DNA from: Candidatus Daviesbacteria bacterium
GTDB taxonomy: Bacteria > Patescibacteriota > Microgenomatia > Daviesbacterales > UBA10151
Length of the DNA: 42,565 nt
Direction of reading: 5' to 3'
Assembly: GCA_016195715.1 (NCBI GenBank)
Contig: JACPZA010000006.1
Location: 1 to 42,565 of the forward strand
The translations under genes were made by a program, and so were the position numbers. A model generated the notes under the pieces. It did no database searches and was not told the DNA's origin. It was given only the letters and a program-made list of their open reading frames with translations. Positions 1 through 42,565 of the stretch are shown piece after piece (position 1 is the first letter of the stretch; each line of letters begins with the position of its first letter).

Positions 1-852
1 ATCCTCATTACACACTTTTCGCCATCAACCACAGGAACTATGGAAACCCTAACATCAACTTCTTCTTTTTCCATATTCATCTGCAGTTTGCCATCTTGGG
101 CTTTTAGGTGCTCATCAGTCCGAAGCTTTGATAAAACTTTAATTCGGGTAATGACCTGATCGTGGAATTTTTTTGGTAAATTTAAAACATCATGTAATAC
201 TCCATCAATTCTAAATCTAACGCTGGTATCATTTTCTCTTGGTTCAATATGAATATCTGAGGCCTTATTGTCATAAGCGTAAGTAATTAATAAATCAACA
301 ATTTTAGAGATCGGTGCTTCACTTACTCCTTTATCAGCTTTCTCAATTTGCTCTTTTAAAAGTTCATCAAAAGCAGATGTTAGTTGCTTCTTATACAAAG
401 CCAGCGCATTATCTAGATCCCTCTCAGTTGCAAAATAGACTGTTATTTTTTCGCCGCTTTTTTTGGAGATAAATTCAATTGGATCTTTATTTTCTGGGTT
501 TGAAGTAGCTAGTTTGAGGCCATCCTTATTTTTTTCGAAGACAATAATTTTTTGTTTTCTGGCTACTATCTCAGGGACAATTTGTAATGTTTCATCTGGA
601 ATAGAAACTTTACTTAAAGAAATAAAAGGTAGTTTTAAAAAATCAGCGTACAGCTTGCCTAAATTTTCATCCGAAACCAAATCAAGTTCGATTAAAGCGT
701 CATAAAGGGAATTTTTTTGACTGGTGGCTTTTTCTAAAGCCGTTTTAAGCTGCTTTGCTTCTAAATATTGACCTTCTGAAAGTAATTTATATAAAATTTG
801 ATCTGGTATAGCTCCTTTATATCTGGTTGTGGGCAACTCACTAACAAGCATA
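1..852 (-). CDS. GspE/PulE/PilB-type secretion / type IV pilus assembly ATPase, N-terminal part (runs off the window)
   Basis: My reverse-strand translation from ATG at 852: MLVSELPTTRYKGAIPDQILYKLLSEGQYLEAKQ...APISKIVDLLITYAYDNKASDIHIEPRENDTSVRFRIDGVLHDVLNLPKKFHDQVITRIKVLSKLRTDEHLKAQDGK, typical of GspE/PilB. Not in the ORF track because it is open at the window edge. Confidence 0.9.
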
Positions 853-908
853 ATTTTAGTTTAACATATCAAAGAGTATATTGAAGTTTGGGAAAATTAG
901 TGAAGTCT

Positions 909-1274
909 TTAAGTAATTGCTTTATTAATTTTTTTAACTAATTCATCCATGGATAAATCACTTTTAATAATAAAATCAATCGCTCCAAGTTTAAGACCTT
1001 TTTCAATATCTTCTTTTTGTCCTAAATTTGAAGCAATAATAACAGGAATATTTTTGAGCCTTTCATCTTTTTTAATCTCTTGTAAAGCTGCAAAACCATC
1101 TTTTTTAGGCATTACTAAATCAAGTAAAATTAGATCTGGTATAAATTTATTCAAAGCCGCTAAAGCTTCTTCTCCATCTCCAACCATCATCACCTCAAAT
1201 CCAGCTTTAGTTAGCTTAATTCTATAAGCGTTGGCCAAAAATTTATCATCTTCAGCAACAAGAATTTTACTCAT
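909..1274 (-). CDS. Response regulator, single receiver domain (CheY-like)
   Basis: KILVAEDDKFLANAYRIKLTKAGFEV...PDLILLDLVMPKKDG...IIASNLGQ; acidic pair, phospho-Asp and K present. Confidence 0.93.
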   Translation of the reverse strand: MSKILVAEDDKFLANAYRIKLTKAGFEVMMVGDGEEALAALNKFIPDLILLDLVMPKKDGFAALQEIKKDERLKNIPVIIASNLGQKEDIEKGLKLGAIDFIIKSDLSMDELVKKINKAIT

Positions 1275-1279
1275 AAAAA

Positions 1280-1582
1280 TTAACTGGCAGCGGTTGGCGA
1301 TTGAGGAGTAACATCTGGGTTTTGGGTAAAATCACGGATCATAGCAATAATCTCATCTAACCTGTGCTCTGCTTTTAAAATATACTTTTTGACCCCCAAG
1401 CCAAGCATAGTATGAACTTTTTCTGCACTAGCTGAGTTTGAAACTACTAAAACTGGGATATTTGCCCAGTTTGGGTTTTTTTTGATCTGTTGCATAAAAC
1501 TAAGTCCATTCATATCTTTTAGATACTGTCGGATTAGCTTTTGACATAATTTTAATTTAGCATAGATTAGATTGGTTGACAA
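1280..1582 (-). pseudogene. N-terminally truncated receiver domain
   Basis: Contains only the C-terminal half of a receiver (DMNGLSFMQQIKKNP..IPVLVVSNSASAEKVHTMLGLGVKKYILKAEHRLDEII); the N-terminal acidic pocket and LLLD phospho-acceptor strand are absent. Confidence 0.6.
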
Positions 1583-1609
1583 TCTTTTAACTATAGTTAA
1601 GAAAATATT

Positions 1610-2956
1610 TTAAGCATCTAAGGTTACTTCTCCAGCTTTAGCTACCATTCCAGATAAAGGTAGGCTAAACCAAAAAGTACTACCCTTGCCTTCTTCAGAT
1701 TGATACCAAACCTTTCCACCCGAAGACTCAACGATAGATTTCACTAAATACAGACCCAGTCCAGTCCCATCTGTTTCTATTTTAACTATATTATCAGCCC
1801 TAAAAAATTTCTGAAATATTTTTGATTGCTCCTCTTTAGGAATACCATAGCCTGTATCTGAAACTTGAGATATGATCTGATCACCTTTTTTTGAAATAAA
1901 CACCTGAATATCTCCTCCTGTTGGAGTATATTTAATCGCATTAGTCAACAAATTCATGTAAACTTGGCCTATCAGCTTTGGGTCTAAATTAATCTTGGGA
2001 AGATCATCATGAACGCTGATAATTAAATTCTGTTTTTTTTCTTGAGTTTTAGCTTTTAAATCATTAATAATCCCAGAAACCAATTCTTTTAAGTCAGTTA
2101 GCCTTGGGTCAATGATAATTCGACCTGATTCAATTCTAGATATATTCAAAAGGGAATTAACCAGTTGAATCATCCTTTCTGTTGAATCTGAAATATTTTT
2201 AGCAAATTCTTGCTGTTCACTGTTTAGCTCTCCAGCATCACCTCCAATTAACATCTCAGTAAACCATTTTATCGCAGATAGTGGAGTTCGCAGTTGATGA
2301 GAAGCTAGCGAAATAAACTCTGTTTTCATTCTATCAACTTCTTTTTCTTTAGTTATATCCCTGAGGATAACAATACCTCCTACTCTGGCGTTGTTTTCGA
2401 CGATTACTGTTGAACTCATCCGGATAATTCTCTTTTTACCATCAACTAAGTTAACTACAACATCAGTCTCCCATTTCTGACCATAAGTTAAAGATATGGA
2501 AAGTGGAAAGTTTTTTTTGGCGACAATTTGACCTTCTTCATTATAAAATTGAGTGAGATAAAAAATTGATTGTCCTATCACATTATGTATTGCTATCCCC
2601 AAAAGCTGTTTAGCCAATGCATTTATCAACATAACATTTCCGTTAACATCTGTAACAATCATCCCATCAATTATGCTATTTAAAATTGCTTCATCTTTAG
2701 CTTTTGCTATTTCAATCTCTTTAATTTTTTGAGCTAGTTGTTTGTTTTTTTCAATTTCTTTTTGTTCTAATCCTTGATAAGGTTCTGGCAGCTTATCAGC
2801 CATATTATTAAAGGCTAAACCTAGTTGACCTATCTCATCTTTAGAATTAACGCTGATTATTTTACTTAAATCATCTGAAGCAATTTGTTTTGAAGTTTCT
2901 GTTAAAGTTTTGATTGGCTTTATAAGCCTTGCTAGAAGTTTCAGGGTAGGTTTCAT
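1610..2956 (-). CDS. Sensor histidine kinase (HAMP-PAS-HisKA-HATPase), lacking an N-terminal sensor/TM region
   Basis: HAMP-like IKTLTETSKQIASDDLSKIISVNSKDEIGQL; PAS DEAILNSIIDGMIVTDVNG; H-box LASHQLRTPLSAIKW; N, G1 and G2 boxes NLLTNAIKYTP / DTGYGIPKEEQ / GTGLGLYLVK. Confidence 0.93.
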   Translation of the reverse strand: MKPTLKLLARLIKPIKTLTETSKQIASDDLSKIISVNSKDEIGQLGLAFNNMADKLPEPYQGLEQKEIEKNKQLAQKIKEIEIAKAKDEAILNSIIDGMIVTDVNGNVMLINALAKQLLGIAIHNVIGQSIFYLTQFYNEEGQIVAKKNFPLSISLTYGQKWETDVVVNLVDGKKRIIRMSSTVIVENNARVGGIVILRDITKEKEVDRMKTEFISLASHQLRTPLSAIKWFTEMLIGGDAGELNSEQQEFAKNISDSTERMIQLVNSLLNISRIESGRIIIDPRLTDLKELVSGIINDLKAKTQEKKQNLIISVHDDLPKINLDPKLIGQVYMNLLTNAIKYTPTGGDIQVFISKKGDQIISQVSDTGYGIPKEEQSKIFQKFFRADNIVKIETDGTGLGLYLVKSIVESSGGKVWYQSEEGKGSTFWFSLPLSGMVAKAGEVTLDA

Positions 2957-3105
2957 CTTCAGGTCTAGCTAATATTGGAGTTCTTTAATAAACTTTGGCT
3001 CAATTAAAGAAATAGTTATAAGAATTATTTTCATTGGGCAGCTTCCTAGTCTCAGTTTCTCACAACAAGAACTTAAGGAGCAAGTGGTGAATTTAAATTA
3101 TAGAC

Positions 3106-3486
3106 TTAAGGATTTTGGAGTTTGATTTTGATTTTTTCCACTAAATCTTCTAATTTCCAATCTGCTTTGATTAGATAATCATGAACTCCAGCTTTTAAAC
3201 TCTCTTCCATTTTCTCAGCATCAGAAAGATTAGTTAAAATTATCACGTTAGCCTTTTGACCCCAATCATCCTCTCTTAATTTTTTAAGCATAGTTACTCC
3301 ATCCATTGTTGGCATGACAATATCTAGCAAAATTAAATCTGGATGTTCAGAAAGGGCAGAGCGTAAACCTTCTTCTCCATCAGATGCCATTTGGACTGAG
3401 AACCCTTCGTGAGTGAGTTTACCTATTAAGGCTTGCCTTAATATTTGTTCATCTTCAACGACTAAAATTTTTTTCTGATTTTCCAT
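3106..3486 (-). CDS. Response regulator, single receiver domain
   Basis: MENQKKILVVEDEQILRQALIGKLTHEGF...PDLILLDIVMPTMDG; start moved from 3510 to the MENQKK Met. Confidence 0.92.
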   Translation of the reverse strand: MENQKKILVVEDEQILRQALIGKLTHEGFSVQMASDGEEGLRSALSEHPDLILLDIVMPTMDGVTMLKKLREDDWGQKANVIILTNLSDAEKMEESLKAGVHDYLIKADWKLEDLVEKIKIKLQNP

Positions 3487-3567
3487 ATCTTGAGTTTTCT
3501 TGAGACACAATTAAATTTTTTGACCTTGTTTTTCAATCATATCATATTTAAGTTAAGTTTTGAGGAA

Positions 3568-3596
3568 AACAGCCCCTGTGCGCATCAGGAGCTGTT
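3568..3596 (-). terminator. Hairpin downstream of the 3609..3902 gene
   Basis: AACAGCCCCTG-tgcgcat-CAGGAGCTGTT, 11-bp arms with one mismatch. Confidence 0.6.
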
Positions 3597-3608
3597 AGCA
3601 GTTAGAAC

Positions 3609-3902
3609 TTATTTGACAGTTGGAAACTGCCCTGCATCTTCTTGAGCTTCTCTTTCTTTGCTCTCTCCTGCTTCATGAGCTGGGTCCTCATTTGGTTTAA
3701 ACTTACCATTTAGAGCTGGTGCATTGCTCATGCTACCACCAGAGTTTGGACTTTGAGTGTTCACAACTGGTGTAGTAGTCACTGTTTGAGCACTAGCTGA
3801 AATGGCATTGAAAATACTAGCTCCTCCAGCTGCTCCAACTAACATAGAAAGTGCCATTAAACCAGTCACAACAGTTTTTTTACCTAAGTTTTTTAGATTC
3901 AT
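3609..3902 (-). CDS. Small secreted protein with signal peptide
   Basis: MNLKNLGKKTVVTGLMALSMLVGAAGGASIFNAISASAQT: K-rich N terminus, hydrophobic core, AxA-like site. Confidence 0.7.
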   Translation of the reverse strand: MNLKNLGKKTVVTGLMALSMLVGAAGGASIFNAISASAQTVTTTPVVNTQSPNSGGSMSNAPALNGKFKPNEDPAHEAGESKEREAQEDAGQFPTVK

Positions 3903-4023
3903 TTTCTCACCCCCTTCCCGTAAAAGTACTTTATCAACTTAACCTGATAAAACGCTTAAGAACTCCTCATTCTTTCGTACTCTCTGCTTGTTAAAAGATT
4001 AAAAAAAGAGTTAAGCTGAATTA

Positions 4024-5082
4024 ATGAATCTTTTAATTGATCCTCAGTTAAAAAAGCAGATTGAAGAGAAAGATTTGGTTTATGTTTCTGATAGATCTCC
4101 TGGTTTTTTTAGGCAGAAATTTGGAAAAAATTTTAAATATTATAACTTAGATGGCAAACTAATTAGAGAGTCTAAAGTTTTAGACAGGATTAGCAGTCTA
4201 GCTATTCCTCCTGCTTGGAAAGAGGTTTGGGTTTGTCCTAAAAAAAATGGTCATCTTCAGGCTACTGGGATTGATGATAAAGGTAGAAAGCAATATTTAT
4301 ATCACCCTGATTGGATCAAAATTTGTCAGCAAAATAAATTTTCTAAAATGGTAGATTTTGGTTTAAGTTTGCCCAAAATTAGAAATAAAATTAACTATGA
4401 TTTACAAATAAAAGATTTAGATAAAAGAAGAGTTTTAGCTACAGTTATTTGGCTTTTGGAGCATACTTTTATTAGAGTTGGCAATGAGGAATATTCTAGG
4501 GAAAATAACTCATTTGGACTAACTACTTTAAGAAATAAACACGTCAAAGTTTCGGGTGATGAAATAGTTTTTGATTTTATAGGTAAAAGTGGTGTCAAAA
4601 CTGTTTTAGAAATTAATAATAAAAAAATTGCTAAAACTATTAAAAAATGCATTGAACTGCCAGGTTATGAATTGTTTCGGTTTACTGATGAGGATGGAGA
4701 GAGGCATGTAGTGGATTCTGAGGATGTTAATCTGTTTTTAAAAGAGATTACAGGTGATGATTTTTCTGCTAAAGATTTTAGAACTTGGGGTGCAACTACT
4801 ATCTCTGCTGATAACTTTTATCATTTGGGTGAAGGCAAAGATAAAAACCAAATTGCTAAAAATATAGTTTCTACTGTTAAACAAGTAGCCAAACATTTGA
4901 ATAATACCGCATCAGTTTGCAGGGAGTATTATATTCACCCAAGTGTGATTCAAAGTTATAAACAAAAAACTCTAGTTCCCCACTTTGATTATTATGCTAA
5001 ATCCAAATCCACTAAACCAGGTCTCTATTGGTCTGAGTATGCATTGATAAAACTCCTGCAAAAACAATCTTTTAAGAATTAA
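4024..5082 (+). CDS. DNA topoisomerase IB (eukaryote/poxvirus-type, bacterial form)
   Basis: LAIPPAWKEVWVCPKKNGHLQATGIDDKGRKQYLYHPDW; RVGNEEYSRENNSFGLTTLRNKHV; FIGKSGVK; DFRTWGATT; SVCREYYIHPSVI. Confidence 0.93.
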   Translation: MNLLIDPQLKKQIEEKDLVYVSDRSPGFFRQKFGKNFKYYNLDGKLIRESKVLDRISSLAIPPAWKEVWVCPKKNGHLQATGIDDKGRKQYLYHPDWIKICQQNKFSKMVDFGLSLPKIRNKINYDLQIKDLDKRRVLATVIWLLEHTFIRVGNEEYSRENNSFGLTTLRNKHVKVSGDEIVFDFIGKSGVKTVLEINNKKIAKTIKKCIELPGYELFRFTDEDGERHVVDSEDVNLFLKEITGDDFSAKDFRTWGATTISADNFYHLGEGKDKNQIAKNIVSTVKQVAKHLNNTASVCREYYIHPSVIQSYKQKTLVPHFDYYAKSKSTKPGLYWSEYALIKLLQKQSFKN

Positions 5083-5734
5083 TCCTGCAGTAATTTAAAT
5101 TAGGAATAAAATTTAGTAATCCCTTTTGGAAAGTTTGATGCACTATACATGGAAATAAATCGTGGCCAAATAGCATAAAGATAGCAAAAAGACCTAGCAT
5201 TAAACTTGCTAAGTTAAAAATATTTTGACTTATAAAACTAACTGTTAAGATGTGTTGGTGCTTTTTTGAGACAGATTGAAAAACTACCAGAAAGTTAAGT
5301 AAAACCGTTATTAAAGGTAAAATCAAAACCACGGTTAAAACTAATACACCCCAAAAAGGACTATTATAAAATGGTTTCATTAGCTCTCTACTGCCTGTTA
5401 GCAAAAATACAGAAGTATCAAGACTCATTAAGGTTATAAATGGCAAAAGTAAAATTAAACTAACCAAAAATATAAATCCATTTGCTCCTAAAACTGATTT
5501 TACATATTTAACTAAACCTAATTTATTTAAAAGCTCAAAATGTTGATCCAAAGTGCTTTTTATCACATCTAAAATTAAGTGAATCCAAAATCCTAAACTA
5601 ATATCTTTCTTTTTTTCTAACTCTTCTTGATATAAATCTTCAAAAAGTAATTTCATCTCACCTCCATACTCATTTCTATATGGCCTGGGATAAAAACTTA
5701 ATAATAGTTCATAAAATAATTTTGCAGTGCTCAT
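5072..5734 (-). CDS. Membrane protein partner of a PadR regulator (permease-prefix-like N terminus)
   Basis: LLLSFYPRPYRNEYGGEMKLLFEDLYQEE resembles the N-terminal segment of PadR-linked permeases; several TM segments; 4-nt overlap with the upstream PadR gene. Confidence 0.65.
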   Translation of the reverse strand: MSTAKLFYELLLSFYPRPYRNEYGGEMKLLFEDLYQEELEKKKDISLGFWIHLILDVIKSTLDQHFELLNKLGLVKYVKSVLGANGFIFLVSLILLLPFITLMSLDTSVFLLTGSRELMKPFYNSPFWGVLVLTVVLILPLITVLLNFLVVFQSVSKKHQHILTVSFISQNIFNLASLMLGLFAIFMLFGHDLFPCIVHQTFQKGLLNFIPNLNYCRINS

Positions 5735-6111
5735 AAAGCTAAATTTAATTCTATTTTTGGAAAAATATTAAAAGCTTTGGCAACTTTTAAAGCCTGAGAA
5801 AATCTTTCCAATTCTAAATTTAAAAACTTTCTACCTTTTTTGGTTAATTGATAGTATCTTCTCCTGTCCTCCGTAGCCTTGGCGAAGGAGGGTCTTACTT
5901 CAATGATTAATCCCTCCTCAACTAGTCTCTTAATGGCTCCATATAAAGTTCCTGGACCCAAATTTATTTTGCCTTTAGAATCCTCAGAAACTTTTTTCAT
6001 AATTTCATAACCATGTAATTTTTTAATACTTAGCGCTAAAAGAATGTGAAAAATAGCTGGGGTTAGTGGCTCATCTTTAGAAAACTGTTTTTGTTTACTC
6101 ATTAAAACCAT
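5731..6111 (-). CDS. PadR family transcriptional regulator
   Basis: ILLALSIKKLHGYEIMKKVSEDSKGKINLGPGTLYGAIKRLVEEGLI...RRRYYQLTKKGRKFL. Confidence 0.9.
   Translation of the reverse strand: MVLMSKQKQFSKDEPLTPAIFHILLALSIKKLHGYEIMKKVSEDSKGKINLGPGTLYGAIKRLVEEGLIIEVRPSFAKATEDRRRYYQLTKKGRKFLNLELERFSQALKVAKAFNIFPKIELNLAL
5866..5892. repeat. Intragenic palindromic element (encodes PSFAKATED in PadR)
   Basis: CCTCCGTAGCCTTGGCGAAGGAGG imperfect inverted repeat, GC-rich relative to its surroundings, in frame at the PadR wing. Confidence 0.65.
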
Positions 6112-6243
6112 TATATATCGATTATCGATATATTGTCAATAGATATATTAACCTAAGTTAAAAAATAAATGCTTTAGTTTTTGCCCATGGATTTCTTCAC
6201 TCACCCACTAGATAAAATCAAGAATATTTTAGAAAGATTATGG

Positions 6244-6804
6244 CTAAGATTTACCAGTTAAAAGAGCATCTATAATATCATGAGGCAGCGCAGCAGCACT
6301 AAGAAGTGCTTTTCTAACTATTCCCCCTGCCTCAGAGCCAATTTCATCAGCAGCTTTTAAACTTCCCATTACTGCATCTTTGGCCAGTTCACCTGTATCT
6401 GCTCCTATATCATGAGCTGCTTTAATGGCCCCTTCTACTGCAGAAACAGCTGCTTCACCAACATCTCCACCTACGCTTGAAACGCCTTTAACTGCTCCAT
6501 GAGCTGCCTGGGTGGCAGTCAAACTAACGTCACCGCCAACTTCTTTTACTCCCTCAATTGCTCCAGCAACTAAACCGGTTGCGGCCTGAGTTACTGACAC
6601 ACCGGTACTAGAGGCAACACTAACTCCCTCCAATACCACTTTACTGGCTGTATCAAGTGAAGTATTAGCGACATCCCCTCCTGCTTGAATAGTTTTGACT
6701 ACAGTATCTTTAGCAACATTACGAGTTGTAGCTACTACATCCCCCACGCCGGAAACTAAAGACGAAAGTGCACTAGATAAATCTTCGCTGATATTGGCCA
6801 TCAA
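6244..6804 (-). CDS. Hypothetical protein with 22-aa tandem amphipathic repeats
   Basis: Successive units TQAAHGAVKGVSSVGGDVGEAA / VSAVEGAIKAAHDIGADTGELA / KDAVMGSLKAADEIGSEAGGIV. Confidence 0.8.
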   Translation of the reverse strand: MMANISEDLSSALSSLVSGVGDVVATTRNVAKDTVVKTIQAGGDVANTSLDTASKVVLEGVSVASSTGVSVTQAATGLVAGAIEGVKEVGGDVSLTATQAAHGAVKGVSSVGGDVGEAAVSAVEGAIKAAHDIGADTGELAKDAVMGSLKAADEIGSEAGGIVRKALLSAAALPHDIIDALLTGKS

Positions 6805-6845
6805 AATCTACTATAAGTGCGCTAACGGTAACTTGTCAAGCTTTT

Positions 6846-7748
6846 TTAAAAAGACTTAACTTCTCCTACTGAGTGATCATCATTAATAATTACTACCTGT
6901 TGAGTATGGATAGAATCTTCTGCTAGATTTTTGATATGAATTGCTGGATGAACTGAGCGCCAGAAATAATAGACAAACTCTTTAATTTGTTCTTTACTCA
7001 TTCCTTCTCCTTTTGCCCTTAAAACATCTTCTGCTTGATCTCTCCATTGCAAAGAGATCTGATAATTTTTAACGTATAAAACATTCATAAAATCCACTAA
7101 ATCCCAAAGTAATTCATAATCTTTTAATTTAATATTTATATCTTTGGCAAATCGAATGTGCTCAGGACTGTCAAGGGCTGGAAGTCCTGATTCAAATATT
7201 GATTCATCTTCTACACTTCTTGCTCCAAGCATCCAACCATCATAAAAAATGAAGTCTGGCTTTTCTAAAAAAGTTTTAAAGCCTACTCTATCTCCATCTC
7301 CATGCTCTGCTCCTTTATCATATTTTGGAATTAAAACTTCCTGACCATTTTGCATAGTTTTTAAATCTGTTAGATTTTTGATAGCTAGTGGAATATCATG
7401 GGTAACTCCCCTTCTAATATACCTTGGATCCTTACTTCTTAGTTCATTCAACTCTTTGTGAGTTAAGTAATGGTCATCAATTGATAAACTGATTGTTGAA
7501 TACCCAAGCTTTTTTAATAATATTTCTAAAATTTCTCCTTGGGTAGTTTTGCCAGCACCTTGAATTGCAGAAATTCCAACTATTAATCCATCTAAGGAGT
7601 TCTTAAGCTGTTTTAAATCAATTAATTTTTTAGCAAATGGTAGAAAATATCTTTTTAAATCTTTTTTAAAATTTTCTTTTGAGACTTCTGGTCTTTTACT
7701 AAAAAACTCATCAAAAATTGCTAAATCTTTCTCTAAATCAAAATCCAT
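6846..7748 (-). CDS. P-loop kinase, D-glycerate 3-kinase / uridine-kinase-like family
   Basis: LIVGISAIQGAGKTTQGEIL Walker A; SIDDHYLTHKELNEL; DFIFYDGWMLGAR. Confidence 0.78.
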   Translation of the reverse strand: MDFDLEKDLAIFDEFFSKRPEVSKENFKKDLKRYFLPFAKKLIDLKQLKNSLDGLIVGISAIQGAGKTTQGEILEILLKKLGYSTISLSIDDHYLTHKELNELRSKDPRYIRRGVTHDIPLAIKNLTDLKTMQNGQEVLIPKYDKGAEHGDGDRVGFKTFLEKPDFIFYDGWMLGARSVEDESIFESGLPALDSPEHIRFAKDINIKLKDYELLWDLVDFMNVLYVKNYQISLQWRDQAEDVLRAKGEGMSKEQIKEFVYYFWRSVHPAIHIKNLAEDSIHTQQVVIINDDHSVGEVKSF

Positions 7749-7870
7749 TTAGATAAGATTATAATTTGCTTCCACAAATTTCAAGCTCTGCTTATAACTT
7801 ATATTTTTACATATAGTTACTTCACAAGTAAGTTATTTACTTGCTACAAAGTTAGGTATACATTCAAATT

Positions 7871-8086
7871 ATGCCATACGAAACATTAAGACTATATTCT
7901 AGGGAAGACGTTCCTCCAGGTGGTTATTTTAGTGAAAGAGCGGGTAGGGTGGTTTGTCCTGAAGAGATTGCTTTACATAATGCTCAAAGACCTAGTGCTA
8001 GACCATTAGGAACACACAATAAATCCTTTTTAACTCATCTTTTAGGTACAGTTTCAGATATATTTGTACGTGTTGTTAAGCTATAA
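7871..8086 (+). CDS. Small hypothetical protein (71 aa)
   Basis: Isolated ORF followed by a 14-bp palindrome; no recognised family. Confidence 0.5.
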   Translation: MPYETLRLYSREDVPPGGYFSERAGRVVCPEEIALHNAQRPSARPLGTHNKSFLTHLLGTVSDIFVRVVKL

Positions 8087-8098
8087 TCCTATAGGATT
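8085..8098. repeat. 14-bp perfect palindrome AATCCTATAGGATT
   Basis: Begins at the stop codon of the 71-aa ORF. Confidence 0.7.
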
Positions 8099-8193
8099 TG
8101 CTTTATTGATTTAAGTATGTTACACTACTTATAGTTGATTTAAGAATCGAGCTATACAAGCAATTTCTTCCCAAAGATTTATTTTTGATAATA

Positions 8194-8214
8194 GCTCCTA
8201 AAGACTTTTGGAGC
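8194..8214 (+). promoter_or_regulatory. Leader hairpin / possible attenuator upstream of the DEAD-box helicase
   Basis: GCTCCTAAAGACTTTTGGAGC, then AATCCATTTTTT. Confidence 0.5.
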
Positions 8215-8249
8215 AATCCATTTTTTAGTATTTCTTTTTTTCAATATAT

Positions 8250-9485
8250 ATGTACAAGCCCAGTGGCTTTCGCTCCTCGTTTAGAGGAGCATCACAAAAT
8301 AATAGATTCTCTAAAAGACCATTTCGCAGTGGGGGCTTTAACAACCCTAATAGATTTTCTAATAGGAAAAAAGTAAGCGCGCTAGCTAATAACCCATCTT
8401 TATTTATTAAAAAAGCTCAGGAAAATTTTAATCCGGCAACCTATTCTGCTCATAACTCTTTTGCAGATTTTGCTATTTCTGAACCACTTAAAGCAAATAT
8501 TTTAAACAAAAACTTCACTATCCCTACACCAATTCAGGATCAAGCTATTCAACCTATTTTAGATGGTCGAGATTTAATTGGACTGGCTAATACAGGGACA
8601 GGTAAAACTGGAGCTTTTTTAATTCCTTTAATTGATAAAATCTTTCAAAATAGGCAAAAAAAAGCTTTAATTATTGTTCCAACCAGAGAACTAGCTGTTC
8701 AAATTAATGAAGAATTAAGAAGTTTTTCTTATGGCATGAAGATTTATTCAGCTTTAGTTATAGGTGGAGCAAATATTAGGCGTCAGATGCATGAAGTCAG
8801 AAGAAATCCCCATTTTGTAATTGGAACACCTGGCAGATTAAAAGATTTAATTCAGAAAAAAATATTATTTTTAGAGGATTTTTCTATTTTTGTTTTGGAT
8901 GAGGTTGACTTAATGGTGGATATTGGTTTTATTCACGATGTTAAGTTTTTTATCTCACTTTTACCAAAAGTTCGCCAATCTTTATTTTTCTCAGCCACAA
9001 TCTCTCCAAAGGTTAAAGAAATTTTAAATGCATTTGTAAATAACCCAATTACAGTTTCAGTTAAAAAACAAGATACAGCGGAAAATGTTGATCAAGATGT
9101 TGTAAAGGTTATAAATAAAGATAAAAAAGTTGATCAACTACATGATTTATTAATTAAAGATGGCTTTAGAAAAGTGTTAATTTTTGGTCGAACTAAACAT
9201 GGTATTGAAAAATTAAATAGAGAATTAGAATTTAGAGGCTTTAAAGTTGGAGCTATTCATGGGAATAAAACTCAGGGCCAAAGACAAAGAACGCTCCAAA
9301 GCTTTAAAAAAGATGAGATTCAAATTTTACTTGCAACTGATGTTGCCTCCCGCGGCTTAGATATTGAAAATGTTACTCATGTTATAAATTATGAAATTCC
9401 AGAAACTTTTGATGATTATATTCATAGAATTGGTAGAACTGGTAGGGCTAACAAAAAGGGTATCGCACTAACTTTTATAGATTAA
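8250..9485 (+). CDS. DEAD-box RNA helicase
   Basis: FTIPTPIQDQAIQPILDGRDLIGLANTGTGKTGAF; PTRELAVQI; VLDEVDLMVD; FFSATIS; ATDVASRGLDI; HRIGRTGRA. Confidence 0.96.
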   Translation: MYKPSGFRSSFRGASQNNRFSKRPFRSGGFNNPNRFSNRKKVSALANNPSLFIKKAQENFNPATYSAHNSFADFAISEPLKANILNKNFTIPTPIQDQAIQPILDGRDLIGLANTGTGKTGAFLIPLIDKIFQNRQKKALIIVPTRELAVQINEELRSFSYGMKIYSALVIGGANIRRQMHEVRRNPHFVIGTPGRLKDLIQKKILFLEDFSIFVLDEVDLMVDIGFIHDVKFFISLLPKVRQSLFFSATISPKVKEILNAFVNNPITVSVKKQDTAENVDQDVVKVINKDKKVDQLHDLLIKDGFRKVLIFGRTKHGIEKLNRELEFRGFKVGAIHGNKTQGQRQRTLQSFKKDEIQILLATDVASRGLDIENVTHVINYEIPETFDDYIHRIGRTGRANKKGIALTFID

Positions 9486-9497
9486 TAAATTTTTCAA

Positions 9498-9523
9498 AGG
9501 GCAGAACTAATTTATCCTGCCCT
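9498..9523. terminator. Terminator-like hairpin between convergent genes
   Basis: AGGGCAG-aactaatttatc-CTGCCCT perfect 7-bp arms. Confidence 0.6.
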
Positions 9524-9552
9524 ACTTTTCTCCATACTCTATCTTAGTTTAG

Positions 9553-10212
9553 CTAATCTTCGCTAGATTCATCAGCAACCATTTGATTAAATAATTCTAA
9601 TTGTAACTTTTTGATTCTAGGACTTCTTTCTTTCTCTATCACTGCTCTCCACTCACTAATATGCTTTGTTCTCTCCCTTGTTGTCCAATTTATGAACTCG
9701 CTAATATCAAAAGGCGTAGTGGTTAATCTCTCTGCTAATTTTTCATCTGGTTCAACCAGTTCATCCTGTAGGATTTCCTGTAAAGACTCCGCCCCTACTA
9801 CTTTTGTACTAAAATCTATCAACCCTAGCTCCTCCAAATCCGCTACTGAAGAATGGGAAGCTGCTTCTCTTAGTAATTTCACGCTTCGATCTGCAACTTT
9901 TCTGGATCGACTCCATACAGCAATTCCCAAATCTGTTAAACCTAAGAAATGAGTAGCTTCTGCAAATTGGAAACTATTTGGTCTTATTAACCCTCGCGCT
10001 TTATCCAACAGGCCATGAGTAAATCCGAGTAAAGGTTCCCGTGTAATTGGATCTGCTGATGATACGAGTAACCTAAAAGTCCCTACCCCTAACTGTAGGT
10101 AATGCAAACCCGGGTGTGGTAAAACATTTTCTCTTTCCTGAATAATTCTTGCTCCTTTAGACAACATAGCTAGATGTCTTGGAAATTCTTCAGGCAATAA
10201 TTCTCTACTCAT
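9553..10212 (-). CDS. Hypothetical protein (219 aa), coupled to the HicA-like fusion gene
   Basis: Start overlaps the upstream stop (ATGA); no recognised family. Confidence 0.7.
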   Translation of the reverse strand: MSRELLPEEFPRHLAMLSKGARIIQERENVLPHPGLHYLQLGVGTFRLLVSSADPITREPLLGFTHGLLDKARGLIRPNSFQFAEATHFLGLTDLGIAVWSRSRKVADRSVKLLREAASHSSVADLEELGLIDFSTKVVGAESLQEILQDELVEPDEKLAERLTTTPFDISEFINWTTRERTKHISEWRAVIEKERSPRIKKLQLELFNQMVADESSED

Positions 10213-10724
10213 ATATTTACACCTCCTCTCAAAACTAAACTTCTATTTATTGAATTATTAAGTATCCAATTTATTAAAGACCTTGTTACACCAGGCGACA
10301 AATCACCCGGATGGTCTGGCAAAGGTCTGCTGGAGCCATCCGGAGCCTCAATATGGAGGGGGTGTCTACCATTTCTCCTGGTGATATCTAAACCTTGTGA
10401 TCTAGCAAATTGCTGCATCCAACGAGATGTAGTTACTCTTGGAATAACAGGAACTCTTCTTGTTTCCTTTTCTAACTCCTTACTTGAATCTGTTTCACTA
10501 GCTTGCAGAAAAGGACAGGTTTTACAGGATTCATTAATCAATAAATCCATTTTGTTAATTTCTTCAGTGACTAAAATATCGATGCCAGATCCCAGCATAG
10601 ATTCCAAATCACCTCTATCTTGCCGTAAAACTCTAATTGTTTCTCCTCTTGGACAACAAAATTTGGTGTTTTCTAAATTAGTAACTACACAATTTTCAAA
10701 ATTATTCATTTTATCTCCTTGCAT
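10209..10724 (-). CDS. Cys-rich N-terminal region fused to a HicA/YcfA-like domain
   Basis: C-term RVTTSRWMQQFARSQGLDITRRNGRHPLHIEAPDGSSRPLPDHPGDLSPGVTRSLINWIL matches the HicA pattern (G-x-H ... P.HPG.L..G..RSI); N-term CCPRGE and SCKTCPF motifs. Confidence 0.62.
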   Translation of the reverse strand: MQGDKMNNFENCVVTNLENTKFCCPRGETIRVLRQDRGDLESMLGSGIDILVTEEINKMDLLINESCKTCPFLQASETDSSKELEKETRRVPVIPRVTTSRWMQQFARSQGLDITRRNGRHPLHIEAPDGSSRPLPDHPGDLSPGVTRSLINWILNNSINRSLVLRGGVNI

Positions 10725-10762
10725 ATAGTTTTATTTATAAGCTAATATATTAAACAATACAC

Positions 10763-10791
10763 TTGACAAAATGTAAAATTTGTGATATATT
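10763..10791 (+). promoter_or_regulatory. Consensus sigma70-type promoter of the 10836 gene
   Basis: TTGACA (10763-10768), 17-nt spacer, TATATT (10786-10791). Confidence 0.75.
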
Positions 10792-10800
10792 ATTACTTGC

Positions 10801-10820
10801 TGTAATAAAGTGTAATAAAT
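10801..10820 (+). repeat. 10-bp tandem direct repeat TGTAATAAAG/TGTAATAAAT in the 5' leader
   Basis: Directly readable between the -10 box and the ATG at 10836. Confidence 0.7.
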
Positions 10821-10835
10821 AATACAAACTAAAAT

Positions 10836-11456
10836 ATGAGAAAAATACCAGATATTGTTAGAGAAATAATTGAAAAAGACGAAAATGCCTATGAATCTCT
10901 TAGGCGAGATATCTTAAATATCAGTTCCTATACTAAACAAATTCATGCTGAAGTTGACCAAATTACCCTTAAAGAAATTAAACATGGAACTATAGTTGCA
11001 GCTCTTGCAAGATTAGGCAAAAACTTACAAAAATTACCTGTTTCTTCTAAGCCAAAAATTAAAATAAGCAATCTAAGCGTTATAAGTGATCTTTCACTGA
11101 TAACCTATGAAAAAAATCCCAGTTCTTTAGCCAAAATAGCTGACTTAAATTTTAGTGATGTTTTCTCTATATCAGATGCTTTAAATGAAATCACTATTAT
11201 TGGAAATGATCAAACAGTTAATAACCTAAAAAAGAAATTTAAAAGTAACTCTAAATCTTTTGCCTCAAACTTAGTTGCCATAACATTAAAACTTTCTGAA
11301 GAAATTAAAACTCTTGATGTTTATACACTATTAAATTCTTTAAAAAATAAGCAAATCAACATTTTAGAAATCCTTCGCTCAAGTAATGAGATTTCTTTTG
11401 TTATAGAAAAAGATAGCCTAGATCAAGCAGTTAAATCTTTCAATGATTATTTTTAA
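10836..11456 (+). CDS. Conserved-looking hypothetical protein, possibly with ACT-like regulatory regions
   Basis: IPDIVREIIEKDENAYESLRRDILNISSYTKQIHAEVDQITLKEIKHGTIVAALARL; C-terminal EISFVIEKDSLDQAVKSFNDYF is aspartate-kinase/ACT-like. Confidence 0.55.
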   Translation: MRKIPDIVREIIEKDENAYESLRRDILNISSYTKQIHAEVDQITLKEIKHGTIVAALARLGKNLQKLPVSSKPKIKISNLSVISDLSLITYEKNPSSLAKIADLNFSDVFSISDALNEITIIGNDQTVNNLKKKFKSNSKSFASNLVAITLKLSEEIKTLDVYTLLNSLKNKQINILEILRSSNEISFVIEKDSLDQAVKSFNDYF

Positions 11457-11465
11457 GTGGTATTA

Positions 11466-11500
11466 AGGAGGCAAATAAGTATAAACCCTACCTGCCTCCT
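11466..11500. terminator. Bidirectional terminator-like hairpin
   Basis: AGGAGGCA ... TGCCTCCT perfect 8-bp arms between convergent genes. Confidence 0.6.
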
Positions 11501-11511
11501 AACTCTAAATT

Positions 11512-12003
11512 TTATTGAACAGTTAAGGTTCCCACCATACCCATTGCTCTGTGATTTCCTATAGAACAATAATACTCAAAAGTTCCAGTTTTACTTGCAG
11601 TGAATTCTACACTAGCATCTTGACCACCAGAAATAGTATCAGTTTTGACATTAAACTCATCAATCACAAAATCATGAACCCCAGCACTATTTTTAAAAGT
11701 AATTTTGACTTTATCACCTTTGTTAATAGTTAAAGTTGAGGGTTCAAATTTAAAATTAGAACCAGTCACAATTAACTGCTTAACTTGAGAATTAGCATTT
11801 GGACTCTCCTCTGCTGACATTGATGAATCAGAGCTTGGTGAAGAGCTGGCTTGATTATCAGTTGGACTGCTTTGAGTTATTTGTTGATCAGAAGTTGAAT
11901 TACTACTTGGCAGGCTAGATCTGGAATAAAACACTACCCCAACAATGACAATTAATAAAATCACTCCTAAAATTATTATTTGATTTTTATTGATACAAAT
12001 CAC
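11512..12003 (-). CDS. Membrane-anchored cupredoxin (plastocyanin/azurin-like)
   Basis: N-terminal TM, Ser-rich linker, FEPSTLTINKGDKVKITFKNSAGVHDFVIDEF...GTFEYYCSIGNHRAMGMVGTLTV (His, Cys, His, Met ligands). Confidence 0.9.
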   Translation of the reverse strand: MICINKNQIIILGVILLIVIVGVVFYSRSSLPSSNSTSDQQITQSSPTDNQASSSPSSDSSMSAEESPNANSQVKQLIVTGSNFKFEPSTLTINKGDKVKITFKNSAGVHDFVIDEFNVKTDTISGGQDASVEFTASKTGTFEYYCSIGNHRAMGMVGTLTVQ

Positions 12004-12056
12004 CTCCTTTAGTCCACCAAAGCTTTATGCGAAGAGGACTTTTTATTTTTCCAATC

Positions 12057-12509
12057 CTATTGAGCTGCTGCACTTGGGCTGGCACTACCACCAAATCTAC
12101 CAAACATTGGGTTTAGCTGGATATTTTGCGCAGTCACACTCCCATCTGAATTTGCAGTTCCAAATACCGCTACCATCTCTCCAGTTGTTAGATCACTAAT
12201 TTGTGCAGTTTGAGCTTTATTAATCTGAGTATTTCCAGAAAGCAAAACGATCTTTGTGCTTCCATCCATCAACTTGACTGTAATACTTTTATCATCTACA
12301 CTAATGATTTGTCCAGCTACTGGTCTGTTACCAGCAAACCTTCCCTGGCCACCAAGTCTGCTTCCTCCTCCTTGTCTAAATTGTCCAGTTGTTCCATTTG
12401 CCCCAGGTTGCATTTTTTGGTATTGCATGCCTCCAAAAAAAGCTGCTGCTCCAACTACAATTGCCACAACAATTGTCATTAACATCGGGTTTTTCATTTT
12501 ATTTTTCAC
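12057..12509 (-). CDS. DUF5666-like secreted/membrane protein
   Basis: AGQIISVDDKSITVKLMDGSTKIVLLSGNTQINKAQTAQISDLTTGEMVAVFGTANSDGSVTAQNIQL. Confidence 0.6.
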   Translation of the reverse strand: MKNKMKNPMLMTIVVAIVVGAAAFFGGMQYQKMQPGANGTTGQFRQGGGSRLGGQGRFAGNRPVAGQIISVDDKSITVKLMDGSTKIVLLSGNTQINKAQTAQISDLTTGEMVAVFGTANSDGSVTAQNIQLNPMFGRFGGSASPSAAAQ

Positions 12510-12521
12510 CTCCTTTAAAAA

Positions 12522-13742
12522 TTACTCGTATCTTAAAGCTTCTATTGGTTGTAAATTGGCTGCTCTTCTGGCTGGATACCAACCAAATAAAATTCCTATT
12601 CCAGCTGATACTAAAGTTGCTAATAAAATTGACTGAAGAGATAATACAAATGGAGAGTTAGTTAAATTAGAGATAATAAAGGAAGCTAAAATTCCCAGCA
12701 CCATCCCAATAATTCCTCCTACAAAAGTTAAAATAATCGCCTCTATTAAAAATTGAGTGATGATAATTCTTTTTTTAGCGCCCAAAGCTTTTCTTAAACC
12801 AATCTCTCTAGTGCGCTCTGTCACAGTTACTAACATAATATTCATAATTCCAATTCCCCCAACTAAAAGTGAAATGGCAGCAATTCCAGAAAGCAATGTT
12901 GTAAAAGTTCCAGTTGCAGAGGCAGCTGTATTTAAAATATCTTGTTGAGAAAAAATAGAAAAATCAGCTTGAGTTGGGTCTTTTAATTTGTGCCTTGAAA
13001 GTAGTAAATAACCTACTTCATTTTGAGCATCAGTCATAACATCTGCAGACTTTGCCTCCAGTGCAATTGATCCTAAATAATCTGCTCCAAATAATTGTTT
13101 TTGTGCAGTTGATAGAGGTACGAATACTAAATCATCTTGATTTTGAAAACCAGTCCCTCCTTTAGAAACTGTTTCTCCAATAATGGTAAAGGTTTGACCA
13201 CTGATTCTAATTGTTTGACCTATTGGATCTGAATTATCAAACAGATCAGAGACAACTTGAGGACCAACCACTGCTACTTTAGTCATCCCATCAACATCTT
13301 TTTGAGTGATAAATGCTCCCTGGCCAATACTGGCTTTATGAACCTGCAAATAAGTTGGTGTTGCTCCAATGACTTGGGTATTAGTATTATTTTTGCCAGT
13401 TGTGACTTGAGTTCTTCTGGAAAATTCTGGAGAGACATTAGTAATTGTAGTGATTTGAGAAGAACTTTGAATTGCTTTAGCATCATCTAAAGTTAAAGTT
13501 GTTCCACCACCAGCTGCACCTCTAACTCCACCTGAATTTTGAGCACCTGGAATAACAGTTAATAAATTTGAACCCAAAGCTTGGATCTGATTTTGAACAG
13601 ATTGCTCTGTTGCTTGACCTAAAGAAATTAAAGCAATTACACTACCAATCCCTATTACAATCCCCAAAGCTGCCAGTCCTGTTCTTAACTTATTAATAGT
13701 TAATGTTCCAAAGCTTTCTGTAATAATTTCTGTATATTCCAA
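12522..13742 (-). CDS. MacB-like ABC transporter permease
   Basis: LRTGLAALGIVIGIGSVIALISLGQ; GIMNIMLVTVTERTREIGLRKALGAKKRII; GWYPARRAANLQPIEALRYE. Confidence 0.92.
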   Translation of the reverse strand: MEYTEIITESFGTLTINKLRTGLAALGIVIGIGSVIALISLGQATEQSVQNQIQALGSNLLTVIPGAQNSGGVRGAAGGGTTLTLDDAKAIQSSSQITTITNVSPEFSRRTQVTTGKNNTNTQVIGATPTYLQVHKASIGQGAFITQKDVDGMTKVAVVGPQVVSDLFDNSDPIGQTIRISGQTFTIIGETVSKGGTGFQNQDDLVFVPLSTAQKQLFGADYLGSIALEAKSADVMTDAQNEVGYLLLSRHKLKDPTQADFSIFSQQDILNTAASATGTFTTLLSGIAAISLLVGGIGIMNIMLVTVTERTREIGLRKALGAKKRIIITQFLIEAIILTFVGGIIGMVLGILASFIISNLTNSPFVLSLQSILLATLVSAGIGILFGWYPARRAANLQPIEALRYE

Positions 13743-13745
13743 GTT

Positions 13746-14453
13746 TTAAAACCTCCTATTTCTTTGCTTACCATTTCTTTCATCTTCAACTATTTTTCCA
13801 TCTTTAATATGAATAATTCGCTTAGCATGAGAGGCAATATCTGGTTCATGAGTAATCATTACAATAGTGTGTCCTTCTTCATTTAAATCTTGAAAAATTT
13901 GCATAATCTCTTCTGCTTGGCTACTAGCAATGTTTCCAGTTGGCTCATCTGCTAAAAGCAAACTTGGATTCATCGCTAAACCTCTGGCAATTGCTACTCT
14001 TTGTTGCTGTCCACCGGACAATTGATTTGAAGTATGTTCTAACCTATCTCCCAAACCTACCATTTCTAAATATTTTTTAGCTCGCTCCATTCTTTCTACT
14101 TTAGAAATTCCAGCATAACTCATTGGTAAAGCCACATTTTGAAGTGCCGTTCGCCTTGGCAAGAGGTTAAAAGCTTGAAAAATAAAGCCAATTTTTCTAT
14201 TTCTGATATCTGCTAACTGATCATCAGATAATTTCTCTACCTCTTCCCCATCTAAAATATAAGAGCCAGAGCTTGGAGTGTCTAGTGCTCCGAGTAGATG
14301 CATTAAAGTTGACTTTCCAGAACCAGATGGACCCATAATTGCTACAAATTCGCCTTTGTTAATCTCAAATGAAACATTATCTAGTGCAACAGTTTCAACA
14401 CTGCCTGTTTGATAAACTTTTCTTAAATGTGACGCTTGAATTATTGTCGGCAC
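13746..14453 (-). CDS. MacB/LolD-like ABC transporter ATPase
   Basis: GPSGSGKSTLMHLLGALDTPSSG; LSGGQQQRVAIARGLAMNPSLLLADEPTGN; GTG start at 14453 preferred because the annotated ORF start overlaps the MacA-like gene. Confidence 0.93.
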   Translation of the reverse strand: MPTIIQASHLRKVYQTGSVETVALDNVSFEINKGEFVAIMGPSGSGKSTLMHLLGALDTPSSGSYILDGEEVEKLSDDQLADIRNRKIGFIFQAFNLLPRRTALQNVALPMSYAGISKVERMERAKKYLEMVGLGDRLEHTSNQLSGGQQQRVAIARGLAMNPSLLLADEPTGNIASSQAEEIMQIFQDLNEEGHTIVMITHEPDIASHAKRIIHIKDGKIVEDERNGKQRNRRF

Positions 14454-14454
14454 T

Positions 14455-15726
14455 TTATCTCCCAATAAACACTCCTCTCCCGCCTCCTCCACCACCTCTG
14501 CCACCAAAAACACTAAAGGGTGAAGTTTGGGTAGTTGATCTCCTAGAACTGATACTAGTTTGTCCAGTTACCACACTATCACCTTCATTTATTCCTGAGG
14601 TAATTTCAGTTTGAGTATCATTAGAATCCCCAATGGTGACATCAACTGAATTAACTGAGCCATTTTTTAAAACTCTAACGCTAGACCCCGACCCAGTCGG
14701 GGTTGATTGATTGTTGCTAGTTGAAACAGCAGCTGATGGCACAAGCAAAACATTATCTTTAACAGAGGTAATAATTTTGGCAGAAACTGCCATATTTGGA
14801 TAAATATTTGCTTCCCCAGAATCTAGCGAAATGGTTGCTGGATAAGTTGTTACTCCAGATGAAACAGAACCATTAGTATCAATTGTTAAAACTTTGCCAG
14901 TAAAAGTTTTGTCAGCAAAAGCATCTAAAGTTAGCGTTACTTTTTGGCCCGGAACAATATTTGGAGCATCTACTTCTGCCACATTAACAGTTGCTTGAAT
15001 TTGACCAGCGTCTAAACTAATACTGCCAAATTTTTGAGATGTATTAGTTGAAGTGCTAGAAGTTGTGGAAGGTTTAATAGAAAGTCCAGGAGTTAAAGTT
15101 AAATTATTAATAACTCCAGAGATTGGAGCAGTAATTATTGGAGATGACTCTTCATAAGATAGCCAAGCGCTAGAGACTGCAGCTTGAGATTGAGTAACTA
15201 TGGCGGTTTGATTTTTATAATCTGCTTCCGATTGTAGCCAAGAAGCATTTTCTTCTATATAAGTTGGGTCATCACTTTTTAAGTTTCGAGCCACTGCATC
15301 ATTGATTAGTTTTTGGTTAGCAGTAAATTCTGCTGCTTGCAGCGAGTTAAATTTAGCATTAGCTGAATCTAGCGAAGTTTTGGCTTGTAAGTAAGAAGAC
15401 CAAGCACTAGCTTGTTTGGCTTGAGAATCTAAATCTAGTGTTAAATCTGCAATTTTTTGTCCTTGAGTGACACTATCTCCATTTTTAACATAAACTTGAC
15501 TCACTAAACCTGTAGCATTAGTAGTAATAGAAACAGAATTTCCCAAAGTAATTGTTCCAGACGCAGAAACAGTTTTAACCAACGTGCCTTTTTCCGCTTG
15601 AGTAGTTTGATAAGTAGGTTGAGTGGATTTATTAAAAAATTGTTTATATCCAAAATAGCCAGCAACTAAAAGAATCACAATAACTATAGCAATTCTTAAT
15701 TTGTTCCCAAATAGTTTTTTTAGCAT
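14455..15726 (-). CDS. MacA/HlyD-like membrane fusion protein
   Basis: N-terminal TM, GTLVKTVSASGTITLGNSVSITTNATGLVSQVYVKNGDSVTQGQKIADL; Gly-rich C terminus. Confidence 0.88.
   Translation of the reverse strand: MLKKLFGNKLRIAIVIVILLVAGYFGYKQFFNKSTQPTYQTTQAEKGTLVKTVSASGTITLGNSVSITTNATGLVSQVYVKNGDSVTQGQKIADLTLDLDSQAKQASAWSSYLQAKTSLDSANAKFNSLQAAEFTANQKLINDAVARNLKSDDPTYIEENASWLQSEADYKNQTAIVTQSQAAVSSAWLSYEESSPIITAPISGVINNLTLTPGLSIKPSTTSSTSTNTSQKFGSISLDAGQIQATVNVAEVDAPNIVPGQKVTLTLDAFADKTFTGKVLTIDTNGSVSSGVTTYPATISLDSGEANIYPNMAVSAKIITSVKDNVLLVPSAAVSTSNNQSTPTGSGSSVRVLKNGSVNSVDVTIGDSNDTQTEITSGINEGDSVVTGQTSISSRRSTTQTSPFSVFGGRGGGGGGRGVFIGR
14685..14703. repeat. GC-rich palindrome inside the MacA/HlyD-like gene
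   Basis: ACCCCGAC-CCA-GTCGGGGT, perfect 8-bp arms, encoding TPTGSGSS in frame. Confidence 0.7.
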
Positions 15727-15772
15727 AACTACTGAAGAATTTTATAGGTTAAAGCTGAGAAAAAGCTTAAGA

Positions 15773-16825
15773 CTAACCTAATGGCAGTTGTATATAAAAA
15801 GTTGTTTCCTTCCCCAGAGTGCTTTCCACCTTAATAGTTCCTTTATGTTTTTCTATGATTTGTTTAGCAATAGATAAACCTAAACCATAACCTGGAGTAT
15901 TATTTTTAGTTCTAGATCTATCAGCTCTATAAAACCTATCAAATAAATGGGGAATATCTTTTTGATCTATCCCTATCCCCTGATCTTTTACCACTATCTG
16001 TATAGAGTGATCTATTTTTTTAGCGCTGAGTTTAATTAACTTATTTTTTGGGGAATATTTAATGGCATTATCAAGTAAAATTACAAACACTTCAGACAGA
16101 CTTTGTTTATCAGCTTTTAATTTTATATCTTGAAAGTGAGTTTCAATATTAATATTTTTTTGCTTGGCTAATTTGTTAACTTTTTTGACTGCTTCCTCTA
16201 AAACTTCTTTTAGTGATACATCTTCAGTAAATTTAACATTGCCATTTTGTTTTTGATACTGAGTCAACTTTATTAAATTATCAGATAGAATCTGCAAATT
16301 ATTTACTTCCTCTAAATTACTCTCTAATAATTTTTTAGCATTTTCCAGCTTCAAATTTTTATCTCTTAAATTAACTTCTATCTCTGATCTTAAAGAAGTT
16401 AGTGGAGTTCTTAGTTCATGTGAAGAGTCAGTGATAAATCTGTTTTGCTCATCTAACATCTCTTTAATAGGTTTTAAAGTTCTACCAGCCAAAAAATATC
16501 CAGCCAATGCAGAAATTATTAAAATACTTAAATTAATAACTCCTAAACTTAAAGCAATCCGCGCTTCTGCATCATCAATTGACTGTAAATTAAATGTATC
16601 TGGATTGATCCTAACTCTTGGCCCATCTGGAAAGCTCAAAAAAAACTCCTCTGGATGTTCTAATCTATAAGCTTGAATATGTCTAATTCTTTCCAATTCT
16701 TTGGTTGATGCTTTATAAAAAGCTACACTAAATAAAATACTAATTAAAGCAATAATTAAAATATAAAAAGCAGTTAATTTAAGCCTGGCTTTGGTAAATT
16801 CGCCAAGCTTGATATTAAACTTCAT
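15773..16825 (-). CDS. Sensor histidine kinase
   Basis: Two TM segments; FITDSSHELRTPLTSLRSEIE; LLDNAIKYSP; DQGIGIDQKDIPHLFDRFYRADRSR; GYGLGLSIAKQI. Confidence 0.95.
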   Translation of the reverse strand: MKFNIKLGEFTKARLKLTAFYILIIALISILFSVAFYKASTKELERIRHIQAYRLEHPEEFFLSFPDGPRVRINPDTFNLQSIDDAEARIALSLGVINLSILIISALAGYFLAGRTLKPIKEMLDEQNRFITDSSHELRTPLTSLRSEIEVNLRDKNLKLENAKKLLESNLEEVNNLQILSDNLIKLTQYQKQNGNVKFTEDVSLKEVLEEAVKKVNKLAKQKNINIETHFQDIKLKADKQSLSEVFVILLDNAIKYSPKNKLIKLSAKKIDHSIQIVVKDQGIGIDQKDIPHLFDRFYRADRSRTKNNTPGYGLGLSIAKQIIEKHKGTIKVESTLGKETTFYIQLPLG

Positions 16826-17502
16826 TACTTTTCTCCTAATCTATATCCAAACCCTCTAATAGTCTGAATTAAACTAATTTTTTCAGGAAAAGCTTTATCA
16901 ATTTTGGCTCGCAAATAACCAATATAAACTTCCACCGTATTGGGCAAAATATCTGCATCATAGCTCCAAACATGGGAGGTAATTTGGTCTTTGGTTAAAG
17001 TTTGATTTGGATGGCGAAGTAAATATTCTAAAAGGGCAAACTCTTTGGCAGAAAGCTGAATAATTTTATCACCCCTTTTAACTAAATAGCTTAAAGTATC
17101 TAAACTTAAATCAGCAATTTTTAAAACAGAGCCAATAGTTTTTTTAGGCCTTCTAACTAAAGCTCTAACTCGAGCCATTAATTCCTCAAATGCAAAGGGT
17201 TTAGTTAGATAATCATCAGCTCCAGAATTTAACCCTTCTACTTTATCTGCAATCTGACCCTTAGCAGTTAGCATTAAAATTGGGGTATGAATTTGTTGCT
17301 CACGCAATTTTTTACAAATCTCAAATCCATCCATTCCAGGAAGTAAAACATCCAGAATTATTAAATCATAATCTTCACTAGAAGCTAAATCAAACCCTTC
17401 TAAACCAGTGAATACCAAATCAACAGCTAAGTTTTCTTGTTCCAAACCTTTTTTGATAGAACTTCCAATTTTATGTTCATCTTCAACCACTAAAATTCTC
17501 AT
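16825..17502 (-). CDS. OmpR/PhoB-family response regulator
   Basis: MRILVVEDEHKIGSSIKKGLEQE...LIILDVLLPGMDGFEICKKLR; winged-helix C terminus LSAKEFALLEYLLRHPNQTLTKDQI...TIRGFGYRLGEK; start moved to MRILVVEDE. Confidence 0.95.
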   Translation of the reverse strand: MRILVVEDEHKIGSSIKKGLEQENLAVDLVFTGLEGFDLASSEDYDLIILDVLLPGMDGFEICKKLREQQIHTPILMLTAKGQIADKVEGLNSGADDYLTKPFAFEELMARVRALVRRPKKTIGSVLKIADLSLDTLSYLVKRGDKIIQLSAKEFALLEYLLRHPNQTLTKDQITSHVWSYDADILPNTVEVYIGYLRAKIDKAFPEKISLIQTIRGFGYRLGEK

Positions 17503-17547
17503 CTGCAAATTATACAAAAATTGGCTGAGAAATTTCTGAGAGCTAAA

Positions 17548-19230
17548 TTATTTAAACAGCGAAGGTTCACTTTGAGCTGGCAAGTTTCCCTCTTCTGCTG
17601 CCAGCTCTTTACCAGCTTCTTGAAGTGGACTTTCAGCATGAGTTTTTCTTAGGGGAATTTCTTTCAAGAAAAATGAAGCTAAAAATGCTGCCCCCATTAA
17701 AATTGAAGCAATAAAAAATACTTCAGTAATTGACGTTCCAAAAGCAATTTTAGTTTTATTAACAAACTCATTAAACGCTACAATTGCTTGGGGTCTAATA
17801 TCAGCAGGCAAATTTGCTAACTGAATTTGAATCTGAGCTCTACCTGGTCCTGTTAATATAGCTTGTAACTTATTAGCATCAATTTTATTTAGGCTAAAGC
17901 TTGGGTTTGCTTTTGAGATTAATTGAACAAACGGATCCGCAGATAAATCTCCAAACTTAGCAGCTAAGCCAGTATTTAATACTCCGCCTAAAACTGCAGT
18001 ACCCACAGTTGCCCCAATACTTCTAAATAACTGGGTTGATGCAGTTGCTACTCCTAATTTAGAGTGATCAAAAGCATTTTGAACAGCTAAAGTAAAGATT
18101 GGAAATGTGGTTCCCAAACCAACTCCAGTTAGAATCATTTTTATTAAAAGTTCATTTTGAGCTGTTTGAACAGTCATTTGTGAAAGTAAGTATGTGGCAA
18201 TAGTAGCAAACCCTAAACCCAAAACTGCTAGCCATTTATATTTACCAATTCGAGAAACAATTTGTCCTGTGACAATACTAGCTCCAACTAAACCTAACAT
18301 TAAGGGTGTTAAGATTGTGCCAGAGTTAGTCGCAGAAATTCCTAAAACCAGCTGAGCAAAAAGAGGCACATATAAAATTGCTCCAAACATTCCAATTCCA
18401 GTTAAAAAAGTGATTAACATAGAAACAGAAAAAATTGGATTTTTAAATAAATCTAGAGGCAGTACTGGTTCTTTAACTTTAGTTTCAACAATTCCAAAAA
18501 TTATTAAACTAATTAAAGAAGTTAAAAATAAACCAATAATTTGTATTGAACTAAAAGCATACTGGCTTCCTCCCCAAACCAAACCCAAAAGTAGTGTTAT
18601 CAAACCAACTGTTAAAAACAACGAGCCAAAATAATCAACCGAGCGATGTTTATTATCTGGCACAATTTTGGGCATTAAAAATCCGATTACCAAAACCGCT
18701 AAAATCCCGATTGGAATATTGATAAAAAAGTTCCATCGCCAAGAAACATGATCTGTTAAAAACCCACCCAGCCCTGGACCGATTACCGAAGCCAGTCCAA
18801 AAACTCCTCCAAAAAGTCCTTGCCACCTGCCTCTTTCTGCTGGAGCAAATAAATCTCCAATTGTCGCAAAAGCATTAGCAAAGATTGCTCCTCCTCCAAG
18901 CCCTTGCAAGGCTCTAAATAAAATTAGCTGAGTCATATTTTGCGAAAATCCACTCAAAATTGAACCAATTACAAAAACTAAAATTGCCCCCAAAATAAAA
19001 TATTTGCGCCCATAAATATCGGATAATTTTCCATATATTGGTACAATTACAGTAGAGGCCAGCAAATATGCCGTAAATACCCAGCTTAAATGTTCCAAAC
19101 CATTTAACTCTCGGACAATTCTAGGCATAGCTGTAGCTACAATTGTTTGATCAAGTGCAGCTAAAAGCAATGCCAACATAACTCCAATCATGACTAAAAT
19201 TTTTTGAGATTTTGGAATATTAGCAAGCAT
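17548..19230 (-). CDS. DHA2-family (EmrB/QacA-type) MFS drug transporter
   Basis: LALLLAALDQTIVATAMPRIVRELNGLEHLSWVFTAYLLASTVIVPIYGKLSDIYGRK; about 14 TM. Confidence 0.93.
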   Translation of the reverse strand: MLANIPKSQKILVMIGVMLALLLAALDQTIVATAMPRIVRELNGLEHLSWVFTAYLLASTVIVPIYGKLSDIYGRKYFILGAILVFVIGSILSGFSQNMTQLILFRALQGLGGGAIFANAFATIGDLFAPAERGRWQGLFGGVFGLASVIGPGLGGFLTDHVSWRWNFFINIPIGILAVLVIGFLMPKIVPDNKHRSVDYFGSLFLTVGLITLLLGLVWGGSQYAFSSIQIIGLFLTSLISLIIFGIVETKVKEPVLPLDLFKNPIFSVSMLITFLTGIGMFGAILYVPLFAQLVLGISATNSGTILTPLMLGLVGASIVTGQIVSRIGKYKWLAVLGLGFATIATYLLSQMTVQTAQNELLIKMILTGVGLGTTFPIFTLAVQNAFDHSKLGVATASTQLFRSIGATVGTAVLGGVLNTGLAAKFGDLSADPFVQLISKANPSFSLNKIDANKLQAILTGPGRAQIQIQLANLPADIRPQAIVAFNEFVNKTKIAFGTSITEVFFIASILMGAAFLASFFLKEIPLRKTHAESPLQEAGKELAAEEGNLPAQSEPSLFK

Positions 19231-19234
19231 TAGA

Positions 19235-19693
19235 CTATTTTCCCTCCCAGTGACTAACTTGCGAAGAAACATCTACTTTACTCATCAAATTAACTAATTG
19301 CTTAATTTCTTGGTCCTCTAGAGTATCAAACATTGGACTCACTTTTAGAAAATAATCCTTTTTAAAATTCTTAAACTTTTCCAAAGCTGAATCGGTGATT
19401 TTTATTTTCAAAACTCGCCTATCTTTTTTGTCTTCTTCTCTTTTAATCAAACCTTTCTCTACTAAAATATCGCTAAATTGACTGATCGCTCCTGGAGTAA
19501 CGTTTAAGTTGCTTGCCAAATCTTTAACCGAAACACCGCTTTTTTGCTTGGCAATCAAAAAAAGAATATCTACTTGAGGCTTATTTAGCTTGTAACCATC
19601 AATTCGAAAGCTGTGCCAAGCCCCCATGCTTCTAAAAACACAATGAATTTTTTTTAATAGCTCTTGAAGTAGCTCTTGACGAGTTTTTTCCAT
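19235..19693 (-). CDS. MarR-family transcriptional regulator
   Basis: LNKPQVDILFLIAKQKSGVSVKDLASNLNVTPGAISQFSDILVEKGLIKREEDKKDRRVLKIKITDSA. Confidence 0.93.
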   Translation of the reverse strand: MEKTRQELLQELLKKIHCVFRSMGAWHSFRIDGYKLNKPQVDILFLIAKQKSGVSVKDLASNLNVTPGAISQFSDILVEKGLIKREEDKKDRRVLKIKITDSALEKFKNFKKDYFLKVSPMFDTLEDQEIKQLVNLMSKVDVSSQVSHWEGK

Positions 19694-19727
19694 AGTTTAG
19701 TAACTAAATAGTTTAGCAGCTAAACTA
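19693..19727. promoter_or_regulatory. Two adjacent MarR-type operators
   Basis: TAGTTTAG-TAA-CTAAATAG (19693-19711) and TAGTTTAG-CAG-CTAAACTA (19709-19727, perfect 8-bp arms), abutting the marR start codon. Confidence 0.8.
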
Positions 19728-19744
19728 ATATTTGTCAACCCTTA

Positions 19745-20344
19745 TTATGCAATTAACTCAATTTGGGGATTAAAAACCGGAATTTCTAATGAAATATTTC
19801 TTCTCATAGATTGAAATTCTGCTAAATCATCCTCTTCAATTACCAGTCCTCCCCATAAATTAGGAAGAAACGGTGATGGTTCATTATCGCCAGGGTCATA
19901 TCTGACCTCGTCTCCGTGAACTTGGGAATAATTTATTTTGATTGGTACACCGAAAACAGTTTGATCTTCTGGTTTCAAATTAAAATCTCTAGCAAACATT
20001 AATCTTAGTTGCCTATTCCAAAAATAACTACCAACAGCAAAAAGTCTGGAAAAATGACCATTTAAGCTAGCTTGAGGAATCACAATACCAACAGTAGGTT
20101 TATAGTCATGCCATGCATTATTTGGTGGCCCATAATGTTCAGCTTGTTGATATCTTTTAGAAACTGAGTGTCTGCTGGAAAGAAGCGCAAAGCAGACATG
20201 GTTGGGAGCAGTAGGATTTTTGTTTCCTGACAACATACCAATTTGGATACCATTTTCAATTAGTGACGGCAAATCTGAAAGTCTTGCCCCATGGATTAAT
20301 CCACCCGGTTGAAAAATTTCTCTTGCTAGTCTAATCTCTGACAT
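19745..20344 (-). CDS. Hypothetical protein with possible ADP-ribosyltransferase-like (PARP/DarT-type) fold
   Basis: GGLIHGARLSDLPSLIENGIQIG resembles the ART motif HGt..n.l.sIl..Gl. Confidence 0.45.
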   Translation of the reverse strand: MSEIRLAREIFQPGGLIHGARLSDLPSLIENGIQIGMLSGNKNPTAPNHVCFALLSSRHSVSKRYQQAEHYGPPNNAWHDYKPTVGIVIPQASLNGHFSRLFAVGSYFWNRQLRLMFARDFNLKPEDQTVFGVPIKINYSQVHGDEVRYDPGDNEPSPFLPNLWGGLVIEEDDLAEFQSMRRNISLEIPVFNPQIELIA

Positions 20345-20414
20345 AGATAGATAGCATATTATAGTTTATTCTGGCCTAAAATTACAAACTATAAGATAAA
20401 TAAAGAGACAGATT

Positions 20415-21158
20415 TTAAAGATTGATGATCATATCATCTTTGGCAGCAGTAGTATTTTCAAAAATTTCTTTTGCAGCTTCTTCTGCCTCATATCTTTTTT
20501 CCAAAGTTGTATAACTAGTTGGATCAAAATGAGTAAGGATCAACTTTTTAACATTGGCATCTTTAGCTAAATTTGCTGCTTCAATTGGCGTCACATGTCC
20601 CCAAGCAGTTTTCTCATGACCTATTTGAAAAGAGCATTCATGAATTAATAAATCAACATTTTGAGCTAGTTTATAACTATTTTCACAAATCCCTGTATCA
20701 CCAGAATAACTAATTGTTTTTCCTTCTAACTCAAATCTATAGCCAAAATTTCTATAAGCATGAAACATCTCAAATCTAGTAACTTTAAATCCAAAATCAT
20801 TTTCACCTTCAATAGTTTCTTTAATATTTACTTTTAATTTTAAATCTTTGACTCCAACAGTAAACGGTGCATTAAATAAAGTATTTAGTGCTTCAACTCG
20901 CTCTTTAGGAACACACAAATTTAATCCCTGAGAGAATTTAAATTTAGATAAAATATGTAGACCTGAAACATGGTCTAGATGAAAATGGCTGATAAATAAA
21001 AAAATTGGTTTGTCTTTTAAAATATACTCATCTAATTTATAAATCCCATTCCCAGCATCTAAAACAATGTAATAATCTTTTGAGTCAATTAAAATACAAG
21101 CTGTGTCGCCAGTTTTTGAACTATACCAACCATTTGTCCCCAGAAAAATTATTTTCAC
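20415..21158 (-). CDS. Metallo-beta-lactamase fold hydrolase (RNase Z-like)
   Basis: FLGTNGWYSSKTGDTACILI; FISHFHLDHVSGLHIL; ISYSGDTGICENS; LIHECSF; LILTHFDP. Confidence 0.9.
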   Translation of the reverse strand: MKIIFLGTNGWYSSKTGDTACILIDSKDYYIVLDAGNGIYKLDEYILKDKPIFLFISHFHLDHVSGLHILSKFKFSQGLNLCVPKERVEALNTLFNAPFTVGVKDLKLKVNIKETIEGENDFGFKVTRFEMFHAYRNFGYRFELEGKTISYSGDTGICENSYKLAQNVDLLIHECSFQIGHEKTAWGHVTPIEAANLAKDANVKKLILTHFDPTSYTTLEKRYEAEEAAKEIFENTTAAKDDMIINL

Positions 21159-21197
21159 AGTTAAAAGATTATACTAGCTTACTAGTTCAAACTCCAG

Positions 21198-23453
21198 CTA
21201 GACTGAAATCAAATCCTTCTCAGCTCTGTTTAACAACACAGCATTAGTAGCCACAATTATTGAAGAAGCACTCATTAATAGAGCTGAAAATTCTGGCCTT
21301 AACTCTATCCCAAATTTAGGGTATAAAACTCCAGCTGCAATTGGGATTGCTAAAAGGTTATAGATTGATGCCCAAAAAAGATTTTGCTTCATTTTAATAA
21401 CAGTAGCTTTAGACAACTTAATTGCCCTCAAGACATCTGCTGGGTCAGACTTCATTAAAACTACTTTAGCTGTTTCTATGGCCACATCAGTCCCTGCACC
21501 AATGGCAATTCCGATATCTGCTTGGGCTAGGGCTGGTGCATCATTAATTCCATCTCCTACCATAGCTACAAACTTGCCTTCACCTTGAAGCTTTTTAATA
21601 TATTCTGCTTTTTCATCTGGTAAAACTTCAGCAAAAATTCTTTTAATCCCAAGCTCTTTTCCCACCACCTCAGCTGTTTTTTGGTTATCCCCTGTGATCA
21701 TAGCTACTTCTAGCCCCAACTCTTGCATCTTCTGGATAGCTATTTTGGCATTATCTTTTACCCCATCTGCTATTGCTAAAATAGCCACATTTTTCCCATC
21801 AATACCAACAAAGGCTAAAGTTTTTGCCTGGGCCACAAATTGATCTGCTTTTTTATCAAGCTCACCGCAACGCATCACACCCTCTTTTTCCATCAATTTT
21901 CTTGTCCCAACAGCAACTTTTTCCCCATCTACAACCCCGGTAACACCTAAACCCAAAACAGCTTGAAATTTTTCAACTTTAAACTCCTTAACTCTTTTTT
22001 CCATCCCAAAGCTTATGATTGCTTTTGACAACGCATGTTCAGACCCCTTTTCTAGTGAAACAACTAAGCTTAGAATATATGTTTTAATATCCATGCCTTT
22101 TGGTTTTTTAAAACCCAACTCCGCTTCGACACCCTCAATCCCATCCATTAATAAAAAATCTGTAACTTTAGGTTTACCTTCAGTCAAAGTCCCAGTTTTA
22201 TCTAAAACTACGGCTTGGATTTTAGAAACCTGCTCTAAAGTTGGGGCATCTTTGATTAAAATATTATGTTTTGCACCCAAACTAGTCCCCACTGCCACAG
22301 CTGTAGGTGTAGCCAAACCTAGCGCATCAGGACAAGCAATAACTACTGCAGAGATAGCAAAGGTAAGAGCAAAAAGAAGAGGTTGCCCCATTATGAAAAA
22401 CCAGATAAAAAAAGTCACTAATCCTCCACCTACAGCTAAAATAACCAGATATTGAGCAAACTTATCAGCAATTTTTTGCCCAGGAGCTTTAGAATTTTGG
22501 GCAAGTTCAACCATTTTAACTATCTGAGATAAAACAGTATCCTGACCTACTTTGGTAGCTTTAAATTTAACTGAGCCTGACTCATTAATTGAGCCACCTA
22601 TCACAAAGTCTCCAGTCTTTTTCTCAATAGGAATAGATTCACCAGTTACCAAAGACTCATCAATCGAAGTTTCTCCCTCTATAATTTCTCCATCAACAGG
22701 AACTTTATCTCCGGGCTTTAGAATTAAGATATCTCCTGGTTTGATCTCTGAAGTAGAAACTAATTCTTCTCTACTATTCCTTAAGATTCTGGCTTGCGGA
22801 GGAACTAAATTGAACAAAGCCGCCAAAGCATCGGTTGTCCCTCTTCTGGATTTCATCTCCATCCAATGGCCAAATAAAACAAAGGTGATTAACATAGCAG
22901 CAGCTTCATAATATGAGTCATTGCTTCCTAAAAAAGTTAAAACAATGCTAAATCCATAAGCAGCAGTAATCCCAACTGCAATTAAAACTGCCATGTTTAA
23001 AGTTTTAGCTTGCAAAGCTTTATAAGTTGAATAAAGGAAGATCCAGCCAGCATAGAAAAAAACTGGAGTAGTTAGTAAAAAAAGCAGCCAGGCATTAGGA
23101 ATAGGGCTGGGAAGTGAAAAACCCAAAATTTTTTGGCCTAAAGATGAATAAAGAACAATAGGAATAGTAAAAACCAAAGAGAAAAAGAACTTATTCCTAA
23201 TATCCTCCTCCATCAGTTTGGCCATCTCCCTACCAGCCAAACCTCCATGCTCCATCCCCATAGCCATAGTCATTCCCATCTTGGTTTTTTCCCAAAAAGA
23301 CATTTCTGAAACAGGTTTCATCTGATGCTCAGAATGATCACGGTGAGTTTGATTATTATCCGTTTTCTCATTAAGAACTAAATCCATTCCACACTTTGGA
23401 CATCTTCCTTTAATTTCTTGTTGGATTTCTTGGTGCATTGGACAAGTGTACAT
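21198..23453 (-). CDS. P1B-type heavy-metal (Cu-like) ATPase with N-terminal heavy-metal-binding domain
   Basis: MYTCPMHQEIQQEIKGRCPKCGMDLV; VVIACPDALGLATPTAVAVG; VLDKTGTLTEGKPKVTD; GDGINDAPALAQADIGIAIG. Confidence 0.95.
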   Translation of the reverse strand: MYTCPMHQEIQQEIKGRCPKCGMDLVLNEKTDNNQTHRDHSEHQMKPVSEMSFWEKTKMGMTMAMGMEHGGLAGREMAKLMEEDIRNKFFFSLVFTIPIVLYSSLGQKILGFSLPSPIPNAWLLFLLTTPVFFYAGWIFLYSTYKALQAKTLNMAVLIAVGITAAYGFSIVLTFLGSNDSYYEAAAMLITFVLFGHWMEMKSRRGTTDALAALFNLVPPQARILRNSREELVSTSEIKPGDILILKPGDKVPVDGEIIEGETSIDESLVTGESIPIEKKTGDFVIGGSINESGSVKFKATKVGQDTVLSQIVKMVELAQNSKAPGQKIADKFAQYLVILAVGGGLVTFFIWFFIMGQPLLFALTFAISAVVIACPDALGLATPTAVAVGTSLGAKHNILIKDAPTLEQVSKIQAVVLDKTGTLTEGKPKVTDFLLMDGIEGVEAELGFKKPKGMDIKTYILSLVVSLEKGSEHALSKAIISFGMEKRVKEFKVEKFQAVLGLGVTGVVDGEKVAVGTRKLMEKEGVMRCGELDKKADQFVAQAKTLAFVGIDGKNVAILAIADGVKDNAKIAIQKMQELGLEVAMITGDNQKTAEVVGKELGIKRIFAEVLPDEKAEYIKKLQGEGKFVAMVGDGINDAPALAQADIGIAIGAGTDVAIETAKVVLMKSDPADVLRAIKLSKATVIKMKQNLFWASIYNLLAIPIAAGVLYPKFGIELRPEFSALLMSASSIIVATNAVLLNRAEKDLISV

Positions 23454-23494
23454 AAATTCATAGTACTATACTTGTCAAACTTTTGAAGAAAAAA

Positions 23495-23642
23495 CTATTT
23501 TTTATTAATTTGCTTCCAAAGCCAAACTCCAAGTAAAACTGCATCAACAAAAAGCACTATCCAGAATATTATCCCGATAAAAGCAAATCCGTTAGAATAC
23601 CCCATCATACCAGATCCCCCATATCCTCCCCATCCCATCATC
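23495..23642 (-). pseudogene. Small Gly/Met-rich membrane protein, apparently frameshifted
   Basis: Start frame MMGWGGYGGSGMMGYSNGFAF then YRDNILDSAFC*; the other frame continues IGIIFWIVLFVDAVLLGVWLWKQINKK*; frames join at an A5 run (23579-23583, plus strand). Confidence 0.6.
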
Positions 23643-23746
23643 TTTATCACCCCCCTCAAATTTAGTATATCACTTAAGATAAAAGCGCTTTTTTCAGATC
23701 CAAGTCTGCTTATTTAAGATATTTATAAGCAAAGCTTGAAAATATC

Positions 23747-24805
23747 TTATTTAAGATATTTATCAAAAAAATCTAGGGAGTGTTGAATAGCAATATTAAA
23801 TGACGGTCCAGAGATATTATGATTCTCTTCTGGATAGCTAAAAAATTCCACAGTTTTATTTAAACTTTTAAGTTTGGTAGCTAAATTTTGTGACCACTGC
23901 CAAGGAACTTCTTCATCTGCTAAACCTACCTCAAGTTGAACTGGAGCAGAAATATCTGCTAAAAAATAATTTGGATCAATTGAATGCCAAAAATCTGGAT
24001 TATCTTTTATGCTGCCATATTTTTGGATTAAATCTGCTCTAGAGCGGTTTCTTAGCGCCAGTTGTCTTTGAGATGGTACAAATGGCACCCGTCTTGTCCA
24101 ATTGTTCATCAAATCATCGTAAGTTCCAACTACCCCACCCCAAATTACAGCAGCTTTAATTGCGCAGCAAGAGCTTTTGCTCGTATCTTTTGGATCCACA
24201 ATCAAACTTCGCAAAGTTATATTTCCACCCATTGAATGTCCCCACATGCCAATTTTTTCTGGGTTTGCATCTGGATATTTTTTTAATGAAACTAAAGCAT
24301 TTAAAACATCGCTAGTATAAGCTGGCGAATAATAAGCTCCCTCAGGTGAACCTTCTGAACTGCCATTTCCTCTATAATCTGGTTTAAAAACTATATAGCC
24401 ATTCTTGGCAAAATAATCTACATAAGCAACATATCTTTCTGTTGTTTTGTAAACCTCTGGGGGAATATAACCATGATTAAAAATAATAACTGGCCATCCT
24501 TGTTCTGGTTTATCTCCTAAAGGAACTGTTAAAAGCCCATAAATTTTTAAGCCATCTGATAAATATGAGGCAATATATTGATGATAATTGCTCCCATCAG
24601 CTAAAGTTTGTTCAATTTTTAAGCTACTTCCTGGGTAGTTTTTTGTTCTCATAGCTGCAATAGTTAGCGGATTAAGTTCTGGTTTAGGGGCAGAAGTTAC
24701 AGCTTTGGTGGGATTAGTTAAATTAATAATTTGATTGTTTTTATAAATAAATATTCCTAAAACTATTATAAGAATTATAAGAAATAAAATTACTTTCCTA
24801 TTCAT
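23747..24805 (-). CDS. Secreted/anchored alpha/beta hydrolase (prolyl-oligopeptidase/acetyl-xylan-esterase-like)
   Basis: N-terminal TM; WPVIIFNHGYIPPE; VDYFAKNGYIVFKPDYRGNGSSEG; IGMWGHSMGGNITLR; EENHNI. Confidence 0.9.
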   Translation of the reverse strand: MNRKVILFLIILIIVLGIFIYKNNQIINLTNPTKAVTSAPKPELNPLTIAAMRTKNYPGSSLKIEQTLADGSNYHQYIASYLSDGLKIYGLLTVPLGDKPEQGWPVIIFNHGYIPPEVYKTTERYVAYVDYFAKNGYIVFKPDYRGNGSSEGSPEGAYYSPAYTSDVLNALVSLKKYPDANPEKIGMWGHSMGGNITLRSLIVDPKDTSKSSCCAIKAAVIWGGVVGTYDDLMNNWTRRVPFVPSQRQLALRNRSRADLIQKYGSIKDNPDFWHSIDPNYFLADISAPVQLEVGLADEEVPWQWSQNLATKLKSLNKTVEFFSYPEENHNISGPSFNIAIQHSLDFFDKYLK

Positions 24806-24853
24806 CAGGAATATTATTTTAAAGCAGATTAAAGTTTAAAAAAAGCAAGTAAA

Positions 24854-25024
24854 TTATTTTTTGCGCATCATGTCCAGAGCCAAAGCTACCACTATCAGTA
24901 CTACTCCCAACCAAAGCATATTCAATGCTGGAACAAGTGCTACCAAAACAATTCCTAAACCAAGCCCAAATAAACTATGCATCATCACATGTGGTGTAAA
25001 ACAATCTTTCATTTTTGCATTCAT
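24854..25024 (-). CDS. Small two-TM membrane protein (56 aa)
   Basis: My translation: MNAKMKDCFTPHVMMHSLFGLGLGIVLVALVPALNMLWLGVVLIVVALALDMMRKK. Confidence 0.65.
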   Translation of the reverse strand: MNAKMKDCFTPHVMMHSLFGLGLGIVLVALVPALNMLWLGVVLIVVALALDMMRKK

Positions 25025-25081
25025 TAAAATCACCCCCTTGTTTTAATTATTACACCAAGCAATCAAGTTATACAATTCCAG

Positions 25082-25957
25082 CTATTTTAATTTTCTTTTT
25101 CTAAAAATAATAAATATCACACCACCTATTAAAATGATTCCAGTTAAAGGCACAAATAAATTACTTGTTTGATTATCTTTCGGTTTAGGAGTTGGCGTAG
25201 AACTAGCTGAGGCCGTTAACAAAGTATCAAAAAAATCAGTGTTTTCTATCTCTACAAAACTATCAGCAATAAAACCATCGCTATTTTGGATTCTTAAAAC
25301 TGGAAAAAGTTGACTTAAATCTTTAGAATAAGTTCTGGTTAATGTTTTTTCACTGGATGTTTTTTGATCACCCAAATCCCAAAAATAACTGGCTATTTGA
25401 GCGGATCCTCCTGTTGAATCTGATCCATCTAAACTAAGTTGGCTATCAAATTTAACCTTAATTACATCTATCAATGGATCTTTAACTGTTTGTCCATTAA
25501 TTTTTATTTTTGATTTAGGCAATTTATAATTTTTATCAGGCAAAATATTTAACATAACAGACTGAAGAAGTTGAGGGCTACTATCTCCTGGCGCTTGAGC
25601 TAAAATAGCTAAAATAAAAGAACCCTCTTTCGAATAACTATGAACATTTTTTAGACCTTCGGCTTTTGTTCTATCCCCAAAATCCCAAAAAAATTTGGTT
25701 TTTAAAATTATTTCTTTGGGTGCAGGCAACGCATTAATATCAAATTCAAAAGTTAAATTTTGATTAACTAAATAATTTTCCGCTGCTAAATCTTGAGGTA
25801 AGTTAAAATTATTTAAAGAAGTAGTTGGGACTGGATAAAGATTTGAATAAACTCCATTAATTTTAAAATATGGTGGTTGTCCAGCTAAATGAGCTGAAAT
25901 TGCTTTGGGAGTAAAGAGCACAACAAGCAAAGTCAGCAAAATTAAAAACAGTTTCAT
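25082..25957 (-). CDS. PKD-domain cell-surface protein with C-terminal TM anchor
   Basis: FFWDFGDRTKAEGLKNVHSYSKEGSF and SYFWDLGDQKTSSEKTLTRTYSK PKD motifs; C-terminal TM then RKRKLK. Confidence 0.85.
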   Translation of the reverse strand: MKLFLILLTLLVVLFTPKAISAHLAGQPPYFKINGVYSNLYPVPTTSLNNFNLPQDLAAENYLVNQNLTFEFDINALPAPKEIILKTKFFWDFGDRTKAEGLKNVHSYSKEGSFILAILAQAPGDSSPQLLQSVMLNILPDKNYKLPKSKIKINGQTVKDPLIDVIKVKFDSQLSLDGSDSTGGSAQIASYFWDLGDQKTSSEKTLTRTYSKDLSQLFPVLRIQNSDGFIADSFVEIENTDFFDTLLTASASSTPTPKPKDNQTSNLFVPLTGIILIGGVIFIIFRKRKLK

Positions 25958-26286
25958 CAGTCAATACTGAGAAGTTCTAACTCAAATATTAAAGTAGAAT
26001 TAGCCGGAATTGATCCTATTACCTGATTACCATAAGCTAAACTAGCAGGAACCGTGAGCTTTCTTTTTCCACCAACTTTCATACCAATTACTCCCATATC
26101 CCAACCTGCTATAACTTCACCTACACCAATTCTAGTTTTAAAAGGTTTGTTACGATCATATGAGCTATCAAATTTTTTGCCATTTTCAAGCTTTCCCAAG
26201 TAGTGAATAGTAATATAATCTCCACTTCCTACTTCAACGCCATCACCAGATTTTAAATCTTCAATCTTAAGTTTCACTGCTTTCAT
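25957..26286 (-). CDS. FKBP-type peptidyl-prolyl cis-trans isomerase
   Basis: GDYITIHYLGKLENGKKFDSSYDRNKPF...VIAGWDMGVIGMKVGGKRKLTVPASLAYG...IPANSTLIFELELL. Confidence 0.95.
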   Translation of the reverse strand: MKAVKLKIEDLKSGDGVEVGSGDYITIHYLGKLENGKKFDSSYDRNKPFKTRIGVGEVIAGWDMGVIGMKVGGKRKLTVPASLAYGNQVIGSIPANSTLIFELELLSID

Positions 26287-26323
26287 TTGTGTAAGATTAA
26301 TATATTTGAATACTTAATACAAG

Positions 26324-26353
26324 TTTGATTCTACCCTCAAATTGAGGTATAAT
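26324..26353 (+). promoter_or_regulatory. Putative sigma70 promoter with overlapping palindrome
   Basis: TTTGAT (26324-26329), 18-nt spacer, TATAAT (26348-26353); CCTCAAATTGAGG palindrome at 26335-26347. Confidence 0.55.
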
Positions 26354-26425
26354 TAAGCTTAGATCTTTTACTTAAAATTTTTAATCTGCTCAAACTAAAA
26401 GATTAAATTTTAGAGGTTACTAATT

Positions 26426-26707
26426 TTGAACATACCAACTCATTCTCAAAAAAATAAAAGAGGTCTGTATAAAGATAAGCCTGATGAAAGAGAGATCTGG
26501 TATAAAATTGTAGTTAAAATTATCCGCTGGAAAGAGACTTTAGCTAAAAATAATCAAAATGCCCTGGAAAAAATTACTCCTAAAGAGTGGAAAATTTATT
26601 ACAAAGGTACTATAAAACATAACAGTTTAGAAGATAAGAAAAAAGCCCTAAAACTTTTAAAAGAAACTCAAAAAGTAATTGCTGAAGTTGGTGGATTTAC
26701 CGATTAA
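26426..26707 (+). CDS. Hypothetical protein (93 aa), TTG start
   Basis: Open frame with upstream promoter-like sequence; no recognised family. Confidence 0.55.
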   Translation: MNIPTHSQKNKRGLYKDKPDEREIWYKIVVKIIRWKETLAKNNQNALEKITPKEWKIYYKGTIKHNSLEDKKKALKLLKETQKVIAEVGGFTD

Positions 26708-26720
26708 AAATCCTTTATAA

Positions 26721-27446
26721 CTAATTTAACAACCGAGTTACTCCAAAAATAAATAACACTCCTACTAAAGTCATAAAAATTGTTTTTATCGATGATTTCT
26801 GGCTATGAGCTTCTGGTAAAATATCTGATGCTCCAATATAAAGTAAGAAACCTGCAAAAAATCCCAGATATATAATTAATATTTGCTCAGGTAAACTAAA
26901 TAGTAGAGTTGAAAGACCTCCTAAAACAGGAGCCAAAGCATCAAGAAAAAGTAATACCAAAGCTTTTTTTTGAGTGTTTTTATGAATAAGCATTAAAGTG
27001 ACTGTGTTCAAACCATCTGAAAAATCATGAGCAATAATTGCTAAGGCTACAATTATACCTACACTTGATGAGATCTGGAAACCAAGCCCTATTCCTACTC
27101 CATCCAAAAATGAATGACCTGATAAAGCCAGTGCAGATAAAATGCCCACTGTTGGGTGCTTATGTTTTCCATACTCATCTTCATTTTCATTATGGATTAA
27201 AAAAATTTTTTCTAAGATATGAAACAATAAAAATCCCACAACCAGAGCGATCATTGGTTGGATTGGACTTACGCTGGTTTTATTAACTAATTCAATAATT
27301 TCGGGAAAGATATCAAATGACACCACAGCTAGTAAAACTCCAGCAGTAAATCCCAATATTAGATTTAACTTTTCTTTATGTCTTAAACTAATTAATCCTC
27401 CGATAAATGTTGAAAAAAAAGTTAAAATTAGAAAAAATATTGCCAT
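26721..27446 (-). CDS. ZIP-family metal transporter
   Basis: GHSFLDGVGIGLGFQ and AHDFSDGLNTVTLML motifs; multi-TM. Confidence 0.88.
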   Translation of the reverse strand: MAIFFLILTFFSTFIGGLISLRHKEKLNLILGFTAGVLLAVVSFDIFPEIIELVNKTSVSPIQPMIALVVGFLLFHILEKIFLIHNENEDEYGKHKHPTVGILSALALSGHSFLDGVGIGLGFQISSSVGIIVALAIIAHDFSDGLNTVTLMLIHKNTQKKALVLLFLDALAPVLGGLSTLLFSLPEQILIIYLGFFAGFLLYIGASDILPEAHSQKSSIKTIFMTLVGVLFIFGVTRLLN

Positions 27447-27518
27447 AAATTAATTACCATTTTGACAAAACAGAAGAGTTTATGCAAATTAATTACTTAA
27501 GTCAATAAGGAACAAGGG

Positions 27519-28265
27519 TTAGAGAATTTCGTAACTTAAAGTTACAGTTATATCAATTTCTGATGAACCTGGTTCAATTTGAGTTGGAGCTTGACTTGCC
27601 ATATCAGCTTTAGCAGCTCCCAAAGGTCTGACAATTCCTCCATTAAATCCTTCTGAGTAATTTATAACTCTCCCCAACCTAAAACCAGCAATTTGAGAAG
27701 CTTGAGCAGCTTTTTGCTTTGCTTGCGCAACAGCCTTAGTTCTGGCTTCACTTTCTGCTTTAGCTCTATCTTCAACCTCAAAACTAATTCCACCAATTTG
27801 ATTTGCACCAGCTACAGTTGCTGCATCTAAAACTTTATTAGCAGTATCTAAATTCCTGACTTTAACTGATAAATTAGTGTCAGCAGAATAACCAGTTATT
27901 TTTTGACTACTACCTATAAAACTGCCATTATCATAAATTGGGTTGATATTATAATTTTGGGTTTGAATATCTTTTGCCTCAACCCCTAATTTTTTAACAG
28001 CATCTGAAACTTTATTAATATTTAGATTCATTTGATCTTGTGCTGCTTTAGCTGTTGGTGCAGTTGCTGAAACACCTAAACTAATCAAAGCTATATCTGG
28101 CTTAACTGTAGCTTTTCCTTCTCCGCTGACATCAAAAGTATTAGATTTGTTGGTCACAACCGAACTAATGGTAAAAGGAATTGGTCCTGCCAGTTTAGTG
28201 TAAGCAAAAAGCAAAATAAAAAATAAGCTCAATGAAAGAAGAATTGAAAAAGTTAGTTTGAGCAT
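27519..28265 (-). CDS. SIMPL-domain (DUF541) periplasmic-type protein
   Basis: FDVSGEGKATVKPDIALISLGVSATAPTAKAAQDQMNLNINKVSDAVKKLGVEAKDIQTQNYNINP. Confidence 0.9.
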   Translation of the reverse strand: MLKLTFSILLSLSLFFILLFAYTKLAGPIPFTISSVVTNKSNTFDVSGEGKATVKPDIALISLGVSATAPTAKAAQDQMNLNINKVSDAVKKLGVEAKDIQTQNYNINPIYDNGSFIGSSQKITGYSADTNLSVKVRNLDTANKVLDAATVAGANQIGGISFEVEDRAKAESEARTKAVAQAKQKAAQASQIAGFRLGRVINYSEGFNGGIVRPLGAAKADMASQAPTQIEPGSSEIDITVTLSYEIL

Positions 28266-28300
28266 TAACTAATAATATTGCTAAAGCGTGGGTATGTCAA

Positions 28301-28999
28301 TTAAAGTCTGATGACTCGAGAGCTTTGTAGCGCTCCTTGTAGCCAAGTTTTAAAGTTTTGACTTATTTTTTGCTGAAGCAATTGATCTTTAATTTCTTGT
28401 TTTTGCTTATCATCAACTGGGGCTGGATTGGCACTACCTGATGCTTGTTGTTCAATTACTTTATTAACTTCATCATCAGAAACACTCACATTTTGGCTAA
28501 ACATTTTTCTTACCAAAATTTGAAATTTAAGTTGATCTCTAAAGGTGTTTTCATTAACATTTTGTTGACTTAAAAGTGAAGTTAACATCTCCGCTCCAAC
28601 TTGATCTTGAATTTTTTTATACTCAGCATTTATCTCATCATTTGAAACGCTCACTCCTCTATTTCTGGCTTCATTTAAAATTAACTGCTCAGTAATAATT
28701 TGATCTTTGATATCTTTACCATACCTTGCGTCTAATCTTTTATATAATTCCACTCTAGTGACTGGTATTTTATCAACCCAAGCAAACACTAACCATTTTG
28801 ATATTAAAAAAAGTAAGCCAGCTAAAACTAAAACAGATAAAACAATAACTGGTAACTTTTTATTTCTGGGAAGAGAAAATTTAGCAGAACTGGTTTGTGG
28901 ATTAGGTTGAACAACTAAGCCTTTTTCTTTTTTAGAAGATTTTCTAATTGTAGCTTTAGTTACTTGTCTATTTGTTACAGATTTTCTTTTGGTTGCCAT
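28301..28999 (-). CDS. SurA-N-like membrane-anchored protein
   Basis: TM; ITEQLILNEARNRGVSVSNDEINAEYKKIQDQVG; KFQILVRKMFSQNVSVSDDEVNKVIE. Confidence 0.75.
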   Translation of the reverse strand: MATKRKSVTNRQVTKATIRKSSKKEKGLVVQPNPQTSSAKFSLPRNKKLPVIVLSVLVLAGLLFLISKWLVFAWVDKIPVTRVELYKRLDARYGKDIKDQIITEQLILNEARNRGVSVSNDEINAEYKKIQDQVGAEMLTSLLSQQNVNENTFRDQLKFQILVRKMFSQNVSVSDDEVNKVIEQQASGSANPAPVDDKQKQEIKDQLLQQKISQNFKTWLQGALQSSRVIRL

Positions 29000-29051
29000 G
29001 TTATTTTGAGTGAATATAGCATCTTATTTATTACAAAGCTAGTCCCCAAAT

Positions 29052-30317
29052 TTAGAAGTTTTTTTGTTGCAATCTTTTTAGCGCCAAAATAAAAGCTGCA
29101 GTTCTTAAATCAACTTTTTGACTAACATGAATATCCCAAATATCTAGGAAAGCTTTGGTAATTTTTTCTTTTAAACTACTATTTACTTTTTCTAAATCCC
29201 AATGTTGATTATTCATATTTTGTAACCACTCAAAGTAAGATACTGTTACTCCACCAGAATTTGCTAAAACATCTGGAACTACTATAACTGCTTTTTTATT
29301 TAATATTTCATCCGCTTCAGGCGTTGTTGGACCGTTAGCCATCTCAAAAACTACTTTGGCTTGAATTTTATCTGCATTATCTTTGGTAATCACGCTCTCA
29401 GTAGCGGCGGGAATTAAGATATCAACTGGTAATTCAAGCAACTGCTCGTTAGTGATATTACCTTTTTTCTTATCCGCTAAATCACAAACTGTACCAATAC
29501 AATAACAATTGGCAAACAACCCTTTTTGCTCTTTACATTCTTTTACTAATGGAACATTAAATCCCTCTCCTGAGCTATTATAAATGCCACCAGCTAAATC
29601 AGAAACAGCCACAATTTTATAGCCATTTTTCCAAAGCTGCAAAGCAAAATTTGAACCAACATTACCAAACCCCTGGACTGCTACAGTCAAAGGCTTTTGC
29701 ATATTCATTTTTTTCAAAAATTCCTCCAAGACAAAAAATCCTCCTAATCCTGTAGCTTCTGTTCGACCCTCTGACCCACCATTTTGCAGCGATTTTCCAG
29801 TCACAACCGCTTTTGATTTATCTCCAGTCACTTTTGCATACTCATTTTCAAACCAATCCATAATTTGTGGGTTGGTATTCATATCCGGGGCTGGGACATC
29901 AATTTTTGGGCCAATATTAAAGCTTAGTTTTTTAGCAAACTCACGCGTTAATCTTTCCAATTCGTTTTGAGACAAAGTTTTTGGATCAATCTGCAACCCG
30001 CCTTTTCCTCCACCAAATGGTAGATCCACAACGGCATTTTTTATCATCATCCAAAAAGCCAAAGCTTTAACTTCATTATCATCAACGCCTTTGCTATACC
30101 TTAAACCACCTTTATATGGACCAAGTAAGTTGTTGTGTTGAACTCTGTACCCACTAACTAACTCAAATTTTCCATCATCTTTTTTGAAAGGAATTTTTAA
30201 TTCTATTATTCGCTCAGGTTCAGATAGAATCTTTAAAAAATTAGGGTCTAAATCAATTTTACTTGCAGCAATCTTAAGTTGAGATAAAGCGCTATCAAAA
30301 GGATTATTTTTAATCAT
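29052..30317 (-). CDS. gdhA: Glu/Leu/Phe/Val dehydrogenase (glutamate dehydrogenase)
   Basis: YRVQHNNLLGPYKGGLRY; NAVVDLPFGGGKGGLQIDP; VAVQGFGNVGSNFA; NSGGVTVSYFEWLQN. Confidence 0.93.
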   Translation of the reverse strand: MIKNNPFDSALSQLKIAASKIDLDPNFLKILSEPERIIELKIPFKKDDGKFELVSGYRVQHNNLLGPYKGGLRYSKGVDDNEVKALAFWMMIKNAVVDLPFGGGKGGLQIDPKTLSQNELERLTREFAKKLSFNIGPKIDVPAPDMNTNPQIMDWFENEYAKVTGDKSKAVVTGKSLQNGGSEGRTEATGLGGFFVLEEFLKKMNMQKPLTVAVQGFGNVGSNFALQLWKNGYKIVAVSDLAGGIYNSSGEGFNVPLVKECKEQKGLFANCYCIGTVCDLADKKKGNITNEQLLELPVDILIPAATESVITKDNADKIQAKVVFEMANGPTTPEADEILNKKAVIVVPDVLANSGGVTVSYFEWLQNMNNQHWDLEKVNSSLKEKITKAFLDIWDIHVSQKVDLRTAAFILALKRLQQKNF

Positions 30318-31583
30318 TTAACCTTTTAAAATTCTCTCAAAGTTCATGGAGTTTTTAAAGGGGCCAATTACTTGTAAATTAAAACGCTCTTTTTTAAACA
30401 ATTCTCTGGCTACATCTTGGATATCTTGAATAGTTACCGCTTCAATCTTTTTTAAATATTCTTCAAATGTTTCCAGCTCTCTATCTAAGATAAATTTAAT
30501 TCCAAAGTGTTCTGCTAAAAAATTAGTTGACTCACTTCTTAAAGCAAGTCTGCCTCTTTCCATCTCCTTGGCTTTAACTAACTCATCTTCGGTAACTTTT
30601 TCGCCAACAGTTCGCAACAATTCAGTTTTAATTACTTCCAAACCTTCCTCAACTTTTTCTAATTTTAAACCAGAATAAACAGCAAAATTTCCAGTATCTT
30701 TATAAGTCCCGTGTCCAGCGCTAACATGATAAGCTAGCCCTCTTCTTTCTCTAACTTGAATAAATAGCCGAGAAGACATTCCCTCGCCCAAAATAATTCC
30801 TAACACCCGAGCTGCAAATCTTTTTTTATCATATCTATCATAGCCTTCTACTCCTAAAATTAAATTGGCCTGATCAGTTTGCTTATAAAAAACATTAATT
30901 TTAGGTTTAGTTTGTTTAACTTTTTTATATGGTTTAAATTGATGTAAGGATCGATCAGGTAAATCCAAGAAATATTTTTCGGCAATTTTTTCAATATCGC
31001 TTGGTAATTTTCCAACAAAAACTACCACCATATTTTTGGGAGAATAAAGAGAGTTCATATAACTTACAAAGTCTTCCCTCTTTAGCGAAGTCACAGTTTT
31101 TTCATCTCCACCAATATCCCAGCCTAATGGTTGATCTCCAAACTGTAACTTTTCATAAAGATCAAATATATATCTGGCTGGGTTATCTCGATACATCCTT
31201 AGTTCTTCAACAATTACCCCTTTTTCTCGCTCCATTTCCACTTCTGATAAAAGTGATTCTTTAATCATTGAAGATAAAATATCGCTACATAGTTCCAAGT
31301 GTTTGCTTGAGGATTTTATCCAATAATAAGTAATCTCTTTATCCGTTGCTGCATTATTAATTGCGCCAATTCCATCAACTAAATTAGCAATTTGTTCAGC
31401 AGTTGGGTATTTTCTAGAACCTTTAAAAAACATGTGCTCTAAAAAATGGGAGATGCCATTTGTAGTTCTAGTTTCATATCTTGATCCTGCTCCAACTGCA
31501 ACTAAAGAGGTAACTGAATCAAGTTCTGGAAGATCAATGGTAATTAAAGTTAAACCATTATTTAGCGTTTTTAACTTATACAT
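30318..31583 (-). CDS. M16-family zinc peptidase
   Basis: TTNGISHFLEHMFFKGSRKYPTAEQIA (HxxEH); ERRGLAYHVSAGHGTYKDTG. Confidence 0.95.
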   Translation of the reverse strand: MYKLKTLNNGLTLITIDLPELDSVTSLVAVGAGSRYETRTTNGISHFLEHMFFKGSRKYPTAEQIANLVDGIGAINNAATDKEITYYWIKSSSKHLELCSDILSSMIKESLLSEVEMEREKGVIVEELRMYRDNPARYIFDLYEKLQFGDQPLGWDIGGDEKTVTSLKREDFVSYMNSLYSPKNMVVVFVGKLPSDIEKIAEKYFLDLPDRSLHQFKPYKKVKQTKPKINVFYKQTDQANLILGVEGYDRYDKKRFAARVLGIILGEGMSSRLFIQVRERRGLAYHVSAGHGTYKDTGNFAVYSGLKLEKVEEGLEVIKTELLRTVGEKVTEDELVKAKEMERGRLALRSESTNFLAEHFGIKFILDRELETFEEYLKKIEAVTIQDIQDVARELFKKERFNLQVIGPFKNSMNFERILKG

Positions 31584-31633
31584 AAGAGGTTAGTCTAACA
31601 AAATGAGAGTTTAAAAACAAGACAAAAAAGGAC

Positions 31634-32407
31634 TTATCTAATAATTAATATCCAAAAAAGTAATGCTACTAGAACTCGATAAATTCCAAATGGAATAAAA
31701 GTATTTTTTTGAATAAATTTTAAAAACCATTTTATAACTAACATCGCACTGATAAATGAACCAACAAATCCAATAATTAAAAGTAACCATTCAGAGTTAC
31801 TAAAATTAAAATTGCTTTTGACTAAATCCAAAGAGGAAGCTGCTATTAAAGTAGGAATTGCCAGTAAAAAAGAAAACTCAACTGCAGCTTGACGTTTAAT
31901 TCCTAAAAATAAAGCTCCCATGATAGTTGCAGCAGATCTGGAAACTCCAGGAATAACTGAAATAGATTGAGCAAATCCAATTAAAACTGCATTTTTTAAA
32001 CTAATATCCTCAACTTTTGATACATGATGTTCTTTTTCTTTATAAATTAATTCCAGACCTATTAAAATCAAACCTCCAATTAAAAGTGCCAGTAATGTAA
32101 CCGTTTCATTTCCCAGTAAAAAATGCTTAATAATTTTATATAAAGCAAAGCCAATGATAGCAGTGGGAATAAAAGCAGCTAAAATTGTTTTCCAAATTAA
32201 TTTATTTTCTAATAATTTTTTCCAATAAATTACTACAACTGCTAAAATTGAACCCAGTTGAATAAAAATCTCAAAGCTTTTGACAAAATCAGTTTGGGAA
32301 ATATTTAAAAGAGTTGATGTTAAAACTAAATGTCCAGTTGAAGAAATTGGCAAAAACTCAGTTACTCCCTCAACTATTGATAAAATAATTGCTTGCAAAA
32401 AATCCAT
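31634..32407 (-). CDS. uppP: Undecaprenyl-diphosphatase (BacA/UppP)
   Basis: SIVEGVTEFLPISSTGHLVL; IPGVSRSAATIMGALFLG. Confidence 0.95.
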   Translation of the reverse strand: MDFLQAIILSIVEGVTEFLPISSTGHLVLTSTLLNISQTDFVKSFEIFIQLGSILAVVVIYWKKLLENKLIWKTILAAFIPTAIIGFALYKIIKHFLLGNETVTLLALLIGGLILIGLELIYKEKEHHVSKVEDISLKNAVLIGFAQSISVIPGVSRSAATIMGALFLGIKRQAAVEFSFLLAIPTLIAASSLDLVKSNFNFSNSEWLLLIIGFVGSFISAMLVIKWFLKFIQKNTFIPFGIYRVLVALLFWILIIR

Positions 32408-32658
32408 TATGGTTTTACTCCATCATGCTTTGGATTTTCAGAGATTGGGTTGACTTTTTGACCTAAGCCACTTCGTCGCCAATAATAATCGCTAATATAA
32501 CCTGGAAAAAAGCCTAATGGAGCTGGCATTTCAGATGGATTTTTTGGAGTCATGGCATCAAGAGCTCTCTCTAGAGGAGCAACTACCCTTTTTAAAAATC
32601 GGTTAATTGGACTAACTGGTTCACCAAATAATCTAAATTCACCACGTAAATATTCCAT
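32407..32658 (-). CDS. Hypothetical protein
   Basis: MEYLRGEFRLFGEPVSPINRFLKRVVAPLERALDAMTPKNPSEMPAPLGFFPGYISDYYWRRSG; start moved to remove overlap with rarA. Confidence 0.6.
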   Translation of the reverse strand: MEYLRGEFRLFGEPVSPINRFLKRVVAPLERALDAMTPKNPSEMPAPLGFFPGYISDYYWRRSGLGQKVNPISENPKHDGVKP

Positions 32659-32683
32659 AACATGTAAATAATAATCCTTTTGC

Positions 32684-33922
32684 TTACTTTTTAAAATACT
32701 TTTTTCCCTTAAGTTTTTCTGGTAATAAATCTTTATCTGTATACATCTGATAATCTTTTCCATAACCTAAATCTTTCATTAATTTGGTAGGAGCATTTCT
32801 AATATTTAAAGGGATTGGTAAATTGCCATATCTTTTAACATCTTCTAGCGCTTCTTGATAAGCATCATGAGCAGATCTATCTTTCTTAGCACTTGCCAAG
32901 TAAACTACGCCATGTGCTAAATTTAGTTGACATTCTGGATAACCAATAGTTTCACAAGCTCTAAAAACTTCATTTGCTAAAACTAAAGCTGTGGGAGCAG
33001 CCATACCTATATCTTCACTAGCAAAGATCACCATACGTCTTGCTATAAAAAGCGGGTCTTCCCCTGCATTTATCATTCTTGCTAAATAATGTAATGCAGC
33101 ATCTACATTTGATGCTCTCATAGATTTAATAAAAGCTGAGATTGTATTGTAGTGCTCATGTCCAGCTTTATCATATAAAAGCGATCTTTGTTGCAGTGCT
33201 TCCTCAATCAGCCCTTTGTTAACTTGAACTTCTCCATGCGCAGACTTAGTCGAAGAAGAATTATTGTTCGACCGTAGTGGAGAACTACTGACTGCCATTT
33301 CCAATGCATTTAGCATTACTCTTGAATCTCCATTTGAGGCTTCAATCAAAAAATCCTCTGCTTCTTCTTCCAGCTTTATATTTAAATTGCCTAAACCATT
33401 TTCTTTATCCTTAAGTGCTCTGTCTATTATTTTTTTGAGTTCTTCTACAGTTAACTGATTTAAAACAAATACTCTAGTTCTTGATAAAAGCGGTCCAATC
33501 ACTTCAAAACTTGGATTTTCTGTGGTAGCTCCAATTAAAATAATTGAGCCATTTTCTACATATGGTAAAAATGCATCTTGTTGAGCTTTATTAAATCTAT
33601 GAATTTCATCAATAAACACAACTGGTGAATTACTTTCTAATCTCAGTTGATTTTTACTTTTATCTAAAGATTCAAATAATTTTTTTAGTTCAGCAATTCC
33701 AGTTGTGACAGCTGAGAATTCATAAAATTCAGTTTGCAACTCATTAGCTATCACTCTAGCTAGTGTAGTTTTTCCAACTCCTGGTGGTCCCCAAAAAATC
33801 ATCGAAAAAATTTGTTTATTTTTAATGGCTTTATAAAGTAACTTATCAGAATCAAGTAGATGTTTTTGTCCAACAATTTCTTCTAAAGATTTGGGTCTTA
33901 ATAAATCTGCCAGTGGAGTCAT
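32684..33922 (-). CDS. rarA: Replication-associated recombination protein A (RarA/MgsA AAA+ ATPase)
   Basis: PLADLLRPKSLEEIVGQKHLL; WGPPGVGKTTLARVIA; FIDEIHRFNKAQQDAFLPYVENG; ALQQRSLLYDKAGHEHYNTISAFIKSMR. Confidence 0.96.
   Translation of the reverse strand: MTPLADLLRPKSLEEIVGQKHLLDSDKLLYKAIKNKQIFSMIFWGPPGVGKTTLARVIANELQTEFYEFSAVTTGIAELKKLFESLDKSKNQLRLESNSPVVFIDEIHRFNKAQQDAFLPYVENGSIILIGATTENPSFEVIGPLLSRTRVFVLNQLTVEELKKIIDRALKDKENGLGNLNIKLEEEAEDFLIEASNGDSRVMLNALEMAVSSSPLRSNNNSSSTKSAHGEVQVNKGLIEEALQQRSLLYDKAGHEHYNTISAFIKSMRASNVDAALHYLARMINAGEDPLFIARRMVIFASEDIGMAAPTALVLANEVFRACETIGYPECQLNLAHGVVYLASAKKDRSAHDAYQEALEDVKRYGNLPIPLNIRNAPTKLMKDLGYGKDYQMYTDKDLLPEKLKGKKYFKK
33227..33287. repeat. 61-bp palindromic element inserted in rarA
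   Basis: Outer arms TTCTCCA/TGGAGAA, inner arms GTCGAA/TTCGAC; the half 33261-33287 closely matches the folD-side repeat at 39490-39517. Confidence 0.7.
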
Positions 33923-34000
33923 AAAAAGATACTACCCGAAAAAATTGCGAAGATCAACACTATTTTACTTTTTACTATTATTTAATTATAATTCAAAACT

Positions 34001-34561
34001 ATGGGTCGGGAATTTGGTAATAGTAATGCTCGGGTTCTTGAGTTAGCAGCTCGTTATAGACAAGGAGTTACTAAGTTATTAAACAGAGCTCCAAGCCCTG
34101 CTGAGCTATTAGAGTTTTTAAAAGAACATGATCGGATCAATCATCCGGAACTTTATCAAGCTAGGCCTGCAGTTTTTAGAGAGTGGTCTGTTATTACTGA
34201 TGAGATGCTTGAACTTCCTGTAGATCCAACTTACCATTATCAAGAATTTACTATTCATACTCAGGTTCCTGAATTACTAAGTCCAACTGGACAAAAGCGC
34301 AATCTTACACCCAGAGAATCACAAATTCTTATACCTTTAGTTCGTTTTCCAAATTGTGTCTTAACATATGGTACAATTTTTGATATTTGGAGCTGGCCAG
34401 AAACTAGTGACACTAATGCAATTAGAGTCTACACTAAGAGTCTGCGAGAAAAACTAAACGATCGGCATTTATTGGCTTCATCAAATCAGTATTCGCGTTT
34501 ACAACTAATTCCGAAAATAGGTCTAGTTCTGAGGTCTCCTCCAATTCCTCCATCTACTTAA
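34001..34561 (+). CDS. OmpR-type winged-helix C-terminal DNA-binding-domain protein
   Basis: NLTPRESQILIPLVRFPNCVLTYGTIFDIWSWPETSDTNAIRVYTKSLREKL; no receiver domain. Confidence 0.7.
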   Translation: MGREFGNSNARVLELAARYRQGVTKLLNRAPSPAELLEFLKEHDRINHPELYQARPAVFREWSVITDEMLELPVDPTYHYQEFTIHTQVPELLSPTGQKRNLTPRESQILIPLVRFPNCVLTYGTIFDIWSWPETSDTNAIRVYTKSLREKLNDRHLLASSNQYSRLQLIPKIGLVLRSPPIPPST

Positions 34562-35930
34562 TTTTGGGACCATCAGGAGTATCTTCTACATCATACCCTA
34601 ACTTTTTAATTTCTTTTCTTAATGCATCAGATTTTGCAAAATCTCCAGACTTTCTAGCATTCTCCCTTTCTTTAATTAACTTTAAAACATTAGCTGGAAT
34701 TTGTAGGGGTTTTCCTATATAATCTGCCAACCCTAACCCTAATATTTTATCCATCTCTACTAAATCTGCAGACTTATCATAATCAGGATCTGTGTTGTGT
34801 ATTAATTCCCACAATACCGCAACAGCTTGTGGCATATTTAGGTCATTATTAGCAGACTCCAAAAACTTCTGCCAAAATTTGCCTGCAGAACCTTTAGGCT
34901 TTTCCCAAGCTCTAATCTCTTCTTTTAAATTATTTAAAGCATTACTCGCTCCTTGCAAACTTTCCCAAGTAAAATTTAACTTATCTCTATAATGTGCAGT
35001 TAAAATTAAGTACCTAAACGCAAGTGGATCAAAACCTTTCTTGATCAAATCCTCAATTGTATAAAAGTTTTTTTTAGATTTACTCATTTTTTCGCCGTTG
35101 ACTACTAAAAAATTATGATGAACCCAAAAATTCACAAATTTTTTACCAGTAGCTGCTTCGCTTTGAGCAATTTCATTAGTGTGATGAACTGGTATGTGGT
35201 CAATTCCTCCAGTATGAATATCTAAAGTATCACCCAAATAAGCCATGCTCATCGCTGAACATTCAATATGCCATCCAGGAAAACCCTCCCCCCATGGTGA
35301 AGACCAGCGCATTGTGTGATCTGCAAAATGTCCTACAGTAAAAAACCACAAAGCAAAATCAACTGGATTTTTCTTTTGGCGGTCTACTCTAACTTCTTCT
35401 CTGACGCCAACTGCTTTATCTTTTAAAGATTGACGAGAAAGTCTAGTATAATCAGAAAATTTTGAAACATCAAAATAAATTGCCTCCTCAGTTTGATAGA
35501 TAAAGCCTTTTTTTTCTAATTTTTCAATTAATTTAATTTGTTCTGTTATATGTTCCGTTGCTAAAGCTACGATATCTGGACGTTGAATATTGACTAAATG
35601 AATGGACTTAAAAAAATAATCAGTAAAAAATTTAGCAACTTCCCAAACGCTCATATTGCGCTCTTTTGCACCTTTTTCCAATTTATCATCACCTTCATCA
35701 GCATCAGAGACTAAATGACCAACATCAGTAATGTTCATAACATGTTTAACTTGATAATCATTTGCTATTAAAACTCTTTTTAGTAAATCATCATTAATAT
35801 ATTTTCTTAAATGACCAATATGGGTGTAATCATATACAGTTGGTCCACAGGTGTATAATCCAACTTTTGGTGGACTAATAGGTTCGAAAACTTCTATTGA
35901 TCTGGTTAAAGTATTGTAAAGTCTAAGCAT
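34554..35930 (-). CDS. cysS: Cysteinyl-tRNA synthetase
   Basis: MLRLYNTLTRSIEVFEPISPPKVGLYTCGPTVYDYTHIGHLRKYI; GWHIECSAMSM; KMSKSKKN; start moved from 36011 because the extension is translated repeat DNA. Confidence 0.95.
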   Translation of the reverse strand: MLRLYNTLTRSIEVFEPISPPKVGLYTCGPTVYDYTHIGHLRKYINDDLLKRVLIANDYQVKHVMNITDVGHLVSDADEGDDKLEKGAKERNMSVWEVAKFFTDYFFKSIHLVNIQRPDIVALATEHITEQIKLIEKLEKKGFIYQTEEAIYFDVSKFSDYTRLSRQSLKDKAVGVREEVRVDRQKKNPVDFALWFFTVGHFADHTMRWSSPWGEGFPGWHIECSAMSMAYLGDTLDIHTGGIDHIPVHHTNEIAQSEAATGKKFVNFWVHHNFLVVNGEKMSKSKKNFYTIEDLIKKGFDPLAFRYLILTAHYRDKLNFTWESLQGASNALNNLKEEIRAWEKPKGSAGKFWQKFLESANNDLNMPQAVAVLWELIHNTDPDYDKSADLVEMDKILGLGLADYIGKPLQIPANVLKLIKERENARKSGDFAKSDALRKEIKKLGYDVEDTPDGPKIK

Positions 35931-35936
35931 ACTCGT

Positions 35937-35966
35937 CGTCATCGCGAGCGTCAGCGTGGCGATCTC
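35937..35966. repeat. Dispersed-type repeat, copy A
   Basis: CGTCATCGCGAGCGTCAGCGTGGCGATCTC, diverged relative of the CGTCATTGCGA...AGCAATCT repeat. Confidence 0.65.
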
Positions 35967-36005
35967 TTTTAGATTATACTTATTACAATTGTTTTGTCTA
36001 TAACT

Positions 36006-36040
36006 CGTCATTGCGAAACCACGAAGTGGCGAAGCAATCT
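36006..36040. repeat. Left inverted repeat of GIY-YIG unit 1 (copy B)
   Basis: CGTCATTGCGAAACCACGAAGTGGCGAAGCAATCT, ends immediately before ATG at 36041. Confidence 0.85.
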
Positions 36041-36337
36041 ATGCTAATAAAACAGTCTTTTGTTTACATTTTAACTAATAAACTAAATACAGTTTTGTAC
36101 ACTGGAGTTACTAGTGATTTGGTAAGGAGAATCTATTAACACAAACAAAAATTAGTTCAGGGCTTTAGTGCTAAGTATAATTTAAATAAGCTTATCTATT
36201 ATGAGGTATTTGAGGATATCACAGAAGCAATTAAAAGGGAGAAACAAATAAAAGGTGGTTCAAGGGCAGACAAGTTAAAACTAATTAAGGTTTTTAATTC
36301 CAATTTTAAAGATTTATATGATGAAATAGTCAAATAG
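36041..36337 (+). pseudogene. GIY-YIG (URI-type) endonuclease with one in-frame TAA
   Basis: My translation: MLIKQSFVYILTNKLNTVLYTGVTSDLVRRIY*HKQKLVQGFSAKYNLNKLIYYEVFEDITEAIKREKQIKGGSRADKLKLIKVFNSNFKDLYDEIVK*; stop at 36137-36139. Confidence 0.88.
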
Positions 36338-36369
36338 ATTGCTTCGTCGAGGTCTCCTCGCAATGACGG
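36336..36369. repeat. Right inverted repeat of GIY-YIG unit 1 (copy C)
   Basis: AGATTGCTTCGTCGAGGTCTCCTCGCAATGACGG, overlapping the TAG stop codon. Confidence 0.85.
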
Positions 36370-36373
36370 AAAA

Positions 36374-36778
36374 CTAACCAGTTCCTATTTTTCTTTCAGT
36401 AAATCTTTGTTTATTGGTTAAATCTACATTTTGTTTTTGGCGTTTTTGTTCTAAAACTATTTTCTTAACTTGCTTTTGTTCTTTCTCTTGATCCTCAACT
36501 TGAGCTTTAGTTTGTTTTTCTTGATCTTGTTTTGCTCTAATAGCATTTTGAGCATTAGCCACATTTGCTAAATATTCTTTCCAATATCTTTTTTGCTTTT
36601 CTTCATCCTGCTTTTTCTTAAGTTCAGTTTGGGGATCTAGTTGAGCTTGAGTTGAACCAGTGATTGAGCCAAATGTCTCTTTAATAATTTCTTTGGCTTC
36701 ATTAACAACAGGTGTACCAACTGCCTCGCCTATGTCGTTTACTAATCCTGAAACTCCAGATTTTCCACCATCAGACAT
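36374..36778 (-). CDS. Hypothetical Gln/Lys-rich coiled-coil-like protein
   Basis: C-terminal half highly charged (KKKQDEEKQKRYWKEYLANVANAQNAIRAKQDQEKQTKAQVEDQEKEQKQ). Confidence 0.65.
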   Translation of the reverse strand: MSDGGKSGVSGLVNDIGEAVGTPVVNEAKEIIKETFGSITGSTQAQLDPQTELKKKQDEEKQKRYWKEYLANVANAQNAIRAKQDQEKQTKAQVEDQEKEQKQVKKIVLEQKRQKQNVDLTNKQRFTERKIGTG

Positions 36779-36792
36779 ATGATTTAAGTATA

Positions 36793-37389
36793 TTAATATT
36801 CTTTTCTTCCCTCAAGTGCTCTAGATAAAGTTGTCTCATCTGCATATTCTAAATCTCCACCAACTGGTAAACCTCTAGCAATTCTAGTCACTTTAATTCC
36901 CAAGGGTCTAATTAATCTATCAATATACATAGCTGTTGCTTCTCCCTCCATAGTTGGATTTGTAGCTAAAATTAGCTCTTTAACTACTCCATCTTTAAGC
37001 CTTGGTAATAAATCTCGAATATGCAACTCTTCAGGTCCAATATTTTCTAGTGGGGAAATTGCACCGTGAAGTACATGATAAAGACCTTTAAAATTTGCTC
37101 GCTCAAGTGCTAAAACATCCAAAGGATCTTCAACAATAGCTATCACTGATTTATCTCTTGATGGATCAGTGTCTATCTCACAAGGATCTTTTTCACTGAT
37201 GTTAAAACAAACTGAACAAATAACTGTTTTTTCTTTTAAAGCTATTGCTGCTTCAGCTAGCGCTTTAGCTTCTTCTTTTGGAGCATGAAGTAAATAGTAA
37301 GTCAATCTTTGAGCTGTTTTTGGTCCAATTCCAGGAAGTCTTTCAAAAGCTTCAATTAGATCTTTTACTACCTTGGGAATGGTTGCCAT
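36793..37389 (-). CDS. recR: Recombination protein RecR
   Basis: MATIPKVVKDLIEAFERLPGIGPKTAQRLTYYLL; CSVCFNISEKDPCEI; PTMEGEATAMYI; start moved to MATIPK. Confidence 0.95.
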   Translation of the reverse strand: MATIPKVVKDLIEAFERLPGIGPKTAQRLTYYLLHAPKEEAKALAEAAIALKEKTVICSVCFNISEKDPCEIDTDPSRDKSVIAIVEDPLDVLALERANFKGLYHVLHGAISPLENIGPEELHIRDLLPRLKDGVVKELILATNPTMEGEATAMYIDRLIRPLGIKVTRIARGLPVGGDLEYADETTLSRALEGRKEY

Positions 37390-37449
37390 AGTGAAGCTAA
37401 TTTTAAAGTTTGTAAGAACAAAAGGCAAGCTTTCATAAAGAAAAACTGC

Positions 37450-37737
37450 TTAATCTCTATCAATATTCCCTAATCTTATTTCAGCAATCTTATTTTCAAT
37501 TTCTCTAAAAGTAAATTTTGCTCCTTTATAGGCAATAATCCCAGCGGCAGCTCCTAAAATTCCTAAGATAACCATTTTATGAATCCCATAAGCTTTAGCA
37601 GTCTCAACACTACTGGTAATTTTTTCTCTTAAAGGGTTAAAAAGTGAAGAAGTTGTAGGTTTTAGTTGTTCTAAATCTGGTCTGCTTGGTTTTTGTTCAC
37701 CAACCATTTTTTTAAAGTTACATTCCTGGGATGCCAA
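37450..37737 (-). CDS. Small hypothetical membrane protein
   Basis: Single TM GIHKMVILGILGAAAGIIAYKGA; between recR and ybaB. Confidence 0.6.
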   Translation of the reverse strand: MASQECNFKKMVGEQKPSRPDLEQLKPTTSSLFNPLREKITSSVETAKAYGIHKMVILGILGAAAGIIAYKGAKFTFREIENKIAEIRLGNIDRD

Positions 37738-37996
37738 GTCCTCCCATCATCCCTTTCATCTCTTCTGCCGCCACTTTTTGAGATTGTTTTAGTGCTTCAT
37801 TTACAGCCTCAGTAATTTTTCCAGGATCCATCTCACCATCTATTGAGATCACTTTTTGATCAGCTGTCATTACCACAGTTACTCCTTTGTGCTCTACTGT
37901 AATTTTTATTCCTGAAAGTTTTTTTTGGACTTCCATGGCTTGATCCCTCATCTTTTTTAAATCACCAATTTGTTTTAGCGAATCCATTAAACCCAT
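37718..37996 (-). CDS. ybaB: YbaB/EbfC nucleoid-associated protein
   Basis: KKMRDQAMEVQKKLSGIKITVEHKGVTVVMTADQKVISIDGEMD...AVNEALKQSQKVAAEEMKGMMGGLGIPGM; next to recR. Confidence 0.9.
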   Translation of the reverse strand: MGLMDSLKQIGDLKKMRDQAMEVQKKLSGIKITVEHKGVTVVMTADQKVISIDGEMDPGKITEAVNEALKQSQKVAAEEMKGMMGGLGIPGM

Positions 37997-38011
37997 AATT
38001 TTTTTCTCCTT

Positions 38012-38305
38012 TTAGGCTGCTTGTTGAAAGTTCTGATTATTCAGCCTTGCTACGAGTGGTGTTCTTTGATGAACTAATGCTTCCAGAGGTGTGTGACCTG
38101 CTGCAGTAACCCTATTGATCCCAGATGATATAAAAAGTTCGCTGGGATTAGAATTCCTTATGCTCCAAACAGCTCTTCTTACTTCATCTAACCCAACAGG
38201 GATATCCACAAATCTCCTTCCTCCAAAGACTTCTTGGACTGTTCTAACCCAATAGAATTTATTTGTACTAGATTCAGCTTTCATCTGGAGTATTTTATCA
38301 CGCAA
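38012..38305 (-). CDS. Hypothetical protein (97 aa)
   Basis: Open frame in a collinear block. Confidence 0.5.
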   Translation of the reverse strand: MRDKILQMKAESSTNKFYWVRTVQEVFGGRRFVDIPVGLDEVRRAVWSIRNSNPSELFISSGINRVTAAGHTPLEALVHQRTPLVARLNNQNFQQAA

Positions 38306-38324
38306 AGAGAGTAATTACCAGAAT

Positions 38325-38618
38325 TTAATATTCTGGACAATTTGCTAATTCTTTAATAGCTGCCAAGTTATACTTAACTAAACTCAAATTTTGCTCATGT
38401 CCAGGATTAAATAAAATATGCACTTGTTTCATTTGAAAAACACTTAGAAAATCAAGATTCCAATTTGCGCTTGCTAATAATTTTGGGATAATTATTCTAT
38501 CTGATCCAGCGGTGATTACTTTGGCGCAAGCTTGATTAAAACAAGTTAATTCAAAACCGATTTTTAGACCCGTTTCATTTTTATTTGGTCCGGTTCCTGG
38601 TCCAATTTCAAATTCCAT
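38325..38618 (-). CDS. Hypothetical protein (97 aa)
   Basis: Open frame in a collinear block; no recognised family. Confidence 0.5.
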   Translation of the reverse strand: MEFEIGPGTGPNKNETGLKIGFELTCFNQACAKVITAGSDRIIIPKLLASANWNLDFLSVFQMKQVHILFNPGHEQNLSLVKYNLAAIKELANCPEY

Positions 38619-38678
38619 TTTAAAACTTTCTTCTTTTGGGTTAATAAATATAACATAAATTTAAGGATATATCAAGAA

Positions 38679-39524
38679 CTATGGGATAGATTTAACGGCA
38701 TCAACTACATTTTCCATTAAACAAATAACAGTCATTGGTCCAACGCCACCAGGAACTGGAGTGATTTTAGAAGCTTTAGGCAAAACTGATTCAAAATCGA
38801 CATCACCTACTAGCTTTCCATTAACTTTTTCAGCTCCTACATCTACTACCACCACGCCACTTTTAACCATCTCCCCTTTTAAAAGCCCTGCCACACCTGT
38901 TGCAGAGACTATTACATCAGCTTGTTTGGTTATTTCAGTTTGATTTGGTGTGCTTTTATCACAAATAATAACTTTTGCGCCTTTTTTTTCTAACTCTTTA
39001 GCCACTGGTTGTCCCACCAATCTGCTAGCTCCCAAAACCACGGCATTAACCCCTTCTAATTTAACTTCTGCATCCTGCAAAATCTCCATTATTGCTCTAA
39101 CAACTGCTGGTAAAAAAGGGCTATTGCTTGTTAGACCATCAACGTCTTTTTTTTTATTAATTAAATTTAAAAGTTCATATTTATCATAACCTTGTAAAAG
39201 CTCCCCTGGGATAGGTAGTTGAATCATAATCCCATTTATTTTAGGATCATCATTCAACTGTTTTATTAGATCAACAACTTTTTCATAATCTTCGGTGGCT
39301 GGGATTCTAGTAGGTTGAAAATCAATCCCCACCTCAAGAGCTTTTTTTTGCTTCATATTGGTATATAAAACTGAAGGTGGATCATCTCCAATTAAGATGC
39401 TCACTACTTTGGGTTTTATGTTTAACTTAGCCAGCTTTTGCTTAACTTTTTCCTGATGGAGTTGAGCTAGTTTTCTACCATCAATAATTTTATTGTTCGA
39501 ACGATTAGTGAGAACTAAATCCAT
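38679..39524 (-). CDS. folD: Bifunctional methylenetetrahydrofolate dehydrogenase/cyclohydrolase FolD
   Basis: KIIDGRKLAQLHQEKVKQKL; IPATEDYEKVVDLIKQLNDDPKINGIMIQLPIPGEL; KKDVDGL; VLGASRLVGQPVAKEL; TPVPGGVGPMTVICLMENV. Confidence 0.96.
   Translation of the reverse strand: MDLVLTNRSNNKIIDGRKLAQLHQEKVKQKLAKLNIKPKVVSILIGDDPPSVLYTNMKQKKALEVGIDFQPTRIPATEDYEKVVDLIKQLNDDPKINGIMIQLPIPGELLQGYDKYELLNLINKKKDVDGLTSNSPFLPAVVRAIMEILQDAEVKLEGVNAVVLGASRLVGQPVAKELEKKGAKVIICDKSTPNQTEITKQADVIVSATGVAGLLKGEMVKSGVVVVDVGAEKVNGKLVGDVDFESVLPKASKITPVPGGVGPMTVICLMENVVDAVKSIP
39490..39517. repeat. 3' inverted repeat of GIY-YIG unit 2 (inside folD N-terminus)
   Basis: TTATTGTTCGAACGATTAGTGAGAACTA; inverted partner at 39801-39828. 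Confidence 0.7.
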
Positions 39525-39784
39525 AATGCTTCCTTCTTTTGTCTACTAAAATCTTTTAACTGAATCTCTCTTTGTCTAGCTTGATCTAGACTATTAAATT
39601 CCTCAACATAACATAATCTCTTGAAACCATGTTTACTTGTAAATCGTGAACCTTTGCCACTTTTGTGCTGCTCCATTCTTTTTTCTACATTCCAAGTTGT
39701 TCCTGTATAATAAAAGCCGTCCAAGCACTCGACTATATAAACATACCATTTCCACCCTTTAAATTTGCTGCTCGAACTATTCAT
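39515..39784 (-). CDS. GIY-YIG (URI-type) endonuclease domain protein, intact
   Basis: MNSSSSKFKGWKWYVYIVECLDGFYYTGTTWNVEKRMEQHKSGKGSRFTSKHGFKRLCYVEEFNSLDQARQREIQLKDFSRQKKEALWI; start moved from 39838. Confidence 0.9.
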   Translation of the reverse strand: MNSSSSKFKGWKWYVYIVECLDGFYYTGTTWNVEKRMEQHKSGKGSRFTSKHGFKRLCYVEEFNSLDQARQREIQLKDFSRQKKEALWI

Positions 39785-39800
39785 GATGAAATTATTTATA

Positions 39801-39828
39801 AACTTCTCAGCTACGCTTCGAAGAATAA
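39801..39828. repeat. 5' inverted repeat of GIY-YIG unit 2
   Basis: AACTTCTCAGCTACGCTTCGAAGAATAA. Confidence 0.65.
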
Positions 39829-39856
39829 AACCAAGCATAGATGCAAAGTCTTCATT

Positions 39857-41176
39857 TTATGGAACAGGATATTTTTGGCAGAAAATTTTTACTTCTTTGG
39901 CAATTCTAAGTAACTTTTTATTCTTCACCACTTCTGTTTTAAACTTTCGCCAAACTTCCAATCTTTTTTCTTTATCCTCAGGTAACTCATTACCAGCAAC
40001 CTCATCTATTACTTGATTCATCCAAGAGGCAATTTTGACCATCTCCACCTCTTTCATTCCCCTGGTGGTAATAGCTGGTGTACCAAGTCTTATTCCAGAC
40101 GTCCAGTAGGGTGGCAATTTATCAAATGGTACTCCATTTTTATTTAAAACAATCCCAGCTACTTCCAAAGCTAACGCAGCCATTGCACCGTTTACCTTTT
40201 TGTTTGTTAAGTCAATTAATATTAAATGATTATCCGTTCCTCCACTACTTAAATTAAAACCATATTTTATTAATTCTGAAGCTAATTTTTGAGCATTTTT
40301 AACAATTTGGGCTCCATATTTTTTAAATTGGGGGGTGGAGGCTTCTTTTAGCGCAACTGCAATAGCAGCAGTCTGATTATCATGGGGTCCACCTTGCATG
40401 CCAGGAATTGTGGCGGTTTCAATTAATTTTGGTAGATCAGGATTTTTCTTTAAGCCTTTATCTGTAATTAAAATCATCGCTCCTCTTGGACCACGCAAAG
40501 TTTTATGCGTAGTTGTTGTAATAACGTGAGCGTATGGAACTGGGGATGGATGTACTCCTGCAACAATTAATCCAGTTACATGAGATACATCAGCCATTAA
40601 ATAAGCTCCTACTTTGTCAGCAATTTCCCCAAATTTTTTAAAATCATAAATTCTCGGATAAGCTGTAAAACCACAAATTATTAGTTTTGGTTTTTCTTTT
40701 AGCGCTAGCTTTTCAATAGCCTCATAATCAAGTTCTCCATCTTTGCCTAAAGTGTAATGAACTGGAGTAAAAAATTTAGCTGATAAACTTAACGGGCCAC
40801 CATGAGTAATATGCCCACCAAAATCTCTAGAGAGCCCCATTAATTTATCTTTATAATCAAGCAATGCTAGATAAACTATCGAATTAGCTGGCGAACCAGA
40901 TAGCGGTTGAACATTGACATATGGGACATTAAAAAGTTTTTTTGCTCTCTCAATTGCTAAAATTTCCACCTCATCAGCAACCGCGTTTCCTTGATAATAT
41001 CTTTTTTTAGGAAAGCCCTCTGAATATTTATTAGTTAAAACTGAACCTAGCGCTTCTCTAACCGCTCTTGATGCATAATTTTCCGAAGCGATCATCTCCA
41101 AAACTTGCACTTGACGTTTAGCTTCTAAATCAATTAATTTAGCAATTTCAGGATCAGTTGAATTTAGTTTGCTCAT
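39857..41176 (-). CDS. glyA: Serine hydroxymethyltransferase
   Basis: IASENYASRAVREALGSVLTNKYSEGFPKKRYYQGN; VQPLSGSPANSIVY; DVSHVTGLIVAGVHPSP; TTTTHKTLRGPRGAMIL. Confidence 0.97.
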   Translation of the reverse strand: MSKLNSTDPEIAKLIDLEAKRQVQVLEMIASENYASRAVREALGSVLTNKYSEGFPKKRYYQGNAVADEVEILAIERAKKLFNVPYVNVQPLSGSPANSIVYLALLDYKDKLMGLSRDFGGHITHGGPLSLSAKFFTPVHYTLGKDGELDYEAIEKLALKEKPKLIICGFTAYPRIYDFKKFGEIADKVGAYLMADVSHVTGLIVAGVHPSPVPYAHVITTTTHKTLRGPRGAMILITDKGLKKNPDLPKLIETATIPGMQGGPHDNQTAAIAVALKEASTPQFKKYGAQIVKNAQKLASELIKYGFNLSSGGTDNHLILIDLTNKKVNGAMAALALEVAGIVLNKNGVPFDKLPPYWTSGIRLGTPAITTRGMKEVEMVKIASWMNQVIDEVAGNELPEDKEKRLEVWRKFKTEVVKNKKLLRIAKEVKIFCQKYPVP

Positions 41177-41244
41177 CTTAGCTTGCTCATACTACAAGCA
41201 AAATTGATTTTCTGTCAAGCAGAAATTTATTAGCTATTGCTTGC

Positions 41245-41595
41245 TTGATGTATAATATTTTTATGATGCTAGAGTTTAAAGATAGATCAAATGGTACTAG
41301 CCACGGAAGTGAAACTCCTCTACCGCTTTCCTATGATCAAAGTCTACAAAAATTAATTGATTTTTTATCCCCCGAGGCTCCTGTTATTTTAGTAACCTGC
41401 CAACAAATCGTATGGCAATTGCCTAGCTTTGTCAGGAGAGGTCAAGAAGTTGGTCGCTTAGAAGCTGCTCGAGGATTTCCCGGTTTAGGTGCACACTTGA
41501 TAAATTGTGATCACCATATGTTTGACTATAGAAGACTACTTGAAAAGCCTGTTGAAGCTTCGTTAACACCCACTAATTTAGCGAGTCTGAATTAA
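41245..41595 (+). CDS. Hypothetical protein (116 aa)
   Basis: Open frame convergent with dnaX (23-nt 3' overlap); no recognised family. Confidence 0.5.
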   Translation: MMYNIFMMLEFKDRSNGTSHGSETPLPLSYDQSLQKLIDFLSPEAPVILVTCQQIVWQLPSFVRRGQEVGRLEAARGFPGLGAHLINCDHHMFDYRRLLEKPVEASLTPTNLASLN

Positions 41596-42565
41596 AAATC
41601 TCAGCAGCGACTCTAATTATTTCATCATCAGCAGCAATTTCCACATTAGCTAACTCTTCTCTTTCAACTGGTCTTTTGCCCAAAACTGTGGAAACTTTAA
41701 TTGATCTTCCTAAAACTTCAGATAAAACTGATTCTAGTAAGTTTCTAGATTTTGGAGCTTCTAAAATTCTTTGATGAAAAGCATAAGGCACTTCTAAAAC
41801 TAATTGGTTATTATTACATTCTAAAATTTTAACTAATTTTAACATCGCTTCTAGTGAATAGTTGTGTGGTTTGACTGTCTCTAAAATATAGTTCCATTTG
41901 TCTTTTAGTATAACCATATCTGGAGAATCTGATGAATCAGGAGAAGCAATTGCATCATCTTTTGACTTATCCTGGGCCTGGTTTGATACTAGTCTTACTG
42001 GGGTTGCCACAATCACATTTTCTTTACTGGGTGTGACTATAACTTCTTCTTTATAAATTTTTAAATCATCATCTTTCAATCTTAATTCGCTACTTTCTAC
42101 CACAGCAATTTCTAGAGGTAGTGAGGGGATTGATGTGACTTTAAGTTTTTCCAGGGCTTCTTGAAAAGCATTGATAGTTTTTAATAGTTGATCTTTACTA
42201 AATCTTCCTGCTAATTTTTCTAAAACTTGATATTTTTCAACTGAAAAGTCATCTTTTAAAGCTTCTCCCAACTGATATTTGATAAATAATATCGATCTAA
42301 GTAAATCCATTAGCGATAAAATATACTCTTTAATATTGACTCCTAAATTAACTTGGTCTGAAACTATTTCTAAAGCCTGTGTGCTACTTAAGTTTAAAAT
42401 TGCTTGCAAGAGTTTAGTTTGATTATCAAAATTACTAGATCTTAAACTTTCTTCAACCAAGTTTAAAGTAATTTTTGAGTTATTAGATGAAACTTGATCT
42501 AATATTTTAATTGCATCTCTAAAACTACCATCACTTTTTTTAGCTAAAGCTACTAAAGCTTGCTC
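41573..42565 (-). CDS. dnaX: DNA polymerase III gamma/tau subunit, C-terminal part (runs off the window)
   Basis: Continues upstream of the listed ORF: EQALVALAKKSDGSFRDAIKILDQVSSNNSKITLNLVEESLRSSNFDNQTKLL...; dnaX-like and near ybaB/recR. Confidence 0.85.
   Translation of the reverse strand, partial: EQALVALAKKSDGSFRDAIKILDQVSSNNSKITLNLVEESLRSSNFDNQTKLLQAILNLSSTQALEIVSDQVNLGVNIKEYILSLMDLLRSILFIKYQLGEALKDDFSVEKYQVLEKLAGRFSKDQLLKTINAFQEALEKLKVTSIPSLPLEIAVVESSELRLKDDDLKIYKEEVIVTPSKENVIVATPVRLVSNQAQDKSKDDAIASPDSSDSPDMVILKDKWNYILETVKPHNYSLEAMLKLVKILECNNNQLVLEVPYAFHQRILEAPKSRNLLESVLSEVLGRSIKVSTVLGKRPVEREELANVEIAADDEIIRVAAEIFNSDSLN

Follow-up and report, generated by a model that had tools for sequence, protein, structure and literature searches.

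The window, a stretch of 42,565 nucleotides from a Candidatus Daviesbacteria genome, contains a small GIY-YIG nuclease gene standing between two palindromic arms. We consider it fairly probable, though well short of settled, that arm, nuclease gene and arm make up a selfish element resembling the REPtrons, in which the nuclease cuts the arms and so drives their copying. As far as sequence alone can establish it, the arms are real hairpins, are specific to a clade of nucleases and co-occur genome-wide with the nuclease. Binding and cutting of the arms by the nuclease, and copying driven by that cutting, are inferred and have no biochemical evidence behind them. The unit and its neighbours are arranged as follows.

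38679..39524, minus strand: folD, the gene downstream of the unit
39490..39517, minus strand: downstream arm ('G arm'), TA-GTTCTC-ACTAATCG-TTCGAAC-AATAA (minus strand)
39515..39838, minus strand: solitary GIY-YIG nuclease ORF, an open frame of 107 aa
39801..39828, minus strand: upstream arm ('C arm'), TTATT-CTTCGA-AGCGTAGCT-GAGAAG-TT (minus strand)
39857..41176, minus strand: glyA, the gene upstream of the unit

An earlier note on this DNA had placed an inverted repeat at 39801-39828 and 39490-39517, around one GIY-YIG gene whose TAG stop forms the first bases of the 3' repeat. Both repeat sequences were found exactly there, and they bracket a single intact ORF on the minus strand (PF01541, E=1.6e-15, Pfam). 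Translation probably starts at 39784, giving a protein of 89 aa, and the TAG (39515-39517) does supply the first three bases of the 3' repeat, so that the stop codon of the nuclease is the beginning of the downstream arm. The upstream arm can be drawn as a CTTC/GAAG hairpin with an internal GA/GA mismatch. The downstream arm reaches into folD, the start codon of which lies just before the arm, within the end of the unit. This arm codes for FolD residues 3-12 (LVLTNRSNNK), and the first ~12 residues of FolD (MDLVLTNRSNNK) derive from the end of the unit.

At this one locus the inverted repeat (local alignment score 40) had p=0.003 against dinucleotide shuffles and p=0.005 against native windows with equal spacing. 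The shuffled controls proposed by the earlier note thus bore it out only in part: the repeat is moderately unusual, but some shuffled and native controls equal it, a few native places in the window among them. Since p is only 0.003-0.005, a one-locus repeat is insufficient evidence, and a chance inverted repeat beside an ordinary gene might be read into these values. That explanation is virtually excluded, being refuted by the retention of the arms in homologues whose synonymous sites are saturated and by the existence of a genome-wide arm family. Close homologues without the repeats would have counted against the pairing; the closest homologues have both arms. On the comparative data, the decisive evidence for the window arms is this conservation in homologues and not the single-locus repeat. 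An exact-type search of the source genome found no second copy of the 22-nt arm core at ≤3 mismatches, because the core varies and gapped patterns are required; a generic repeat search of the window also did not detect the arm family, which gapped patterns revealed.

The closest relatives of the window nuclease (78–79% identical) come from Curtissbacteria. More broadly, the closest nucleases (53–82% identical) were found in metagenome assemblies of Curtissbacteria, Daviesbacteria, Roizmanbacteria, Berkelbacteria, Doudnabacteria, Kerfeldbacteria, Uhrbacteria, Liptonbacteria, Komeilibacteria, Levybacteria, WWE3, Omnitrophota and Stahlbacteria. The window nuclease belongs to clade 1, comprising 28 sequences (support 100) from many CPR groups together with Omnitrophota and Stahlbacteria. 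Most close relatives have an upstream flank of the form TATTCTTCGA-core-GAGAAGT and a downstream flank of the form TAGTTCTC-core-TCGAACAATA. Arms of this family (type A) were scored as TTCGA..GAGAA and TTCTC..TCGAA palindromes within about 150 bases of the gene. By this rule 21 of 27 clade 1 genes have type A arms on both sides and 2 of 27 on one side, while the remaining 4 carry related palindromes, e.g. CCCTTCGAC..CAGGG or CCCCGAGCTTGTCGAGGGG. Type A arms were found beside none of 42 other GIY-YIG genes (UPF0213/YhbQ kind) and beside 3 of 963 other ORFs from the same loci, each of these three neighbouring a unit. The third, UPF0213/YhbQ-like group of GIY-YIG genes, many of them beside tRNA genes or in Firmicutes, is without such arms; another armless group of GIY-YIG genes (L016, L018, L294 and L296) directly adjoins tRNA-like sequences.

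Arm types were mapped onto a tree of 133 GIY-YIG domains and compared with 500 shuffles. Type A required 4 changes versus 20.7 in the shuffles, and type B, described below, 2 versus 10.7; in neither case was any of the 500 shuffles as low. Clustering nucleases with their flanks, as the earlier note had recommended, thus showed repeat families following nuclease clades. Its wider suggestion of a general nuclease-repeat pairing stands insofar as arm types are clade-linked; it is not universal, since the UPF0213/YhbQ-like group lacks arms. In an independent draw of 287 genomes across the phylum, a few of which were already in the first set, all 10 newly fetched members above 110 bits had arms or a variant palindrome, and a group at 70–83 bits had no type A arm pair. 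The clade 1 nuclease usually occurs once per genome. Under the strict pattern, at most one C arm was present in 6 of the 11 nuclease-positive genomes drawn; for several of these six the reason is that the arms are variants.

In the genomes checked, no two clade 1 units share neighbours apart from those of G012 and G034, and annotated phages and plasmids yielded only nuclease relatives below 45% identity. Among individual loci, one in G034 (C5:2500-7000, L109) has three tandem GIY-YIG ORFs within 1 kb. A unit of G138 (L190, L274), a genome with 37 C arms, has its nuclease ORF broken by an in-frame TGA. In a Curtissbacteria locus (L187 3-2891), a UvrD-like helicase with an intein splicing domain adjoins a clade 1 unit.

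The arms conform to the consensus STTC-GA-core-GA-GAAS, which forms a stem interrupted by a GA/GA mismatch. When neither end position was fixed in the search, the outer stem pair was complementary in 141 of 142 arms (69 expected); for the inner pair the count was 136 of 142 (77 expected). These counts are inflated by the relatedness of the arms. All four pair types (G-C, C-G, A-T and T-A) are nevertheless seen at stem positions, a variety at one position that would be hard to account for without pairing. As judged from this covariation, each arm is a hairpin backed by compensatory changes; the claim rests on covariation and not on energy, since the folding energies of single arms are weak. Outside one arm end AATA/TATT is conserved (AATA, 81–96% per base). 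The ends of a unit can be told from each other, since most upstream arms are of the C...G kind and most downstream arms of the G...C kind.

The nuclease has the fold and the catalytic Tyr, Arg and Glu of the GIY-YIG superfamily. Residues Y16, Y26, R36 and E73 are invariant in 27 clade 1 members, and with synonymous sites saturated and pN ~0.15 the gene is evidently under purifying selection. A fold model (pLDDT 89.6) matched UPF0213 best and Slx1 next. Slx1 is a branched-DNA nuclease. The model fits a structure-specific nuclease acting on hairpins or cruciforms, an activity that is predicted only.

In 27 relatives glyA lies next to folD, mostly with 0–160 bases between them, and none of these 27 has a GIY-YIG gene at that position. 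By comparison with them, the window nuclease gene is an insertion in a conserved glyA-folD operon. In G030 the same junction (L058) holds an ORF-less pair of type A arms in the opposite orientation, and in G026 it holds a Y1_Tnp (IS200-like) gene (L044 2398-3078) flanked by inverted repeats of the CACCTCGG type; this junction is therefore a permissive site. The G026 gene shows that Y1 enzymes occur among relatives, and Y1 (RAYT-type) transposases could in principle move the palindromes, with the GIY-YIG gene as cargo or repair accessory. This is improbable, because the repeats of the G026 gene differ from type A arms, and no Y1 gene was found between type A arms in the loci examined, as against 21 of 27 clade 1 GIY-YIG genes.

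Type A arms also occur away from the nuclease gene. Across 45 genomes, gapped pattern searches recovered 66 arms of the C kind and 58 of the G kind, with few in reversed-pattern controls. The arms pair in both orders, most commonly as a G arm, 2–12 bases and a C arm. In Daviesbacteria the mean number of solo arms was 8.8 in 9 nuclease-positive genomes and 0.78 in 36 negative ones (p=4e-5); in the 287 CPR genomes it was 6.7 and 0.27 respectively (p=2e-6). ORF-less arm pairs are ~11-fold commoner in genomes that hold the nuclease. Five genomes (G032, G009, G245, G067 and G188) have several solo arms each with no clade 1 nuclease found. The inner stem pair of solo arms matched that of the genome's own unit in 12 of 13 arms in G138, 7 of 12 in G024, 4 of 6 in G003 and 2 of 2 in G034; in G004 only 2 of 10 matched. 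In the source genome of the window the unit has A-T, and its solo arms have C-G or G-C (one G-T), none of six matching, so that the window nuclease is probably not the maker of its genome's solo arms. On this evidence those arms fit an older nuclease, and the window unit, which groups with Curtissbacteria units, was probably imported from a Curtissbacteria-like source.

One ORF-less pair lies in the window itself.

33228..33286, minus strand: ORF-less arm pair in rarA, G arm 33286-33264, C arm 33257-33228

These 59 bases are in frame in rarA (32684-33922), encode SSPLRSNNNSSSTKSAHGEV and fall in a loop of which the RarA proteins of relatives and of E. coli have a short or different version. 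The loop also looks longer in G029, G012 and G018, perhaps through other palindromic inserts. Pairs in frame in protein genes were found in several ORFs of G003 and in other genomes as well. Elsewhere in the window (5731-6111), a PadR-like ORF holds RPSFAKATEDRRR, apparently encoded by another palindrome (CCTCCTTCGCCAAGGCTACGGAGGAC). Host regulatory hairpins, in which 5' and 3' stem-loops control the resident nuclease gene and mobility plays no part, would account for an upstream arm ending in GAGAAG/GGAGAAG, a plausible ribosome-binding site, shortly before the start codon, and for a stop codon that is often inside the downstream arm. They would not explain why pairs without an ORF stand at many loci, in some cases in frame within a gene, nor why units have unrelated neighbours, and we regard regulation alone as highly improbable. 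Terminator hairpins alone were considered and dropped, as was an intron or intein, no such structure being present and the ORF lying between genes.

Related junctions were found empty, with arms only, or with a nuclease gene. One genus offers such a series at the 3' end of a DUF4012 gene: the site is empty in G038 and G030, holds a lone arm pair in G034 and G032, and in G037 holds the arm pair with the nuclease gene immediately after it. The downstream neighbour in G037 also differs, which indicates a rearrangement there. The junction upstream of dinB is empty in most relatives, and G012 and G034 each have a unit there. The two nucleases are 76% identical, with nearest relatives at 81% and 79% respectively; that these units are not each other's nearest is suggestive only, resting on 73 aligned residues. 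Several empty dinB starts (L314-L343) read TGAGAAC, half of an arm, and this start at a junction used by two units makes a target preference possible. From such comparisons, both the unit and the ORF-less arm pairs are insertions, but neither a target-site duplication nor an exact unit boundary could be defined from the empty sites compared.

The same junctions speak for the main rival. It holds that the gene encodes a free-standing homing endonuclease, a parasite that recognises and homes into palindromes spread by some other enzyme. A nuclease sitting directly on the DUF4012-junction hairpin pair that stands alone in G034 and G032, a glyA-folD junction with a unit in the source genome and only an arm pair in G030, a dinB junction shared by two units that are not closest to each other, and a nuclease usually present once per genome are all in keeping with homing. 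However, solo pairs track the nuclease genome by genome and in several genomes share their arm sub-type with the unit, neither of which is required of a mere homing parasite, and no other mobiliser of type A arms is known. We therefore hold homing to be unlikely, though less so than the other rivals.

Under the preferred, REPtron-like reading, the nuclease would recognise and cut hairpin-forming arms, both its own and those of the scattered ORF-less pairs, probably in their extruded or single-stranded state. The cut ends would then undergo repair or strand transfer, by which arm pairs would be copied to new sites between or inside genes, the whole unit only rarely. As in REP/RAYT systems, one enzyme gene would mobilise many short paired palindromes in trans, with a GIY-YIG nuclease replacing the Y1 transposase. 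Besides the lack of biochemical evidence, what weighs against this reading is the mismatch of inner pairs between unit and solo arms in the source genome, the five genomes with solo arms but no clade 1 nuclease found, the want of a definable unit boundary or target-site duplication, and the six drawn genomes with at most one strict-pattern C arm.

A second unit in the window differs in its repeats, as the earlier note had observed: the unit described above is of type A and this one, unit 1, of type B.

36010..36365, plus strand: unit 1, a GIY-YIG ORF with an internal TAA between GTCATTGCGA-type palindromes (type B)

Unit 1 has type B arms; its interrupted ORF was left out of the tree. Type B (GTCATTGCGA) and type C (GTCATCC[CT]GA) both mark clade 2 (28 sequences, support 99), of which 20 members have type B or C palindromes on both sides. 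Both types carry a GTCAT tag, and GTCAT/CGTC-tagged repeats are abundant in the genomes of relatives; the clade flanked by types B and C may be their mobiliser. That GIY-YIG nucleases form a general class of palindromic-repeat mobilisers (clade 1 with TTCGA/GAGAA arms, clade 2 with GTCATTGCGA and GTCATCC[CT]GA) is a tentative proposal, towards which we lean slightly more to doubt than to belief.

In REP/REPIN-RAYT systems (REPtrons), the enzyme gene is flanked by hairpins and is usually single copy (PMC3116915, PMC3733652, PMC8266576). The type A units share with them short imperfect hairpins in inverted orientation around an enzyme gene, dispersal of the same hairpins in trans as inverted pairs, a mismatch conserved in the stem, a tetranucleotide that is conserved at one end and covariation of enzyme clades with repeat families. 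They differ in that the enzyme is a GIY-YIG and not a Y1/HUH transposase, the tag is AATA/TATT and not GTAG (GTA precedes GTTCTC in only 38 of 121 G arms), and pairs also occur in frame inside genes. In-frame palindromes in unrelated protein genes are likewise known from the Rickettsia palindromic elements and CGTC REPs (PMC10969869, PMC3733652). CGTC repeats have no dedicated transposase, and the RPE sequences of R. conorii carry the CGTC tag (PMC3733652). Type A arms carry AATA and no CGTC tag; the GTCAT-tagged types B and C look closer to the CGTC superfamily, whose printed consensus did not enter into the comparison.

Free-standing GIY-YIG homing endonucleases of the T4 Seg type are small, horizontally mobile genes between host genes. 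The type A unit is similar in being a small, horizontally mobile GIY-YIG gene inserted between host genes; in contrast, its flanks are dedicated palindromes with copies in trans, and only the empty, solo and occupied series is seen, not recombinational homing into an empty allele. The closest solved proteins in sequence and fold are UPF0213/YhbQ (1zg2, 1ywl) and Slx1. Unlike the window nuclease, Slx1 is a subunit of a eukaryotic complex, and the UPF0213-like genes sampled lack flanking arms, as counted above. In the literature searched, which did not extend to preprints and most subscription journals, no paper was found that pairs GIY-YIG genes with REP-like repeats.

Bacteria widely carry short palindromes, both within genes and between them, but in the literature consulted only those of the RAYT type have a known dedicated enzyme. 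A clade bracketed by one palindrome family, and predicting spare copies of it, offers a concrete enzyme and substrate. Arm insertions visibly alter host proteins, namely the FolD start, the DinB start and the RarA loop. If the wider proposal were true, GIY-YIG nucleases would be the missing enzyme for repeat families described as lacking one, including elements inside protein genes. The pattern points to a kind of mobile element, so far overlooked, that would spread by means of a GIY-YIG nuclease; if the nuclease does move the hairpins, some of the smallest bacterial genomes would hold a second way of living as REP elements do, unrelated to the first.
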